The position numbers and the translations under genes were made by a program. This document shows, piece after piece, positions 1-64,000 of a DNA stretch of 64,000 nucleotides. The number at the start of each line of letters is the position of its first letter. Position 1 is the first letter of the stretch. The stretch is from positions 372,001 to 436,000 of the forward strand of contig NZ_FNRO01000002.1 in NCBI RefSeq assembly GCF_900107745.1, read 5' to 3'. This DNA is from Variovorax sp. YR216. GTDB lineage: Bacteria > Pseudomonadota > Gammaproteobacteria > Burkholderiales > Burkholderiaceae_C. A model generated the notes under the pieces. It worked only from the letters and a program-made list of their open reading frames with translations, did not search any database and was not told the origin of the DNA.

Positions 1-722
1 CCCAGGAGGTTCTCGAAGACGAACATCTCGTCCACGATGCGCTGGGCCAGTGCGTCGTCGACTTCGCGCACATGGGCGATCGCTTCCTCTTCCTGCGCGC
101 TCGCCATGAGGTTGACGATCTCCGCGGCGGTGCGTACGCCGCCGAGACGGCTGCGCTTGAGGCCCTGGCCGGACAGCATCTCGGTGAGCACGTCGGTGAG
201 CTCGTTGAGCGCCGAAGGCTGAACGCCGCCGAAGGTGGCGATCCGCATGATCACGTCGTGGCGCAGGCGCGTCGGCAGCTTCTCGAGCACTTCCGAGGCC
301 TTCATGCGGTCCAGGTGGATGAGCACCGTCGCGAGGATCTGCGGATGCTCGTCGCGGATGAGCTCGGCCACTTCGCTGGCTTCGAGCTGGTTGAGCCGCT
401 CGATGCCGCTGTGCGGTTCGTCGGCCTGCAGGATGTCTTCGAGCAGGTTGCTTGCGCGGTCGTCGCCGAGCGCCTTCCTGAGCACCGCGCGGATGTAGCT
501 GCTCGAACCGAGATGCAGGGCGGAGAGCTGTTCGGTCTCCTGCCGGAACTCGGCGAGCACCGACGAGAGTTCTTCCTTCGAGACGGCGCTGAGCTTCGCC
601 ATCGCGAGGCCGAGCGTCTGCACCTCGGCAGTGGGCAGGTGGTGGAGCGCAGCGGCCGCGCGGTCTTCACCGAGCGCCAGCAGCAGGATGGCGGCCTTGC
701 GGGTTCCGAGTTCACTGATCAT
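1..722 (-). CDS. fliG: Flagellar motor switch protein FliG (3' end outside window)
   Basis: FliG is a rotor protein of the cytoplasmic C-ring. It binds FliF at its N-terminus and meets the stator MotA at its C-terminus. About 240 codons are present; the rest lies beyond base 1. The leftward reading begins MISELGTRKAAILLLALGED, typical of the FliG N-domain. The middle domain follows, with HPQILATVLIHLD (an EHPQ motif) around residues 126-140 and LSGQGLKRSRLGGVRTAAEI further on. The ATG at 720-722 overlaps the end of fliF by 11 bp, so translation is probably coupled. The torque-generating C-terminal domain cannot be checked here. Confidence 0.93.
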   Translation of the reverse strand, partial: MISELGTRKAAILLLALGEDRAAAALHHLPTAEVQTLGLAMAKLSAVSKEELSSVLAEFRQETEQLSALHLGSSSYIRAVLRKALGDDRASNLLEDILQADEPHSGIERLNQLEASEVAELIRDEHPQILATVLIHLDRMKASEVLEKLPTRLRHDVIMRIATFGGVQPSALNELTDVLTEMLSGQGLKRSRLGGVRTAAEIVNLMASAQEEEAIAHVREVDDALAQRIVDEMFVFENLL

Positions 723-2484
723 GGGTGTTCATCCAGTGCGAGATCAGGGTGGCGACGAGCTTGGGGTCTTGCTCGGCGAGCTGGTGGGCGTAGTCCATGT
801 CGGCCTTCTGGCGAGCGGCTTCGCGCACGCGCAGGGCTTCTTCCGGCGGGATCTGCGGCGCGTCGTCCAGCGCCGGTTCGTCGCCGTCAGACGCCTGCGT
901 GGCGACCACCGGCTCCGGTGCCGGCGGCGGCGCGAGGTGCTTGCGCAGCAGCGGACGAAGCACCGCGAACCACGCGAAGAGCGCCAGCAGCGCCACCAGC
1001 AGGTAGCCGCCGATCGTCTTGGCCAGGTCGATGTTCTGCGGATCGCGCCACAGCGGCACTTCCGGCGCGGCCGGTTCGCGGTCGTCGGCGAAGGCGCTGT
1101 TGACCACGTTGAGCGAGTCGCCGCGCTCCTGGCTGAAGCCCATCGCTTCCTTGGCGAGGTTGCGGATCTGGTCGATCTCGACCGGCGTCAGTGCGCGTTG
1201 CGTGGCCTTGCCGCCTTCGACCGCGTCCTTGTAGTTCACGACCACCGCGACCGACAGGCGCCTGACGCCACCCGCGCTCTGCTGCACGTGGCGGATCGAG
1301 CGGTCGAGCTCGTAGTTGGTCGTCATGTCCTTGCGCGAGCTGCCCGGGGCGGAGGCTGCGGCGGTCGACACGGCCGAATTGGCTGCGTTGGCGGCAGCGG
1401 CGTTCTGGGCACCGCGGGCGCCTTGTGCGTTCTGTGCGTTCTGTGCACCTTGCGCGCCGGGTTGACCGGGCTGCTGCGGGTTCGTGATCGGCGCGGTCGG
1501 GTTCACTGGCGGCTGGTTCGACAGCGCGCCCGGCACGCCGCCCGGCGGCACCGCACCGCGCTGGTTCGATTCGCTCGACTGCTGGCTGCGGATCGCGGCG
1601 CGGGCCGGGTCCGCGTTGGGGCTGTACTTCTCGTCGGTGTGCTCGACGATCGAGAAGTCGATGTCCGCCGCCACCTGCGCGCGCACGTTGTTCGCGCCGA
1701 CGATCGGCTGCAGGATCGCCTCGATGCGGCGGATGTAGCCCTGCTCGATTTCCTGCGTGTACTTGAGCTGGCTCACGTCGAGCCCGCGCGCGCCGCTGTT
1801 CGCGGCCGAGAGCAGGTTGCCGCGCTGGTCGACCACGGTCACGCTCTTGGCGTCCAGCTCGGGCACGCTGCTGGAGATCATGTGCGCGATCGCGCTGACC
1901 GTGCCTTCGTCGATGCTGCGGCCACGCTGCAGCGTGAGCACCACCGAGGCCGAAGGCTTCTTCTGCTCGCGCACGAAGAGCGACGGCTTCGGGATCGCGA
2001 GATGCACGCGCGCCGAATCGACGTTGCCAATGGATTCGATCGAGCGCGCGAGCTCGCCTTCGAGCGCGCGCTGGTAGTTGACCTGCTCGGCGAACTGGCT
2101 GGTGCCGAACTTCTGGTTGTCCATCAGTTCGAAGCCCACGCCGCCGGCCTTGGGCAGGCCCTGCGCCGCGAGCTTCAGGCGTGCTTCGGGCACCTTGTCG
2201 GCGGGGATGAGGATCGCACCGCCGCCTTCGGCGAACTTGTACGGCACGTTCATCTGCTGCAGCGACGCGATGATCGCGCCGCCGTCGCGGTCCGACACGT
2301 TGGTGTAGAGCACCTTGTATTCGGGTCCGTGATTCCAAAGCGTGAAGGCGGCGGCTGCTGCGACCAGCGCAGCGCCGCCGACGATCATGGGCAGCTTCGG
2401 CTGCGCACGAATCCGCTCGAGGAACGGGGGAAGCGAGGAGGCCGCCGCGGGCGCCGCGTTCGCTGGCGTTGCCGCAGCGGTCAT
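712..2484 (-). CDS. fliF: Flagellar MS-ring protein FliF
   Basis: FliF forms the inner-membrane MS-ring that anchors the motor and export gate. The 590-residue product has an N-terminal membrane segment around residues 33-50 and a YscJ/FliF ring domain (GTSQFAEQVNYQRALEGELA, then RVHLAIPKPSLF). A low-complexity Ala/Gln/Asn/Gly/Pro stretch lies around 310-385. A second membrane segment lies around 487-507. The C-terminal tail LVATLISHWMN is the FliG-binding end. The low-complexity part contains a short 9-bp tandem repeat (1426-1443, encoding repeated Ala-Gln-Asn). Length is normal for the family. fliG follows with an 11-bp overlap, and fliE is divergent. Confidence 0.96.
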   Translation of the reverse strand: MTAAATPANAAPAAASSLPPFLERIRAQPKLPMIVGGAALVAAAAAFTLWNHGPEYKVLYTNVSDRDGGAIIASLQQMNVPYKFAEGGGAILIPADKVPEARLKLAAQGLPKAGGVGFELMDNQKFGTSQFAEQVNYQRALEGELARSIESIGNVDSARVHLAIPKPSLFVREQKKPSASVVLTLQRGRSIDEGTVSAIAHMISSSVPELDAKSVTVVDQRGNLLSAANSGARGLDVSQLKYTQEIEQGYIRRIEAILQPIVGANNVRAQVAADIDFSIVEHTDEKYSPNADPARAAIRSQQSSESNQRGAVPPGGVPGALSNQPPVNPTAPITNPQQPGQPGAQGAQNAQNAQGARGAQNAAAANAANSAVSTAAASAPGSSRKDMTTNYELDRSIRHVQQSAGGVRRLSVAVVVNYKDAVEGGKATQRALTPVEIDQIRNLAKEAMGFSQERGDSLNVVNSAFADDREPAAPEVPLWRDPQNIDLAKTIGGYLLVALLALFAWFAVLRPLLRKHLAPPPAPEPVVATQASDGDEPALDDAPQIPPEEALRVREAARQKADMDYAHQLAEQDPKLVATLISHWMNTHDQ

Positions 2485-2771
2485 GCCCGAGCCCTCGTCA
2501 TGGCTGTCGCGCAGTCGCGGTCCGTCGTCATGGTGATGCTTGAAGTTTTTTGTTCAGATTTCATGCCGGAGGCCGATGACAAGGGTCAGCGGACTTTTCG
2601 TTTCGCGATCGATTGTCAGGAGACGTCCAGAAATCGATAGGCCGAACAACGGGGGTTTTTGCCGTTTGTTGGCGGCTTGAATGCGGGTCTTCCCTTGATA
2701 CGCTGAAAGGACGACGGAGCGCCTGCGCGCTTCCCTAGCAACCGACAAGCACGAATCAAGAAAGAACCCGA
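2485..2771. promoter_or_regulatory. Divergent fliF / fliE upstream region
   Basis: This 287-bp gap separates leftward fliF from rightward fliE and must hold promoters for both. It has an imperfect inverted repeat around 2641-2676 (AACAACGG against CCGTTTGTT). A weak sigma-70-like pair toward fliE is TTGAAT at 2677-2682 and TACGCT at 2699-2704, with a 16-bp spacer. I found no convincing sigma-28 site. FlhDC activation is expected from flagellar hierarchy in related bacteria, but no FlhDC box was identified by eye. Confidence 0.4.
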
Positions 2772-3098
2772 ATGTCGATCTCCGCCATCGAATCCGTCCT
2801 GCAGCAAATGCGCGCCACCGCCGTGCAGGCGGGCTTCGCACCCGCATCGACCGCTTCCGCCGCGCCCACCGAATCGGGCGGCTTCGCGGCCGAGCTCAAG
2901 CGCTCGCTGGACAACATCAGCGGCGCACAGAACCACGCCTACGGCCAGGCCGAAGCCTTCGAACTGGGCAAGCCGGGCGTCGCGCTCAACGACGTGATGG
3001 TCGATCTTCAGAAGGCCAACGTGGCGTTCCAGACCGGTATTCAGGTGCGCAACCGCCTCGTGGCCGCCTATCAGGAAGTGATGAGCCTGCAGGCGTAA
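2772..3098 (+). CDS. fliE: Flagellar hook-basal body adaptor FliE
   Basis: FliE is a small periplasmic protein that joins the MS-ring to the proximal rod. The 108-residue product has a variable Ala/Thr-rich N-terminus. The conserved C-terminal half follows: [20 protein letters not shown], then [17 protein letters not shown], which is the family signature. It is transcribed alone, divergently from fliF and upstream of fliC. Confidence 0.95.
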
Positions 3099-3141
3099 AT
3101 CGCGCTTGTGTCTCTGGGCGTACTTTTTTCGAAAGCCGCCC

Positions 3142-3168
3142 TAAAGGTTTGTGGGCCCCGGTCGATAA
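3142..3168 (+). promoter_or_regulatory. Sigma-28 (FliA) promoter of fliC
   Basis: TAAAGGTT at 3142-3149 and GTCGATAA at 3161-3168 are separated by exactly 11 bases. The known sigma-28 consensus is TAAAGTTT-N11-GCCGATAA, so most positions match with ideal spacing. Transcription would start about 85 bases before the fliC ATG, leaving a long leader. FliA itself is encoded at 26085-26819. Confidence 0.88.
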
Positions 3169-3261
3169 CTCACTCAACGATGGCTTGAGTCTCACAGTGG
3201 GAGCGGGTCCAGCGTTACGGCCTAGGCCGGAGTCCACAACCTTTGTCAACAGGAGTCGAAC

Positions 3262-4566
3262 ATGGCGTCAGTCATCAACACGAATAGCCTTTCCCTGCTC
3301 ACGCAGAACAACCTGACCAAGTCGCAGTCGGCGCTGAATTCTGCGATCCAGCGCCTGTCGTCCGGTCTGCGCATCAACAGCGCCAAGGACGATGCTGCCG
3401 GCCAGGCCATTGCAAACCGCTTCACCGCGAACATCCAGGGTCTCACGCAAGCCTCGCGCAACGCCAACGACGGCATCTCGCTGGCTCAGACGACCGAAGG
3501 CGCGTTGACCGAAGTCAACAACAACCTGCAGCGCATCCGCGAACTCGCCGTGCAGGCGGCCAACGGCAGCAACTCCGCCGCCGACCAGGCATCGATCCAG
3601 GCTGAAATCTCGCAGCGTCTCGCGGAAATCGACCGCACGTCGCAGCAGACCGACTTCAACGGCGTGAAGGTGCTTGCCGGCAACAACAAGCTGTCGATCC
3701 AGGTTGGCGCGTCGGACGGGCAGACCATCGGTATCGACCTCAAGCAGATCAATTCCTCCACGCTCGGCCTGAGCGGCTTCTCGGTGGCCAAGAACTCGCT
3801 GCCGGTCGGCGCCGCTCTCACGAGCGTGGCGCAGGCCGCGGGTACCGGTTCGTCGAACGTCGACTTGAGCGCCGCTGCGACGACCCTGGGCGTGAGCGCA
3901 ACTGATCTGAGCCTGCACGAAGTGCAAAACGCAGGCACCGGAACCGGCCAGTTCGTGGTCCAGTCGGGCTCTGACTACTATGCGGCCTCGGTGGACCGCG
4001 CGACCGGCGCGGTGACGCTGAACACGGCCGTGGTGAGCTACGCCGACGCTGTCAACGGCATCCCGACGGCCAGCGCCGTCGCCCTGGCCGCTCAGCCGGT
4101 CAAGGTGGGCGTCGACTCCGCCGGCGCGGTGACTGGCTACGTGACCATCCAGGGCAAGAACTTCGGTATTACCGACGTCGACCCTCTCGCCGATGGCGGA
4201 GCGACGACCACGGCCGTCACGTCGGCCACGGTCGACGAGCTCAGCACGAGCGGCGGAACGACCGCGACGACCGAATTCGCCGGCGCGGCCTCGGCCAGCC
4301 CGCTCGCCAAGATCGACGCCGCGCTCAAGCAGGTCGACGATCTGCGCAGCTCGCTGGGTGCGGTGCAGAACCGCTTCGACTCGGTGATCGCCAACCTCGG
4401 CACCACGGTGACCAACCTGTCCTCCTCGCGTTCGCGCATCGAGGACGCCGACTACGCGACCGAAGTGTCGAACATGAGCCGCGCTCAGATCCTGCAACAG
4501 GCTGGTACTTCGGTGCTCGCCCAGGCCAACCAGACCACGCAGGGCGTGCTGTCGCTCCTGCGCTGA
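3262..4566 (+). CDS. fliC: Flagellin FliC
   Basis: This is the filament subunit, exported through the flagellar type III apparatus. The 434-residue product has the conserved D0/D1 N-terminus (MASVINTNSLSLLTQNNL, then QRLSSGLRINSAKDDAAGQA). The C-terminal D1/D0 part has NRFDSVIANL, SRSRIEDADYATE and the final QGVLSLLR. The central region, about residues 180-340, is variable and rich in Ala, Thr, Val and Ser, and forms the surface-exposed part. AGGAG at 3251-3255 supports the ATG. Only one flagellin gene is in the window. A strong sigma-28 promoter precedes it. Confidence 0.97.
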   Translation: MASVINTNSLSLLTQNNLTKSQSALNSAIQRLSSGLRINSAKDDAAGQAIANRFTANIQGLTQASRNANDGISLAQTTEGALTEVNNNLQRIRELAVQAANGSNSAADQASIQAEISQRLAEIDRTSQQTDFNGVKVLAGNNKLSIQVGASDGQTIGIDLKQINSSTLGLSGFSVAKNSLPVGAALTSVAQAAGTGSSNVDLSAAATTLGVSATDLSLHEVQNAGTGTGQFVVQSGSDYYAASVDRATGAVTLNTAVVSYADAVNGIPTASAVALAAQPVKVGVDSAGAVTGYVTIQGKNFGITDVDPLADGGATTTAVTSATVDELSTSGGTTATTEFAGAASASPLAKIDAALKQVDDLRSSLGAVQNRFDSVIANLGTTVTNLSSSRSRIEDADYATEVSNMSRAQILQQAGTSVLAQANQTTQGVLSLLR

Positions 4567-4587
4567 TCCGAGTGACAGGCTGGTGCT

Positions 4588-4603
4588 CTTCCCGCCCGGG
4601 AAG
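4588..4603 (+). terminator. Small GC hairpin just after fliC
   Basis: CTTCCC (4588-4593) and GGGAAG (4598-4603) form a 6-bp stem with loop GCCC, 22 bases after the fliC stop. No T-run follows, so intrinsic termination is doubtful. It may simply protect the fliC transcript 3' end. Confidence 0.35.
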
Positions 4604-4649
4604 GGCATCGGCGGCTACAGGCTGTCGGGTGCGAGCCCGATCCGCCTGT

Positions 4650-4693
4650 GCTGTCCTCTGGGGCTTGGCCCGCGCCAGGCTCCAGAGGACAGC
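4650..4693 (+). other. Perfect 12-bp inverted repeat between fliC and fliD
   Basis: GCTGTCCTCTGG (4650-4661) and CCAGAGGACAGC (4682-4693) are exact reverse complements around a 20-base GC-rich loop. The structure ends 27 bases before the fliD ATG and has no T-tract. It could be an mRNA 5' leader element of fliD, a 3' stabiliser of fliC, or a protein-binding palindrome. Confidence 0.6.
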
Positions 4694-4719
4694 AAACAGA
4701 ACCTTCAGGAACCCCTTTC

Positions 4720-6174
4720 ATGGCAACGATCAGCAGTCTGGGCGTCGGCTCCAACCTTGACCTGAGCACCCTTCTGACCAATCTTCAGACGGCGGAAAGC
4801 CAACCGCTGGTGGACTTGCAGAACCGCCAGACAAGCTTCACGAGCAAGCTCTCGGCCTACGGCACTTTGAGTAGTGCGCTCGGCGTGCTGAAGACGGCGG
4901 CCGACAACCTGTCCGACCCCGCACTCTTTCAGGGCTGGAGCGTCAACGTCGGCTCGACCGGTGTGCTGACCGCTTCGGCCGGCAGCACTGCGTCGGCGGG
5001 GAGCTATTCGGTCAACGTGACGCAGCTTGCGCAGTCACAATCGCTGGTGAGTGCGGGCCAGGCCAGCGCCACCACGGCGATCGGCAGCGGAACCATCACC
5101 ATCGATTTCGGCACGATCAGCGGCGGCACGCTCGACAGCGCCACCGGCAAGTACACGGGCGCGACCTTCACGGCAGATGCAAGCCGCACGGCGGCGTCTA
5201 TCACCATCGGAAGCACCAACAACACGCTGGAGGGAATTCGCGACGCGATCAACAGCGCCAACGCGGGTGTGACGGCGAGCATCGTGAACGATGGCAGTGG
5301 CACGCCCAACCGGCTCGTGCTGGCTTCCAGCAAGACCGGGGAAGCATCGAGCATGCGCATCTCCGTGACCGGCGACACGGCATTGCAGAATCTGCTGGGC
5401 AACGACCCGGCTGGCACCCAGAATCTTCAGCAGACCGTGGCGGCCCAGAACGCCAAGCTCACAGTCAACGGGATCGCCGTCACCAGCGCGACCAATACCG
5501 TCAGCGAGGCGGTTCAGGGCATGACCATGAACCTGGCCGGCGTCGGAACCACCAGTGTCGTGGCGCAGCCCAACACCTCATCGGTGCAGGCCGCGGTGAG
5601 CAATTTCGTGAACGCCTACAACCAGCTTCAGAGTACGGCCAGCACCCTGACGGCGTACGACGCCAGCACCAAGACCGGCGCCGCCTTGATGGGCGATTCG
5701 ACGCTGCTGGCCCTCCAGGTCCGCATCCGGCAGGCGCTGACCACCCCCCAGGCCGGTGGGACCAATGACATGAAGGTGTTGTCGGAGGTCGGCGTGTCCT
5801 TTGAGAAGGACGGCACGCTGTCCCTCGATACGACCAAGCTCAGCAAGGCCCTTTCCAGCAATCTCGCTGGCGTCTCGAATCTCTTCGCGAGCGCCAGCGG
5901 CAGCACGACCGGCTACGGCAAGCAACTGAGCGCGCTGATCGACAACGTCACCTCGACCGGTGGCCTGCTGCAGGCGGCCACCGATGGCGTGTCCACCACG
6001 ATCAAGCAGCTCGGAGACCAGTACGACGCGATGAAACTTCGCGTCGACGACACGGTGGCGCGCTACCGCACGCAGTTCACGCAGCTGGACGTGATGATCA
6101 GCAGCATGAACAACACGATGACCTACCTCAAGCAGCAGTTCGCTGCGATGTCCGGCACCAGCAGCAGCAGCTGA
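4720..6174 (+). CDS. fliD: Flagellar filament capping protein FliD
   Basis: FliD forms the cap at the filament tip and helps flagellin fold into place. I chose the ATG at 4720 because the product then begins MATISSLGVGSNLDLSTLL, the canonical FliD N-terminus, with AGGA about 10 bases upstream. An earlier in-frame start would add a non-conserved tail. The 484 residues include FliD_N (1 to about 100), a variable middle, and FliD_C ending YLKQQFAAMSGTSSSS. It heads the run fliD-fliS-fliT. No sigma-28 site was seen directly upstream. Confidence 0.96.
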   Translation: MATISSLGVGSNLDLSTLLTNLQTAESQPLVDLQNRQTSFTSKLSAYGTLSSALGVLKTAADNLSDPALFQGWSVNVGSTGVLTASAGSTASAGSYSVNVTQLAQSQSLVSAGQASATTAIGSGTITIDFGTISGGTLDSATGKYTGATFTADASRTAASITIGSTNNTLEGIRDAINSANAGVTASIVNDGSGTPNRLVLASSKTGEASSMRISVTGDTALQNLLGNDPAGTQNLQQTVAAQNAKLTVNGIAVTSATNTVSEAVQGMTMNLAGVGTTSVVAQPNTSSVQAAVSNFVNAYNQLQSTASTLTAYDASTKTGAALMGDSTLLALQVRIRQALTTPQAGGTNDMKVLSEVGVSFEKDGTLSLDTTKLSKALSSNLAGVSNLFASASGSTTGYGKQLSALIDNVTSTGGLLQAATDGVSTTIKQLGDQYDAMKLRVDDTVARYRTQFTQLDVMISSMNNTMTYLKQQFAAMSGTSSSS

Positions 6175-6193
6175 TTTTCCGGTGGAGACGTCG

Positions 6194-6616
6194 ATGTACA
6201 CACCTCACAACTTCAGGACCGGCGCGGGCGCCTATGCGCGAGTTGGCGTCGAGTCCGGCGCGATGAGCGCATCGCCGCATCAACTGATCTGCATGCTCTT
6301 CGACGGCGCGACAACCGCCATCGGCATGGCGCGTCACCACATGGCCGGCAGCGATGTCGTCGCCAAGGGTCGTGCGATCTCGAAGGCGATCAACATCGTC
6401 GAGAACGGCCTCAAGGCGAGCCTCGATGCCGAGGCAGCCGGTCCCGCAGGGGCCGAATTGGTGAATAACCTCACCGTGCTCTACGACTACATCGTGCAAC
6501 GGCTGCTCTACGCAAACCTGCGCAACGACGAGAACGCGCTCGATGAAGCCGATCGGCTGCTCGATGACATCGGCGGCGCCTGGCGCGAGATCGATGCCGG
6601 CGCGACGGCCGCCTGA
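6194..6616 (+). CDS. fliS: Flagellin export chaperone FliS
   Basis: FliS binds the disordered C-terminus of flagellin in the cytoplasm and prevents early polymerisation. The 140-residue helical product shows the family pattern SPHQLICMLFDGATTAIGMA and KAINIVENGLKASLD. The ATG at 6194 follows GGTGGAG (6181-6187) at proper spacing. A GTG at 6182 overlaps that ribosome site and is less likely. The gene lies 19 bases after fliD. Confidence 0.95.
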   Translation: MYTPHNFRTGAGAYARVGVESGAMSASPHQLICMLFDGATTAIGMARHHMAGSDVVAKGRAISKAINIVENGLKASLDAEAAGPAGAELVNNLTVLYDYIVQRLLYANLRNDENALDEADRLLDDIGGAWREIDAGATAA

Positions 6617-6651
6617 TGCCGCCATAAATTGAGAAGAAGAGGGACAACAAC

Positions 6652-6984
6652 ATGGCAGTCACGAGTGAAGTCGTCCATTGCTACAGCGAGCTCGCGATGC
6701 GTGTGTCGCTGATGGCTGAATTGGCGCGTGGAAAGGAATGGGGTCGGCTGCCGGAACTCGAGGCGCAGTGCTCTGCGCTGGTCGATCGGCTCAAGGTGCT
6801 GCAGCCGCTGGTCGTGCTGGACCCGGCGCAGTACGACGAGATGCGGCGCCTGATCGCGCGCATCTGTGTTGGCCAGGAAGAAGTCAGCGGCCTGGTGAAG
6901 CCGCAGATCGAGGAACTGATCGCACGCATGGGCTCGCTGCATCAGCAGCGGTCGCTGGGCAAGGCCTACGGCCGGCCGCACTGA
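6652..6984 (+). CDS. fliT: Flagellar protein FliT (FliD chaperone)
   Basis: FliT-type proteins chaperone FliD and, in enterobacteria, inhibit FlhDC after FliD is exported. The 110-residue, mostly helical product begins MAVTSEVVHCYSELAMRVS. The call rests on size, helical character and position immediately after fliS, because FliT sequences diverge strongly. An AGAGGG-like ribosome site precedes the ATG. Feedback on FlhDC in this organism is inference only. Confidence 0.8.
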   Translation: MAVTSEVVHCYSELAMRVSLMAELARGKEWGRLPELEAQCSALVDRLKVLQPLVVLDPAQYDEMRRLIARICVGQEEVSGLVKPQIEELIARMGSLHQQRSLGKAYGRPH

Positions 6985-7003
6985 CCGGTACTGAGACGGC
7001 GCC

Positions 7004-8302
7004 ATGATCGCTTTGTCCGGGTTGATCGACACGTTGCTCACTGCGAAGACATCGCCGCGGATGGACGTGCTCGCCATCAAGAGCGAGGCCGAGATCGGTC
7101 CGCCCGGACCGGCGATGCAGGTGGGCAAGGTCGCGAACGACGTGCGACTGCCGTCGAACGCGGCACTCGAAAGACTGGCGCCTGGCGCCCTCGGTGATGC
7201 GTCGCACCGCGAAGGCTCTCCGACGCGCGCCGCGAAGGCCGAGTTGTCGGCGGCGGCACGGGTCATCAGTGCGCTGCTGGCGGATGAGCATGGCGATGCA
7301 GGTCCGGTGCGCGGCGCCGCGCCTGCGTGGGCCTCCGCGAAGACGCCGGATGCGGGTGCGCTCGCGGGCACGCTGTCGCAGAACGTGTCGAACAGCGGGC
7401 TGTTCTACGAATCGCATCTCGCGGAATTCGCGGCGGGTGGCCGCACGTTGGCGCAAATGGCCCAGGAGCCGCAGGCGCGCTGGTCGGGTCCGGGGCTCGC
7501 AGTGGCGCTGGCGGCCGAGGCACAGCCGGCCGGGGCACAGCCGGTTGCCGCGGGTGCATCGCTGCCTTCGCCGCAGGCCGAAGCGCCGCAGCAGGTCGTC
7601 GCACAAGGCATCGCCCCGGCAGTCGATGAACTCGCTGCGAGTACCGGGAAACCTGCGGCTGCGCCGGCAGGGCAGGGCAGCACCGCCGGGGTACAGGAGC
7701 CGAAGGCTGCGATGGCACAGCCGGCTTCCGGAGATGCGCCGCTCGCCGTCGACGGCGAATCCCATCCTGAGGCCGCGCGCGTCCAGGCGGCCTACCGCTG
7801 GGCCGAACCGCCTGCGCTGATGCCCGAGGCCAGGCCCGAGCGCGCCGCCGCAGAAACCGTCACGGTTCGCCATGCAGGCAACACCGTGACAAACAGTCTC
7901 GCTCCTGTTGCGAACGAGATGATCCATCCGCAGTCCATTGCGCTCGTTCATCAGCAGCTTGATCTGCTCGCCACGTCGGTCTTCCGGTGGAGCGGCGAGG
8001 CTTGGCCCGGTGTGCCGATGCAATGGTCGATCGAGCAGGAGACGGACGAACGCGAGGCGCATGCCGGCGGCGAGGAAGCGGTGCGGCCCTGGTCGACCAC
8101 GGTGTCGATGCATCTGCCCCGTCTGGGCGTGGTCGATGTGCGGCTCAGCCTCGTCGGCGCGGGCGTGCATGCACGCCTGAATGCGGCCGACGCCACCACC
8201 GTCGCCCGGTTGCAGGCGGATGGCGGCGCGCTCGCCCGGCGGTTCGATGCGATCGGACTGCGGCTGCAGGACTTCCAGGTTTCCGGGATGAATCCGTCAT
8301 GA
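7004..8302 (+). CDS. FliK-like flagellar hook-length control protein
   Basis: The 432-residue product has a long low-complexity Ala/Pro/Gly/Gln-rich N-terminal part and a conserved C-terminal domain of the Flg_hook type (about 310-430). That domain includes STTVSMHLPRLGVVDVRLSL and ARRFDAIGLRLQDFQV. FliK is an exported molecular ruler that switches export specificity through FlhB. The usual fliK sits after fliJ in the fliF operon, which lies outside this window, so this may be a second FliK-type protein. The next gene encodes an FlhB C-terminal-like protein, which supports a role at the export gate. Compared with canonical FliK the N-terminus is poorly conserved. Confidence 0.75.
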   Translation: MIALSGLIDTLLTAKTSPRMDVLAIKSEAEIGPPGPAMQVGKVANDVRLPSNAALERLAPGALGDASHREGSPTRAAKAELSAAARVISALLADEHGDAGPVRGAAPAWASAKTPDAGALAGTLSQNVSNSGLFYESHLAEFAAGGRTLAQMAQEPQARWSGPGLAVALAAEAQPAGAQPVAAGASLPSPQAEAPQQVVAQGIAPAVDELAASTGKPAAAPAGQGSTAGVQEPKAAMAQPASGDAPLAVDGESHPEAARVQAAYRWAEPPALMPEARPERAAAETVTVRHAGNTVTNSLAPVANEMIHPQSIALVHQQLDLLATSVFRWSGEAWPGVPMQWSIEQETDEREAHAGGEEAVRPWSTTVSMHLPRLGVVDVRLSLVGAGVHARLNAADATTVARLQADGGALARRFDAIGLRLQDFQVSGMNPS

Positions 8303-8360
8303 GCGCCGCCCGGCCGCCCGAAGGCGCTCGCACCGCAGTGCGAAGCACGGAGGTCACCCA

Positions 8361-8654
8361 ATGACCACCGGTGCGGACGATCGCCACGGCGCGGTCGCGC
8401 TGTCGCATGCGGACACCGCGAAGGCGCCCGTGGTCGTGGCGAAGGGCTACGGCGTCGTCGCCGAATCGATCATGCGCGAAGCGAAGGCGAACGGGCTCTA
8501 TGTGCACGAGTCCGCGGATCTCGTCCGGTTGCTGATGCAGGTGAACCTCGACCAGCAGATCCCGCCGCAGCTCTATCGCGCGGTGGCCGAGCTGATGGCC
8601 TGGATCCACCGTCTCGAAAGTGACACGAGCGCGAATCCGGGGCGGATGCCATGA
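8361..8654 (+). CDS. FlhB C-terminal-domain-like protein (FhlB type)
   Basis: The 97-residue product matches the part of FlhB after its NPTH cleavage site: APVVVAKGYGVVAESIMREA, ESADLVRLLMQ, QIPPQLYRAVAELMAWIHRL. It has no membrane region and no NPTH loop. Such stand-alone paralogs can replace or modulate the cleaved FlhB C-domain in export switching. Full-length FlhB is encoded at 19492-20637. Pairing with the FliK-like gene 58 bases upstream fits, because FliK acts through this FlhB domain. The stop codon lies within a 12-bp palindrome (8652-8663). Confidence 0.85.
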   Translation: MTTGADDRHGAVALSHADTAKAPVVVAKGYGVVAESIMREAKANGLYVHESADLVRLLMQVNLDQQIPPQLYRAVAELMAWIHRLESDTSANPGRMP

Positions 8655-8851
8655 AATATTTCACACGAAGAATCTTGAATTGATACTTTTTGTTTCGTGT
8701 TAATGATGATTCATAGAAAGAGAGAAAAATTGGCTCGGTGATTATTGGGTTATTGCTGGGTTGAATACTTTTTCATCCATCAATGAAACTGCATCGACCT
8801 TTTGTTGTACTCATTCTACTTACTTCCCGCCAGATGGGGTTTCTTGGAATT

Positions 8852-8880
8852 TTGAGTGGCTCAGGTTCGTGTCAGATAAG
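8852..8880 (+). promoter_or_regulatory. Sigma-70-like promoter candidate for flhDC
   Basis: TTGAGT (8852-8857) and GATAAG (8875-8880) have a 17-bp spacer. Each hexamer matches four of six consensus bases. This would give a leader of about 85 bases before flhD. Confidence 0.4.
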
Positions 8881-8913
8881 TCTCACTTTCTGGGACGAGA
8901 GATCCTGAAGATG

Positions 8914-8940
8914 TTAAGAATTGTTAGAACCTGCCGATAG
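8914..8940 (+). promoter_or_regulatory. Sigma-28-like promoter candidate for flhDC
   Basis: TTAAGAAT (8914-8921), 11 bases, then GCCGATAG (8933-8940). The -10 element matches seven of eight consensus bases, and the -35 five of eight. It overlaps the first copy of the TAGAACCTG repeat. If active, FliA would feed back positively on flhDC. Confidence 0.42.
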
Positions 8941-8969
8941 ACTAGAACCTGTATCAAACGGAGTGCAGA

Positions 8970-9323
8970 GTGGAATTGGATAACGAAGGCGCCGCGACGA
9001 ATGGCGACATCTCGAAAGAGATCGGTGACATCAATCTCGCCTATATGCTGCTCGCGCAAAAGCTGGCCAAGCAGGATCGGGCAGCGGCCATGTATCGTTT
9101 GGGGGTCGGCCGCGAATTGGCGGATTTGCTGGCCAACATGTCTCTAACCCAGATCGTCAAAATGGCGGCGTCGAATTTCCTGCTTTGCAGTTTCCGCCTC
9201 GATGATCATCCGATGTTTGCCGTATTTGGCGAAGAAAAGGATACGACGCTGCAGCAGGCGCATATGTCGATCCTGGTGTCTGCGCGGAAAATCCAGTCGC
9301 GCGAAGCGGACGCAATGGCATGA
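8970..9323 (+). CDS. flhD: Flagellar transcriptional regulator FlhD
   Basis: FlhD pairs with FlhC to form the FlhD4C2 activator of early flagellar genes. The 117-residue product contains the family core ISKEIGDINLAYMLLAQKLA, ADLLANMSLTQIVKMA and NFLLCSFRLDD. The GTG at 8970 is preceded by GGAG (8960-8963). flhC starts inside its stop codon (ATGA), so expression is coupled. Confidence 0.96.
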   Translation: MELDNEGAATNGDISKEIGDINLAYMLLAQKLAKQDRAAAMYRLGVGRELADLLANMSLTQIVKMAASNFLLCSFRLDDHPMFAVFGEEKDTTLQQAHMSILVSARKIQSREADAMA

Positions 9324-9925
9324 CGAAAAAAAGCGTTCTCGGCGAAGTGCGCGAGGTTCAATTGGCCATCGAGCTGATCGAACTCGGTGCGCGGCTCCAA
9401 TTTCTCGAATCGGAAGTCGGTCTGAGCCGCGAACGCCTGATCCGTCTTTACAAGGAATTGAAGGGCGTTTCGCCGCCAAAGGGCCTTTTGCCTTTTTCGA
9501 CGGATTGGTACATGACCTGGCTGGCCAATATCCATTCCTCGATGTTCTACAACATGTACCGCTTCATGCTGGAAGAGGCGGACGAGACCCCGCTGCGCGC
9601 GCTCATCAAGAGCTATCGCCTGTACATGGAGCAGATCGAGGCCCATGGTGGCGAGGTCGTGCTGGACTTCACGCGCGCCTACACGATGGTGCGCTTCTTC
9701 GAGAGCGACATGCTCCAGCTGAGCACCTGCAGCCGCTGCGGCGGCCGCTTCGTCGCGCATGCGCACGACAACAAGCACGGCTACGTGTGCGTGCTCTGCC
9801 GTCCGCCGTCGCGCGCGGGCAAGGCGCGTGGTCCGAAGCGTGTGGAGGCGCCGGCTGAAAGCGAATCCGCGTCCGACACCGTTCTGGCGCGTGCCCAACC
9901 GCAGGTCGCGGCCAGCGGCCACTGA
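9320..9925 (+). CDS. flhC: Flagellar transcriptional regulator FlhC
   Basis: FlhC is the DNA-recognition partner of FlhD. The 201-residue product shows FSTDWYMTWLANIHSS, and four cysteines at 137, 140, 157 and 160 (CSRC and CVLC). These match the zinc ligands known in E. coli FlhC in both number and position. A basic, low-complexity tail follows residue 160. The gene overlaps flhD by 4 bp. motA follows after 65 bases. Confidence 0.97.
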   Translation: MTKKSVLGEVREVQLAIELIELGARLQFLESEVGLSRERLIRLYKELKGVSPPKGLLPFSTDWYMTWLANIHSSMFYNMYRFMLEEADETPLRALIKSYRLYMEQIEAHGGEVVLDFTRAYTMVRFFESDMLQLSTCSRCGGRFVAHAHDNKHGYVCVLCRPPSRAGKARGPKRVEAPAESESASDTVLARAQPQVAASGH

Positions 9926-9990
9926 GGCGATTCATTCAATTCGAAATCGAACCCATTTGATTTGACGCCTGAGGGCAAAAGGGGAAGCGT

Positions 9991-10851
9991 GTGCTGGTGC
10001 TGGTCGGATATCTGGTGGTGGTGGGAACCGTTTTCGGGGGCTATGCCCTCATGGGCGGTCATTTCGGCGTCCTGTTCCAGCCGATCGAAGTGCTGATGAT
10101 CGGGGGCGCCGCATTGGGCGCTTTCATTGCCGGCAACAACGGCAAGACGATCAAGGCGACGATGAAGGAATTGCCGCTGCTCCTGCGATCGTCCAAGCAC
10201 AACCAGCAGCTCTACATGGACCTGCTTGCCTTGCTGTACGAGCTGCTCGCCAAGGCGCGCAAGGAGGGCATGATGAAGCTCGAGTCCGACGTGGAGAACC
10301 CCAAGGACAGCGAGATCTTCAACCGCTATCCGGAGATCATGGGCGAGCACGAACTGATGGAGTTCCTCTGCGACTACCTGCGCCTGATGGTGAGCGGCAA
10401 CACCGACGCCTTCGAGATCGAGGCGCTGATGGACCACGAGATCGAGACCATCCGCCACGAGGCCGAGGTGCCTTCGCACAGCCTGGCACGTGTCGGTGAT
10501 GCGCTTCCTGCACTGGGCATCGTGGCCGCGGTGCTGGGTGTGGTGCATGCGCTCGGCTCGGCCAACCTCCCGCCTTCCGAAATGGGCTCGCTGATCGCCC
10601 ACGCGATGGTCGGTACCTTCCTCGGCGTGCTGATGGCCTATGGCTTCGTGATGCCGCTGGCGACCGTGATCGACCAGAAGGTCGAAGAGGGCATGAAGGT
10701 CTTCCAGTGCGCGAAGGTCACCCTGCTGGCGAGCCTGAACGGCTATGCGCCCCAGCTGGCGGTGGAGTTCGGCCGCAAGGTGCTGTTCTCGACCGAGCGC
10801 CCGACTTTCAGCGAGCTCGACGAGCACGTGCGCGAAGTCAAGGCCCGCTGA
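9991..10851 (+). CDS. motA: Flagellar motor stator protein MotA
   Basis: MotA is the inner-membrane proton-channel subunit that pushes on FliG. The 286-residue product has four membrane segments, two near the N-terminus (LVLVGYLVVVGTVFGGYALM, then IEVLMIGGAALGAFIAG) and two near 165-225 (ALGIVAAVLGVVHAL, AMVGTFLGVLMAYGF). The cytoplasmic loop carries the charged rotor-facing helix. The GTG start follows GGGGAA. motB comes 162 bases later, and repeat copy A lies between them, which is an unusually wide gap for this pair. Confidence 0.97.
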   Translation: MLVLVGYLVVVGTVFGGYALMGGHFGVLFQPIEVLMIGGAALGAFIAGNNGKTIKATMKELPLLLRSSKHNQQLYMDLLALLYELLAKARKEGMMKLESDVENPKDSEIFNRYPEIMGEHELMEFLCDYLRLMVSGNTDAFEIEALMDHEIETIRHEAEVPSHSLARVGDALPALGIVAAVLGVVHALGSANLPPSEMGSLIAHAMVGTFLGVLMAYGFVMPLATVIDQKVEEGMKVFQCAKVTLLASLNGYAPQLAVEFGRKVLFSTERPTFSELDEHVREVKAR

Positions 10852-10860
10852 AATGAGAAC

Positions 10861-10950
10861 ACCCCCAGCCTCGCCCACTTCGTGTGGCTCTGCACCCCCT
10901 CAAGGGGGCGCACCCTGGCGGCCCGGCGAAGCCGGTTCCGCGGGTGCTCC
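10861..10950 (+). repeat. Structured intergenic repeat, copy A (motA-motB)
   Basis: About 90 bp beginning 10 bases after the motA stop. Blocks shared with the other copies are CCCCCAG at the start, CACTTCGTGT, a CCCCC/GGGGG hairpin, GGCCCGGC, and GCCGGTTCC. GCACCC (10910-10915) pairs with GGGTGC (10942-10947) to enclose a CCGGC/GCCGG inner stem. See the finding on compensatory changes. Confidence 0.88.
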
Positions 10951-11013
10951 CGAAAGAGGCTGCTTTGCGGCCATCGGAGTGATGCACTGCGATAGAAGCG
11001 TGGAGGCGATGAG

Positions 11014-11940
11014 GTGAGCGCAGAAAAGCATCGCGTCATCATCAAGAAGGTCGCCGGGGGTGGCGGCGGCCACCATGGCGGCGGCTGGAAGATCGCCTAC
11101 GCCGACTTCATGACGGCCATGATGGCCTTCTTTCTCGTGATGTGGCTCCTGTCGATCTCGACGCCGAAGCAGCGCGAAGGCATTGCCGAGCACTTCCGCA
11201 TGCCGCTGAAGGTGGCCCTGAGCGGCGGCGAGAAGAGCAGCCTGAGTTCGAGCGTCATCCCCGGGGGAGGCCCGGACCCGATCGCCGAGGAAGGCGAGGA
11301 GAAGCTCTCCGACGCCGAGCGCGCCGAGATGGAAGACGCCTCGCGCCTGGCCGACATGAAGAAGCGGCTGGACGACCTGATCGAGAACAGCCCGCTCTTC
11401 AAGCAACTGCGCTCGCAGATCCTGATCGACATCACGACCGAAGGCCTGCGCCTGCAGATCGTGGACAGCGACAAGCGTCCGATGTTCGACCTCGCGAGCG
11501 CGCGCGTCGTGCCGCACATGCGGGCGATCCTGCGCGAGCTGGGCCCGACGCTCAACGACCTGCCCAACAAGATCACCCTGTCGGGCCACACCGATGCCAT
11601 CGTCTACACCAACGGCGACAAGGCCTACGGCAACTGGGAGCTGTCGGCCGACCGAGCCAACGCATCGCGGCGCGAGCTCGTGATGGGCGGGATGAACGAG
11701 AACAAGGTGCTGCGCGTCGTCGGCCTGGCCGACAGCATGCACCTGGACAACGCGGACCCGCGCAACCCGATCAACCGGCGCATCAGCATCATCGTCCTGA
11801 ACCGCCAGACGCAGGACCGCATCGAGCGCGAGAACAGCGGAGAACTCAACAAGCCGAGAGTCGGCACATCGTTGCCCGCAAGCACGGAGGCCGCCGACGT
11901 GAAGCCGACGTCCTTCAAACCATCCGCGCCCACCCAGTAG
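11014..11940 (+). CDS. motB: Flagellar motor stator protein MotB
   Basis: MotB anchors the stator to peptidoglycan and carries the proton-binding aspartate. The 308-residue product has a basic, Gly/His-rich N-terminus and one membrane helix with YADFMTAMMAFFLVMWLL; Asp31 is the conserved proton site. An OmpA-like peptidoglycan-binding domain spans about 150-265, with TLSGHTDAIVY and PINRRISIIVL. GTG with GGAGG upstream marks the start. It is separated from motA by repeat copy A. Confidence 0.97.
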   Translation: MSAEKHRVIIKKVAGGGGGHHGGGWKIAYADFMTAMMAFFLVMWLLSISTPKQREGIAEHFRMPLKVALSGGEKSSLSSSVIPGGGPDPIAEEGEEKLSDAERAEMEDASRLADMKKRLDDLIENSPLFKQLRSQILIDITTEGLRLQIVDSDKRPMFDLASARVVPHMRAILRELGPTLNDLPNKITLSGHTDAIVYTNGDKAYGNWELSADRANASRRELVMGGMNENKVLRVVGLADSMHLDNADPRNPINRRISIIVLNRQTQDRIERENSGELNKPRVGTSLPASTEAADVKPTSFKPSAPTQ

Positions 11941-11955
11941 CAGCGAAGCAAAAAA

Positions 11956-14028
11956 ATGGACCTCAGTCAGTTTTCCCAAGCATTCTTTGTCGAAGCCATC
12001 GAGCTTCTGGCCGAGATGGAGCAGCTGCTCCTCGAGCTCGATGTCGATTTGCCGGACATCGAACAGCTCAACGCCATCTTTCGTGCGGCCCATTCGATCA
12101 AGGGCGGCGCGGCCACCTTCGGCTTTTCGGCCTTGACCGAAACGACGCACCTGCTGGAGACCCTCCTGGACCGGGCGCGCCATGCACAGCTTCGCCTGAG
12201 CGCTCCCATGATCGATGCCTTTTTGGAAACGAAGGACGCCTTGCAAGAACAACTCACTGCCTACCAGGCTGGCAAAGAACCCGAGCCTGACATGGTGGCG
12301 CACATCTGCGCCGTGCTCCAGAAACTCGCGCTCGAGACCGCCGATGGCAAGACGCTCGCGGCGGCACCTGCACCCACACCCGCGCCCGCACCGGCGCCCG
12401 TGGCGGCCGCAGCGCCCGCGCCCGAGGCGTCCGATTCAGCCGGCGCGCTGCGCATCCGGCTGAGCGGCCTGTCGGACAGCGAGTGCGACCTGCTCGCTGA
12501 CGAACTCGCCAACCTCGGCAAGATCGTCTCGCGCACGCGCAGCAATGAACAGTTGACGGTGATGCTCGACACCACCTGCGAGCCCGACGAGATCATCGCG
12601 GTGTGCTGCTTCGTCATCGACGAGTCGCAGATCGACATTGCGCGCGAAGTCCCCGCGCCGGCAGCCGAGGCCGAACCCGCCGCAGCCGAACCCGTTGCCG
12701 CTGCCGCGCCCGTGGCGCCGGCCGCCGAACCCGTGCGTGCGCAAACCGCTGCAGCGCCAGCTCCTGCTGCCGCTGCGCCTGCGGCGGGCGCGGCTGCGGC
12801 TGCAAAGGAATCGAGCTCGATCCGCGTGGATGTCGAGAAGGTCGACCAGCTCATCAACCTCGTGGGCGAACTGGTCATCACGCAATCCATGCTCACGCAG
12901 GCCGCGACGATGCTCGACCCGGTGGCCTACGAGCGCTTCCTCAGCGGCCTCGGTCATCTGGAACGCAACGCCCGCGACCTGCAGGAATCGGTCATGTCCA
13001 TCCGCATGATGCCGATGGATTACGTCTTCAGCCGCTTCCCGCGCGTGATCCGCGACGTGAGCGCCAAGCTCGGCAAGCAGGTGCGCCTGGACACGTTCGG
13101 CAAGGAGACGGAACTCGACAAGGGCCTGATCGAGCGCATCATCGATCCGCTCACGCACCTGGTGCGCAACAGCCTCGACCACGGCATCGAAACGCCCGAC
13201 ATCCGGACCGCCAAGGGCAAGGAGGCGACCGGGCAGCTGCTGTTGTCCGCGCAGCACCATGGCGGCAACATCGTGATCGAAGTCAGCGACGACGGCGCCG
13301 GCCTCAACCGCGAGAAGATCCTCGCCAAGGCCATGCAGCAGGGGCTCGCGGTGAGCGAGACGATGCCCGACGAGGAAGTCTGGCAGCTCATCTTCGCGCC
13401 GGGCTTCTCGACCGCGGAGCAGGTGACCGACATCTCGGGCCGCGGCGTCGGCATGGACGTGGTCAAGCGAAACATCCAGGAGATGGGCGGGCACGTCGAG
13501 ATCCAGTCGCGCGGCGGCTACGGAACGACCACCCGCATCGTGCTGCCGCTGACGCTCGCGATCCTCAACGGCATGTCGGTCAAGGTGGGCAGCGAGGCCT
13601 ACATCCTGCCGCTGTCCTACGTGATCGAGTCGCTGCAGCCGCTGCCGGAGCACCTGCATTCGATCACCAGCGACGGCCATGTCATCAAGGTGCGCGGCGA
13701 ATACCTGCCGCTGATCGAGCTGCACCGCGTGTTCGACGTGTCGGGCGCGCAGGCGAACCCGACGCAGGGCATCCTCGTGATCGTGCAGGCCGACGACGCG
13801 CGCTTCGCGCTCCTGGTGGACGAACTGCTCGGCCAGCACCAGGTGGTGGTGAAGAACCTCGAGACCAACTATCGCAAGGTGCCCGGCATCTCGGCGGCCA
13901 CCATCCTCGGCGACGGCAGCGTGGCTTTCATCATCGACGTCGGCGCGATGCCACGCATCCAGCGCGCGCAAGCGGCCAGCGCCGCCGCGCTCGCCGGTGC
14001 CTCGAGGATGACACCCGTCGAGGCTTGA
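11956..14028 (+). CDS. cheA: Chemotaxis histidine kinase CheA
   Basis: CheA phosphorylates CheY and CheB in response to receptor signals. The 690-residue product starts with an Hpt domain whose phosphorylated His46 lies in RAAHSIKGGAATFGF. A first Ala/Pro-rich linker follows, then a P2-like domain (about 160-225) and a second Ala/Pro linker. The dimerisation domain comes next (RVDVEKVDQLINLVGELVI). The HATPase domain has the N-box LVRNSLDHGIE, DDGAGLN and GRGVGMDVV. The C-terminus is CheW-like (NGMSVKVGSEAYILPLSYVI). All kinase motifs look intact. No cheW follows; the next gene is EAL-HDOD. Confidence 0.97.
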   Translation: MDLSQFSQAFFVEAIELLAEMEQLLLELDVDLPDIEQLNAIFRAAHSIKGGAATFGFSALTETTHLLETLLDRARHAQLRLSAPMIDAFLETKDALQEQLTAYQAGKEPEPDMVAHICAVLQKLALETADGKTLAAAPAPTPAPAPAPVAAAAPAPEASDSAGALRIRLSGLSDSECDLLADELANLGKIVSRTRSNEQLTVMLDTTCEPDEIIAVCCFVIDESQIDIAREVPAPAAEAEPAAAEPVAAAAPVAPAAEPVRAQTAAAPAPAAAAPAAGAAAAAKESSSIRVDVEKVDQLINLVGELVITQSMLTQAATMLDPVAYERFLSGLGHLERNARDLQESVMSIRMMPMDYVFSRFPRVIRDVSAKLGKQVRLDTFGKETELDKGLIERIIDPLTHLVRNSLDHGIETPDIRTAKGKEATGQLLLSAQHHGGNIVIEVSDDGAGLNREKILAKAMQQGLAVSETMPDEEVWQLIFAPGFSTAEQVTDISGRGVGMDVVKRNIQEMGGHVEIQSRGGYGTTTRIVLPLTLAILNGMSVKVGSEAYILPLSYVIESLQPLPEHLHSITSDGHVIKVRGEYLPLIELHRVFDVSGAQANPTQGILVIVQADDARFALLVDELLGQHQVVVKNLETNYRKVPGISAATILGDGSVAFIIDVGAMPRIQRAQAASAAALAGASRMTPVEA

Positions 14029-14103
14029 GCGCTCTCATGCAATTGCCCCGTGATCCGGTTGCGACCGGGTGCGTGATTCGCGAATTTGACGGAGACACTT
14101 GCC

Positions 14104-15435
14104 ATGCGTTTTGACTTCTTTCGCCGCCCTGGATCGAAGGGCGACGTCGCGGTCGATGAACTGGTGACACCGGTGGCGCATGGCAGCCAGGAGTCATCGC
14201 CGGAGAGTGCGCTGCTGGAAGAGGCGGAGGCCAACGGCTACGTGGGCTACGCGCTGCAGGTCGATGCGCAGATGCGCGTGCAGGGCATGCGCTTCGCCTG
14301 GCGCGATGCGACTGGCGGTGCCGACGCTTCCGCGCAATGCAAGGCGCTGATCGAGTGCATCGCGAAGCATCTCAACCCGTCCAGGGGCTGGCGCCTCGGG
14401 CGGTTGGCCGTGTACCTCGACGTCACGGTCGATGCGCTGTTCCTCAACGAGTTGCAGGCGCTCCCGCCGGGAAACGTGGTGCTGTGCATGGGCATGGAGC
14501 ATCTGGCCGACCCCGACACGCGCTCGATGCTGCTCTTCCTGCGCGAGCAGGGCTTCGGCTTCATGCTGCGCGATGCACAGGCGCTGCCACAGGACGCCGA
14601 GCTGCTCGAGATCATCACGCACTTCGACGTGGGTGCGGGAAGTCTGGCGCTGATTGCCGAAGTGCGGGAGAGCGAGCCGGTCGGGCGTGCACCGATCCAG
14701 CTCATCGCGACGCGCGTGAACGGATGGGACGACTTCGAGATCTGCGCGGAATACCGCGTCGATGTGTTCGTCGACGGCCGTCTGCCGCCCCCGCCGGTGA
14801 AGGAAGTCGGTGAGCTGCAGCCTGAGTCGCTGCTGATCGTGCGGCTGATGCAGATGCTCAAGCGCAACGAGAACCTGCGCTCGATCGAGGCAGCGCTCAA
14901 GCGCGATGCGGCGCTCACCTACCGGCTGCTGCGTCACATCAATTCGCCGGCGATCGGCGTGGGCGTGGAGATCACGTCGCTGCGGCATGCGGTCTCGATG
15001 CTCGGCTACCAGCCGCTCTTCCGCTGGCTTTCGCTGCTGCTGGCGACCAGCAACCGCACGAGCTCCCACTTCATGATGAAGCGCGCGATCATGCGCGGCC
15101 GCTTCGTCGAGCTGATGGGGCAGGGCATGCTGCCTGCGAGCGATTCCGACAACCTGTTCGTGGTCGGGATGTTCTCGCTCATCGACCAGCTCCTGGGTCT
15201 GACGATGGAAGAGGTCCTGAGCAAGGTGCAACTGACCGAAGCGGTGCAGCAGGCCATCCTGTCGCGCAAGGGGGTCTATGCACCCTTCCTGTCGCTCGTG
15301 GAGGCCTGTGAGACGGGCAGTGGCGACGCGCCGCGGCTCGCCGAGGCGCTGTTCGTCAGCGCGGGCCAGGTCAACGCTGCGCACTTGTCTGCAATGGTCT
15401 GGTCCCAGGAGGCCAGCGCGCTCGAAATGGCCTAA
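14104..15435 (+). CDS. Degenerate EAL plus HDOD domain protein
   Basis: The 443-residue product has an N-terminal half that resembles an EAL c-di-GMP phosphodiesterase fold, but the signature is lost. Where GYELLLR/GFEALLR would stand, it reads QGMRFAWR, so the catalytic Glu is missing and c-di-GMP hydrolysis is unlikely. The C-terminal half (about 225-425) is an HDOD domain (LKRDAALTYRLLRHINSPAI, SLRHAVSMLGYQPLFRWLSL). EAL-HDOD proteins such as CdgJ-type regulators affect motility. The ATG at 14104 follows GGAG at 14091-14094; a TTG at 14086 is less likely. Its place between cheA and cheR suggests a signalling role in the same system. Confidence 0.85.
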   Translation: MRFDFFRRPGSKGDVAVDELVTPVAHGSQESSPESALLEEAEANGYVGYALQVDAQMRVQGMRFAWRDATGGADASAQCKALIECIAKHLNPSRGWRLGRLAVYLDVTVDALFLNELQALPPGNVVLCMGMEHLADPDTRSMLLFLREQGFGFMLRDAQALPQDAELLEIITHFDVGAGSLALIAEVRESEPVGRAPIQLIATRVNGWDDFEICAEYRVDVFVDGRLPPPPVKEVGELQPESLLIVRLMQMLKRNENLRSIEAALKRDAALTYRLLRHINSPAIGVGVEITSLRHAVSMLGYQPLFRWLSLLLATSNRTSSHFMMKRAIMRGRFVELMGQGMLPASDSDNLFVVGMFSLIDQLLGLTMEEVLSKVQLTEAVQQAILSRKGVYAPFLSLVEACETGSGDAPRLAEALFVSAGQVNAAHLSAMVWSQEASALEMA

Positions 15436-15459
15436 ACCCCGGGGACTCGCTGCCGATAT
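15433..15459 (+). promoter_or_regulatory. Sigma-28 promoter candidate for cheR-cheD-cheB-cheY-cheZ
   Basis: TAAACCCC (15433-15440), 11 bases, GCCGATAT (15452-15459). The -10 matches seven of eight consensus bases and the essential TAAA of the -35 is present, with ideal spacing. It overlaps the stop codon of the EAL-HDOD gene and would give an approximately 75-base leader for cheR. Confidence 0.65.
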
Positions 15460-15541
15460 ACAGGCATGCAAGGCTGGCCCTTCACCCATCGATCCATCGC
15501 AGGCGGGGCTCGCCAGGCACCTTGAAAGCAACGCACCGACG

Positions 15542-16384
15542 ATGGCAGTGAACACCGAATTCCTCTTCACCGACGGCGACTTCGCGAAAGTGCGAACGCT
15601 GATCCACCGCCGTGCTGGCATCGCCCTTGGCGAGCAGAAGCGACAGATGGTCTACAGCCGACTGTCCAGGCGGTTGCGCGAGCTGCGGCTGCCCGAGTTC
15701 TCGGCCTACCTGGAAATGCTCGAATCGAGCCAGGACGGCGACGAGTGGCAGTCGTTCATCAACTCGCTGACCACGAACCTGACCTCCTTCTTCCGCGAGG
15801 CGCATCACTTCCCGGTGCTGGCCGAGCACGTGCGCAAGGCGCAGCAGCCGGTCACCGTCTGGTGCGCGGCGGCCTCGACGGGCGAGGAGCCCTATTCGAT
15901 CGCGATCACGCTGATGGAAGCCCTCGGCGCACGCGCGAGCTCGGCGAAGGTGATCGCCACCGACATCGACACCGCAGTGCTGGCGAAGGCCCAGGCGGGC
16001 GTCTTCACCGCCGAGCAGGTGAGCCGGCTGTCGCCCGAGCGGCTGCGGCGGTTCTTCAACAAGGGCACCGGCGCGAATGCGGGCAAGGTCCGCGTGCGGT
16101 CCGAAGTGGCGGCGATGGTGAAGTTCTCCCGGCTCAACCTGCTCGACCCGTCATGGGCGGTGAAGGAGCCGGTGGACGCGATCTTCTGCCGCAACGTGAT
16201 GATCTATTTCGACAAGCCGACGCAGAAGAAGGTGCTCGACCGCTTCGCGCCGCTGCTCAAGCCGGGCGGGCTGCTGTTCGCCGGGCATTCGGAGAATGCG
16301 TCGCTCGTCAACCAGACCTTCAAGCCGCTGGGGCATACGGTCTATGAGCTGGCGCGCGGCGCCGCGAAGGCGGTTGCGGCATGA
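15542..16384 (+). CDS. cheR: Chemotaxis protein methyltransferase CheR
   Basis: CheR transfers methyl groups from S-adenosylmethionine to receptor glutamates. The 280-residue product has a helical N-domain ([28 protein letters not shown]) and a Rossmann methyltransferase domain. The domain motifs are [17 protein letters not shown] (SAM site), [28 protein letters not shown] and [10 protein letters not shown]. The ATG at 15542 gives the usual family length; the ribosome site is weak. cheD starts within its stop codon (ATGA). Confidence 0.96.
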
Positions 16385-17046
16385 ACTCGGTCGCCCCCGG
16401 TTCGGTTGCAAGCCACCACTACTTCGATCGCGACGTCGGCAGCATGGCGGTGAAGCTGCTGCCGTCGGAGTACTACGTCACCACGACCGACACGGTGCTG
16501 ACCACGGTGTTGGGCTCGTGCGTGTCGGCGTGCCTCGTGGACATCGACAACGGGGTCGCGGGCATGAACCACTTCATGTTGCCGGACGACGGCGACGCGA
16601 GCACGCGCGACCAGGCCGAGTCGATGCGCTACGGCGCCTACGCGATGGACGTGCTGATCCGCGAGCTGCTCCGTGCCGGTGCACGCCGCGAGCGGCTCCA
16701 GGCGAAAGTCTTCGGCGGCGGTGCGGTGCTCGCCAACATGACCACGCTCAACATCGGCGACCGGAATGCGGACTTCGTGCTGCGCTACCTGCGTGCCGAG
16801 CGCATCGCCGTCGCTGCACAGGACTTGCGCGGACCCTACGCGCGGCGCGTGTGCTTCATGCCGTCGAGCGGCAAGGCGGTGGTGCGCAAGCTGCGCGGGC
16901 AGGCCGATGTGCAGACCATTCAGCAGGAGGAGGGCGAGCTGCTTCGCAAGCTGGTCGGTCCTCGCGCGAACCCCGGCCCGTACAGGCCCAACAACAATGC
17001 CGTCGGCGACTCGAGCCCACTGGCGAAGAACAAAGGAAGCTGGTGA
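16381..17046 (+). CDS. cheD: Chemoreceptor glutamine deamidase CheD
   Basis: CheD deamidates glutamines of chemoreceptors and can interact with CheC-type phosphatases. The 221-residue product keeps the catalytic Cys in [14 protein letters not shown], the His in GMNHFMLP, and the [12 protein letters not shown] block. It has a longer tail than minimal CheD proteins. It overlaps cheR and cheB by 4 bp each. Its presence with CheR and CheB implies full receptor modification, although no receptor gene is in the window. Confidence 0.96.
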
Positions 17047-18137
17047 GCACGAACAACGCAAACAAGATCAGGGTGCTGTGCGTCGACGATTCGGCGCTGA
17101 TCCGCAGCGTGATGACCGAGATCATCAACAGCCAGCCCGACATGACGGTCGTCGGGACGGCGGCCGATCCGATCGTCGCGCGGGAACTGATCAAGCAGAC
17201 CAATCCCGACGTGCTGACGCTCGACGTGGAAATGCCGCGCATGGACGGGCTCGAGTTCCTCGAGAAGCTCATGCGTCTGCGGCCGATGCCGGTGGTGATG
17301 GTCTCGTCGCTGACGGAGCGCGGTTCCGAGATCGCGCTGCGCGCGCTGGAGCTGGGCGCGATCGATTTCGTGACCAAGCCGCGCCTGGGCGTCCGCGACG
17401 GGCTGCTGAACTACACCGAGCTGATCGCGGGCAAGATCCGCACCGCATCTTGCGCGCGGCTGTTGCCGGCGCGCGGTGGCGCGGCCGCCAAACCACAGGG
17501 AGAGGTCGCGCAGGAAGCGCTGCTGAGCAGCCCGCTGCTGAGCACCGAGAAGCTCATCATCATCGGCGCATCCACCGGCGGCACGGAGGCGATCCGCGAA
17601 GTCCTGCAGCCTTTGCCGCCCGACTGCCCGGCAGTGCTCATCGCGCAGCACATGCCGGCGGGATTCACGAAGTCCTTCGCGCAGCGGCTGGACGGCCTGT
17701 GCCGCATCACCGTCAAGGAGGCCGAGCACGGCGAGCGGGTGCTGCCGGGCTATGCCTACATCGCACCGGGCGCCTACCACCTCTCGCTCGCGCGCAGCGG
17801 CGCCAACTATGTTGCGCATCTCGATCAGGAACCCCCGGTGAACCGTCACCGGCCGTCGATCGACGTGCTCTTTGATTCCGCGGCTAAACATGCGGGCAAG
17901 AACGCGATCGGAATGATCCTCACCGGCATGGGCAAGGACGGTGCGGAAGGCCTCCTGCGCATGAAGAAGGCCGGCGCCCACACGCTGGCCCAGGATGAAG
18001 CGAGCTGCGTGGTCTTCGGCATGCCGAAGGAAGCGATTGCATTGGGTGCGGCCGATGAGGTCGTGCCGTTGGGAGAGATGAGCCGCCGTGTGCTGGCCCA
18101 TCTACGTACGTTCGGTGCGCGGACTAATCGTGTCTAA
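17043..18137 (+). CDS. cheB: Chemotaxis response regulator and methylesterase CheB
   Basis: CheB demethylates receptors when phosphorylated by CheA. The 364-residue product has a receiver domain ([14 protein letters not shown], phosphoacceptor Asp61 in [15 protein letters not shown], Lys in VTKPRLG). A linker leads to the methylesterase domain with the catalytic Ser in [10 protein letters not shown], His in AQHMPAGFT, and Asp in [10 protein letters not shown] chose the GTG at 17043, overlapping the cheD stop, because AAGGAAG precedes it and the product begins at the expected position. Repeat copy B follows its stop directly. Confidence 0.96.
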
Positions 18138-18236
18138 CCCCCAGCCTCGCCCACTTCGTGTGGCTCTGCACCCCCTTTCAGGGGGCGCACCCGGCGGCCC
18201 GGCGGAGCCGGTTCCGCGGGTGCCCTGGGTTGGGGT
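18137..18236 (+). repeat. Structured intergenic repeat, copy B (cheB-cheY)
   Basis: Nearly identical to copy A over the first 85 bases, with CCCCCAG starting at the last base of the cheB stop codon. GCACCC (18187-18192) pairs with GGGTGC (18218-18223). It separates two genes that would otherwise be tightly packed in one transcript. Confidence 0.9.
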
Positions 18237-18293
18237 GCGTCGGCAATTTGGGCGTGAGAGTGTGTTGGAAATTGCAGTGAACTTTTGGAGCAA

Positions 18294-18689
18294 ATGAACG
18301 TGATCGACAAGAGCATCAAGATCCTGGTTGTGGATGACTTCCCGACCATGCGGCGCATCGTGCGCAACCTTCTGAAGGAACTCGAATTCCTCAACGTCGA
18401 CGAGGCCGAGGACGGCGCGGCAGGCCTGGAGAAGCTGCGCGGCGGCAGCTTCGGGTTCGTGGTCTCGGACTGGAACATGCCCAACATGGACGGCCTGACG
18501 ATGCTGCAGAACATCCGTGCCAATCCGGAGCTGTCGAAGCTGCCGGTGCTGATGGTGACGGCCGAGGCCAAGAAGGAAAACATCGTGGCCGCCGCGCAGG
18601 CCGGCGCGAACGGCTATGTGGTGAAGCCTTTCACTGCCGCGACGCTGGAAGAGAAGATCACCAAGATCTTCGAGAAGCTGGCCAAGTGA
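18294..18689 (+). CDS. cheY: Chemotaxis response regulator CheY
   Basis: CheY-P binds FliM at the motor to switch rotation. The 131-residue single receiver domain shows [18 protein letters not shown], phosphoacceptor in [13 protein letters not shown], Thr in [11 protein letters not shown] and Lys in [12 protein letters not shown], all intact. GGAG at 18287-18290 is very near the ATG at 18294. A GTG at 18300 would have better spacing, so the start is uncertain by two codons. cheZ follows 41 bases later. Confidence 0.96.
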
Positions 18690-18730
18690 CCTTTTGCGGA
18701 GCGCATCGCGCGCACCGCGGAGCAAATCAA

Positions 18731-19372
18731 ATGAATCAAACCATCGACAACGATCACGGGAACACCGCTGAACAGTTGCTGGGCCGCATCGGGCAGCTGA
18801 CGCGCCAGTTGCGTGAAGGCATGCGCGAGCTGGGCCTCGACAAGCAGGTCGAGAAGGCCGCGCAGGCGATTCCCGGTGCGCGCGACCGCCTCAACTACGT
18901 GGCGGAAACCACGGAGCGGGCCGCGCATCGCGCGCTGAACGCGATCGACATCGCGCAGCCGCTGCAGGAAGGGCTTGCCAACGACGCCAAGGGCCTCACG
19001 CAGCGTTGGGACGAGTGGTTCAAGAACCCGATCGAGCTCGATCATGCGCGCCAGCTCGTGACGGACACGCGCGAGTACCTGGGCGACGTGCCGCAGAAGG
19101 CCAGCGCGATCAATGCGCAGCTCATGGAGATCCTGATGGCGCAGGACTTCCAGGACCTGACCGGCCAGGTCATCAAGAAGATGATGGAAGTGGTCAACGA
19201 GGTCGAGACGCAGTTGCTGCAAGTGCTGATCGACAACTCGCCGGCCGAGAAGCGGCAGGAGATCGTTGCTTCGAACAGCCTGATGAACGGACCGCAGATC
19301 AAGGCCGGCAATCCCGAAGCGGTGACCGACCAGTCGCAGGTCGACGACCTGCTGGCGAGCCTGGGGTTTTGA
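18731..19372 (+). CDS. cheZ: CheY-P phosphatase CheZ
   Basis: CheZ speeds dephosphorylation of CheY-P. The 213-residue helical product keeps the active-site region LMAQDFQDLTGQVIKKMMEVV (Gln and Asp of the catalytic face). Its C-terminal CheY-binding peptide is DQSQVDDLLASLGF. The ATG at 18731 follows GGAG at 18719-18722. An upstream start at 18686 would overlap cheY and add a non-conserved tail. This completes the sensory operon that begins at cheR. Confidence 0.95.
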   Translation: MNQTIDNDHGNTAEQLLGRIGQLTRQLREGMRELGLDKQVEKAAQAIPGARDRLNYVAETTERAAHRALNAIDIAQPLQEGLANDAKGLTQRWDEWFKNPIELDHARQLVTDTREYLGDVPQKASAINAQLMEILMAQDFQDLTGQVIKKMMEVVNEVETQLLQVLIDNSPAEKRQEIVASNSLMNGPQIKAGNPEAVTDQSQVDDLLASLGF

Positions 19373-19491
19373 CCCGGCGATTGGGAGAGAAGGGGGGCGT
19401 TACTCCCCTTGATCGGGCGATTGTTCCAGCCCGGTGGATCGAATAATCAGCCACGAGCCGGTGGTCTTCACCGATGCTCGATGGAGCATGA

Positions 19492-20637
19492 ATGGCTGAG
19501 GAAAGCGATCTCGAAAAAACGGAACCTGCCTCTGCGCGGCGCCTGGAGAAGGCGCGCGAAGAAGGCAACGTCGCCCGGTCCCGCGAGCTGACCACGCTGG
19601 TCATGCTGGGCACCGCCATTGGCGGCCTGTGGTTCTCGGCGGCGTCGCTCGGCGGCACCATGGAACATGCGCTGCGCAAGGGCCTGCGCTTCGAACGCGA
19701 CTCGGCGTTCGATCCGTCGCAGATGATGGTCCAGGCCGGTTCGATGGTGCTGCACGCGCTCATGGCGATTGCACCGCTGTTCGTGATGATGGTGGTGGCC
19801 GCGGTGGTCGCGCCGATGATGCTCGGCGGCTGGCTGTTCTCGGGCAAGGCGGTGTCGCCGGACTTCGGCAAGCTCAACCCGGTCGCCGGCATCGCGCGGA
19901 TGTTCTCGGCGCAATCGCTCGTCGAACTCGTCAAGGCGCTGTCGAAGTCGGCGCTGATCGGCGGCGTCGCCTGGCTGGTGATCGCACGCGATCTCGACGG
20001 CGTGATGCAGCTCATGACGCTGCCGGTGAGCGCCGCGATTCCGCAGACCATCATGATCGTCGCGCGCGACTGTGCGCTGATCGCTGCCGCGCTGCTGGTG
20101 GTGGCGATGATCGACGTCCCCTGGCAGCTCTTCAGCTACTACCGCAAGCTGCGCATGTCGCGCGAGGACCTGCGCCAGGAGCACAAGGAAAGCGAAGGCG
20201 ATCCGCAGATCAAGGCGCAGATCCGTCGCCAGCAGCAGGCGATCGCACGTCGCCGGATGATGTCCGAGGTGCCGAAGGCCGACATCGTCGTCACGAACCC
20301 GACGCACTTCGCGGTGGCCCTCAAGTACGTCGACGGCGACATGCGCGCTCCGCGCGTGGTCGCCAAGGGCACCGACCTGATCGCACAGCGCATCCGCGAA
20401 CTCGCGGTGGCGCACAAGGTGGCGGTGCTCGAGGCGCCGCCGCTCACGCGGGCGCTCTACAAGCACGCGCGGCTGGGTGACGAGATCCCGTCCGGCCTCT
20501 ACACCGCGGTCGCCGAAGTGCTCGCCTGGGTCTACCAGCTCAAACGCTGGAAGAACGAGGGCATCGGCGATGCGCCACGCACACCAACCGACCTGCCGAT
20601 TCCCGAGGCGCTCGCCTACACACCGAAGACCGCATGA
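19492..20637 (+). CDS. flhB: Flagellar export gate protein FlhB
   Basis: FlhB is an inner-membrane export-gate component that switches substrate class after cleaving itself. The 381-residue product has the N-terminal SDLEKTEPASARRLEKAREE, four membrane segments between about 32 and 215, and the autocleavage motif NPTH (in VVTNPTHFAVALKY). A C-terminal domain is followed by a Pro-rich tail. The stop overlaps flhA (ATGA). A short hairpin (AAGGGG/CCCCTT, 19390-19410) lies in the 119-base gap after cheZ. Confidence 0.97.
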   Translation: MAEESDLEKTEPASARRLEKAREEGNVARSRELTTLVMLGTAIGGLWFSAASLGGTMEHALRKGLRFERDSAFDPSQMMVQAGSMVLHALMAIAPLFVMMVVAAVVAPMMLGGWLFSGKAVSPDFGKLNPVAGIARMFSAQSLVELVKALSKSALIGGVAWLVIARDLDGVMQLMTLPVSAAIPQTIMIVARDCALIAAALLVVAMIDVPWQLFSYYRKLRMSREDLRQEHKESEGDPQIKAQIRRQQQAIARRRMMSEVPKADIVVTNPTHFAVALKYVDGDMRAPRVVAKGTDLIAQRIRELAVAHKVAVLEAPPLTRALYKHARLGDEIPSGLYTAVAEVLAWVYQLKRWKNEGIGDAPRTPTDLPIPEALAYTPKTA

Positions 20638-22727
20638 ATTCCATGGCCAGCTTGATGCGTCTACCGACGCAAATGTTCTCCGGCAACCAGTTCAAGGGGC
20701 TGGCGGGGCCGATCCTCATCATCCTCATCCTGAGCATGATGGTGCTGCCGCTGCCGCCCTTCCTGCTCGACCTGCTGTTCACCTTCAACATCGCGATGTC
20801 GGTGATGGTGCTGCTGGTGAGCATGTACACGATGAAGGCGCTGGATTTCGCGGCCTTCCCGGCGGTGCTGCTGTTCTCGACGCTGCTGCGCCTGTCGCTC
20901 AACGTCGCATCCACGCGCGTGGTGCTGATGCACGGTCATACCGGGCCCGACGCGGCGGGCAAGGTGATCGAGGCCTTCGGGCACTTCCTCGTGGGCGGCA
21001 ACTTCGCGGTCGGCGTGATGGTGTTCATCATCCTCGTGATCATCAACTTCATGGTGATCACCAAGGGCGCGGGCCGGATCGCCGAGGTCGGCGCGCGCTT
21101 CATGCTCGACGCGATGCCCGGCAAGCAGATGGCGATCGACGCCGACCTCAACGCGGGCCTCATCGGCGAGGACGTCGCCCGCAAGCGCCGCACGGAAGTC
21201 GCGCAGGAGGCCGACTTCTACGGCTCGATGGACGGTGCCAGCAAGTTCGTGCGCGGCGACGCGGTTGCCGGCCTCATGATCATGGTCATCAACATCATCG
21301 GCGGCCTGGTGGTCGGCGTGGTGCAGCATGGACTGGACTTCTCGACCGCCGGCACGACCTACACGCTGCTGGCGATCGGCGACGGCCTGGTCGCGCAGAT
21401 CCCGGCGCTGGTGATCTCGACCGCGGCCGGCGTGATCGTGTCGCGCGTGACGACCGAAGAAGACGTGGGCCGCCAGCTCACCGGGCAGCTGTTCTCGAAC
21501 CCGCAGGTGCTGTTCCTCACGGCCGGCATCATCGGCCTGATGGGGATGATCCCCGGCATGCCGAACCTGGCCTTCCTGCTGATCGCGGGGGCGCTGGCCT
21601 GGGGCGGCCGTGCGCTGTTGCGCCGCAAGCCGCGCGCCGCGGCGGCGCAGGCCACGGCCACGCAGGTGTCGCAGGTGCCGGCGGCTGAGGCGACCGAAGC
21701 CAGCTGGGACGATGTCGCGATGGTCGACCCGCTCGGCATGGAAGTCGGCTACCGCCTGATCCCGCTGGTGGACCAGTCGCAGCAGGGCGAGCTGCTGGGC
21801 CGCATCAAGAGCATCCGCAAGAAGATCGCGCAGGAGATCGGCTTCCTGGTGCCGGTGGTGCACATCCGCGACAACCTGGAGATCAAGCCCAACAGCTACG
21901 TCATCAGCCTCAAGGGCGTGGAGATCGGCCGCGGCGAAGCCTTCCCGAACCAGTGGATGGCGATCAACCCGGGGCAGGTCACCGGCAGTCTGCCCGGCAC
22001 GCCGACGACGGACCCGGCCTTCGGCCTGCCGGCGGTGTGGATCGACGGCAGCCTGCGCCAGCAGGCGCAGATCTACGGCTACACCGTGGTCGATGCGTGC
22101 ACCGTGATGGCGACGCACCTGAACCACCTGATCCAGACGCACGCGGCGGAACTGCTCGGCCGGCAGGAAGTGCAGCAGCTGCTCGACCAGATCACCAAGA
22201 CCGAGCCGAAGCTCACCGAAGACCTCGTGCCCAAGGTCGTGTCGCTCAGCACGCTGCACAAGGTGCTGCAGAACCTGCTCGACGAGGAAGTCTCGATCCG
22301 CGACATGCGCACCATCCTCGACGTCATTGCCGAGCATGCGCCCACGACCAAGGATGCGACCGAGCTCACGTCGATGGTGCGCCTCGCACTGGGCCGGGCG
22401 ATCACGCAGCAGCTGTTCCCGGGCGATGCCGAACTGCACGTGATCGGCCTCGATGCGTCGCTCGATGCCGTCCTGCAGCAGGCCATGACCAGCAGCAGCG
22501 GCATCGAACCCGGCCTTGCCGACAACCTGCTGCGCCAGACGCAGGCGGCCATCACGCGGCAGGAGCAGATCGGCCTGGCGCCGGTGCTCGTGGTGCAGCA
22601 CTCGCTGCGCGTGCTGCTCGCGCGCTTCCTGCGGCGCAGCCTGCCTCAACTGAAGGTGCTCTCCCACGCGGAGATCCCTGACACCCGCAACATCAAGATC
22701 ACCGCCACCATTGGAGGAAGAGCGTGA
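20634..22727 (+). CDS. flhA: Flagellar export gate protein FlhA
   Basis: FlhA forms the nonameric export-gate ring. The 697-residue product has about eight membrane segments in the first half. The conserved FHIPEP-type cytoplasmic loop contains ARFMLDAMPGKQMAIDADLN and RKRRTEVAQEADFYGSMDGA. The large cytoplasmic domain holds IGFLVPVVHIRDNLEIKPN and binds substrate-chaperone complexes. It starts inside the flhB stop and ends inside the flhF start. Confidence 0.97.
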   Translation: MNSMASLMRLPTQMFSGNQFKGLAGPILIILILSMMVLPLPPFLLDLLFTFNIAMSVMVLLVSMYTMKALDFAAFPAVLLFSTLLRLSLNVASTRVVLMHGHTGPDAAGKVIEAFGHFLVGGNFAVGVMVFIILVIINFMVITKGAGRIAEVGARFMLDAMPGKQMAIDADLNAGLIGEDVARKRRTEVAQEADFYGSMDGASKFVRGDAVAGLMIMVINIIGGLVVGVVQHGLDFSTAGTTYTLLAIGDGLVAQIPALVISTAAGVIVSRVTTEEDVGRQLTGQLFSNPQVLFLTAGIIGLMGMIPGMPNLAFLLIAGALAWGGRALLRRKPRAAAAQATATQVSQVPAAEATEASWDDVAMVDPLGMEVGYRLIPLVDQSQQGELLGRIKSIRKKIAQEIGFLVPVVHIRDNLEIKPNSYVISLKGVEIGRGEAFPNQWMAINPGQVTGSLPGTPTTDPAFGLPAVWIDGSLRQQAQIYGYTVVDACTVMATHLNHLIQTHAAELLGRQEVQQLLDQITKTEPKLTEDLVPKVVSLSTLHKVLQNLLDEEVSIRDMRTILDVIAEHAPTTKDATELTSMVRLALGRAITQQLFPGDAELHVIGLDASLDAVLQQAMTSSSGIEPGLADNLLRQTQAAITRQEQIGLAPVLVVQHSLRVLLARFLRRSLPQLKVLSHAEIPDTRNIKITATIGGRA

Positions 22728-25225
22728 GTATCCCGACAGACGTGCGGACCACGGCCCGCAGATTCTTTGCCGCAACCAGCCGCGAGGCGCTGCGCCTGGT
22801 GCGCGAGGCCCTCGGCGCGGAGGCCATCGTCCTCAGCAACCGCGCATCGGCCGAAGGGGTCGAGATCGTGGCCATGCTGGAGAGCGATGTCACGCAGGCG
22901 CTGCAGAGCGCCGCGCCGATGGAGCCGGTGAGCGCGCCTGCGCCGGTCGTGCCGGCTCGGGTCGTCGCGCCCGCGGTGGCTGCCGAGCCCCCGGCGCCCG
23001 TTGCACCTGTCGCCGCCGCCATTCCGGCGCCGGCACCGGTCGTTGCGGCCCCCGCGGCTCAGGCGAGGCCCGAGCCGCAACCCGCCGCGGCGCAAACCGA
23101 CGTGGTGCTGAGCGAACTCCACTCGATGCGCGGCATGATCGAGGAACAGCTCGCCAGCGTCGTGTGGAACGACAAGCAGCGACAGGACCCGGTGCGCGGC
23201 CGCCTGCTGCGCACGCTGCTCGGCGCAGGCTTCAGCGCGCGTCTTTCGAAGGCGCTGCTCGAAAAGCTGCCCACCGGCCAGACCTACGCACAGGGCATGG
23301 CCTTCGCGCGCTCGGAGCTGATCCGCGCGCTGCCGGTGCATGAGGACGAGGACGCGCTGCTGTCGCAGGGTGGCGTCTATGCGCTCATGGGGCCGACCGG
23401 CGTCGGCAAGACGACGACCACCGCGAAGCTCGCCGCGCGCTGCGTGATGCGCTTCGGCGCCGACAAGCTCGCGCTGGTGACCACCGACAGCTACCGGATC
23501 GGCGCCTACGAGCAATTGCGCATCTACGGCCAGATCCTCGACGTGCCGGTGTACGGCGTGAAGGACGCGGCTGACCTGCACCTGGTGCTGCAGGACCTGC
23601 GCGACAAGCACATGGTGCTGATCGACACCGTCGGCATGAGCCAGCGCGATCGCGCGGTGTCGGACCAGATCGCGATGCTGTGCAGCACCCACCGGCCGGT
23701 GAAGCGGCTGCTGCTGCTCAACGCGACCAGCCACGGCGACACGCTCAACGAAGTGGTCCATGCCTATCGCCATGGCGGCGGCAACGAGCTCGCGGGCTGC
23801 ATCTTCACGAAGATGGACGAGTCCACGCACCCGGGCGCGCTGATCGACACCGTGATCCGCCACCGCCTGCCGGTGCACTACATCTCCAGCGGGCAGAAGG
23901 TGCCCGAGAACCTGATGCCCGCCGATCGCGCGCAGCTGGTGGACAGCGTCTTCCAGCCGCGGCGCCACAACGCGCTGTTCGTGCCGAGCGAAGTCGAGAT
24001 GCAGGACGAGCCGGCGGGCACCGCGCCGTCCGCGCAAGTGGTGCAGGCGCAGGCCGAGACCGACCGTCTGCGCACGCAGTACCAGAACCTCATCCGCGCG
24101 ATGGCGCACGACGCGCAGGAACTCGCGACCGCCGCCGGCGCGCTCGCCGGAGCGCAGATCGGCTTCGAAGCGGCGCGGCGGTTCTGGCGCCATGCGGGCG
24201 ACGAAGGTATCAGCCAGAAAGCGGTGCAGGACGACCTGATGGTGCACGCCCGCAGCGAGATCGCCGTGGGTTGCGACAGCCATGTGCTCGCGTTGTCGGG
24301 GCAGGTGAGCCTGCGCTCGAACGCCGGGGACGATGTCTACGAGTGCCAGAGCAGCCTGCTCCTGTCCGACCGCAGCGGGCAGCCGCTGTCGGCGCCGAAC
24401 CAGTGGCTGTCCACCGCGGCGACGCGCGGCAGCGATGCGCGCCGCAAGCCGGGCGCGCGCCAGGTGCAGTGGCTGCGCCAGCAAGTTCTGGGCAAGCCGG
24501 TGGTGCACCTGCTGCCGAGGTTGCCTGCAGTCGAACTGATGGCCGAGTGGCAGTCGCAGAACCAGCAATGGCTGGCCCGCGTGCCCGGCTCCACCAGCGT
24601 GATTGAGCTGCGTACCGGCGAGTCGAGCGCGCTGGCGCGCATCGACGCCGAATTCAGCGAGCCGGTGCCGACCGTCTTCAAGGGCAAGCCGGCGATGCAA
24701 TGCGAGGCCCACGCGATGGTCCAGCTGCGCGTCAGTGCCGACAAGCCCGCGCTGCCGCCGCTGCGCGGCGTGGTGCGGCGCGTGCTCGATGAGCGGGGCC
24801 AGAAGATCCTCGCGCAGACCTGCCTGCTGTCGAACGTGGACATGCGCGTCACTGCGCGCCAGCTCGCGCAGTGGCAGGCCTGGGCAGCCGACGCGGAGCC
24901 GTGCTTCCGCCTCATCCGCCAGGGCCTGCAACTTGCGGGCGGCATGGGCGAGCTGGGCGATCCGGACATGCTCAAGCGTCTGCTGATCGCGGGCCAGGTG
25001 ACCACCACCGCGTGGCGCCTGCTGCACGCCAGGGGCGAGTGGGCGGACCGTGCGCGCGTGCTGCTCAACGAGTTGACGGGGCGCCCCGCCAAGTCGACCC
25101 GGCCGCTCACCGGCAACGCGCTGTACCTGGGCGTGAGCAAGCTCTTCGTGTTGCTGGAAGCGCTAGGCACCGAGTCGACCGCGCCGATGCAGCCGCAACT
25201 GCGCGCCATGGAAAAGCAGGCTTGA
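22724..25225 (+). CDS. flhF: FlhF GTPase with transposase-like C-terminal extension
   Basis: FlhF is an SRP-type GTPase that helps place polar flagella. The 833-residue product has an N-terminal B domain (1-65) and an Ala/Pro linker (66-125). The NG domain to about 412 has P-loop GPTGVGKTTTTAKLA at 223-237, TTDSYRIGAYEQL, and LIDTVGMSQRDR. Typical FlhF ends there. Here another 400 residues follow in frame. Residues about 460-770 resemble a Tn5/IS4-type transposase by eye: ARRFW followed by a helix; SSLLLSDRSGQPLSAPNQW; and AEPCFRLIRQGLQLAGG then TTAWRLLHAR. The catalytic Asp positions are lost (LALSGQV, LLPRLPA). The GTG start follows GGAGGAAG. Confidence 0.93.
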   Translation: MSIPTDVRTTARRFFAATSREALRLVREALGAEAIVLSNRASAEGVEIVAMLESDVTQALQSAAPMEPVSAPAPVVPARVVAPAVAAEPPAPVAPVAAAIPAPAPVVAAPAAQARPEPQPAAAQTDVVLSELHSMRGMIEEQLASVVWNDKQRQDPVRGRLLRTLLGAGFSARLSKALLEKLPTGQTYAQGMAFARSELIRALPVHEDEDALLSQGGVYALMGPTGVGKTTTTAKLAARCVMRFGADKLALVTTDSYRIGAYEQLRIYGQILDVPVYGVKDAADLHLVLQDLRDKHMVLIDTVGMSQRDRAVSDQIAMLCSTHRPVKRLLLLNATSHGDTLNEVVHAYRHGGGNELAGCIFTKMDESTHPGALIDTVIRHRLPVHYISSGQKVPENLMPADRAQLVDSVFQPRRHNALFVPSEVEMQDEPAGTAPSAQVVQAQAETDRLRTQYQNLIRAMAHDAQELATAAGALAGAQIGFEAARRFWRHAGDEGISQKAVQDDLMVHARSEIAVGCDSHVLALSGQVSLRSNAGDDVYECQSSLLLSDRSGQPLSAPNQWLSTAATRGSDARRKPGARQVQWLRQQVLGKPVVHLLPRLPAVELMAEWQSQNQQWLARVPGSTSVIELRTGESSALARIDAEFSEPVPTVFKGKPAMQCEAHAMVQLRVSADKPALPPLRGVVRRVLDERGQKILAQTCLLSNVDMRVTARQLAQWQAWAADAEPCFRLIRQGLQLAGGMGELGDPDMLKRLLIAGQVTTTAWRLLHARGEWADRARVLLNELTGRPAKSTRPLTGNALYLGVSKLFVLLEALGTESTAPMQPQLRAMEKQA

Positions 25226-25235
25226 GGAGCATCGC

Positions 25236-26048
25236 ATGAGCAAGCTGGTTGCGGATCAGGCGGACGGACTGCGCCGCCTCCTGGCGAACACGCCGACGCG
25301 CGTCATCGCGATCGCGGGCATGAGCCGCGGCGACGGCGGGACCACCACCGCGATGAATCTCGCGGCGGCGCTGGTGCATCAGGGCAAGGACGTCTCGCTG
25401 ATCGACGAGCAGGATCCGGATCGCGCCTCGGCCGGAGCGGCATGGGGCGTCGATGTGCCGGGCAGGGCGGCCGAATGCGGCGTGGAAGTGCTGCCGTCGC
25501 CGCATCCGTCGATCGATCCGAGGACGCTTCGCCGCAGTGGCGTGGTGCTGATCGATGCCGCACTCGACGACGAAGGCCGGCTGTCGCCGCTCGCGCAGCG
25601 TGCGGACGAACTGGTGCTGGTGCTGCAGCCGAGCGCCGCGTCGATCACGGCGGCCTATGCGGGCATCAAGCGCCTGCACTACGCGCACGGCCTGATGCAG
25701 ATCCGCTTCCTGGTCAACCGCGCATCGGGCATCGAAGAGGCGCAGAAGATCATGAGCAACCTCGCCAACACCGGCAGCCGCTATCTCGCGGTGTCGCTGG
25801 AGCCGGCGGGCTGGGTTCATGCCGATGCGCACCATGCCGATGCCCGGCGTCTCGGCCGTACGGTGGTGGAAGCGTTTCCGGCGAGCCCGGCCGCGGTGGA
25901 CTTCCGCCGCATCGCCGCCGACGTGCTGCGCTGGCCATGGCGCACACCCGCACGCACGGTGCGGTCGAACGACCATGCCATGAACGACAGCCGCATCGCG
26001 ATGTCTGCGCCGCGCGCACTCCACATGCCGAGCGCCGCCGTCGCCTGA
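25236..26048 (+). CDS. flhG: MinD-like flagellar number regulator FlhG (FleN)
   Basis: FlhG antagonises FlhF and limits flagellar number. The 270-residue product has the N-terminal activating motif DQADGLRRLL and a MinD/ParA-like fold with LIDEQD and VVLIDAAL. The deviant Walker A, normally KGGVGKT, reads SRGDGGTTT (30-38), so both lysines are absent. This suggests weak or lost ATPase activity, or a variant nucleotide mode. A 35-residue tail after about 235 is not conserved. The gene lies 10 bases after flhF and 36 before fliA. Confidence 0.9.
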   Translation: MSKLVADQADGLRRLLANTPTRVIAIAGMSRGDGGTTTAMNLAAALVHQGKDVSLIDEQDPDRASAGAAWGVDVPGRAAECGVEVLPSPHPSIDPRTLRRSGVVLIDAALDDEGRLSPLAQRADELVLVLQPSAASITAAYAGIKRLHYAHGLMQIRFLVNRASGIEEAQKIMSNLANTGSRYLAVSLEPAGWVHADAHHADARRLGRTVVEAFPASPAAVDFRRIAADVLRWPWRTPARTVRSNDHAMNDSRIAMSAPRALHMPSAAVA

Positions 26049-26084
26049 ATCAGATCAACCCGAACAACGCAACAAGGACCGCAC

Positions 26085-26819
26085 GTGTACACCGCCCAGG
26101 GAACCATCGAGAAGTCCCATCTGCTGGAGCAGCATCAGCCGCTGGTGCGCCGCATCGCGCTGCAGATGATCGCCAAGCTCCCCGCCAGCGTCGAACTCGA
26201 CGATCTGATCCAGGCCGGCATGATCGGCCTGCTGGATGCGTCGAGCCGCTACCAGGACAACAAGGGTGCGCAGTTCGAGACCTTCGTGAGCCAGCGCATT
26301 CGCGGCGCGATGCTCGACGAGCTGCGCTCCAGCGACTGGGGCTCGCGCGGCCTGCGCCAGTCGGCCCGCAGTGTGGAGAAGGCCATCCAGGTGCTCGAGC
26401 ATCGCCTGGGCCGTTCGCCCACCGAGGGCGAGATCGCCAAGGAGCTGAAGATGGAGCTGGAGGCCTACCAGTCCCTCCTGCAGGAGATCCAGGGCTGCCA
26501 GCTTCTGTACGTGGAGGACTTCGCAAAGGGCGAGGCCGAGAACCCGTTCATCGACCTGCATGCACAGGACGCGCGACGCAGCCAGCGCAGCAGCGACGAC
26601 CCGCTGGAGCAGTTGCTCGAAAGCGGCTTTCGCCATCAGCTGGTGGAAGCGATCCAGCAACTGCCCGAGCGCGACCAGCTGCTGCTGAACCTGTACTACG
26701 AGGAGGAGCTGAACCTGCGCGAGATCGGCGCGATCCTCGAAGTGAGCCAGAGCCGCGTGTGCCAGCTTCACAGCCAGGCGATCAGCCGGCTGCGGGCCCG
26801 TCTGAAAGAGCTGCTGTAG
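26085..26819 (+). CDS. fliA: RNA polymerase sigma factor FliA (sigma-28)
   Basis: FliA directs late flagellar genes such as fliC and the che operon. The 244-residue product has sigma region 2 (HQPLVRRIALQMIAKLP, ASVELDDLIQAGMIGLLDA), region 3 (LGRSPTEGEIAKELKM) and region 4 (LNLREIGAILEVSQSRVCQL). The GTG at 26085 follows AAGGA. It ends the flhB-flhA-flhF-flhG-fliA run. No flgM is in the window. It converges on the ribbon-helix-helix gene with only 12 bases between. Confidence 0.97.
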   Translation: MYTAQGTIEKSHLLEQHQPLVRRIALQMIAKLPASVELDDLIQAGMIGLLDASSRYQDNKGAQFETFVSQRIRGAMLDELRSSDWGSRGLRQSARSVEKAIQVLEHRLGRSPTEGEIAKELKMELEAYQSLLQEIQGCQLLYVEDFAKGEAENPFIDLHAQDARRSQRSSDDPLEQLLESGFRHQLVEAIQQLPERDQLLLNLYYEEELNLREIGAILEVSQSRVCQLHSQAISRLRARLKELL

Positions 26820-26824
26820 AAGGC

Positions 26825-26841
26825 CGCGGCATCAGGCCGCG
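26825..26841. terminator. Hairpin between convergent fliA and ribbon-helix-helix gene
   Basis: CGCGGC (26825-26830) and GCCGCG (26836-26841) with loop ATCAG overlap the stop codon of the leftward gene. No T-run is seen, so it may be only a weak bidirectional structure. Confidence 0.35.
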
Positions 26842-27209
26842 ACCCGGCCGGGCGCCCGGCGCGCCCATCCTTGCGGCAGATCGCGCAGCACGGCCTGGGC
26901 GTCGAGCGAGCGGATCGCCACCGAGGTGTCGCCCGGTATGCGGCCTTGGGCCACCAGGGCCTCGTAGCGCAGCGCGCTCACCCGCAGGAAGGACGCGAAA
27001 TTGCCGACCTCCCCGCGCGCGGCGACCAGTTCGTCGTACAGCTTCTCGATCAGCTGCACCACGCCCATGTCGTCGCGGGCGGCGATTTCTTCCAGCACCT
27101 GCCAGAAGAGGTTCTCGAGCCGGATGCTCGTGACCACGCCATGCAGCCTGACCGAGCGCGTCCGGCTGTCGTAGCTCTGGGGATCGGCGCTGATGAACAC
27201 TTCGCACAT
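26832..27209 (-). CDS. Ribbon-helix-helix domain protein
   Basis: The 125-residue product begins MCEVFISADPQSYDSRTRSV, then LHGVVTSIRLENLFWQVLEE and GVVQLIEKLYDEL. This is the pattern of the RHH_4-type family of small ribbon-helix-helix proteins, many of unknown function and some presumed DNA-binding. I chose the ATG at 27209 because AGGAG lies upstream and the family begins there. An upstream extension to 27335 is Arg-rich and non-conserved. Its target is unknown. It converges on fliA, but nothing else ties it to flagella. Confidence 0.75.
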   Translation of the reverse strand: MCEVFISADPQSYDSRTRSVRLHGVVTSIRLENLFWQVLEEIAARDDMGVVQLIEKLYDELVAARGEVGNFASFLRVSALRYEALVAQGRIPGDTSVAIRSLDAQAVLRDLPQGWARRAPGRVAA

Positions 27210-27286
27210 GGGTCTTCTCCTGTTTCCCCTGACATGGCGGGCGACGCGGGTCATGACTGTAGCGCCGCCGCCGCATCGCCGCCGGG

Positions 27287-27865
27287 TCAGGTCTCGATGC
27301 GCGTGCCGAGCACCTTGAGAAACTGCCCGATCCACGCCGGATGCGCCGGCCAGGCCGGCGCGGTGACGAGGTTGCGGTCGGTCACTGCCTGGTCGACCGC
27401 AATGCCCATGTACTCGGCGCCGGCCAGCTCCACTTCCACCTGGCAGGCCGGATAGGCGGACACCTTGCGGCCCTTGAGCAGCCCGGTCGCCGCCAGCAAC
27501 TGGGCACCGTGGCAGACGGCGGCCAGCGGCTTGTCGGCCGCCAGGAAATGGCGCGCGATCTCGACCACGCGCGTGTTCATCCGGAGGTATTCCGGCGCAC
27601 GGCCGCCCGGGATCACGAGGGCGTCATAGGCCTCGGGGCGCACGTCGGCGAAGGTGGCGTTGAGCGTGAAGCGGTGTCCCGGCTTCTCGCTGTAGGTCTG
27701 TGCGCCCTCGAAATCGTGAATGGCGGTGTGCACCCAGTCGCCGGCCTTCTTGTCCGGCGCGACCGCGTGGACCGTGTGGCCCACCGCCAGCAGGGCCTGG
27801 AACGGCACCATGGTTTCATAGTCCTCCGCGTAGTCTCCGCAGAGCATCAGGATCTTGCGTGTCAT
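27287..27865 (-). CDS. DJ-1/PfpI family protein
   Basis: The 192-residue product has the class I glutamine amidotransferase-like fold of DJ-1/Pfp[35 protein letters not shown] and the nucleophile elbow [13 protein letters not shown], with Cys in place. Members act as chaperones, deglycase-like enzymes or hydratases, and the reaction here is not determined. The ATG at 27865 follows AAGGAG. The porin promoter region lies on the other side (27866-28045). Confidence 0.88.
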
Positions 27866-28045
27866 CGGTGTCTCCTTCAAGGGGTGGCGAATCGGGCCGG
27901 ACCTCGTTCCGGCGCGCCCATTGTTCTGAAGGCAAGGCGGGAGGTGGTAGCAGTCGGTTGTGACGCCGGCGCAAAGAGCCGCGACGCGGTGCGGCTCGCC
28001 TATCATGCCGCCGGAGTGTCAACCAACGTCCGGAGGGATACCGAG
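27866..28045. promoter_or_regulatory. Divergent region between DJ-1/PfpI gene and porin
   Basis: A 180-base gap between divergent genes that must contain both promoters. GGAGG before the porin ATG is clear. I could not identify a convincing -35/-10 pair. Confidence 0.3.
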
Positions 28046-29134
28046 ATGAGGAGAACCACCATGGCATGGGGCGCGCTGTGCGCGGCCGGCGTTGCGTCAG
28101 CGCAGACCAGCGCGGTCCAGAGCGTGAGCGGCGGCAGCAGCGTCACGCTCTTCGGCATCGCCGACGTGGCCTACGGCTACGGCACCGGCAGCATCGCGAG
28201 CAAGTCCCAGCTCTACAGCGGCGGCAACACCGCATCGCGGCTCGGGTTTCGCGGCGTCGAGGATCTCGGCGGCGGGATGGCTGCAGGGTTCTGGCTGGAA
28301 GCGGGCCTGAACATCGACGACGGCTCCACCGGATCCACGAACACCAACAACCAGTCGAATGGCTCGGTCGGTGGATTCAACTTCAACCGCCGCGCGACGG
28401 TGAGCCTGATGGACTTCTGGGGCGAGATGCGCGCGGGCCGCGACAACACGGCGCACTACCGCAACCGGACCGACGTCGACCCCTTCAGCAACAACGGCGC
28501 CGGCACCAGCCAGCCGCAGGCCGGATCGATCGGCGGGCCCACGTCCACGCGCGCGTCGAACATCATTGCTTACTACCTCCCGCCCGATCTCGGCGGCTTC
28601 TTCGGCGAAGTGCAGTACTACTTCGGCGAGAACGGATCGCCTTCGCCGATCGAGAACGACGGCACCGGCTACAGCGGGCGCGTCGGCTATGCGGCCGGAC
28701 CGTTCGCGATCGCCCTCGCGGCGGGCAGGACGAAGTTCGCGCGCACCACCAGCAACGGCGACATCGACTCGGCCAACCTCGGCGTCTCGTGGGACTTCAA
28801 GGTCGTGAAGGTCATGGGCGGCTACTACCGCGACAAGGTGGACAAGGCCGCGGAGCTCACCGCAACGGGCTACCTGATCGGGGCGGTCGTGCCGGTCGGT
28901 TTCGACCAGATCAAGGTCTCGTGGTCCACCTACGGCACCGATGCAACGGGCGATCCGACTGCGCGCAAGTGGGCGTTCGGCTACGTCTACAACTTCTCGA
29001 AGCGCACTGCCGTCTACGCCACCTACGCGCGCGTGAGCAACAGCGGCGGATCGGCGACTGCGGTGAACGGCAGCCTGACCGATCCGAATCGCAGCTCGAG
29101 CGGCTACGACCTGGGCATGAAGCTCAGCTTTTGA
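28046..29134 (+). CDS. Gram-negative porin (Burkholderiales general porin type)
   Basis: This is an outer-membrane trimeric channel for small polar solutes. The 362-residue product has a signal peptide of about 20 residues ending ASAQ. It begins its barrel with SSVTLFGIADVAYGYG, carries SRLGFRGVEDLGGGM, and ends with SSGYDLGMKLSF, whose C-terminal Phe is the outer-membrane assembly signal. Repeated amphipathic beta strands fill the middle. The ATG at 28046 follows CGGAGGG. It converges exactly on the M20 hydrolase, with no bases between the stops. Confidence 0.93.
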   Translation: MRRTTMAWGALCAAGVASAQTSAVQSVSGGSSVTLFGIADVAYGYGTGSIASKSQLYSGGNTASRLGFRGVEDLGGGMAAGFWLEAGLNIDDGSTGSTNTNNQSNGSVGGFNFNRRATVSLMDFWGEMRAGRDNTAHYRNRTDVDPFSNNGAGTSQPQAGSIGGPTSTRASNIIAYYLPPDLGGFFGEVQYYFGENGSPSPIENDGTGYSGRVGYAAGPFAIALAAGRTKFARTTSNGDIDSANLGVSWDFKVVKVMGGYYRDKVDKAAELTATGYLIGAVVPVGFDQIKVSWSTYGTDATGDPTARKWAFGYVYNFSKRTAVYATYARVSNSGGSATAVNGSLTDPNRSSSGYDLGMKLSF

Positions 29135-30319
29135 TCAGGCGCGCAGGAAGCGCTCCGCCAGCAGCACCCAATACGCGGAGCCGACGGCGACGTTGGCGTC
29201 GTTGAAGTCGTAGCCCGGGTTGTGGACCATGCAGGCGCCATGGCCGTCGCCGCCGCCGTCGCCGTTGCCGATCAGCACATAGCATCCCGGGACCTTTTCG
29301 AGCATGAACGCGAAGTCCTCGCTGCCCGACAGGGGCTGTCCCTGGAGCGTGACGCGATCGGCGCCGACCAGCTCGATCGCCACCTCGCGCGCGAAGGCGG
29401 TTTCCTCCGGCGTGTTGACCAGCACCGCGTAGCCGGGCCGCCAGTCGACCTTCGCCTGCACGTCGAAACTCTCGGCTTGCGACTGGATCACCGACTTGAT
29501 GCGTCGCTCGAGCGTGCTGCGCACCTCGCGATCGAGAGCGCGCACGCTGAGTTCGAGCGTCGCCGTCTGCGGGATCACGTTGTTGGCCTTGCCTGAATGA
29601 ATCGCACCGACCGTGACCACCGCCATCTGCAGCGGATCGATGTTGCGCGACACGATGGTCTGCAGCGCCATCACGATGCTCGAGGCCGCGACGATCGGGT
29701 CGGCGGTGCGATGCGGCAGTGCGCCGTGCCCGCCGATGCCGGTGAGCGTGACCGTGGCGTAGTCCGACGAGGCCATCGCCGGGCCTTCGCGCAGCACGAG
29801 GCGGCCCTGCGGCATGCCGGGCATGTTGTGCATCGCGAAGACCGCGTCGCATGGATATCTGTCGAAGAGGCCGTCTTCCATCATGCGCAGCGCACCGCCG
29901 CCGCCTTCTTCGGCCGGCTGGAAGATGAGGTTCAGCGTGCCGTCGAAGCGGCCGCGATGGGCCAGGTGGTGCGCGGCGGCGAGCAGCATCGCGGTATGGC
30001 CGTCGTGCCCGCAGGCGTGCATCACGCCGGCATGGCGGCTCGAATAGGCGAGGCCGGTGGCTTCGTCGATCGGCAGGGCATCCATGTCGGCGCGGATGCC
30101 GAGGCGCCGCTTGCTGCTGCCGCGGACCATGCGTGCGACGACGCCGGTGCCGCCGAGTCCGCGTTCGACCTCGTAGCCCCACGCCGCGAGCTTCTCGGCC
30201 ACCAGCGAGGATGTGCGGTGCTCGTCGAAGGCGAGTTCGGGGTGCTGGTGGATGTCCCGGCGCAGGCCGATGAATTCGTCGGCATGCAGGTGCAGTTGAT
30301 CGAGCAGGGAGCTGGTCAT
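29135..30319 (-). CDS. M20 family amidohydrolase (hippurate hydrolase-like)
   Basis: A zinc-type metallohydrolase that cleaves N-acyl amino acids or related amides. The 394-residue product shows RRDIHQHPELAFDEHRTS, the metal-binding MHACGHDGHTAMLL and PAEEGGGGA, and SGSEDFAFML near the C-terminus, all conserved in the M20D subgroup. The substrate is not known. The Bug receptor gene ends 8 bases upstream of its start region, so the two are probably co-transcribed, the receptor first. They may take up and hydrolyse the same compound. Confidence 0.92.
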   Translation of the reverse strand: MTSSLLDQLHLHADEFIGLRRDIHQHPELAFDEHRTSSLVAEKLAAWGYEVERGLGGTGVVARMVRGSSKRRLGIRADMDALPIDEATGLAYSSRHAGVMHACGHDGHTAMLLAAAHHLAHRGRFDGTLNLIFQPAEEGGGGALRMMEDGLFDRYPCDAVFAMHNMPGMPQGRLVLREGPAMASSDYATVTLTGIGGHGALPHRTADPIVAASSIVMALQTIVSRNIDPLQMAVVTVGAIHSGKANNVIPQTATLELSVRALDREVRSTLERRIKSVIQSQAESFDVQAKVDWRPGYAVLVNTPEETAFAREVAIELVGADRVTLQGQPLSGSEDFAFMLEKVPGCYVLIGNGDGGGDGHGACMVHNPGYDFNDANVAVGSAYWVLLAERFLRA

Positions 30320-30327
30320 GGGGTTCC

Positions 30328-31305
30328 TTACTGCGGCTGCAGATTGATGGTCTTGGCGATCGCCCGGTAGCGGGCGGTTTCGGCTTCGTAGAACTTCGCG
30401 GCTTCCGCCAGCGACATCTGGGGCGAGGCGAGCTGGGTCTGCACCGCCAGCTGCGAGCGCACCGCCGGATCCTTCAGCGTCGCGCCGATGGCCTTGTGCA
30501 GGCGCTGCACGACCTCTTCCGGCGTGTTCTTCGGCACCATGAAGCCGCTCCAGATCTTGTAGGAGAAGTCCTTGAGCTCCTTGCCTTCGCTCACCGTCGG
30601 CACGTCCTTGAGCAGCTCGGAGCGCTGCTCGCCGAGCTGGCCGATGACCTTGAGGCGGCCCTGGTCGGCCATCGCGCCCATCGCCGCGCTGTAGACCAGC
30701 ACCGCGAAGTCGACCTGGCCGCCGCCGATGTCGGTCAAGAGCGGCGCGTTGCCTTTGTACGGTGCGTGGATCATCTGCGTGCCGGTGCGGTGCTGCACGT
30801 CTTCCATGATCAGGTGATAGAGCGAGCCGACGCCGACGCTGCCGTAGGTGAGCGGCTTGTCCTTGGACTTGCGCGCGAGCGCGATCAGCTCGTCGACGCT
30901 GTTGGCCGGCAGGTCCTTGCGCGCGACGAAGACCATCACCGCGTCCGTCATCGGGTGGACCAGCCGGAAGTCCTCGGCCTTGAGCTTGACCGCAGCGTTG
31001 GCCAGCGGCGCGAGGATCACTTCATTGGGCGAGCCCTGGAAGAGGTAGTAGCCATCGGCCGGCGCCGAGAGCACCTTCTGCGCTGCGATCGCGCCGGCGG
31101 CGCCGCCGAGGTTCTCGACGATCACCGGCTGCCCCAGTTCCTTGCCGAGCGGGGTGGTGAAGATGCGCGCCGCGGCGTCGGACGGCCCGCCCGCGGGGTA
31201 GGGCACCATCAGATTGACCGTCTTGGTGGGATAGCCCTGCGCGAACACGGCGCCTGCCGCTGCCAGGAGCAGACCGGCGATTGAACGCTGGAAGAACTGT
31301 TTCAT
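30328..31305 (-). CDS. Bug/TctC family solute-binding protein
   Basis: A periplasmic receptor of the type that serves tripartite tricarboxylate transporters and is vastly expanded in Burkholderiales. The 325-residue product has a signal peptide ending AVFAQ, then YPTKTVNLMVPYPAGGPSDA, the family signature. TYGSVGVGSLYHL and HAPYKGNAPLLTDIGGGQVD complete the fold. The ATG at 31305 follows AGGAG; a longer start at 31386 adds a non-signal tail. No TctA or TctB membrane gene is nearby, as is common for orphan Bug proteins. Confidence 0.93.
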   Translation of the reverse strand: MKQFFQRSIAGLLLAAAGAVFAQGYPTKTVNLMVPYPAGGPSDAAARIFTTPLGKELGQPVIVENLGGAAGAIAAQKVLSAPADGYYLFQGSPNEVILAPLANAAVKLKAEDFRLVHPMTDAVMVFVARKDLPANSVDELIALARKSKDKPLTYGSVGVGSLYHLIMEDVQHRTGTQMIHAPYKGNAPLLTDIGGGQVDFAVLVYSAAMGAMADQGRLKVIGQLGEQRSELLKDVPTVSEGKELKDFSYKIWSGFMVPKNTPEEVVQRLHKAIGATLKDPAVRSQLAVQTQLASPQMSLAEAAKFYEAETARYRAIAKTINLQPQ

Positions 31306-31411
31306 GTGACTCCTGGGTGCGCTGGCGTGAGCGTCTGCGTGTGTTGGATGACGATGGCGTGACCAAAAATCGGACCGCGCTCGCATCGTAGGAGTGAGTC
31401 ATGAGAACATC

Positions 31412-31450
31412 CAATGCATTGTTGTGCGAAATAGCATGAGTTCAATGCAT
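31412..31450. promoter_or_regulatory. Paired CAATGCAT operator candidate, LysR / receptor gene
   Basis: A perfect palindrome CAATGCATTG (31412-31421) and a second CAATGCAT (31443-31450) lie in the 165-bp divergent region. Their starts are 31 bases apart, about three helical turns. This spacing fits a LysR-type tetramer binding site controlling both directions. The site ends 20 bases before the lysR start. Confidence 0.6.
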
Positions 31451-31470
31451 ACATCGAAGCGAGGTTTTCC

Positions 31471-32355
31471 ATGACGCTGGTCCAGTTGCGGCATCTGATT
31501 TCGCTGGCGGAGAGCGGCTCGTTCAGCAAGTCCGCGCAGGGCCTCTACATCACGCAGCCGGCGCTCAGCCGGAGCATTCGCGCGCTGGAGGACGAACTTG
31601 GCATGTTGCTGTTCGACCGCGTCGGCCGGCGGATCGAGCTGACCGCCTTCGGCCGCGAGGTGGTGGAGCGGGCGAAGCAGCTCGTGTTCGAGGCGGGCGA
31701 ACTGCGCGACAGCGGCCGCCGCATGCGCGAAGGCCGGGGCGGCGTGCTGCGCATCGGCATGGGCTCGGGCCCCGGCGCGATGCTGATGACGCCGCTGCTC
31801 ATGCGCATGGCGACCCTGCATCCGAAAGTGCGGGTGGTCATCGCGCGCGGCGGGACCGACATGCTGACGCAGTCGTTGCGAGACCGGCTGCTGGATGCGC
31901 TGGTGGTCGATGCACGGTCGCTCAAGCCTGCGGACGATCTGCTCGTCAGCGAGCTCTGCGAGATGCGCGGCGTCTTCATGTGCCGGCGCGGGCATCCGCT
32001 GACGCGGTTGCGCAAGGGCGTGACTTTCGAGGTGGTGCAGCGCTATCCGATCGCTTCGACGCCGCTGAGCGACGAAGTTGCGCGCGGGCTGATCGAGACC
32101 TATGGCCCCGAGGCGCACCCCGAGCGGTGCGTGACCGTGCAATGCGAAGAGGTCGCGAGCCTGGTCGACGTGGCCCGCAGGAGCGACGCGGTGCTACTGG
32201 CCATTCGCGCCGCCGCGCCGGACCTGGTCGAACTGAAGATGACCCCGCCGATCGACCGTGTCGCCCGCTTCGGCCTGGTGACCCTGCGCCGCCGCACCGA
32301 GGCGCCGGGCTTGTCGATCGTGAGGGAATTGATGCAGGAACTGATGCACGACTGA
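31471..32355 (+). CDS. LysR-type transcriptional regulator
   Basis: The 294-residue product has the N-terminal winged helix (QLRHLISLAESGSFSKSAQG, QPALSRSIRALEDELGMLLF) and a C-terminal effector-binding domain. It is divergent from the Bug receptor and M20 hydrolase genes and probably regulates them, with an amide, acyl amino acid or organic acid as a plausible inducer. A strong terminator follows (32368-32396). Confidence 0.94.
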   Translation: MTLVQLRHLISLAESGSFSKSAQGLYITQPALSRSIRALEDELGMLLFDRVGRRIELTAFGREVVERAKQLVFEAGELRDSGRRMREGRGGVLRIGMGSGPGAMLMTPLLMRMATLHPKVRVVIARGGTDMLTQSLRDRLLDALVVDARSLKPADDLLVSELCEMRGVFMCRRGHPLTRLRKGVTFEVVQRYPIASTPLSDEVARGLIETYGPEAHPERCVTVQCEEVASLVDVARRSDAVLLAIRAAAPDLVELKMTPPIDRVARFGLVTLRRRTEAPGLSIVRELMQELMHD

Positions 32356-32367
32356 ACCGGCGGAGCG

Positions 32368-32407
32368 GGCGAGATCACCTTTTGGGTGATCTCGCCGTTC
32401 TCTTCTT
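32368..32407 (+). terminator. Rho-independent terminator of lysR
   Basis: GGCGAGATCACC (32368-32379) and GGTGATCTCGCC (32385-32396) form a perfect 12-bp stem with loop TTTTG, followed by a T-rich stretch (GTTCTCTTCTT). Confidence 0.93.
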
Positions 32408-32514
32408 GGCGTGTGACAGTCTGATTTCGAGAGATCTTCACCGGATCGGCGAAGAAGCTGAACTTTATCGGTCCCGCTTGACGCGGGACATCAGACTGTT
32501 CCTAAAAAAGAAAA
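32397..32514. other. Short gene-free stretch
   Basis: About 118 bases between two terminators. No gene, promoter or repeat was recognised in it. Confidence 0.5.
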
Positions 32515-32554
32515 AGGTCCTGTTGCCTTTGACTGCAACAGGACCTTTGTTTTT
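32502..32554 (-). terminator. Bidirectional terminator downstream of tRNA-Thr
   Basis: AGGTCCTGTTGC (32515-32526) and GCAACAGGACCT (32535-32546) form a 12-bp stem with an 8-base loop. On the minus strand a T-rich run follows (complement of 32502-32514); on the plus strand TTGTTTTT follows. It chiefly ends the tRNA-Thr transcript. Confidence 0.92.
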
Positions 32555-32629
32555 GGTGCCGGAGAGATGATTCGAACACCCGACCTTCTCATTACGAATG
32601 AGCTGCTCTACCGACTGAGCTACACCGGC
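32554..32629 (-). tRNA. tRNA-Thr (CGT)
   Basis: A 76-base cloverleaf on the minus strand with encoded CCA. It starts GCCGGTG, has D-arm GCTC/GAGC, an anticodon loop TTCGTAA giving anticodon CGT (reads ACG), a T-loop TTCGAAT, and ends CCGGCA-CCA. The outer pair of the anticodon stem is imperfect. Confidence 0.95.
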
Positions 32630-32640
32630 TAAGCCCTCGA

Positions 32641-33648
32641 TTATAGCGGGTCGTGATAGCCCGTCACGCGCTCGACCTCATTTTTTGATCCCAAAACCAC
32701 AGCCACCCGCTCGTGCAGCTTGGTCGGCGCGATGTCGAGGATGCGTTGCCGGCCGTTGGTGGCGGCGCCGCCGGCCTGTTCCACGAGCCAGCTCATGGGG
32801 TTGGCTTCGTACATGAGGCGAAGCTTGCCTGCCTTTTCCGGCTCGCGCTTGTCCCACGGATACATGAACACGCCGCCGCGCATCAGGATGCGGTGCACGT
32901 CGGCGACCATGCTGGCAATCCAGCGCATGTTGAAGTCCTTGCCGCGCGGGCCTTCCTTGCCGGCCAGGCATTCGTCGATGTAGCGCTTTACCGGGGCGTC
33001 CCAGTGGCGCATGTTGCTCATGTTGATCGCGAATTCCTTGGTGTCGGCCGGGATCTTGATGTCTTCCTGCGTCAGCATGAAGGAGCCCTGCTCGCGGTCG
33101 AGCGTGAACATCGCGACGCCATTGCCGACGGTGAGCACCAGCGTGGTCTGCGGGCCGTAGATGCAATAGCCTGCCGCGACCTGCTTGCTGCCCGCCTGGA
33201 GGAAGTCCGACTCCTGCACGCCGGGTGTGTCGTCGGGCTTCTTGAGCACGCTGAAGATGGTGCCGATGCTGACGTTCACGTCGATGTTGCTCGAGCCGTC
33301 CAGGGGATCGAACAGCAGGAGGTATTCGCCCTGCGGGTAGCGGTTGGGCACCACGTAGATGCTGTCCATTTCCTCGCTGGCCATGGCGGCGAGATGGCCG
33401 CCCCATTCGTTGGCCTCGATCAGCACCTCGTTGGCGATGATGTCGAGCTTCTTCTGCACTTCGCCCTGCACGTTCTCGCTCTCGGCGCTGCCGAGCACGC
33501 CGCCGAGCGCGCCCTTGTTGACCGCCTGGCTGATGCTCTTGCAGGCACGGGCCACCACTTCGAGCAGCAGCCGGAGCTGGCCGGGGATCAGTCCGTCGGC
33601 GCGTTGCTGTTCGACGAGGTAGCGGGTGAGTGAAATCTTTTGAGCCAT
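32641..33648 (-). CDS. fbp: Fructose-1,6-bisphosphatase, class I
   Basis: This gluconeogenic enzyme hydrolyses fructose 1,6-bisphosphate. The 335-residue product shows the metal-site motif [31 protein letters not shown] near the N-terminus, GGVFMYPWD and [12 protein letters not shown] toward the C-terminus, all class I features. Length is normal. pepN lies immediately upstream with 18 bases between. Confidence 0.96.
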
Positions 33649-33666
33649 GAATTTCCTTGGGGTGGG

Positions 33667-36357
33667 TCAGATCGCCAGCGCGCGTGTGACCACTTCGAGG
33701 GTGTCTTTGGAGAGATCGGGCCGCGCGGCCACGCGCGCGATCGCTTCGCGGGCGGCGCTGCGGTACGGCTCGGCGAGCTTGCTCCAGCGGTCGAGCGCAC
33801 GCGCGAGGCGGGCGGCGACCTGCGGGTTGATCGCGTCGAGCTCGATCACGCGGTCGCTCCAGAACACATAGCCGGCCGCATCCGTGCGGTGCAGGGCGCC
33901 CGGATTGGCGTTGCAGTAGCTGAAGATCACGCTGCGTGCGCGGTTGGGATTCTTGATCGAGAAGTCCGGATGCTTCATGAGCTGCTTGACCAGCGGCAGG
34001 ATGTCGCCGCCGCGGTCGGGCGCACCGGCCTGCAGCGAGAACCACTTGTCGATGACCAGCGCTTCGTTCTTGAAGATCTCGTGGAAGCGCGCGAGCGCCT
34101 GTGCGGCCAGCGCGTGGCCCGAGGAGACCAGTGCGTTGAGCGCGTTGAAGCGGTCGGTCATGTTGCCGGCGTCCTTGAAGCGCTGCAGCGTCTTGCCCGG
34201 CCAGACCGCGTCGCCGGAACTGCGTGCGGCCAGGCACAGGTTCACCAGGGCCATGCCCGCGAGCGCGCGGCGGCCCGAAGAGACGGGATCGGGCGTGTAG
34301 GCACCGGTGTCGCGGTTCTGCTCGTAGGCGTGCTCCCAGTCGGCGAAGAGGGCGGTTGCGAGCTGGGCGCGCATTGCCTCGCGCACCGCATGCACGCGCT
34401 GCGGATCGACCACGTCGAGCTGCTCGGCGATGTAGGTTTCCGACGGCAGCGTCAGCACCAGCTCCTTGAACGCGGCATCGAGCTGCGGATGGCGCAGCAC
34501 GCTGCGCATCGCCTCGATGAAGGCATCGTTCAGCGGCGGCTCATGCGCGTCTCCAGGCGTCGCGATCGCGCGCAGTGCGGCGCGCAGGCCCAGACGCTGG
34601 CCGGCTTCCCAGCGGTTGAAGGGATCGGTGTCGTTGGCCAGCAGCGTGAGCAACTGGGCGTCGCTGTACTCGTAGTCGAGGATCACCGGCGCGCTGAAGC
34701 CGCGCAGGATCGACGGCACCGGCTCGGCATCGACGTTGGCGAAGGTCAGCTGTTCGCCGGCGCGCGTGAGCACCAGCGTGCGCGTGCCGTGGGTGGCCTC
34801 GGCGTCGCCTTCGAGCTGCACCGGCAGTTCGCGGCCGTCCGTGCCGAGCAGGCCGATGTTGACCGGGATGACGAAGGGTTCCTTGACCGGCTGGCCCGGG
34901 GTCGGCGGGCAGCTCTGCACGAAACTGAGCGTGTAGGTGCGGGCGGCCGCGTCGTACACGCCGTGCGCGGTGAGGCGCGGCGTGCCGGCCTGGCTGTACC
35001 AGCGCTTGAACTGGGGCAGCAGGCGCGCGAGGTCCGAATCGGGATTGGCATCGGCGATCGCCTGCGCGAAATCGTCGCAAGTGACGGCCTGGCCGTCGTG
35101 GCGCTCGAAGTACAGCGTGATGCCGCGCTCGAAGCCCTTGCGGCCGACCAGCGTCTGCATCATGCGCACCACTTCCGCACCCTTCTCGTAGATCGTGACG
35201 GTGTAGAAGTTGCTGATCTCGATGTAGCTGTCCGGCCGCACCGGGTGGGCCATCGGGCCCGCGTCCTCGGGAAACTGCGCGGTGCGCAGCACGCGCACGT
35301 CCTCGATGCGCTTGACCGCGCGTGCCGACGCCTCGGCGCAGAGGTCCTGGCTGAATTCCTGGTCGCGGAAGACGGTCAGGCCTTCCTTGAGCGAGAGCTG
35401 GAACCAGTCGCGGCAGGTCACGCGGTCGCCGCTCCAGTTGTGGAAGTACTCGTGGCCGACCACGCTTTCGATGTTGCTGTAGTCGGCATCGGTCGCGGTC
35501 GCCTGGTTGGCCAGAACGTACTTCGTGTTGAAGATGTTCAGGCCCTTGTTCTCCATCGCGCCCATGTTGAAGTCGCTGGTCGCGACGATCATGAAGCGGT
35601 CGAGGTCGAGCGAGAGGCCGAAGCGCGCTTCGTCCCACATCACCGAGTTGATCAGCGAGTTCATCGCGTGCTCGGTCTTGTCTAGGTCGCCCGCGCGCAC
35701 GTAGACCTGCAGCAGGTGATCCTTGCCGCTGCGCGCCTTGATGCGCTGCTCGCGCGCCACCAGCTTGCCCGCGACCAGCGCGAACAGGTAGCTCGGCTTG
35801 CGGAAAGGGTCGACCCACTTTGCGAAGTGGCGGCCCTCGGGCAGGTCGCCCTGCTCGACGAGGTTGCCGTTCGACAGCAGCACCGGGTAGGCCGCCTTCG
35901 CCGCACGGATCGTGACGGTGTAGCTCGCCATCACGTCCGGACGGTCGAGGAAGTAGGTGATGCGGCGGAAGCCCTCGGCCTCGCACTGGGTGAAGAAGGT
36001 GTCCTCGCTCACGAACAAGCCCATCAGCTTGGTGTTCTTGTTCGGGCAGCAGGTGGTGAAGATCTCCAGCTCGAAGGCATCGGGCAGGTTGTCGATCACG
36101 AGCTGGTCTGCTTCCATGCGGAAGGACGCGCCCTGGCCGTCGACCAGCACGCGCGCGAGGTTCAGCTCGTCGCCGTCGAGGCGAAGGGGTTCGGGCGCGA
36201 CTTGAGGGTTGCGGCGCAGGCGCATGCGGTTGAGCACGCGCGTCTTGGCCGGGTCCAGGTCGAAGGTCAGGTCGACGGTGTCGATCCAGTAGGCGGGCGC
36301 GCTGTAGTCCTCGCGACGGATCGCGACTGGCTGGTCTTGGGCATCACGCAACAGCAT
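33667..36357 (-). CDS. pepN: Aminopeptidase N
   Basis: A cytoplasmic M1 zinc aminopeptidase for peptide turnover. The 896-residue product has the exopeptidase motif MGAMENKGLN and the zinc site HEYFHNW starting at His302, with the second Glu in LSLKEGLTVF. I chose the ATG at 36357, which gives MLLRDAQDQPVAIRREDY, the family N-terminus. A longer reading overlaps the upstream gene further. It overlaps the HAD gene end by 14 bp. Confidence 0.96.
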   Translation of the reverse strand: MLLRDAQDQPVAIRREDYSAPAYWIDTVDLTFDLDPAKTRVLNRMRLRRNPQVAPEPLRLDGDELNLARVLVDGQGASFRMEADQLVIDNLPDAFELEIFTTCCPNKNTKLMGLFVSEDTFFTQCEAEGFRRITYFLDRPDVMASYTVTIRAAKAAYPVLLSNGNLVEQGDLPEGRHFAKWVDPFRKPSYLFALVAGKLVAREQRIKARSGKDHLLQVYVRAGDLDKTEHAMNSLINSVMWDEARFGLSLDLDRFMIVATSDFNMGAMENKGLNIFNTKYVLANQATATDADYSNIESVVGHEYFHNWSGDRVTCRDWFQLSLKEGLTVFRDQEFSQDLCAEASARAVKRIEDVRVLRTAQFPEDAGPMAHPVRPDSYIEISNFYTVTIYEKGAEVVRMMQTLVGRKGFERGITLYFERHDGQAVTCDDFAQAIADANPDSDLARLLPQFKRWYSQAGTPRLTAHGVYDAAARTYTLSFVQSCPPTPGQPVKEPFVIPVNIGLLGTDGRELPVQLEGDAEATHGTRTLVLTRAGEQLTFANVDAEPVPSILRGFSAPVILDYEYSDAQLLTLLANDTDPFNRWEAGQRLGLRAALRAIATPGDAHEPPLNDAFIEAMRSVLRHPQLDAAFKELVLTLPSETYIAEQLDVVDPQRVHAVREAMRAQLATALFADWEHAYEQNRDTGAYTPDPVSSGRRALAGMALVNLCLAARSSGDAVWPGKTLQRFKDAGNMTDRFNALNALVSSGHALAAQALARFHEIFKNEALVIDKWFSLQAGAPDRGGDILPLVKQLMKHPDFSIKNPNRARSVIFSYCNANPGALHRTDAAGYVFWSDRVIELDAINPQVAARLARALDRWSKLAEPYRSAAREAIARVAARPDLSKDTLEVVTRALAI

Positions 36358-37030
36358 CGAATGTCTCCAGGAAGTATGAGTTGGCGAGTTCGTTGTAGTC
36401 GCGCACGGCCGCGATGACGTGCGGCCCTGCGAGTTCTGCGGCACTGTGGGTGGTGCACACGGCGACGGCCATCATGCCGCCGCGTCGGGCGGCCTCGATG
36501 CCGAAGGGGGCGTCTTCGAAGACGACGCAACGCGAGGGCGCGACGCCGATGCGCCGCGCGGCCTCGAGGAAGATTGCCGGCTCGGGCTTGCCCGGCAGGC
36601 CCTCGTCGCCGCCGACGATCGCGTGCGGATGCGGATCGAGTCGCAGGTTCGAAAGGGTGAAGGCGATGTTGTGCTTGTCGCCCGCGGTGCCGACCGCGAT
36701 CTTCAGGCCGCGCGCTGCCGCCGACCTGGCGAAGGCGCTGAAGCCCGCGACCTCGCGGAACTGGGCGCCGAAGAGCTCGCGGTAGATCGATTCCTTCTCG
36801 TGCGTGATCTCGGCGCTCTCGGCCTCGGTGACTTCGCGCCCCATGAGCTCGCACGCGCATTCGAATGCGGTGCGGCCGGTGGTGCGGCGCATGAAGTCCG
36901 GCACGTCCATCGCGAGATCGTTGCGGCGCCCGTATTCGACCCATGCCTTGGCATGCCACGGCATGGAATCGACCATGGTGCCGTCCATGTCGAAGATCAG
37001 GGCTTCCACCTTGTGCATCGCGCCTTTCAT
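36344..37030 (-). CDS. HAD family phosphatase (beta-phosphoglucomutase-like)
   Basis: The 228-residue product has the HAD nucleophile motif LIFDMDGTMVDSMPWH (Asp and Asp+2 present), motif II in AVGTAGDK, the Lys in GKPEPAIF, and motif III in CVVFEDAPFGIEAA. A helical cap follows the first motif, as in subfamily IA/phosphoglucomutase-like enzymes. The substrate is unknown, probably a sugar phosphate. The ATG at 37030 lies in the prfB stop codon; a second ATG at 37018 is possible. Confidence 0.9.
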   Translation of the reverse strand: MKGAMHKVEALIFDMDGTMVDSMPWHAKAWVEYGRRNDLAMDVPDFMRRTTGRTAFECACELMGREVTEAESAEITHEKESIYRELFGAQFREVAGFSAFARSAAARGLKIAVGTAGDKHNIAFTLSNLRLDPHPHAIVGGDEGLPGKPEPAIFLEAARRIGVAPSRCVVFEDAPFGIEAARRGGMMAVAVCTTHSAAELAGPHVIAAVRDYNELANSYFLETFDAVA

Positions 37031-38134
37031 CAGACGCCTTGCTTCAACGAGGCTTCGATGAACGGGTCGAGGTCGCCGTCGAGCACTTTCTGCGTCGCCG
37101 AGATTTCGACGTTGGTACGCAAGTCCTTGATGCGGCTGTTGTCCAGCACGTAGCTGCGGATCTGGTGGCCCCAGCCCACGTCGGTCTTGCTGTCTTCGAG
37201 CTTCTGCTGCTCTTCCTGGCGCTTGCGCATTTCGTGGTCGTACAGGCGCGAGCGCAGCCGCTTCCAGGCGACGTCGCGGTTGCTGTGCTGGCTGCGGCCG
37301 TCCTGGCACTGCACCACGATGCCGGTCGGGATGTGCGTGAGCCGCACCGCCGAATCGGTCTTGTTGATGTGCTGGCCGCCGGCGCCGCTGGCGCGGAAGG
37401 TGTCGGTGCGCACGTCGGCCGGGTTGATCTCGATCTCGATCGAGTCGTCGATTTCCGGGTAGACGAAGATGCTCGCAAAGCTCGTGTGGCGGCCGCCCGA
37501 CGAGTCGAAGGGCGACTTGCGCACCAGCCGGTGCACGCCGGTCTCGGTGCGCAGCAGGCCGAAGGCATAGTCGCCTTCCACCTTGATCGTGGCGCTCTTG
37601 ATGCCGGCGGTATCGCCTGGGGTTTCGTCTTCGATCTGCGTCTTGAAGCCCTTGCGCTCGGCGTACTTGAGGTACTGGCGCAGCAGCATGCTGGCCCAGT
37701 CGCAGGCTTCGGTGCCGCCGGCGCCGGCCTGGATGTCGACGAAGGCATTGAGCGGATCGGCCGGATTGCTGAACATCCGGCGGAATTCGAGCTGCTTGAT
37801 GTCGGCTTCGAGCTTGGCAGCGTCGTCGGCGATGGCCTGCAGGCCGTCGATGTCGCCTTCTTCCTTCGACATCTCGAAAAGCTCGGTGTTGTCCGAGAGG
37901 CCGCTGGTCAGCCGGTCGATGGTGACGACCACGTCATCCAGCGACTTCTTTTCCTTGCCCAGTTCCTGGGCCTTCTTCGGATCGTTCCAGACGTTCGGAT
38001 CTTCGAGCGATGCGTTGACCGTCCTCAGACGTTCGGCCTTGGCATCGTAGTCAAAGATACCTCCGAAGATCGACGGTCCGGGCGCTCAGGTCCGCAAGGG
38101 TTGCGCCGATTTGGTTGATTTGCTCTGCATCCAT
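37030..38134 (-). CDS. prfB: Peptide chain release factor 2, with programmed +1 frameshift
   Basis: RF2 ends translation at UGA and UAA. A 27-codon first part runs from the ATG at 38134 (MDAEQINQ to LRRYL) to an in-frame TGA at 38051-38053. Translation resumes in the +1 frame with Asp ([12 protein letters not shown]) to the stop at 37030, giving 367 residues. The long part contains the tripeptide anticodon region [13 protein letters not shown] and the catalytic GGQ in [12 protein letters not shown]. Because of the frameshift, a simple reading shows only the second part and would misplace the start. This autoregulation is known for RF2. Confidence 0.96.
38050..38065 (-). promoter_or_regulatory. 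RF2 recoding site
   Basis: On the minus strand, CGGAGG (38060-38065) is followed by TATCTTTGAC. The SD-like sequence, slippery CTT and TGA followed by C match the known bacterial RF2 +1 frameshift signal. Low RF2 favours slipping, which restores RF2. Confidence 0.95.
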
Positions 38135-38210
38135 GGGGTGTCCTGACGGTGTTCGGGGAAAACCGGACATTTTCTCATGCCGGGCAAGGCCGGGTCCGCA
38201 GCATGGCGGG

Positions 38211-38224
38211 GCCCCCGCGGGGGC
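38211..38224 (-). terminator. GC palindrome between alpha/beta hydrolase and prfB
   Basis: GCCCCCGCGGGGGC is a perfect 14-bp palindrome one base beyond the hydrolase stop. No T-run follows. Its place directly after a stop codon resembles that of the larger repeats, but it is much shorter. Confidence 0.4.
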
Positions 38225-38225
38225 A

Positions 38226-39143
38226 TCAGGCGGCGAAGAATTCCTCGATCAGCGAGGCCACGCGGGCAGGCTGGTCGTGATGCAGCATGTGGCCGGCGTC
38301 CTCGACCCGGGCGATGCGCACGTCGGGCACTTTTTTCAGGCGCTCGTGGTATTCGTCCAGCGAATAGCGGCCCTTCCACCACTGCGAGAGGCTGTCGTCG
38401 GACGCCTCCACGGCCAGCACCGGCGCGGTGATCGAAGCGTAAAGCGCCAGCATCTCGTCGACCCGGAAGATGTGCGCGTTGATGATCTTGTGCGCCGGAT
38501 CGCCCAGGATTTCCCAGCGGTCGCCGCCGTCGGCGTGCGGCCTGGCGACCGACCAGTGCGCGGCGAGCCAGTCGGCCTTGTCCTGCGAAAGGCGCGGATT
38601 GGTCTTCATGAGCCGGCGCGCGACGCCGTCGACCGCCGGATAGCGCGCGAGGTCCATTTCGCCGCGATGCAGGCGCTTGATCTCGTCGATCCATTTACCG
38701 TAGCGCTCGGGCGCCTGCTCGGGCTTGAGCACCGGCATGCCGAAGCCTTCCAGGTTGACCAGGCGCCGGATGCGCTGCGGCCGCACGCCCGAATACTGCA
38801 TCGCGACATTGCCGCCCATGCTGTGGCCGACGAGGTCGACGGGGCGGTCGCCCGCGTAACGGTCGAGCAGCCAGTCGAGATCGGCCAGGTAGTCCGGCAT
38901 CCAGTAGTTGTCGACCTTGCCGCCGTCGGTGAGCCCGAAACCGCGAAAGTCCGGTGCGACGACCCATCGCTCCTCCTTCATGGCATCCACCACGAATTGC
39001 CACGACGCGGCGACGTCCATCCAGCCGTGCAGGAGCATCAGCGGCGGCCGATCGGTGGAGGGCTCGCCCCACTGGCGCACGTGATAGCTCAGGTTGCGCA
39101 CGGGGACGAATTCGCTGCGGGAGACGCGGAGGGCTTGGTACAT
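38226..39143 (-). CDS. Alpha/beta hydrolase
   Basis: The 305-residue product has the oxyanion region MLLHGWMDVAASWQ, the nucleophile elbow VGHSMGGNVAMQ, an acid residue near the strand after the cap, and His in DAGHMLHHDQP. The catalytic triad thus appears complete. The substrate is unknown; an esterase or related hydrolase is likely. It is divergent from the aldo/keto reductase. Confidence 0.9.
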   Translation of the reverse strand: MYQALRVSRSEFVPVRNLSYHVRQWGEPSTDRPPLMLLHGWMDVAASWQFVVDAMKEERWVVAPDFRGFGLTDGGKVDNYWMPDYLADLDWLLDRYAGDRPVDLVGHSMGGNVAMQYSGVRPQRIRRLVNLEGFGMPVLKPEQAPERYGKWIDEIKRLHRGEMDLARYPAVDGVARRLMKTNPRLSQDKADWLAAHWSVARPHADGGDRWEILGDPAHKIINAHIFRVDEMLALYASITAPVLAVEASDDSLSQWWKGRYSLDEYHERLKKVPDVRIARVEDAGHMLHHDQPARVASLIEEFFAA

Positions 39144-39226
39144 CGGGCTCGAATGATACGGATGAGCCGGCCGCGAGGCAGTCCGGTGGACGACACGGCA
39201 ATCGGCCAGCAGGTAGCATTTCGGCC

Positions 39227-40288
39227 ATGAAAAAAATCCAACTCGGTCAGAGCGACCTCCATGTCACGCCGATCTGCCTCGGCACCATGACCTTCGGCGA
39301 GCAGGTCAACGAACCCACCGCCCATGCGATCCTGGACCGCGCCCTCGAACGCGGTGTGGACTTCATCGACACGGCCGAGATGTACGCCGTGCCCGCCCGC
39401 AAGGAAACCTTCGGCGCGACCGAGACCATCATCGGCAACTGGTTCGCGAAGAACCCGGGCCTGCGCCAGAAGATCGTGCTGGCGACCAAGGTGGCCGGCC
39501 CCTCGCGCGGGATGCCATGGGTGCGCGAAGGCTCCGGCATGACGGCGGCGGACATCGCCGCGTCGTGCGAGGCCAGCCTCAAGCGGCTCAAGACCGATGT
39601 GATCGACCTCTACCAGATCCACTGGCCCGAGCGCCACGTGCCGGCCTTCGGCTCGATCTACTACGACCCGACGAAGGAAAGGTCCGCCACCTCGATCCAC
39701 GAGCAGCTCGAAGCGCTCGGCAAGCTGGTCAAGGCCGGCAAGGTGCGGGCGATCGGCCTGTCGAACGAGACCCCGTACGGCGTCCACGAGTTCGTCCGCC
39801 TGGCCGAACAGCACGGCTTGCCGCGCGTGGCGACGGTGCAGAACGTCTATTGCCTGATCAGCCGTGCGCTGGAGAACGGGCTCGACGAGACCATGCACCG
39901 GCTCGGCGTGTCGCTGCTGGCCTACTCGCCGCTCGCCTTCGGCCTGCTGACCGGCAAGTACGACCAGAGCGGCACCGAAGGCCCGGATGCACCCAAGGGC
40001 GCGCGCATTTCCAGCTATGAGTCGGTGCGCAAGCAGCGCTGGGGCCGCGCCGACGCGCTGGTGGCCGCCCGCCGCTACAACGCGCTCGCCCGCGAGCACG
40101 GCATGACGCCGGCAAAGTTGGCGCTGGCCTTCTGCTACACCAAGTGGCAGGTGGCGAGCACGATCATCGGCGTGACTTCGGTGGCGCAGCTGGACGAAGA
40201 CCTCGACGCCTGGGGCACCACGCTGTCGCCCGAACTGCTGGCGGAAATCGACAAGATCCGCTGGGAAATGCGCGACCCTGCTGCATGA
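39227..40288 (+). CDS. Aldo/keto reductase (Tas-like)
   Basis: An NADPH-dependent oxidoreductase. The 353-residue product begins MKKIQLGQSDLHVTPICLGT and shows the catalytic Asp and Tyr in FIDTAEMYAVPAR, Lys in ATKVAGPSRG, and His in DLYQIHWPERH, as in Tas/YajO-type proteins. It ends with ATIIGVTSVAQLDEDLDAW, the usual coenzyme-binding end. Its physiological substrate is unknown. A GC-rich structured repeat follows before ybaK. Confidence 0.93.
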   Translation: MKKIQLGQSDLHVTPICLGTMTFGEQVNEPTAHAILDRALERGVDFIDTAEMYAVPARKETFGATETIIGNWFAKNPGLRQKIVLATKVAGPSRGMPWVREGSGMTAADIAASCEASLKRLKTDVIDLYQIHWPERHVPAFGSIYYDPTKERSATSIHEQLEALGKLVKAGKVRAIGLSNETPYGVHEFVRLAEQHGLPRVATVQNVYCLISRALENGLDETMHRLGVSLLAYSPLAFGLLTGKYDQSGTEGPDAPKGARISSYESVRKQRWGRADALVAARRYNALAREHGMTPAKLALAFCYTKWQVASTIIGVTSVAQLDEDLDAWGTTLSPELLAEIDKIRWEMRDPAA

Positions 40289-40294
40289 AAACTG

Positions 40295-40382
40295 CCCCCC
40301 GGCTCTTCACGCGCTTCGCGCGTGTAACTCCACCCCCCGAGGGGGAGGGGCGGCCGCCTTGGGGCGGCCCGGCGGCGGCCGC
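40295..40382 (+). repeat. GC-rich structured intergenic repeat, variant copy F
   Basis: Begins six bases after the aldo/keto reductase stop and ends at the ybaK ATG. It has CCCCCCGGCTC, a CACGCGC-TTC-GCGCGTG hairpin (40308-40324), a C-run/G-run hairpin, and GCGGCC/GGCCGC arms. It shares the order of elements with copies A-E (C-run start, TTCGxG, C/G hairpin, GGCCCGGC) but not their sequence in detail, so it is probably a second subtype. Confidence 0.6.
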
Positions 40383-40874
40383 ATGAGCAAGAAGACGCAC
40401 GTTTCGGAGACGCCCGCAACGCAGTTGTTGCGGGCGAACGGCATCGCGTTCACCGAGCATCCTTACGAATACGTCGAGCACGGCGGTGCGCAACACAGCG
40501 CCGAAGTGCTCGGCCTGGATCCATTCAGCGTGGTCAAGACGCTCGTGATGCAGGACCAGGACGCCAAGCCGCTCCTCGTGCTGATGCACGGCAACCGCAC
40601 CGTGTCGACCAAGAACCTCGCGCGGCAGATTGGCGCGAAGTCGGTGGAGCCGTGCAAGCCGGAGGTCGCGAACCGCCACAGCGGCTATCTGGTCGGCGGC
40701 ACCTCGCCCTTCGGAACGCGCCGCGCCATGCCGGTCTATATCGAATCGACCATCCTCGACCTGCCGCGCATCGCCATCAATGGCGGACGGCGCGGCTATC
40801 TGGTCGGCATCGACCCGCAGGTGTGCGTCGAGTTGCTGGATGCGAAACCGGTGCAGTGCGCGCTGGCAGAATAG
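40383..40874 (+). CDS. ybaK: Cys-tRNA(Pro)/Cys-tRNA(Cys) deacylase YbaK
   Basis: A trans-editing enzyme that clears mischarged Cys-tRNA(Pro). The 163-residue product shows TPATQLLRANGIAFTEHPYE, KTLVMQDQDAKPLLVLM, and the Lys/Gly-rich core with GYLVGGTSPFGTRRAMPVYI, the family signature. The ATG at 40383 gives MSKKTHVSE. No clear ribosome site exists because the repeat runs up to the start. Confidence 0.95.
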   Translation: MSKKTHVSETPATQLLRANGIAFTEHPYEYVEHGGAQHSAEVLGLDPFSVVKTLVMQDQDAKPLLVLMHGNRTVSTKNLARQIGAKSVEPCKPEVANRHSGYLVGGTSPFGTRRAMPVYIESTILDLPRIAINGGRRGYLVGIDPQVCVELLDAKPVQCALAE

Positions 40875-40926
40875 CCGGCTGCCTCGATGGGAGGCGAGCC
40901 GCCGGGTTTGCCGGCCCGGAGACACC

Positions 40927-41562
40927 GTGAGTTCTTACCTTCCTGCGATCGTCGCGATCGTTCTTTCGTATCTGTTGGGTTCGCTGTCCTTTGCGGTCAT
41001 CGTCAGCAAGGCGCTCGGCATGGCCGATCCGCGAAGCTATGGCAGCAAGAACCCGGGCGCCACGAATGTGCTGCGCTCAGGCAACAAGGGGGCCGCATTG
41101 GCCACGCTGCTGCTGGATGCGCTCAAGGGGTGGGTTCCGGTCTTCCTGGTCAATCACTACGGCGCGAACTGGGGCCTGGGGCAGGGCACCGCGGCGGTGG
41201 CCGGTCTTGCAGCCTTCCTGGGGCACCTCTACCCGGTGTTCTTCGGATTCCAGGGCGGCAAGGGCGTCGCGACGGCAGCGGGCGCGCTGGTCGGGATCGA
41301 CTGGCTGCTGGGCCTGGCGACAGGCTGCACCTGGCTGATCATTGCCGTCTTCTTCCGCTATTCGTCACTGGCCTCGATCGTCGCGGCGTTCTTTGCGCCG
41401 GCCTACTACCTGATCGGCGGCCGGATTGCATGGCCGCTGGATCTCACGGTGCTGCTGTCGCTGGTGTCCATCAGCCTGCTGCTGATCTGGCGGCATCGCG
41501 AAAACATCCGCCGGCTGGCTGCCGGCACCGAGTCGAAGCTCGGTTCAAAAACCAGGAAATAG
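40927..41562 (+). CDS. plsY: Glycerol-3-phosphate acyltransferase PlsY
   Basis: PlsY acylates glycerol-3-phosphate from acyl-phosphate, the first step of phospholipid synthesis. The 211-residue membrane protein has five or so segments and the conserved loops GSKNPGATNVLRSGNK, GHLYPVFFGFQGGKGVATAAG and a C-terminal RHRENIRRL. The GTG at 40927 follows GGAG (40918-40921). Confidence 0.97.
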   Translation: MSSYLPAIVAIVLSYLLGSLSFAVIVSKALGMADPRSYGSKNPGATNVLRSGNKGAALATLLLDALKGWVPVFLVNHYGANWGLGQGTAAVAGLAAFLGHLYPVFFGFQGGKGVATAAGALVGIDWLLGLATGCTWLIIAVFFRYSSLASIVAAFFAPAYYLIGGRIAWPLDLTVLLSLVSISLLLIWRHRENIRRLAAGTESKLGSKTRK

Positions 41563-41571
41563 GAGCACGCC

Positions 41572-41925
41572 ATGGGATCCATCCAGCGTTTTCACGTCGG
41601 CCCGCGTCTCAGCGAAACCGCCGTCCACAACGGCACCATCTATCTTGCCGGGCAGGTGCCCGACGACACCACGCAGGACATCCGCGGCCAGACCGCACAG
41701 GTGCTCGCGATGGTCGACCGTCTCCTGGCCGAGGCCGGCAGTGACAAGTCGCGCATCCTCATGACGCAGATCTTCCTCGCCGACATCAACGAGATCGGCG
41801 CGATGAACGAGGTGTGGGACGCCTGGATCCCCGCCGGCAATACGCCGCCGCGCGCGACGGTGCAGGCCGCGATGGCCAACCCGGCCTACAAGATCGAGAT
41901 CGTGGTCACAGCGGCTGCAATCTGA
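41572..41925 (+). CDS. RidA family protein
   Basis: RidA proteins deaminate reactive enamine/imine intermediates. The 117-residue product keeps VHNGTIYLAGQVPDD and the signature NTPPRATVQAAMANPAYKIE, with the conserved Arg for carboxylate binding. It is probably co-transcribed with plsY (10-base gap). It belongs to the family but not clearly to the archetypal RidA subgroup. Confidence 0.92.
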   Translation: MGSIQRFHVGPRLSETAVHNGTIYLAGQVPDDTTQDIRGQTAQVLAMVDRLLAEAGSDKSRILMTQIFLADINEIGAMNEVWDAWIPAGNTPPRATVQAAMANPAYKIEIVVTAAAI

Positions 41926-41939
41926 GAGCGATGACATGC

Positions 41940-42036
41940 CAGAAACACCGCGAAACCGGCTCTGCCGGGCCGCTGGAGTTGCCCCCGGTAGGGGGTTGGC
42001 GAAGCGACACGAAGTGCGCGCAGCCTGGGGGCTAGC
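41940..42036 (-). repeat. Structured intergenic repeat, copy E (reverse)
   Basis: Read on the minus strand it begins directly after the retropepsin-like gene stop: CCCCCAGGCT, CGCACTTCGTGTCGC, CCCCC/GGGGG, GGCCCGGCAGAGCCGGTTTC. The outer stem is AACTCC with GGTGTT, which has one mismatch. It lies between convergent genes. Confidence 0.85.
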
Positions 42037-42693
42037 CTAATACCGCTTCTCTAGAACCATCTGGTCCGCATCTCGCCGCATCGAGAAGCGGCTGATGAAG
42101 CTGTTGCCGAGCAGGATGTACGGCATCGGCAGCTGCGAGACGACCCCATCGACGTCATACACCTCGACGTCGCCCACGCGCACCGAATTGAGGCGCACGC
42201 GATAAGCCCGCGCCGTGCCGTTCGCCGTGTTCATCTGCACCGGCTGGCCCTTGGTGTAGTCGAGGCCAATGCGTTGCGCATCGGCTTCGGACATCGCCAC
42301 CGCGGTGGCGCCGGTGTCCACCATGAAGCTCACGGCGCGGCCGTTGATCGCGCCCTGCGTCATGAAGTGCCCGCCGCTCGAGACTGGCAGCACGATGCGC
42401 GTGCCGCCGGCGCCGCTGCCTCCACCGCCACCGATGCTGACCGGTGTATCCATGCGAATCGAAACACGCTTGCCGCCCGACTCGACGGTCGCCTGATCGC
42501 CCTGCAGGCCAACGAGCTTGACGCCCTGGAAGGTCTCGCCGACGGCCACGGTCTTCGGCGCGCTGCCGTCGACGATCAGGATCGCGCGGCTGCCGATGGT
42601 GCCGGTCAGCATGACCGACTGGGCATGCGCGAAGCCGCATGCGGCCGAGACCACGACCGCGGCCAGCAGTGCGCGAGCCTGGGGGTGAGCCAT
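42037..42693 (-). CDS. Retropepsin-like aspartic protease
   Basis: The 218-residue product has a signal peptide (ending AHAQ), a Gly-rich linker around 88-97, and the retroviral-type protease motif FMVDTGATAVAMS. A second half follows with LGNSFISRFSMRRD. It matches the TIGR02281-type family of bacterial periplasmic single-domain aspartic proteases, which would act as dimers. The gene overlaps the yajQ stop by one base of ATGA. Its substrate is unknown. Confidence 0.88.
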   Translation of the reverse strand: MAHPQARALLAAVVVSAACGFAHAQSVMLTGTIGSRAILIVDGSAPKTVAVGETFQGVKLVGLQGDQATVESGGKRVSIRMDTPVSIGGGGGSGAGGTRIVLPVSSGGHFMTQGAINGRAVSFMVDTGATAVAMSEADAQRIGLDYTKGQPVQMNTANGTARAYRVRLNSVRVGDVEVYDVDGVVSQLPMPYILLGNSFISRFSMRRDADQMVLEKRY

Positions 42694-43178
42694 CAGTCTC
42701 GGAAGTTGTTGAAGGTCAATGGCAGGTCGGCCACGTCCTTCTTGATCAGCGCCATCGCTGCCTGAAGGTCGTCCCGCTTGGCGCCGGTCACGCGCACCGC
42801 GTCACCCTGGATCGCGGCCTGCACCTTGAGCTTGCTGTCCTTGATCAGTCGCTGGATCTTCTTGGCGGTCTCGGATTCGATGCCGTTCTTGACCTTGAAC
42901 ACCTGCTTGACCTTGTCGCCACCGATCTTCTGGACGTCGCCCTTGTCGAGAAAACGCACGTCGACACTGCGCTTGGTGAGCTTGTTGCGCAGGATGTCCT
43001 CGACCTGCACGAGCTGGAATTCGGCGTCGCCGGTCAAGGTGATTTCCTTGTCCTTGAGTTCGACGGCGGCTGCGGTGCCCTTGAAGTCGAAACGGGTGGC
43101 GATTTCCTTGGCGGTGTTCTCCACTGCGTTCTTGACCTCGGGCAGGTTGGGTTCACAAACAGTGTCGAAAGACGGCAT
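42693..43178 (-). CDS. yajQ: YajQ family cyclic-di-GMP or nucleotide-binding protein
   Basis: The 161-residue product begins [20 protein letters not shown] and carries TRFDFKGT and the C-terminal [10 protein letters not shown], which are invariant in YajQ. Family members bind nucleotides, and one in Xanthomonas binds c-di-GMP. Function here is not established. Two ferredoxin-like halves are expected. It is divergent from murB with about 76 bases between. Confidence 0.96.
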
Positions 43179-43254
43179 GAAGGCTCCGGCGGCAACAGAA
43201 TGAAAAGAGGGCCGCACGCAGTGCCGCGCGGCGTACGAATGCGACAATTCTCCC

Positions 43255-44307
43255 ATGATCGTGGAGCACAACGTACCGCTGCAGCAGCACAACAGCTTCG
43301 GCATCGTCGCGCGCGCGCAGCATCTCGTGCGTATCGGCGAGGAAGCCGATGTGGCTGCGGTGCTGGCGGATGGGAAATGGCGCGAGGCGCCAAAGTTCGT
43401 GCTCGGCGGCGGCAGCAATATCGTATTGACGGGCGACGTGAAGCCGCTGGTGCTCAAGGTCGAAATCAAGGGCCGGCGGCTGGTGCAGGAAACCTCGCGC
43501 GCCTGGATCGTCGAGGCGGGTGCCGGCGAGATCTGGCACGACACAGTGCGCTGGACCCTGGATCAGGGCTACCCCGGGCTTGAAAACTTTGCGCTCATTC
43601 CTGGCACGGTCGGCGGCTCCCCTGTGCAGAACATCGGTGCTTATGGCGTTGAATTGCAGGACCGCTTCGATTCGCTTGACGCGATCGATATCGAAACCGG
43701 CCGGTCGTTCACGCTCGATGCGGCGCAGTGCGCCTTCGGCTATCGCGACTCGGTGTTCAAGCACGTCGGCGCGGGCGAGAACGATTTCGGTCTTGCCGGA
43801 CGAGCGCTGATCACGAAGGTGCGGTTCCGGCTGCCCAAGCCGTGGAAGCCGGAACTCGGCTATCTCGACCTCGAACGCAAGATGGGCGAGACCGGCAACT
43901 TCTCGCCCAGCGCGATGGAGATATTCGACTGGATCTGCGCGATCCGCCGTGCGAAGCTGCCCGACTGGCGCGTGCTCGGCAATGCCGGGAGCTTCTTCAA
44001 GAATCCGACCGTGACACCGGAGCAGTGCGCGGACATCATCGCGCGCGACCCGAAGATCGTTCACTACCCGATGGCGGACGGCAGCATCAAGCTGGCGGCC
44101 GGCTGGCTGATCGATGCCTGCGGCTGGAAGGGAAAGTCGGTAGGAAACGCCGGCGTCTATGAACGCCAGGCACTGGTTCTGGTGAACCGAGGCGGCAAGG
44201 AAAACCCCGTGACCGGCGGCGAAGTGATGACCTTGGCCAAGGCCATCCAGACCAGCGTCTACGAGCGCTTCGGCATCCGGCTCGAGCCCGAACCAGTAGT
44301 GGTTTAG
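43255..44307 (+). CDS. murB: UDP-N-acetylenolpyruvoylglucosamine reductase MurB
   Basis: MurB makes UDP-N-acetylmuramate using NADPH and FAD. The 350-residue product shows [32 protein letters not shown] (FAD), [21 protein letters not shown], and [10 protein letters not shown] with the catalytic Ser, and a final Glu region. Length fits the long (E. coli) type. Repeat copy C follows directly and argG converges. Confidence 0.97.
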
Positions 44308-44408
44308 CTCGCCCCCAGGCTTGCTCACTTCGTGTAGCCGCCAACCCCCTGCCGGGGGCAATACCAGTGGCCCGGCAAAGCCGGTTCCACGGTATTCCTG
44401 GCCTGGCG
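44308..44408 (+). repeat. Structured intergenic repeat, copy C (murB-argG)
   Basis: Fills the gap exactly between the murB stop and argG stop. Starts CGCCCCCAGGCTTGCTCAC, then TTCGTGT, CCCCC/GGGGG and GGCCCGGCAAAGCCGGTTCC. Its outer stem is AATACC (44360-44365) with GGTATT (44391-44396), a different but fully pairing version of copy A. Confidence 0.9.
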
Positions 44409-46169
<1,761 letters not shown>

Positions 46170-46204
46170 TTAGGCTTCCGGCCGGCCCTCCCGGCCAGTG
46201 GGGC

Positions 46205-46732
46205 TCAACGCCAGCCGCGCGAGTAGCCGAAGCCCAGCGAGATGCCGATGGGCGGATAGGCGTAACCAGGCGCCGGATAGTAGGCCGGGGCAGGGTAGTA
46301 CACCGGAGCCGGCTGCACGTAGACGGGCCCCGGCTGGGCATAGACCGGCGCGGGAGCGACCGCGCCGCCGCCGGATACCACCACGCCTTGTTCGGGGACG
46401 ACGTGGTCCCAGTTCTGGGGAGCGGGCGCCTGCGGTTGCGCGTACTGCTGCTGTCCGTACTGCTGCTGCGCGGGTACGGGCGACGTGATGCCGTAGCTGT
46501 TGGCATCGACCCAGATGCTTGCGCCCGGCGGGGTACTGGTCTGTGTCGTGTACTGGCGGCCGGCGTATTCGTAGGTGACGTGGTAGCTGACGCTGCCATT
46601 GGGCTCGGTGATCGGCGACGACGAGATCACCCGCGCCTGCACCTGTTCCGCATGCGCCATCGTGGCCGCACCGCCGAGTGCGGCGGCCAGCGCGGAAATG
46701 GCGGAGATCCTGCGAATCATCTTCGTGTTCAT
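46205..46732 (-). CDS. Secreted Pro/Tyr/Ala-rich protein of unknown function
   Basis: The 175-residue product has a signal peptide (ending AHA, about 28 residues) and a small domain with VSYHVTYEYAGRQYTTQT. A low-complexity region follows, rich in Gln, Pro, Ala and Tyr with repeated PVY/PAPAYYPAP units, then YPPIGISLGFGYSRGWR. It may be a periplasmic or outer-membrane-associated protein. No catalytic motif is seen. It lies between ArsC/Spx-like and ppnP with 78 and 126 base gaps. Confidence 0.8.
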   Translation of the reverse strand: MNTKMIRRISAISALAAALGGAATMAHAEQVQARVISSSPITEPNGSVSYHVTYEYAGRQYTTQTSTPPGASIWVDANSYGITSPVPAQQQYGQQQYAQPQAPAPQNWDHVVPEQGVVVSGGGAVAPAPVYAQPGPVYVQPAPVYYPAPAYYPAPGYAYPPIGISLGFGYSRGWR

Positions 46733-46810
46733 GTCAAAAAAGCTCCTGAAATGGGCTCGGTGGCCTCTGTAACGGGATTGGACGCGGTTCGGTCGACCGG
46801 GTTCAACCGT

Positions 46811-47164
46811 TTACACAACGTGGCTTTTCCACTGGGCTGCGTCGAACCCGGTCGTCACGCTGCGCCCGGAGTTCCACTGAACGACCGGTCGCTTGATGAG
46901 GCTGGGGTTGGCCAGGAGAACTGCTCGCGCGGAGGGCGCGTCGACGACTGCTGCGCGGGTGGCGTCATCGAGGCGGCGCCACGTGGTTCCGCGGCGATTG
47001 ACCAAAGCTTCCCAACCCGGCGATTCCAGCCATCGATCGAGTTCGGCCTCGGGTACGCCGTCCTTCTTGAAGTCATGGAAGCGGTAGGCGACGCCGTGCT
47101 CGTCGAGCCATGTTCGGGCGCGTTTCACGGTGTCACAGTTCGGGATGCCATAGAGAGTCGTCAT
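46811..47164 (-). CDS. ArsC/Spx family protein
   Basis: The 117-residue thioredoxin-fold product begins MTTLYGIPNCDTVKRARTWL with the single Cys of the motif CDTV. It contains WEALVNRRGTTWRRL and NPSLIKRPVVQW, matching the YffB/ArsC-related group. These are distinct from true arsenate reductases, and the role is unknown. It is divergent from folC (46 bases). Confidence 0.9.
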   Translation of the reverse strand: MTTLYGIPNCDTVKRARTWLDEHGVAYRFHDFKKDGVPEAELDRWLESPGWEALVNRRGTTWRRLDDATRAAVVDAPSARAVLLANPSLIKRPVVQWNSGRSVTTGFDAAQWKSHVV

Positions 47165-47210
47165 CCCCCGATGATGCCCGCGGTGCTCCTCGGCGACAAT
47201 TCAGGGCTCC

Positions 47211-48506
47211 ATGAAAACCCTTGCCGACTGGCTCGCGCACGCCGAGCACCTGCATCCCAAGAACATCGAACTCGGCCTCGACCGGGTCCGCGCCGTCGCC
47301 GAAAAGGTCGGCCTTTCCTTCGAGTGTCCCGTGATCACGGTGGCCGGCACCAACGGCAAGGGCTCCACCTGCGCGATGCTCGAGTCGATCCTTGCGCATG
47401 CGGGTTATCGCACCGCTGTCTTCACCTCGCCGCACCTGGTGCGCTTCGAGGAACGTCTTCGCCTGCGCGGAGAGGCCGTCGACGGCGATGAACTGGCGAA
47501 GCATTTCGAAACCGTCGAGCGCATGCGCGGCGACGTCGCCCTGACCTATTTCGAGTTCACGACGCTTGCCATCCTGCTGTGCATTGCCGCGAACAAGCCG
47601 GACGTGGCCATCCTGGAAGTCGGCTTGGGCGGTCGGCTCGATGCGGTGAACATCGTCGATGCCGATTGCGCGGTGATCACCAGCATCGACCTGGATCACA
47701 TGGAATACCTCGGCCCCGATCGCGAGAGCATCGGGCGCGAAAAGGCCGGCATCCTGCGGGCGGGCCGTCCCGCGATCGTGAGCGACCCCGTGCCGCCGCA
47801 GAGCGTGATCGAGCATGCCAATGCCATCGGTGCCGATCTCTGGCTCGTCGGGCGCGACTTCAACGTTGCGGGCGACAAGCAGCAATGGGGCTGGAGCGGC
47901 CGCGGCCGGCGCTACAGCGGGCTCGCGTATCCGGCGCTTCGGGGCGCCAATCAGTTGGTCAATGCCGCAGGCGTGCTGGCCGCGCTCGAGTCGCTGCGGC
48001 CGCGTCTTCCGATCACCGCGCAGGCGGTGCGCAATGGCCTCGCGATGGTGGAACTGCCCGGGCGCTTCCAGATCGTGCCGGGCGAGCCGGCGCTCGTGCT
48101 CGACGTCGCGCACAACGCGCACGCGGTCGCGGCGCTGGCGGAGAACCTCGATGCGATGGGCTTCTATCCGACGACGCACGGCGTGTTCGGCGTCATGGCC
48201 GACAAGGACCTGGAACCGATCCTCGCGCGCATCGGGCCGATGATCGACCGCTGGTATTTCACCGATCTACCGACGCCGCGCGCCGCAAAGGCGGACGACC
48301 TGCTCGCCCGCTGGCGGGCGCAAAACAAGCGCACCGACGTCGCCGGCAGCGTGCACCGCTCCCCCATGGAAGCGCTGCAGGCGGCCATCGATCGGGCGGA
48401 CCCCACTGATAGAATCGTGGTCTTCGGATCGTTCTTCACCGTGGGTGGCGTGCTCGAGCACGGAACCCCTCGCTTGCGGGCCAGGCACCTGTCGTCCGGC
48501 TCCTGA
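47211..48506 (+). CDS. folC: Dihydrofolate synthase / folylpolyglutamate synthase
   Basis: FolC adds glutamate to dihydropteroate and then to folates. The 431-residue product has the Mur-ligase ATP motif VAGTNGKGSTCAMLESIL, the SPHLVRFEERLRL loop, HMEYLGPDRESIGREKAGI, and DVAHNAHAVAAL. It heads the folC-dedD-cvpA-purF-metZ-gltX series typical of Burkholderiales. Confidence 0.96.
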   Translation: MKTLADWLAHAEHLHPKNIELGLDRVRAVAEKVGLSFECPVITVAGTNGKGSTCAMLESILAHAGYRTAVFTSPHLVRFEERLRLRGEAVDGDELAKHFETVERMRGDVALTYFEFTTLAILLCIAANKPDVAILEVGLGGRLDAVNIVDADCAVITSIDLDHMEYLGPDRESIGREKAGILRAGRPAIVSDPVPPQSVIEHANAIGADLWLVGRDFNVAGDKQQWGWSGRGRRYSGLAYPALRGANQLVNAAGVLAALESLRPRLPITAQAVRNGLAMVELPGRFQIVPGEPALVLDVAHNAHAVAALAENLDAMGFYPTTHGVFGVMADKDLEPILARIGPMIDRWYFTDLPTPRAAKADDLLARWRAQNKRTDVAGSVHRSPMEALQAAIDRADPTDRIVVFGSFFTVGGVLEHGTPRLRARHLSSGS

Positions 48507-48568
48507 ATCAGCCTGAATTCCGGCGCTCTTTCCACTTCACGCTGCACTCCATCAGGAAAACGAATTTC

Positions 48569-49435
48569 ATGGCGTTCTTCAAGTTCCGCGAACGCGGTCC
48601 TCAGGGCAACGAAGGGCGAAATTCCGCCGTCGCCGCACCGCCGGCGGAAAGCATCGAAGCCATGCGCCGCCGGGCGCGGCACCGGCTCCTCGGCGCCGCT
48701 GTGCTGGTGCTGATCGGCGTCGTCGGCTTTCCGCTGCTGTTCGACACGCAGCCGCGACCGGTCGCCGTCGACATTCCGATCGAGATCCCGGACCGGAACA
48801 AGGTCAAGCCCTTGGTCGTCCCGCCCACCCCCGCACCCGCTCCAGCCGCAACCGGCAAGCCAAGCGCGTCGTCCGTGCCGTCCAGCGACGACGGTGTGAT
48901 CACCGAGGCCGCGGACGGAACCGAAATCCCTTCTTCGAAGCTGGCGGCCGTGACGCCACCCCCCGAGGCCAAGTCGGAGCCAGCGCCTCCACCAAAGCCC
49001 GAAGCCAGGCCGGAGCCCAGGCCCGAACCCAAGGCGAAGCAGGAGCCGAAGACCGAAGCCAGGTCGGAGCCGAAGCCCGAACCCAAGACCGCGACCCCCA
49101 AGCCGGCGCCTTCCGATGACGGCAACCGGGCGCGCGCCTTGCTCGAAGGCAAGTCTCCCACCGCGACCGCCACGGCTGCGAAACCGGCCGCCGCGGCAGA
49201 AGACAGCGGTCGCTTCGTCGTGCAGGTCGGTGCTTTTGCCGATTCGGACAAGGCCAGGGAGGTGCGCCAGAAGCTTGAAAAGGCCGGCCTCAAGACCTAT
49301 ACGAATGTCGCGAAGACGTCCGACGGCGAGCGCACGCGGGTGCGCGTCGGGCCCTTCGCTTCGCGTGCCGAGGCGGACAAGGCGGCCAGCAAGGTCAAGG
49401 GCTTGTCTTTGCCGGCGGCCGTCCTCAGCTTGTAG
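48569..49435 (+). CDS. SPOR domain protein (DedD-like)
   Basis: The 288-residue product has a cytoplasmic start, one membrane segment (LLGAAVLVLIGVVGFPLLF, about 41-60), a Pro/Glu/Lys-rich linker with repeated PEPKxE units, and a C-terminal SPOR domain (about 208-288, FVVQVGAFADSDKAREVRQ). SPOR domains bind denuded septal peptidoglycan, so a role at cell division is expected. AGGA precedes the ATG. Confidence 0.9.
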   Translation: MAFFKFRERGPQGNEGRNSAVAAPPAESIEAMRRRARHRLLGAAVLVLIGVVGFPLLFDTQPRPVAVDIPIEIPDRNKVKPLVVPPTPAPAPAATGKPSASSVPSSDDGVITEAADGTEIPSSKLAAVTPPPEAKSEPAPPPKPEARPEPRPEPKAKQEPKTEARSEPKPEPKTATPKPAPSDDGNRARALLEGKSPTATATAAKPAAAAEDSGRFVVQVGAFADSDKAREVRQKLEKAGLKTYTNVAKTSDGERTRVRVGPFASRAEADKAASKVKGLSLPAAVLSL

Positions 49436-49451
49436 CCTGCGGCGAAGCGAC

Positions 49452-49937
49452 GTGATTCTTCTCGACTGGATCGCGGTCGTGCTTGTCGTGGTGTCGATGT
49501 TGCTGGGGCTGCTGCGCGGACTGGTGTTCGAAGTCGTGCTGCTGGCGGGATGGGTCGCTGCCTTCCTGTGCGCGCAATGGCTGGCGGACGACGTGGGTCG
49601 TTGGCTGCCGTTCGGCGAGCCCGCGGCGACCTGGCGCTATGCGGCGGGATTCGTCCTGGTGTTCGTTGCCGTCGCCTTTAGCGTGGGGCTGGTGGCGACG
49701 GTCACGCGGAAGCTGGTGACCGCGATCGGATTGCGTCCGGTGGATCGGGTTCTCGGCGGTGTCTTCGGCGTGGCGCGCGGCGCGGTGGCGCTGCTCGCCG
49801 TCGCGGTTGTTGTTCATTTGCTGGCGTTGAGCGACAGTGCCTGGTGGCACGAATCGCGCAGCGCCATTGTTCTCGACGCGGCATTGCAGGGACTGAAGCC
49901 TGCCTTGCCTGAAAAGTTGGCAAGCTACCTGCCCTGA
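49452..49937 (+). CDS. cvpA: CvpA family membrane protein
   Basis: The 161-residue product has about four membrane segments and begins with the family pattern LLDWIAVVLVVVSMLLGLLR, followed by PVDRVLGGVFGVARGAVAL. CvpA was named for colicin V production and lies before purF in many genomes. Its cellular role is envelope-related. The GTG at 49452 has a weak ribosome site. Confidence 0.92.
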   Translation: MILLDWIAVVLVVVSMLLGLLRGLVFEVVLLAGWVAAFLCAQWLADDVGRWLPFGEPAATWRYAAGFVLVFVAVAFSVGLVATVTRKLVTAIGLRPVDRVLGGVFGVARGAVALLAVAVVVHLLALSDSAWWHESRSAIVLDAALQGLKPALPEKLASYLP

Positions 49938-49949
49938 GAGGATTGCTTC

Positions 49950-51449
49950 ATGTGTGGAATCGTCGGCGTTGTCAGCAACGCGCCCGTCAATCAACTGCTC
50001 TACGACGCGCTGCTGCTTCTGCAGCATCGCGGCCAAGATGCCGCAGGCATCGTCACGTTGCTGCAGCGCAAGTTCTTCATGCACAAGGCCAAGGGCATGG
50101 TTCGCGACGTGTTCCGCACGCGCAACATGCGGGCGCTGCCGGGTGACGTCGGACTGGGGCAGGTGCGCTATCCCACCGCCGGCAATGCCTACAGCGAGGA
50201 AGAAGCGCAGCCGTTCTACGTGAACGCGCCCTTCGGCATCGTGCTGGTTCACAACGGCAATCTCACGAACGCCCACGCCCTGCGTGCCGAGCTCTTTTCC
50301 ACGGATCATCGCCATACGAACACCGAGAGCGATTCCGAAGTGCTGCTCAACGTGCTGGCGCACGAGATCGACCGTGCAACGCGCGGCGGTTCGCTCACCT
50401 CGGCGGCGCTGTTCGAATCCGTGCGCAACATGCACAAGCGGCTGCGCGGCTCGTATGCCGTGGTTGCGCTGATTGCAGGTCACGGCCTGCTTGCGTTCCG
50501 CGACCCCTACGGCATCCGGCCGCTCGCGATCGGTCGCGGTGCGGACGGCACCGTCATGGTGGCGAGCGAATCGGTCGCGCTGGAAGGCTCTGGCCATGTG
50601 TTCGAGCGCAACATCGCCCCGGGCGAGGCGGTCTTCGTGGATCTGCAAGGCCAGGTGCACGCGGAGCAGTGCGCGGATTCGCCGACGCTCAACCCCTGCA
50701 TCTTCGAATTCGTCTACCTGGCGCGGCCCGATTCGGTGCTCGACGGCATCTCGGTCTACCAGGCCCGCCTCAATCTCGGTGAAACGCTGGCCAAGCGCGT
50801 GGTGTCGACCGTTCCGCCGAACGAGATCGACGTCATCATCCCCATTCCCGAATCGAGCCGCCCGAGCGCGACGCAACTGGCGCACCTGCTGGGTATTCCG
50901 TACCGCGAGGGCTTCGTCAAGAACCGCTACGTGGGCCGGACCTTCATCATGCCCGGGCAGGGCGTGCGCAAGAAGTCGGTCCGCCAGAAGCTCAACGTGA
51001 TCGGCAGCGAGTTCAAGGGGCGCAACGTGCTGCTGGTCGATGACTCGATCGTGCGCGGCACCACCAGCCGCGAGATCGTGCAGATGGCGCGTGACGCGGG
51101 CGCCCGCAAGGTGTATCTCGCCAGCGCCGCGCCGCCGGTGCGCTTTCCGAACGTCTACGGCATCGACATGCCGACCAAGGACGAGCTCGTGGCGCATGAC
51201 CGCACCATCGAACAAATCCGTGAACTGATCGGCTGCGACGCGCTGATCTACCAGGACGTGGATGCGATGAAGCGCGCGATCGGTTCGCTCAACCCCAAGC
51301 TCAACGGCTTCGACGCATCGTGCTTCGACGGCGTCTACGTGACCGGCGACATCGACACCGAGGCGATCACGCGCATGAACGGCAACCGTCCGCGCATCGA
51401 AGAGACCGAGGAGGATTCCTCGCGCCTTGCACTGCCCAATCTGAGCTGA
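49950..51449 (+). CDS. purF: Amidophosphoribosyltransferase
   Basis: PurF makes phosphoribosylamine, the first step of purine synthesis. The 499-residue product starts MCGIVGVVSN, whose Cys2 is the glutaminase nucleophile after Met removal. A class II glutaminase domain fills the first half. The PRTase motif VLLVDDSIVRGTTSREI lies in the second half. Only 12 bases separate it from cvpA and 7 from metZ. Confidence 0.97.
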   Translation: MCGIVGVVSNAPVNQLLYDALLLLQHRGQDAAGIVTLLQRKFFMHKAKGMVRDVFRTRNMRALPGDVGLGQVRYPTAGNAYSEEEAQPFYVNAPFGIVLVHNGNLTNAHALRAELFSTDHRHTNTESDSEVLLNVLAHEIDRATRGGSLTSAALFESVRNMHKRLRGSYAVVALIAGHGLLAFRDPYGIRPLAIGRGADGTVMVASESVALEGSGHVFERNIAPGEAVFVDLQGQVHAEQCADSPTLNPCIFEFVYLARPDSVLDGISVYQARLNLGETLAKRVVSTVPPNEIDVIIPIPESSRPSATQLAHLLGIPYREGFVKNRYVGRTFIMPGQGVRKKSVRQKLNVIGSEFKGRNVLLVDDSIVRGTTSREIVQMARDAGARKVYLASAAPPVRFPNVYGIDMPTKDELVAHDRTIEQIRELIGCDALIYQDVDAMKRAIGSLNPKLNGFDASCFDGVYVTGDIDTEAITRMNGNRPRIEETEEDSSRLALPNLS

Positions 51450-51456
51450 GGGCGAC

Positions 51457-52680
51457 GTGACAGACCACTCCCTTCCGCCGGGCCTGCATCGCGACACGCT
51501 CGCGGTGCGCACCGCGCTCGAACGCAGCCAGTACGGCGAGAACTCCGAGGCGCTGTTCCTCACCAGCAGTTTCGTGCAGCCGGATGCCGAGACGTCGGCG
51601 CGACGTTTCGCCGGCACCGAGGACGGCTTCACCTACACCCGCACCTCCAATCCCACCGTCGCCAGTTTCGAGCGCCGGCTTGCGGCGCTCGAAGGCACCG
51701 AGGCGGCGATCGGCGCATCGAGCGGCATGGGTGCGATCCTCATGATGTGCATGGGGCTGCTGAAGGCGGGCGACCACGTGGTGTGCTCGCGGTCTGTGTT
51801 CGGATCGACCCTCAACCTGATCGGACGCGAATTCGGCAAGTTCGGGGTCGAAACCACCTTCGTGTCGCAGACCGACGTCGCCGAATGGAAAGCCGCGATC
51901 CGTCCGACGACGAAGCTGCTCTTCGCAGAAACCCCGACCAACCCCTTGACTGACGTGTGCGACATCCGCGCACTCGCCGATCTCGCGCACGACGCGGGCG
52001 CGCTGCTCGCGGTGGACAACTGCTTTTGCTCTCCGGCGCTGCAGCGCCCCACCGAACTGGGCGCGGACCTCGTCATCCATTCGGGCACCAAGTACCTCGA
52101 AGGGCAGGGCCGTGTGCTGGCCGGCGCGATCTGCGGCTCCGCCAAATTGATCAATGAAGTGTTCGGTCCGGTGGTTCGAACCGCGGGCATGGCGCTTTCG
52201 CCGTTCAACGCCTGGGTCGTTCTCAAGGGGCTTGAGACGCTGAGCATCCGGATGCAGGCTCACTGCGCCGGCGCGCTCGCGCTTGCGCAATGGCTGGAAA
52301 CGCAGCCAGGGGTCTCGCGCGTCTACTACCCCGGACTGAAATCGCATCCGCAGCATGAACTCGCGATGCGCCAGCAGTCCGGCTTGGGGGGCGCGGTCGT
52401 GTCCTTCGACGTGCTCGGCGACAGTCCCGAAGTGGCGCGTGCCAATGCCTTCCAGGTGATCGACAGCACCCGCGTGCTGAGCATCACCGCCAACCTCGGC
52501 GACACCAAGACGACCATCACACATCCGGCCACGACTTCGCATGGCCGCCTCACCGAGGCGCAGCGACAGGCGGCCGGCATCAGCCAGGGCCTGATTCGCG
52601 TTGCGGTCGGCCTGGACCATATCGACGACATCAAGGCCGACCTCCTTCGAGGCCTCGAAGGCCTGAGCACCCTCGCATGA
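51457..52680 (+). CDS. metZ: O-succinylhomoserine sulfhydrylase MetZ
   Basis: MetZ makes homocysteine from O-succinylhomoserine and sulfide in methionine synthesis. The 407-residue PLP enzyme has the Cys/Met-metabolism fold with YTRTSNPTV, the PLP Lys in [13 protein letters not shown], and [19 protein letters not shown]. MetZ-type assignment is by neighbourhood and sequence pattern. It overlaps gltX by 4 bp. Confidence 0.94.
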
Positions 52681-54065
52681 CGCAAAAGACCCGTACCCGT
52701 TTCGCCCCTTCGCCGACCGGCTTCATCCACCTCGGCAACATTCGCTCGGCGCTCTACCCGTGGGCGTTCGCGCGCTCCACCGGCGGCGACTTCATCCTGC
52801 GGATCGAAGACACCGACCTCGAGCGTTCGACGCAGGCGGCGGTCGACGTCATCCTCGAAGGCATGCAATGGCTGGGACTCGATCACGACGAAGGCCCGTA
52901 CTACCAGATGCAGCGCATGGATCGCTACAAGGCGGTCCTCGCGGAGATGCAGGCGGCGGGGCTGGTGTACCCGTGCTACATGAGCGTTGCCGAACTCGAT
53001 GCGCTGCGCGAGAAGCAGATGGCCGCGAAGGAGAAGCCGCGCTACGACGGCACCTGGCGCCCCGAGCCCGGCAAGACGTTGCCGGCGATTCCCGAAGGCG
53101 TGCAGCCGGTGCTGCGTTTCCGCAATCCGCAGGGCGGCGTGGTGGCGTGGGACGACAAGGTCAAGGGGCGCATCGAGATCAGCAACGACGAACTCGACGA
53201 TCTCGTCATCGCGCGGCCGGACGGAACGCCCACCTACAACTTCTGCGTGGTGGTCGACGACATCGACATGGCGATTACGCACGTCATCCGTGGTGATGAC
53301 CACGTGAACAACACGCCGCGCCAGATCAACATCTTCCGCGCGCTCGGCAAGGAACCGCCGGTGTACGCGCACCTGCCGACCGTGCTCAACGAGCAGGGCG
53401 AGAAGATGAGCAAGCGCAATGGCGCCAAGCCGGTCACGCAGTTCCGCGACGAAGGCTTCCTGCCCGATGCGATGGTGAACTACCTCGCGCGCCTCGGCTG
53501 GAGCCACGGCGACGACGAAATCTTCTCGCGTGCGCAGTTCATCGAGTGGTTCGACCTCGACCACCTGGGCCGCAGCGCCGCGCAGTTCGACGAGGCCAAG
53601 CTGCGCTGGGTGAATGCGCAGCACCTGAAGGCCATGGCCGACGAGGCCTTGGCGCCGCTCGTCGCCGAGCAATTGAAGAAGCGCGGCATCACGGCCGACG
53701 AACGTCTGCCGGCGATCTGCGGCCTGTTCAAGGATCGCTGCGAGACGACCGTTGCACTGGCCGGCTGGGCCGCAGCCTTCTATGCAGACGTGAACGCGAC
53801 CGATGCCGATCGCGCGCAACACATCACCGATGCGGTGCGTCCTGCGATCGCCACGTTGGCGGATAAACTCGCAGACGTCGCTTGGGACAAGACTTCGATC
53901 GCGGCTGCGATCAAGGAAGTGCTCGGCGCGCATGGCCTCAAGATGCCCGCCCTGGCGATGCCGGTGCGAGTGCTCGTGATGGGCACGCCGCAGACGCCGT
54001 CGCTCGATGCAGTGCTCGCACTCTTTTCTCGCGAAAAAATTTTGGACCGTTTGAAGAAAGCCTAA
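52677..54065 (+). CDS. gltX: Glutamyl-tRNA synthetase
   Basis: GltX charges tRNA-Glu. The 462-residue class I synthetase has the HIGH-like [30 protein letters not shown], and KMSKR in [12 protein letters not shown]. Its tRNA-Glu substrate is encoded less than 200 bases downstream. Its 3' end contains the promoter of the tRNA cluster. Confidence 0.97.
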
Positions 54066-54080
54066 AAACCTGTATATAAT
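54051..54080 (+). promoter_or_regulatory. Promoter of the tRNA-Ala/Glu/Asp cluster
   Basis: TTGAAG (54051-54056) and a perfect TATAAT (54075-54080) with an 18-bp spacer, followed by a GC-rich discriminator GAGGCTCG. The -35 lies in the last codons of gltX. Confidence 0.85.
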
Positions 54081-54116
54081 TTGAGGCTCGACACCCGGTA
54101 GGGGAAACCTTCAAAA

Positions 54117-54192
<76 letters not shown>

Positions 54193-54226
54193 ACAGGGCG
54201 TCGAGTGGTTAGTCAGTCCAGGTTTT

Positions 54227-54302
54227 GACCCTATCGTCTAGAGGCCTAGGACATCACCCTTTCACGGTGAGTACCGGGGTTCGAATCCCCGTAGGGTCGC
54301 CA
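54227..54302 (+). tRNA. tRNA-Glu (TTC)
   Basis: 76 bases with encoded CCA. Acceptor GACCCTA pairs with TAGGGTC; anticodon stem TCACC/GGTGA with loop CTTTCAC gives TTC; T-loop TTCGAAT. It is charged by the gltX product encoded just upstream. Confidence 0.97.
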
Positions 54303-54361
54303 AGTTTTGTGGCACTTGGCTCGAGCATCGAAAGATGCGAGAGCGAAAGTCACACCAACGC

Positions 54362-54438
54362 GGAGTGGTAGTTCAGTTGGTTAGAATACCGGCCTGTCAC
54401 GCCGGGGGTCGCGGGTTCGAGTCCCGTCCACTCCGCCA
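54362..54438 (+). tRNA. tRNA-Asp (GTC)
   Basis: 77 bases with encoded CCA. Acceptor GGAGTGG pairs with CCACTCC; anticodon loop CTGTCAC gives GTC; T-loop TTCGAGT. It ends the cluster. Confidence 0.97.
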
Positions 54439-54447
54439 AGAAACGGA

Positions 54448-54490
54448 AAGCCGTTGCAAGTCATCGACCTGCAACGGCTTTTTCCTTTTC
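54448..54490 (+). terminator. Rho-independent terminator of the tRNA cluster
   Basis: AAGCCGTTGCA (54448-54458) and TGCAACGGCTT (54470-54480) form an 11-bp stem with an 11-base loop, followed by TTTCCTTTTC. Confidence 0.94.
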
Positions 54491-54587
54491 TGTCATCCCC
54501 AAATTGCCGATTACCTCCTCAATTTGCAGGATGCGCGATGTCGCATCCCACCGGCAGACTCGCTCCCTCATAACGAGGAGGTTCCCG

Positions 54588-54749
54588 ATGGGTTTCGTTC
54601 ACGTCGTCTGGGGAGGCGCAAGCCTTGTCGCGATCGCGGTGGGTTGGCTCTTCATCGCCTGGCGCGGCGGCAAGCATCTGAACGAACGCATCACCGAGCA
54701 GCTGTCACGCTCGGCCGCCCTCGAGCGTGAGTGCAGCACCCTTCGCTGA
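54588..54749 (+). CDS. Small membrane protein (53 aa)
   Basis: A strong AGGAGG ribosome site (54576-54581) precedes the ATG at 54588. The product begins MGFVHVVWGGASLVAIAVGW, with one membrane segment (about 5-25), then a short charged helix (GGKHLNERITEQL). A longer in-frame reading from 54504 lacks this ribosome site. I do not recognise the family. Its position is between the tRNA terminator and the M30 peptidase gene, with 116 bases after it. Confidence 0.65.
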   Translation: MGFVHVVWGGASLVAIAVGWLFIAWRGGKHLNERITEQLSRSAALERECSTLR

Positions 54750-54865
54750 CCAGACGCGCTCCCGGGTCGCTTTTCTCTCAACTTTCTTCTTTCCCTGTCG
54801 ATAAGCGGTAGCGGCGCGCGAACGCTTTCGGTTTCACGTGCCGTGCATCGTGGAGCCAGGAAGAA

Positions 54866-56572
54866 GTGAAACGCAGCCCATCGCGAACCGAATCGGTCTT
54901 TGGAACAACCGCCGCATTGATGCTGGCCTTGTCGCTGTCCGCCTGCGGTGGTGGCGGCGGCGGAGGAGGAGGGGGCGGCTATATCCCTCTGACGTCCACG
55001 AGCGGCACGACGACCGATGTGAAGTCGGACGGCAGCAATGCGGTCAAGGCGTCCTGCGTCGGCTGCGCGGCGATCAACGACAGCACGTACGCAGGTTCGG
55101 GCACCGGCGTGTGGCAGGCGGCCAACGGTTCGTCCGTCCCGGTCGACACGCCACTTTCCATTTCGGGGCTGAACGGCCAGACCGTGACGCTGGTCTTCAC
55201 CAACGAAAGCACCACGGCTGAAGCGCTTCCGGGGCTGGTGGTGCGATCCAGCTCGGAAATTGCGACGACCGCCAACAAGGCGATGGTGCAGCAGCCCGCC
55301 GGCGAAGACGACGCGGCCAAGAACGCGATCCGTGAATTCAACCGCTCCGGCTTTGCCAAGTTGCTCGATCGGCAGTCGAAGAGCGCATCCGGCGCCCTGA
55401 AGTCGATGGCACCGTCGGCGTCCTATGCAGTCGCCGATCAGCGCAGCATCTTTCTGTATGACTACTCGCAGCGCACGGTGCAACTCGCGGCACAGCGAAC
55501 GACCACTGACGGCACCACGGTGAACGTGTGGGTAGAGACTGGTGAACTCGACCCGGCACGCGTGTCGAGCGCACTCGCCGCGCGGATGCTCGACAAGTTC
55601 GCCACGCAGGGCGGCATCTACGACATGCTGGTCCGTGTCGGCGGCCCGCTTTGGGGCGAGCACGGCATGAATCAGCTGATCGCCGGCAGCGGCCAGCCGC
55701 TGGACATCTTCATCGTCAACTTCAAGCCCGACCACCAGCCCTATGGCCTCGTGGGCTACTTCTGGGGCCTGAACAACTTCAAGACCGGCAGCGGCGACCT
55801 CGCCTACAGCAACGAATCGCTGAGCCTGTATCTCGATTCCGAGTCGCTCTACCTCGACGGCGAAAACGGCGTGAAGCAGATCGCCACCGTGATGGCGCAC
55901 GAAGGCATGCACATGCAGAACTTCTACCGGCGCGGCGTGAAGATGGGGTCGGACTACACCTTCGACACCTGGCTCGAGGAAATGTCCGCGCTGATGATGG
56001 AGGACTGGGCCAGCTTCAACATCGACCCGAGCCACAACGCGATCCGCGATTCGCGCTACCCGTACTACCTCAGCTACAACGGCGCCGGCAGCTACAACTG
56101 CGGCCTCACCGAGTGGACGCCGATGGGCGCCACCTGCGAGAGCTACGCCGTCACGGGCTCGTTCGGCGGCTTCCTCAACCGCCAGCTCGGGCTCGACTTC
56201 TACAAGGCGCTGCTGACGAGCAGTGGCGTGAAGGACTCGACCGAGATCCTCGACAAGGCGATCAAGTCGCGACGCCCCGATTCCGGCGTCGGTCAGGAAC
56301 TGCGCCGATTCGCCGCCGCATCGGCGGGGCTGATTCCGCTCGGCGCCGGCATCGCCGAATACAGCATGCCGGCGCGCAGCGAAGACGTGTTCAATCTGCC
56401 GGCCATCGACCCCGCGAGCCTCGGCAGCGGCAATCGCAAGCTGCCGCAGTCCGCGCCGTCGTTGCTGCAGGCGCTGGCCAGCTTCCCGGTGATTCGGTCG
56501 AACGTCGCGGGCACCTACAGCGAAACGGTGCGCGTGCCGCCGGGCACCACGCTCTCGGTGATCATCAACTGA
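54866..56572 (+). CDS. M30 family (hyicolysin-like) metallopeptidase lipoprotein
   Basis: The 568-residue product has a lipoprotein signal ending LSLSAC (Cys27), then a run of eleven glycines as a flexible tether, so it should be anchored in the outer or inner membrane. The zinc motif HEGMH starts at His345 in MAHEGMHMQNF, followed by a downstream Glu-rich helix TWLEEMSALMMEDWA, matching peptidases of the hyicolysin group. The GTG at 54866 follows AGGA. The substrate is unknown. It converges on the alkyl sulfatase (10 bases between stops). Confidence 0.82.
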   Translation: MKRSPSRTESVFGTTAALMLALSLSACGGGGGGGGGGGYIPLTSTSGTTTDVKSDGSNAVKASCVGCAAINDSTYAGSGTGVWQAANGSSVPVDTPLSISGLNGQTVTLVFTNESTTAEALPGLVVRSSSEIATTANKAMVQQPAGEDDAAKNAIREFNRSGFAKLLDRQSKSASGALKSMAPSASYAVADQRSIFLYDYSQRTVQLAAQRTTTDGTTVNVWVETGELDPARVSSALAARMLDKFATQGGIYDMLVRVGGPLWGEHGMNQLIAGSGQPLDIFIVNFKPDHQPYGLVGYFWGLNNFKTGSGDLAYSNESLSLYLDSESLYLDGENGVKQIATVMAHEGMHMQNFYRRGVKMGSDYTFDTWLEEMSALMMEDWASFNIDPSHNAIRDSRYPYYLSYNGAGSYNCGLTEWTPMGATCESYAVTGSFGGFLNRQLGLDFYKALLTSSGVKDSTEILDKAIKSRRPDSGVGQELRRFAAASAGLIPLGAGIAEYSMPARSEDVFNLPAIDPASLGSGNRKLPQSAPSLLQALASFPVIRSNVAGTYSETVRVPPGTTLSVIIN

Positions 56573-56582
56573 TCCGTCTCGA

Positions 56583-58562
56583 TCACGGCGTGACGATGTT
56601 GAAGTAGGGGTCGAAAGTCTCGACGTTGCTGAACACCGACGGCAGCGCCAGCGGATTGCCGCTGACCTTCACTTGCCCGGTCAGCACCATCTCCGGCAGC
56701 TTCTTGCCCTGCAGCAGCATCGCGAGGAAGGCCGGACGGGTGAGGGTGATCGTGGCGTCGGGGTTCTTCAGCACACGGCCCTTCGTGTTGTTGAGCACCG
56801 AGTTCGACAGTTCCAGCGCCCAGGTCTCGTTGAGGTCGGTGAAGACCATGCTGATGTTGACCTTCTTGCCGTCGGCCTTCTCGTGGTCGAGGCGCATGGC
56901 GATGAAGTCGAAGAGCAGCTCGTTGTTCATGCCGCGCACCACGTCCGGCCCCTGGCTCGACGTCGGCGGCCTGGTGACGCCGCCCCGCAGTTCGCGCGCA
57001 CCGGTGAGATAGGCGTTGCGCCAGGTGCCGGCCTCGGACTGGTAGCCGAGCTGTTCGAGCGCATCGGCCTGCAAGGCGCGCGCCGCCGCGTTGTTCGGAT
57101 TCGCGAACACGACGTGGTTCACCAACTCCGCCACCCAACGATAGTCACCCGCATCGAACGCCTTGCGTGCCGAGGCCAGCACCGCATCTTCGCCGCCCAT
57201 GGCCGCGACGTAGCGCTTGGCGGTCTCGGTGGGCGGGAGCCGGTTCAGTGTCGCCGGGTTGCCGTCGTAGAAGCCCAGGTAGAAGTTGTAGACCGCCCGC
57301 AGGTTGTGGCTGAGCGTGCCGTAGTAGCCGCGCGAGCTTGCGTCCGACGCGAGTCCTTTGGGGAAGAAGGTCGCATCGCCGATCTCGTCCATCACCTGGC
57401 CCTTGTTGGCGAGGTTCAGCGCCTGGTCATGCAGGAAGCGGTACGTGTCGCGCTGGTTCGCGAGGTACTGGCGGATGTTGTCGCCGCCCCAGGTTGGCCA
57501 GTGATGGCTCGCGAAGGCCACCTCCACGTCGGGAAACATGTCGATGGTCTCGTTGATGTACTTGCTCCAGCCGAGCGCATCGCGCATCTTCGCGCCGCGG
57601 ATCGTGTAGACGTTGTGCATGTGCTTCGTCGTCACTTCCGAGAGGCACAGCGCCTTCTTGTCGGGAAAGTAGAACATCATCTCCGACGGCGCTTCCGTGC
57701 CTTGCGCCATCTGGAAGACGATGCGCACGCCGTCCACCGTCATCTCCTGCCCGGTCTTGGCAATGATGTCGGTCGGCGGAATCAGCCCCGTCGTGCCGCT
57801 GCTGAGCGCCTTGCCGAGTCCGCTGCCGACGCCTTGCCGCTCGTTCGAATCGAGCCCCGCGCCGAACTGGTAGACGGCGCGCCGCGTCATCGCATTGCCG
57901 GCCAGCACGTTCTCGGCGATCGCGTTGTCCATGAAGCCCTCGGGCGCGATCACCTTCACCTTGCCGGCTTGCACATCCGCCTCGTCGACCACACCGCGCA
58001 CGCCGCCGAAGTGATCCACATGGCTGTGCGTGTAGATCACCGCGACCACCGGCCTGGTGCTGCCGAGCTTGTCCATCGCGAAGGCCAGCGTGCTGTGCGC
58101 GATCTCCGCGGTGAGCATCGTGTCGATCACGATCCAGCCGGTTTGGCCTTCCACCAGCGTCATGTTCGCGAGGTCATAGCCGCGGATCTGGTAGATGCCG
58201 TCGGTCACCTTGAAGAGACCGCGTGCGTTGTTGAGCTTCTCCTGTCGCCACAGGCTCGGGTTGACCGTGGCGGGCGCATCGCCCTGGATGAAGTCGAAGC
58301 GGCTCGCGTCCCACACCAGCTTGCCCTGCGGCGTCTTCACCTGTGGATCGGGCAGCGTGGCGATCAGGCCGCGCGTCGCGTCCTCGAAGTCGCGCTTGTC
58401 GTCGAAGGCCATGCTGCGCGCAACCGCCTGGTTGGCGCGCTCGGTGGCCGGCGTCGCGGGTTTCGGCGTGGCCGGTGCCTCGTCGTGCGTCTGTGCAAGC
58501 GCGCCGCAGGCCAGCGAGGACGCGATGAGAGCGGCAAGCACGCCGCGGATGGCTGTTTTCAT
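56583..58562 (-). CDS. Alkyl sulfatase, metallo-beta-lactamase type (SdsA1-like)
   Basis: Such enzymes hydrolyse alkyl sulfate esters such as dodecyl sulfate to alcohol and sulfate. The 659-residue product has a signal peptide (ending GALAQ). The metallo-beta-lactamase zinc motif is [10 protein letters not shown] with His179, His181, Asp183 and His184. [14 protein letters not shown] and SHHWPTWG follow. A C-terminal alkyl-sulfatase dimerisation domain and SCP2-like domain end the protein (about 530-659). It is the last gene of a leftward group with GMC and aldehyde dehydrogenase (42 bases after GMC). Substrate length is not known. Confidence 0.93.
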
Positions 58563-58604
58563 GGAGTCTCTGATCTTTGAAGGAGTGAAGTGGAGCAGCG
58601 CTGT

Positions 58605-60218
58605 TCAGGCTCGCGCATCGGCGCGGATCATGTCCGCCGCCTTCTCGCCGATCATGATCGTCGGCGCGTTAGTGTTGCCGCCGCACAGCGTCGGCATGAT
58701 CGAGGCATCGACCACGCGCAGTGCATCGACGCCATGCACGCGAAGCCGCTCATCGACCACGGCCATGCTGTCGGCCTGCGGACCCATCCTGCAAGTCCCC
58801 ACCGGGTGGTACTGCGTGTCGGCACGATTGCGGATGTCCTGTGCGATCGCCGCGCGGTCGTTCCGCTCCACGGGGTGCAGCATCTTTCCGCGCCAGGGAT
58901 CGAAGGGGCTCGATTGCAGGATGTCCATCTGCAGCTCCACGCCCTTCACCAGCAGTTCGAGGTCGCGCTCGTCGTCGAGGAACTTGGGGTCGATCAGCGG
59001 CGCGGCGTGCGGGTCGCGGCTTGCAAGACGCACATGGCCGCGGCTTTTCGGACGAAGCACTTCGATGTGGCACGAATAGCCGTGGCCGAGATGCAACTTG
59101 CGGTTGTGGTCGTCCACCATCGCGACGACGAAGACCATCTGCAGATCCGGCACGGTGACATCGGGCGACGAGCGGACGAAGGCGCCGGACTCTGCGAAGT
59201 TGGAAGTGATGAGACCGGTGCGCTGCTTCTTCCACTCCAGCATCGCGCCGACGATCTTCACGCTGCCGCGCATCGAGACGCCGAAGGTGGGCGAGGTGCT
59301 GGCGGCGCGATAGGCCTGCACATGGTCGATATGGTCCTGCAGGTTCTCGCCCACGCCAGGCAGGTCGTGCAGCACGTCGATGCCGAGCTCCTGCAGTTGG
59401 GCGCCCGGCCCGATGCCCGAGAGCATCAACAGTTGCGGCGAACCGAAGGCGCCCGAGCTCACGATGACCTCGCGGCGCGCACGCGCGGTGGCTTCCCGCC
59501 CTCCCGCGCTGTAGGCGATACCGACGGCGCGCCGTCCATCGAAGACGATGCGCGACGAGAGCGCGCCCGTCTTCACCGTGAGGTTCGGCCGCGACAGATT
59601 CGGCGTGATGTAGCCCTTGGCCGCGCTGCAGCGCTCGCCGTTCTTCTGCGTCACCTGGTACATGAAGGCGCCGAACTGCTCGGCACCGTTGTAGTCCGCG
59701 ACGGCCGGGATGCCGTTCATCGCGGCGGCCGCCAGGAATGCCTTGTTCAATGCGCTCGGGCTGCGCAGCTCGGCCACGTTGAGCGGCCCGCCGGTGCCGT
59801 GGAAGGGGCAGTCGTGGTGCGTCTCGTTGTGCTCCGCGCGCTTGAAGTACGGCAGCACTTCGTCATACGACCAGCCCGTGTTGCCAAGGGAGGCCCAGTG
59901 GTCATAGTCCCAGCGATGCCCGCGCACATAAAGCATCGCGTTTGTCGAACTCGAGCCGCCCAGCACCTTGCCTCGCGGCTGGTAGCCCTGCCGGCCGTTG
60001 AGTCCCTTCTGCGGCACCGTCTTGAAAGCCCAGTTCTTGAACGGCACCGGCAGCGTCGCTGCGACGCCCGCGGGCGCATGAATGAAGACGCTGTTGTCCG
60101 GCCCGCCAGCTTCGAGCAGGCAGACCGAAGCGGCCGGATCCTCGCTCAGCCGCGATGCGACGACGCAGCCGGCAGAGCCGCCACCCACGACGACGTAGTC
60201 GAATTCTTCGATGCTCAT
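58605..60218 (-). CDS. GMC family alcohol oxidoreductase
   Basis: An FAD enzyme oxidising alcohols, of the choline/alcohol dehydrogenase (AlkJ-like) kind. The 537-residue product has the FAD motif [42 protein letters not shown], and the catalytic end [10 protein letters not shown] and [18 protein letters not shown]. The ATG at 60218 overlaps the aldehyde dehydrogenase stop. Together with the neighbours it would oxidise the alcohol released by the sulfatase. Confidence 0.93.
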
Positions 60219-61702
60219 GATGTCTCTTTGCCGGAATGGGTGAGCGCCGGATCCGCGCTGCGCAGGTAGAACTTCAGCACCAGCCGTTGCACGAAGTTGC
60301 CGTAGGGTGGATAGAACAGGGCGATCGGAAAGAAGCGCTGGCGCTGGAACACGGTTCGCGCATGGGACAGCTCGCGAAAGCCCTCCACGCCGTGGTAGGT
60401 GCCCATGCCGGAGTTGCCGATGCCGCCGAAGGGCGCATCGTGGTTCACGACCTGCCATCCCCAGTCGTTGACCGCCACGCCGCCCGAGTGGGTGCGCCGC
60501 AGCAGCGCGTCGCGCTCGGCATCGTCGTGGGTGAAGCAATAGAGCGCGAGCGGCCGGGGCTTTGCGTTGATGAAGGCAATGGCGTCATCGGTCGTGTCGT
60601 AGGGAACCACCGGCAGGATGGGGCCGAACAACTCCTCCTGCATCACCCGCATCTCCGGCGTGAGCTGGGTCACGATGTGCAGCGGCATCTGGCGGCCTTC
60701 GCCGGCGGGTGCGGGCGCGCAGAGTTCAACGCGTGCGCCTTTCGCACGCGCGTCGTCGAGCACGGCCTGCATGCGCTGCCACTGCCGCGCGTTCACCACG
60801 CCGGTGTAGTCCGCGTTGCCGTCGGTGCGGCCGCCGTAGAAGCGCTGGAAGGTGCGCCGCACGCCCGCGATGAAATCGTCCACGCGCTCGCGCGGCACCA
60901 GTGCGTAGTCGGGTGACACGCAGATCTGCCCGCCATTGGTCGACTTGCCGTGCGTGATGCGCGTGGCCGCATCGGCGATCGGATAGTTGCGCGTGACCAG
61001 CGCGGGCGACTTGCCGCCGAGCTCCAATGTGACCGGCGTCAGGTTCTTCGCTGCCGTGCGCATGACGATGCGCCCCACTGCTGGCGAGCCGGTGAACACG
61101 ATGTGGTTGAAGGGCTGGGAGGTGAAGACATCCGGGTCGGCCAGTTCCTCGCCCACGACCGCCACGAGGTTCTCGTCGAAGACCTCGCCGAGCAGCCGCT
61201 TGAACACCGCGTTGGTGGCCGGCGTCACCTCCGGCATCTTGATCATCACGCGGTTGCCCGCTGCCAGTGCGGCAGTCAGCGGCCCGGCGGCCAGATAGAT
61301 CGGAAAGTTCCACGGCACGATCACGCCCACCACGCCCTTGGGCTGGAAGCGCACTTCGACCCGGTTGCTCAGGAACAGCAACTCGGTGGAGCGTCGGCTC
61401 GGCCTCATCCAGCGCCGCAGGTGCGAGACCGCGTGATCGATGTCGAGCACCGAGCCCAACAGGTCGAGCATCTTCGATTCGGCGTCGGCGCGATGGCCAA
61501 AGTCCCGGCTCATCGCGTCGGCGAGCAAATCCTGGTAGCGCTGAATCTGTCGCTTGAGCGACCTGAGCCATGCGCGCCGTTCGGCGGCGCTGGGACAGGG
61601 CTGCTGCGCAAAGGCCGTTTGCTGCGCCGCAAAAATGCGCTGCACGCGCTCGTGCACGGCGATGGCGCTTGCCGCGTGCGACTGATCCGTGGTGTCGTTC
61701 AA
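60215..61702 (-). CDS. Coniferyl-type aldehyde dehydrogenase
   Basis: An NAD(P)-dependent aldehyde dehydrogenase of the coniferyl aldehyde/fatty aldehyde group. The product has 495 residues if started at TTG 61702, which has AGGAG seven bases upstream; an alternative longer start adds a basic tail. Motifs include [46 protein letters not shown] and catalytic Cys in [12 protein letters not shown] hydrophobic C-terminal tail ([20 protein letters not shown]) is typical of membrane-associated fatty aldehyde dehydrogenases. Its stop overlaps the GMC start. Confidence 0.93.
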
Positions 61703-61841
61703 GGCTTGTCTCCTGGGGCACGTCTCGCGGTGCGATGCCGCGCCTGTCGCCACGGAATGTAGGGCCTGGCAGGGTCTGCGCCTAGGTTCAAGTTCGACAC
61801 ATTCGGGTGAAAATCTGCCAACCGTCCTGGTCCAGATCACC
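61703..61841. promoter_or_regulatory. Divergent region aldehyde dehydrogenase / araC
   Basis: About 140 bases between divergent starts should contain the AraC binding sites and both promoters. I saw no convincing repeat or -10/-35 pair, and the boundary depends on the araC start choice. Confidence 0.4.
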
Positions 61842-62972
61842 GTGCCAAAAGCAGTCCTCGGCGCAAGAATTCCCGCAACGCCCATCGTTGGCCGCTACAG
61901 CCACGACATGGACGCGCCGGCGCACAGCATGCTCGGGTTGACTGCCCTCACCGACGCGCTGGCCGAATGCGGCGTCGATGTCGCCGCGCTGTTCGTGGGG
62001 ACGGGTATCCCGCCGGAGGCGGTCTCCGACCCGCAGGTGCGCATCTCGCACCGGCAGAAGATTGCGCTCTTCGGCAATGTGCTGCGGCTCACGCCGGAGC
62101 CGGCCATCGGCCTCATCGCGGGAAGTCGACAGCGCATCTCCGACTTCGGCGTGTTCGGCTACGCGGTGCTCAGCAGCGCCACGCTGGCCGACGCGATCGC
62201 CTTCGGCATCGAACACGTGCGCCTCGCGGGACCGGTGCTGGAGAAGACCTTCCGCGTCGAAGGCAACACCGCGATCTTCGAGGCCCGCGACGTGATGGAC
62301 CTCGGCGCGCTGCTGCCGCTTGCGACGGAGTTCTGGTTCAGCTCGATCCAGGCGCTGGTCGAGCGCGTGCTGGAGCGCCAGTTCAAGGGCCAGCGGCTGC
62401 TGCTTCCCTATGCCGCGCCGGCCTATGCCGCGCGCTACGCGGAATTCCTGCGCTGCCCGGTGCAGTTCGATGCCGGTGTGATGCAGTGGCAGTTCGATGC
62501 GTCGCTGCTCGGCATGCCGCTGCCCAATGCGAACCCGATCACCGCGGACGCCTGCGCAAGCTTCTGCAGCCGCATGCTCGAAGACCTCGCGGGTGAGCCG
62601 GCGCTGGTCAGGTCCATCAAGGAAACCTGCCTCAACAACATGAGCGACCTGCCGCGCGCCGAAGAAATGGCCGAGCGGCTGCACCTTTCGCCGCGCACGC
62701 TGCATCGCCGGCTGGTCGAGGCGGGCACCAGCTACCAGGCCATCATCGATGGGCTGCGCGAGCGGCTTGCGATCGAGTTCCTCGAGCGCACGGACCTGTC
62801 GGTGGACGAGATCGCGGAGCGCAGCGGTTTCTCGGACGTGTCCAACTTCCGCAAGGCGTTCAAGAAGTGGACCGGCCAGACGCCGGCGTATTACCGTGAC
62901 TCACCCCCAGGCTCGCGCACTGCGTGTCGCTCTCCACCTCCTTCCAGGGGGCGCTCCCAGCGGCCCGGCTGA
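61842..62972 (+). CDS. AraC family transcriptional regulator (OruR-like N-domain)
   Basis: The 376-residue product (GTG at 61842; ATG at 61908 also possible) has an Arabinose_bd-type N-domain (LTALTDALAECGVDVAAL, ISHRQKIALFGNVLRL). The C-terminal double helix-turn-helix has MAERLHLSPRTLHRRLVEAG and LSVDEIAERSGFSDVSNFRK. The normal end is at WTGQTPAYYRD. The last 21 residues (SPPGSRTACR onward) are encoded by repeat copy D and are not part of the fold. Divergent from the aldehyde dehydrogenase, GMC and sulfatase genes, so probably their activator, induced by an alkyl sulfate or alcohol. Confidence 0.9.
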   Translation: MPKAVLGARIPATPIVGRYSHDMDAPAHSMLGLTALTDALAECGVDVAALFVGTGIPPEAVSDPQVRISHRQKIALFGNVLRLTPEPAIGLIAGSRQRISDFGVFGYAVLSSATLADAIAFGIEHVRLAGPVLEKTFRVEGNTAIFEARDVMDLGALLPLATEFWFSSIQALVERVLERQFKGQRLLLPYAAPAYAARYAEFLRCPVQFDAGVMQWQFDASLLGMPLPNANPITADACASFCSRMLEDLAGEPALVRSIKETCLNNMSDLPRAEEMAERLHLSPRTLHRRLVEAGTSYQAIIDGLRERLAIEFLERTDLSVDEIAERSGFSDVSNFRKAFKKWTGQTPAYYRDSPPGSRTACRSPPPSRGRSQRPG

Positions 62973-63001
62973 GCCGGTTCCGCGGGAGCCCTGGCTTGCG
63001 G
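62901..63001 (+). repeat. Structured intergenic repeat, copy D (over the araC 3' end)
   Basis: CACCCCCAGGCTCGCGCAC, TGCGTGTCGC, CCTCC/GGGGG-type hairpin and GGCCCGGCTGAGCCGGTTCC. Outer stem GCTCCC (62953-62958) with GGGAGC (62984-62989). Unlike other copies it overlaps the end of the reading frame; the araC stop falls inside it. Confidence 0.88.
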
Positions 63002-63814
63002 CTAGCGCTTCGTGACGACCACTTCGAGATACTCGCTCGGCACCACCAGCGAGTGGGGCCCTGCGCGGTTCATGTCCTGCAGCAGTGTCATCAGATCGCT
63101 TTCGAGGGCCTGCGCACCGTCGACCGGCAACGCGGCGAAAGCCTTGTGGACCGGCCCGTACCAGGTGCGGAACACCTCGACGAAGTGCGCCGCCGAGCGG
63201 TATCTGAAATTGAACATCCGCCGCGTCACCGAGATCGATTCGGCCTTGTCGCCGAAGAGCGATTGCAGATGCGATTCCACGCCCCATTTCGGCGGCGGCT
63301 GCACGCCCGCAGGCGGCGGCACATGGCGCCCCAGCGTCTTGAACATCTGGCCGATGAATCCCTCGGGTGTCCAGTTCGCCATGCCGATGCGACCGCCGGG
63401 CCGGCACACGCGCATCATCTCGGCGGCGGACTTCGCGTGATCGGGCGCGAACATCACGCCGAAGGTCGAGATCACGGCATCGAAGCTCGCTTCGTCGAAG
63501 GGCAATGCCTCGACGTCGGCGGTCTTGAACTCCACCTTCAGCCGCTCGGCGCGTGCACGCTCGGCGCCGCGGTCGAGCAACGCGGCGACATAGTCGGTCG
63601 AGGTCACGCGGCAGCCGCGCCGCGCGGCGGCCAGCGTCGCGTTGCCGTTGCCGGCCGCAACGTCGAGCACGCGCTCGTCCCAGCGCAGGTCGCAGGCCTC
63701 GGCGAGCATCTCGCCGACGATCTGCAGCGTGGTGCCGATCACGGCGTAGTCGCCGCTGGCCCAGGCCGCGTGCTGGCGTGTCTTCAAGGCGTTGAAGTCG
63801 ATCGGTGCATTCAT
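63002..63814 (-). CDS. SAM-dependent methyltransferase
   Basis: The 270-residue class I methyltransferase begins MNAPIDFNALKTRQHAAWAS, with the SAM-binding VLDVAAGNGNATLAAARRG, DVEALPFDEASFDAVISTFG and RVCRPGGRIGMANWTPEGF. The family resembles UbiE/Methyltransf_11-type enzymes; the substrate is unknown. The ATG at 63814 follows AAGGAG. It converges on araC with repeat D between. Confidence 0.9.
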   Translation of the reverse strand: MNAPIDFNALKTRQHAAWASGDYAVIGTTLQIVGEMLAEACDLRWDERVLDVAAGNGNATLAAARRGCRVTSTDYVAALLDRGAERARAERLKVEFKTADVEALPFDEASFDAVISTFGVMFAPDHAKSAAEMMRVCRPGGRIGMANWTPEGFIGQMFKTLGRHVPPPAGVQPPPKWGVESHLQSLFGDKAESISVTRRMFNFRYRSAAHFVEVFRTWYGPVHKAFAALPVDGAQALESDLMTLLQDMNRAGPHSLVVPSEYLEVVVTKR

Positions 63815-64000
63815 GGAAAGAGGCTCCTTGTGGACTGCGAACTGGATGGTGTGAGCGACCTTGCGGCCGTGCATGCACTGTGGCGCCTTGCGCCCGGATC
63901 CGTCCTGCTCGCGCGTCGCCCGTGTCTGCCCGATCGTCCGCATCTCGGGCGACACCGCCGTCGATGCCGGCCGATCGTCCGGGTCTCATGACTCTTCATC
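63815..64000. other. Upstream region of the methyltransferase at window end
   Basis: About 186 bases with no convincing gene on either strand. Presumably holds the methyltransferase promoter and the start of an upstream gene beyond the window; I saw no clear signal. Confidence 0.3.

Follow-up and report, generated by a model that had tools for sequence, protein, structure and literature searches.

A long form of FlhF whose C-terminal extension almost certainly descends from an IS4/Tn5-type transposase

We report here that a long form of FlhF, encoded in the window (the whole 64,000-nt stretch of Variovorax sp. YR216 DNA analysed), almost certainly carries at residues ~437-820 a catalytically dead domain of IS4/Tn5-type transposase identity and origin. 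This transposase, captured long ago, has been retained by selection and may now act as a dimerisation or docking module of FlhF. Domesticated transposases are well known in eukaryotes; in this case a protein of mobile DNA seems to have been put to new use in the flagellum machinery, as part of a bacterial protein that organises the cell, giving an example of a transposase turned structural domain. The initial annotation had considered such a fusion new. Its transposase origin was indeed not found in the literature searched, but the architecture is not new, since long FlhF is already catalogued as NCBIfam NF011312/PRK14723. The identity of the extension accounts for the half of this family that its name leaves undescribed. 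No description of a transposase domain in FlhF was found by title or abstract start, subscription papers lying outside the search; the term 'PRK14723' was not found in the literature searched, nor the word 'transposase' in the part of PMC12826062 available to us.

The long flhF gene and its locus

FlhF had been read as running on in frame to residue 833, and indeed a single uninterrupted ORF with a GTG start encodes the whole protein. The features of the locus are as follows.

20634..22727, + strand: ORF upstream of flhF, which from its sequence we take to be flhA; gene order as in C. metallidurans CH34 (L098)
22724..25225, + strand: flhF, long form, 833 aa, with a 4-nt overlap with the end of flhA and a match to NF011312/PRK14723
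23339..23983, + strand: SRP-type GTPase core, set here at residues 206-420 (PF00448), with GPTGVGKTT, DTVG and TKMD, taken by us as the SRP-type GTPase motifs
24032..25222, + strand: C-terminal extension, residues 437-833, the catalytically dead IS4/Tn5-type transposase domain (structure and sequence)
24299..24301, + strand: codon of Gly526, which lines up with the first catalytic Asp (alignment)
24515..24517, + strand: codon of Pro598, which lines up with the second catalytic Asp, the DREAD motif having become PRLPA (alignment)
24875..24919, + strand: degenerate Y(2)R(3)E(6)K motif, Gln718, Ala721, Glu725 and Arg732 (alignment)
25236..26048, + strand: flhG, downstream of flhF, MinD-like, with a DQAxxLR motif (motif and gene order)
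26085..26819, + strand: downstream ORF, presumably fliA from its sequence and gene order

The order flhB-flhA-flhF-flhG-fliA is the same in the window and in Cupriavidus metallidurans CH34, and from the order flhA-flhF-flhG-fliA the window FlhF is predicted to control flagellar placement or number. Profile matches identify the first ~420 residues as FlhF: the NCBIfam FlhF model TIGR03499 covers residues 12-304 with 263.9 bits (cut-off 174.15), and the Pfam SRP54 GTPase model (PF00448) covers residues 218-410 with 125.1 bits. NF011312/PRK14723 (768 positions) has the architecture of the window protein and aligns over nearly all of it (residues 11-815 to model positions 3-767), with 900.6 bits, below its curated cut-off of 951; this cut-off was exceeded by one of the 299 family genomes and also by L077, a copy from another family (1125.2 bits). 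The name of the model is silent on the C-terminal half being a transposase, yet that half matches transposases, as described below.

Ordinary FlhF (TIGR03499, B-NG architecture) has the N-terminal part and GTPase core in common with the window protein but stops 18-33 aa past the core, whereas the window protein continues into the extension; in the parts of PMC12826062 and PMC12713375 that we could consult, only B, N and G domains are described. The length survey that had been proposed revealed two classes, with a tail beyond the GTPase core of 378-438 aa in 34 long FlhF and of 18-33 aa in 26 of the 27 short ones. In the remaining short form (L045) the core was mis-picked, so that its tail length is unusable and it is absent from the core tree. 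The extension is not an assembly accident, since it is also present in 20 of the 24 other genomes of the window's genus and in other families. At several loci of the same genus (L010, L014 and L017 among them) it is ~17 residues shorter and ends directly after EALGT/EALDT.

Fold and relatives of the extension

An AlphaFold2 model of residues 437-833, built from 22 aligned copies, reached a pLDDT of 84.5 and a pTM of 0.81. Searched against the PDB with Foldseek, it gave 920 matches, of which the six at E <= 0.001 were all Tn5 (IS50) transposase or its inhibitor (1muh, 1mm8, 1mus, 3ecp, 4dm0 and 1b7e), the best at 4.9e-14. VIA-align scored these six at Z 20.7-22.1 (1b7e: Z 22.1, 301 residues aligned, rmsd 4.1), the next fold being piggyBac at 10.8. 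Residues 4-465 of 1mus_A aligned to model positions 42-380, with the N-terminal helices falling at the Tn5 N-terminal domain, and the structural match ends at about residue 817. A second model, of L077 (25-29% identical to the other rows), was weaker (pLDDT 72.2), and again the same six entries were the sole Foldseek matches at E <= 0.001, with VIA-align Z of 12.9-15.8 against 8.4 for the next fold. The two models are not wholly independent, as they have alignment rows in common. Nevertheless, a Tn5-type RNase-H-like fold with a beta insertion and C-terminal helices is present in both predicted models, as the initial annotation had anticipated. Fold and element order follow Tn5 from the N-terminal domain through to the C-terminal helices; unlike Tn5, with which it is 12-13% identical in the VIA alignment, the extension has lost the catalytic triad, is fused to a GTPase and lacks recognised transposon ends.

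Sequence comparison connects the extension to transposases through both FlhF profiles and pairwise searches. A profile built from 15 FlhF extensions only (A7) scored 131.4-196.4 bits on all eight IS-group transposases tested, proteins found, and so selected, by their similarity to FlhF extensions or to the L092 transposase. On the same eight and ten Tn5-like transposases (18 proteins), 60 column-shuffled A7 profiles reached at best 8.5 bits, a control for composition and not for that selection; on the ten Tn5-like transposases the best A7 score was 17.4 bits. BLASTP of the window extension against the L092 transposase gave 2e-13 (26% identity over 292 columns). In a tblastn search of 72,556 plasmid records 11 matched; in nine the matching region is annotated as a transposase (best 4e-11), and the other two are Cupriavidus FlhF (about 1e-6). 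The C-terminal half of the PRK14723 model itself matches four IS-group transposases (8.5e-32, 1.3e-37, 3.2e-32 and 1.3e-23), and this cross-match between an FlhF model and IS4-type transposases calls for caution in annotation. Residues common to the FlhF and IS copies include W488, G552, W717, L781 and G786.

The direct path to Tn5 is fainter. Pfam scans found nothing transposase-like in the window extension and six unrelated weak families only among 22 extension members; nor did any unrelated FlhF domain match the extension in the libraries scanned (Pfam and NCBIfam). Searching PDB sequences directly with the extension returned nothing related, Tn5 included. As there is no direct sequence match between the extension and Tn5, the Tn5 link runs via the IS group, whose L092 transposase matches PDB Tn5 at 2.7e-6, and via structure. 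With hhalign, columns 51-382 of the 414 in the extension profile were collinear with 50-446 of the 461 in Tn5-like transposases. Against six Tn5-like transposases the match was weak (probability 6.2%, P 0.006); against ten it scored 37.3 over 319 columns (program's own probability 28.6%), compared with a mean of 15.7 (sd 2.7, maximum 24.4) for 150 column shuffles and 15.0 for the reversed profile. The Tn5 core proposed by eye at residues 460-770 is thus borne out as a collinear homology, but its extent was too narrow, the domain really covering about 437-820.

Could this be an RNase-H-like fold arrived at by chance or convergence? Such folds are widespread, and many Argonaute and EndoV rows appeared at Z 6-8. 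We nonetheless regard this reading as having next to no chance of being right: Z is 22.1 while no other family exceeds 10.8, profile scores are 131-196 bits against at most 8.5 for shuffled profiles, and the alignment is collinear over most of its length. It was ruled out by the hhalign shuffle test, the plasmid tblastn and the column-shuffled profiles. The extension is therefore homologous to transposases.

Its closest sequence relatives are an IS4-type group (L092, L099, L100, L101, L103 and L109) that stands beside the FlhF extensions on a Tn5-rooted tree; these transposases are free-standing, unlike the FlhF-fused extension. The order-wide search recovered L092 as an open 441-aa transposase (1.3e-39 with the extension profile) that carries HDWS, DREAD and YYYRWQIESMFKLLK. 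It is flanked by 31-bp inverted repeats (94% complementary), and because L092 lies between inverted repeats the group can be regarded as mobile in kind. The final 149 nt of L092 also stand at the start of two other stretches of the same genome, a sign that it may be present more than once. Among the IS-group rows the second Asp and the Y, R, E and K are present in five of five and the first Asp in three (it is N in L101 and lies outside the L099 ORF). The Pfam DDE_Tnp_1 cut-off was passed by five of the six IS-group proteins scanned, L092 falling just short (21.6 versus 23), and the NCBIfam transpos_IS4_3 cut-off was not reached by the four scanned (L092, L099, L100 and L109). Two further loci, L111 (with internal stops) and L112, match the profile and were not among the IS rows scanned as transposases. 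As a side observation, L092:1086-2491 is a compact IS of about 1.4 kb, in an IS4-type group that lies below the NCBIfam IS4 cut-offs.

Active site, selection and possible roles

As first annotated, both catalytic Asp are replaced in the window protein (by Gly526 and Pro598 in the alignment), Glu725 is kept and the Lys has become Arg732; neither D-D-E nor Y-R-E-K is complete. Retention of the Glu is true of the window protein but not clade-wide. Across 34 FlhF copies the Glu position holds E in 26, D in four, K in three and Q in one, and the first Asp position holds G in 28, S in three and H, A and Q in one each. The second Asp is present in three copies, the R and the K of YREK are each kept in two, and full DDE occurs in none. 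Both Asp are found in all ten Tn5-like rows and the Glu in nine. No convincing terminal inverted repeats were found around the extension: there were 18 weak pairs within 23700-25500, and the longest pair, of 28 nt with 71% complementarity (23837-23864 and 25247-25274), encloses the extension but sits inside GTPase and flhG coding sequence, compared with the 31 nt and 94% of L092. The kept Glu725 and the second Asp of three copies might be taken to hint at a nuclease or transposase still active through alternative residues. This is highly improbable, with the first Asp gone from every one of the 34 copies, full DDE found in none, the Glu replaced in eight and convincing terminal repeats lacking. 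The active site of the transposase has been lost.

The extension is, however, under purifying selection. Its dN/dS was 0.05-0.31 in 17 of 17 pairs, and it is therefore maintained by selection; the GTPase core gave 0-0.11, and since the extension exceeded the core in 16 of the 17 pairs, constraint on it is moderate. Twelve residues show no variation in a set of 15 rows that includes seven with only 22-27% identity to the window copy. These data bear on the view of the extension as a passenger, a decaying and functionless relic kept because its loss would disturb downstream flhG translation. The flhF stop (25225) is indeed close to the flhG start (25236) in the window, and the faster evolution of the extension relative to the core would fit decay. 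Against it stand the dN/dS range of every pair, the invariant residues, a frame open to the extension's end in all 34 long ORFs used and a fold that persists in L077 despite its divergence, so that we consider a passenger quite improbable.

What, then, might the domain do? We give about an even chance to a role as a non-catalytic structural module acting in FlhF self-association or partner docking. Such a module would promote self-association of FlhF, or dock to FlhG, a polar landmark or the C-ring, and would thereby tune where and how many flagella are built. In Tn5 the C-terminal helices are a dimerisation region; in the diverse set A7 the corresponding helices are not clearly better conserved than other parts of the extension (0.40 versus 0.29-0.41). 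A dimerisation or docking module is favoured because FlhF, according to the part of PMC12826062 available to us, functions as a homodimer dependent on GTP, tethering the nascent flagellum.

Alternatively, the domain could be a remnant that would still bind DNA without catalysis and so anchor FlhF, or the site of polar assembly, on the chromosome. In favour of this, the fold has survived together with N-terminal helices that align with the Tn5 N-terminal domain, and some copies have a mild positive net charge (+7 in the window copy). However, in the 14 of 34 FlhF rows and 15 transposases for which charge and lysines were counted, lysines number 2-12 in the FlhF copies against 15-42 in the transposases. 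Net charge runs from +9 to -7 in the former, with four Cupriavidus-type copies at -7 to -2, and from +20 to -3 in the latter. Charge alone is a weak argument, because a net negative charge (-3 to -1) is also seen in four of the 15 transposases. The rarity of the YREK R and K also speaks against binding. Overall, the sequences mildly disfavour a DNA-binding role, and we judge it unlikely.

Returning to the module reading, a bolder version would make the dead transposase a permanent half of FlhF, serving in oligomerisation or docking and replacing part of the usual ATP-switch control exerted by FlhG; if true, these bacteria would set the number and placement of their flagella through a domain of mobile-element origin. 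The P-loop of MinD-like proteins bears a lysine. The window FlhG keeps the activator motif DQAxxLR and has GMSRGDGGTTTAM at the MinD-type P-loop place. FlhG was found at 31 of the 34 long-form loci and 11 of the 27 short-form loci; GK[ST] within 80 aa of DQAxxLR is absent in the 31 rows beside long FlhF and likewise in the 11 beside short FlhF. A tie between FlhG Walker-A loss and the extension was rejected, as the motif is also missing beside short FlhF; the same absence weakens the proposed link to FlhG control, and we consider this bolder version unlikely.

Distribution and descent

The extension occurs in Variovorax, Cupriavidus, other Burkholderiales and one further gammaproteobacterial family. 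Because the genome profile searches scored few candidates per genome, the following counts are lower bounds. Besides the 20 of 24 genomes of the window's genus mentioned above, two of three further genomes carry it. At the family level (299 genomes), the listed matches to the FlhF model at 1e-60 come from 215 genomes, and at least five, the window's included, match it full-length; a separate search of the 299 also gave five. The extension profile matched in 11 of 399 genomes of the order: eight long FlhF, the L092 transposase, a transposase C-terminal fragment (L096) and L097, taken as a chance match (E 0.009, 62-aa frame). Long FlhF is thus present in at least eight of the 399 (window's included), in families f1, f4, f8 and f19. 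In 369 genomes of the class, two more long FlhF were found, both in family f29 (L113 and L114), together with the window's own genome and four genomes with transposase-like matches. One copy, L095, was found by genome search and missed by local hmmsearch with a profile from the same alignment and default filters (tblastn 3e-16).

The carriers group together. When 60 FlhF cores were placed on a tree, a single branch (90/88, and 87% of bootstrap trees) set the 34 long forms apart, and nearest to them are 408-410-aa short FlhF of another genus. A second tree covered 39 rows of extensions and transposases, with the Tn5-like rows as root and ten near-identical same-genus rows left out. Here the 24 FlhF rows group at 100/99, and a branch with 100/100 separates them and the IS rows from the Tn5-like ones; for this tree the program warned that long branches meet and that seven rows have an unusual letter composition. 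On this tree the nearest relatives of the extension belong to one particular IS4-type IS group that stands apart from the Tn5 group proper, and both trees are consistent with one capture, followed by inheritance and some transfer. We infer a fusion route in which, in an ancestral proteobacterium, an IS of an IS4-type group related to Tn5 would have joined the 3' end of flhF in frame. Its catalytic residues would then have decayed, while the fold (N-terminal helices, RNase-H-like core with beta insertion, C-terminal helices) would have been kept as the second half of FlhF and passed on together with the flagellar operon.

Named carriers are Variovorax, whose records have extensions 95% identical to that of the window, two C. 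metallidurans records including CH34, C. campinensis and Cupriavidus sp. EM10. C. metallidurans CH34 offers a tractable species for study, and the link between FlhF architecture and flagellation pattern becomes open to a direct deletion test; no usable paper on peritrichous flagellation of Variovorax as a correlate was found in the literature searched. L113 and L114, which stand outside the 34-row triad count and both trees, have a very divergent transposase-type extension and come from one gammaproteobacterial family outside the window's order. Five genomes of the window's genus are without the extension: two have an unrelated short FlhF instead (G001 and G014), two gave only weak matches of about 1e-11 (G021 and G255), and the fifth, G012, has a completeness of 62%. 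The extension is hence not indispensable for having FlhF, given G001 and G014. In the two genomes of the genus with an unrelated short FlhF (loci L082 and L083) the open frames are of 509 and 505 aa, which suggests replacement of the flagellar system within the genus.
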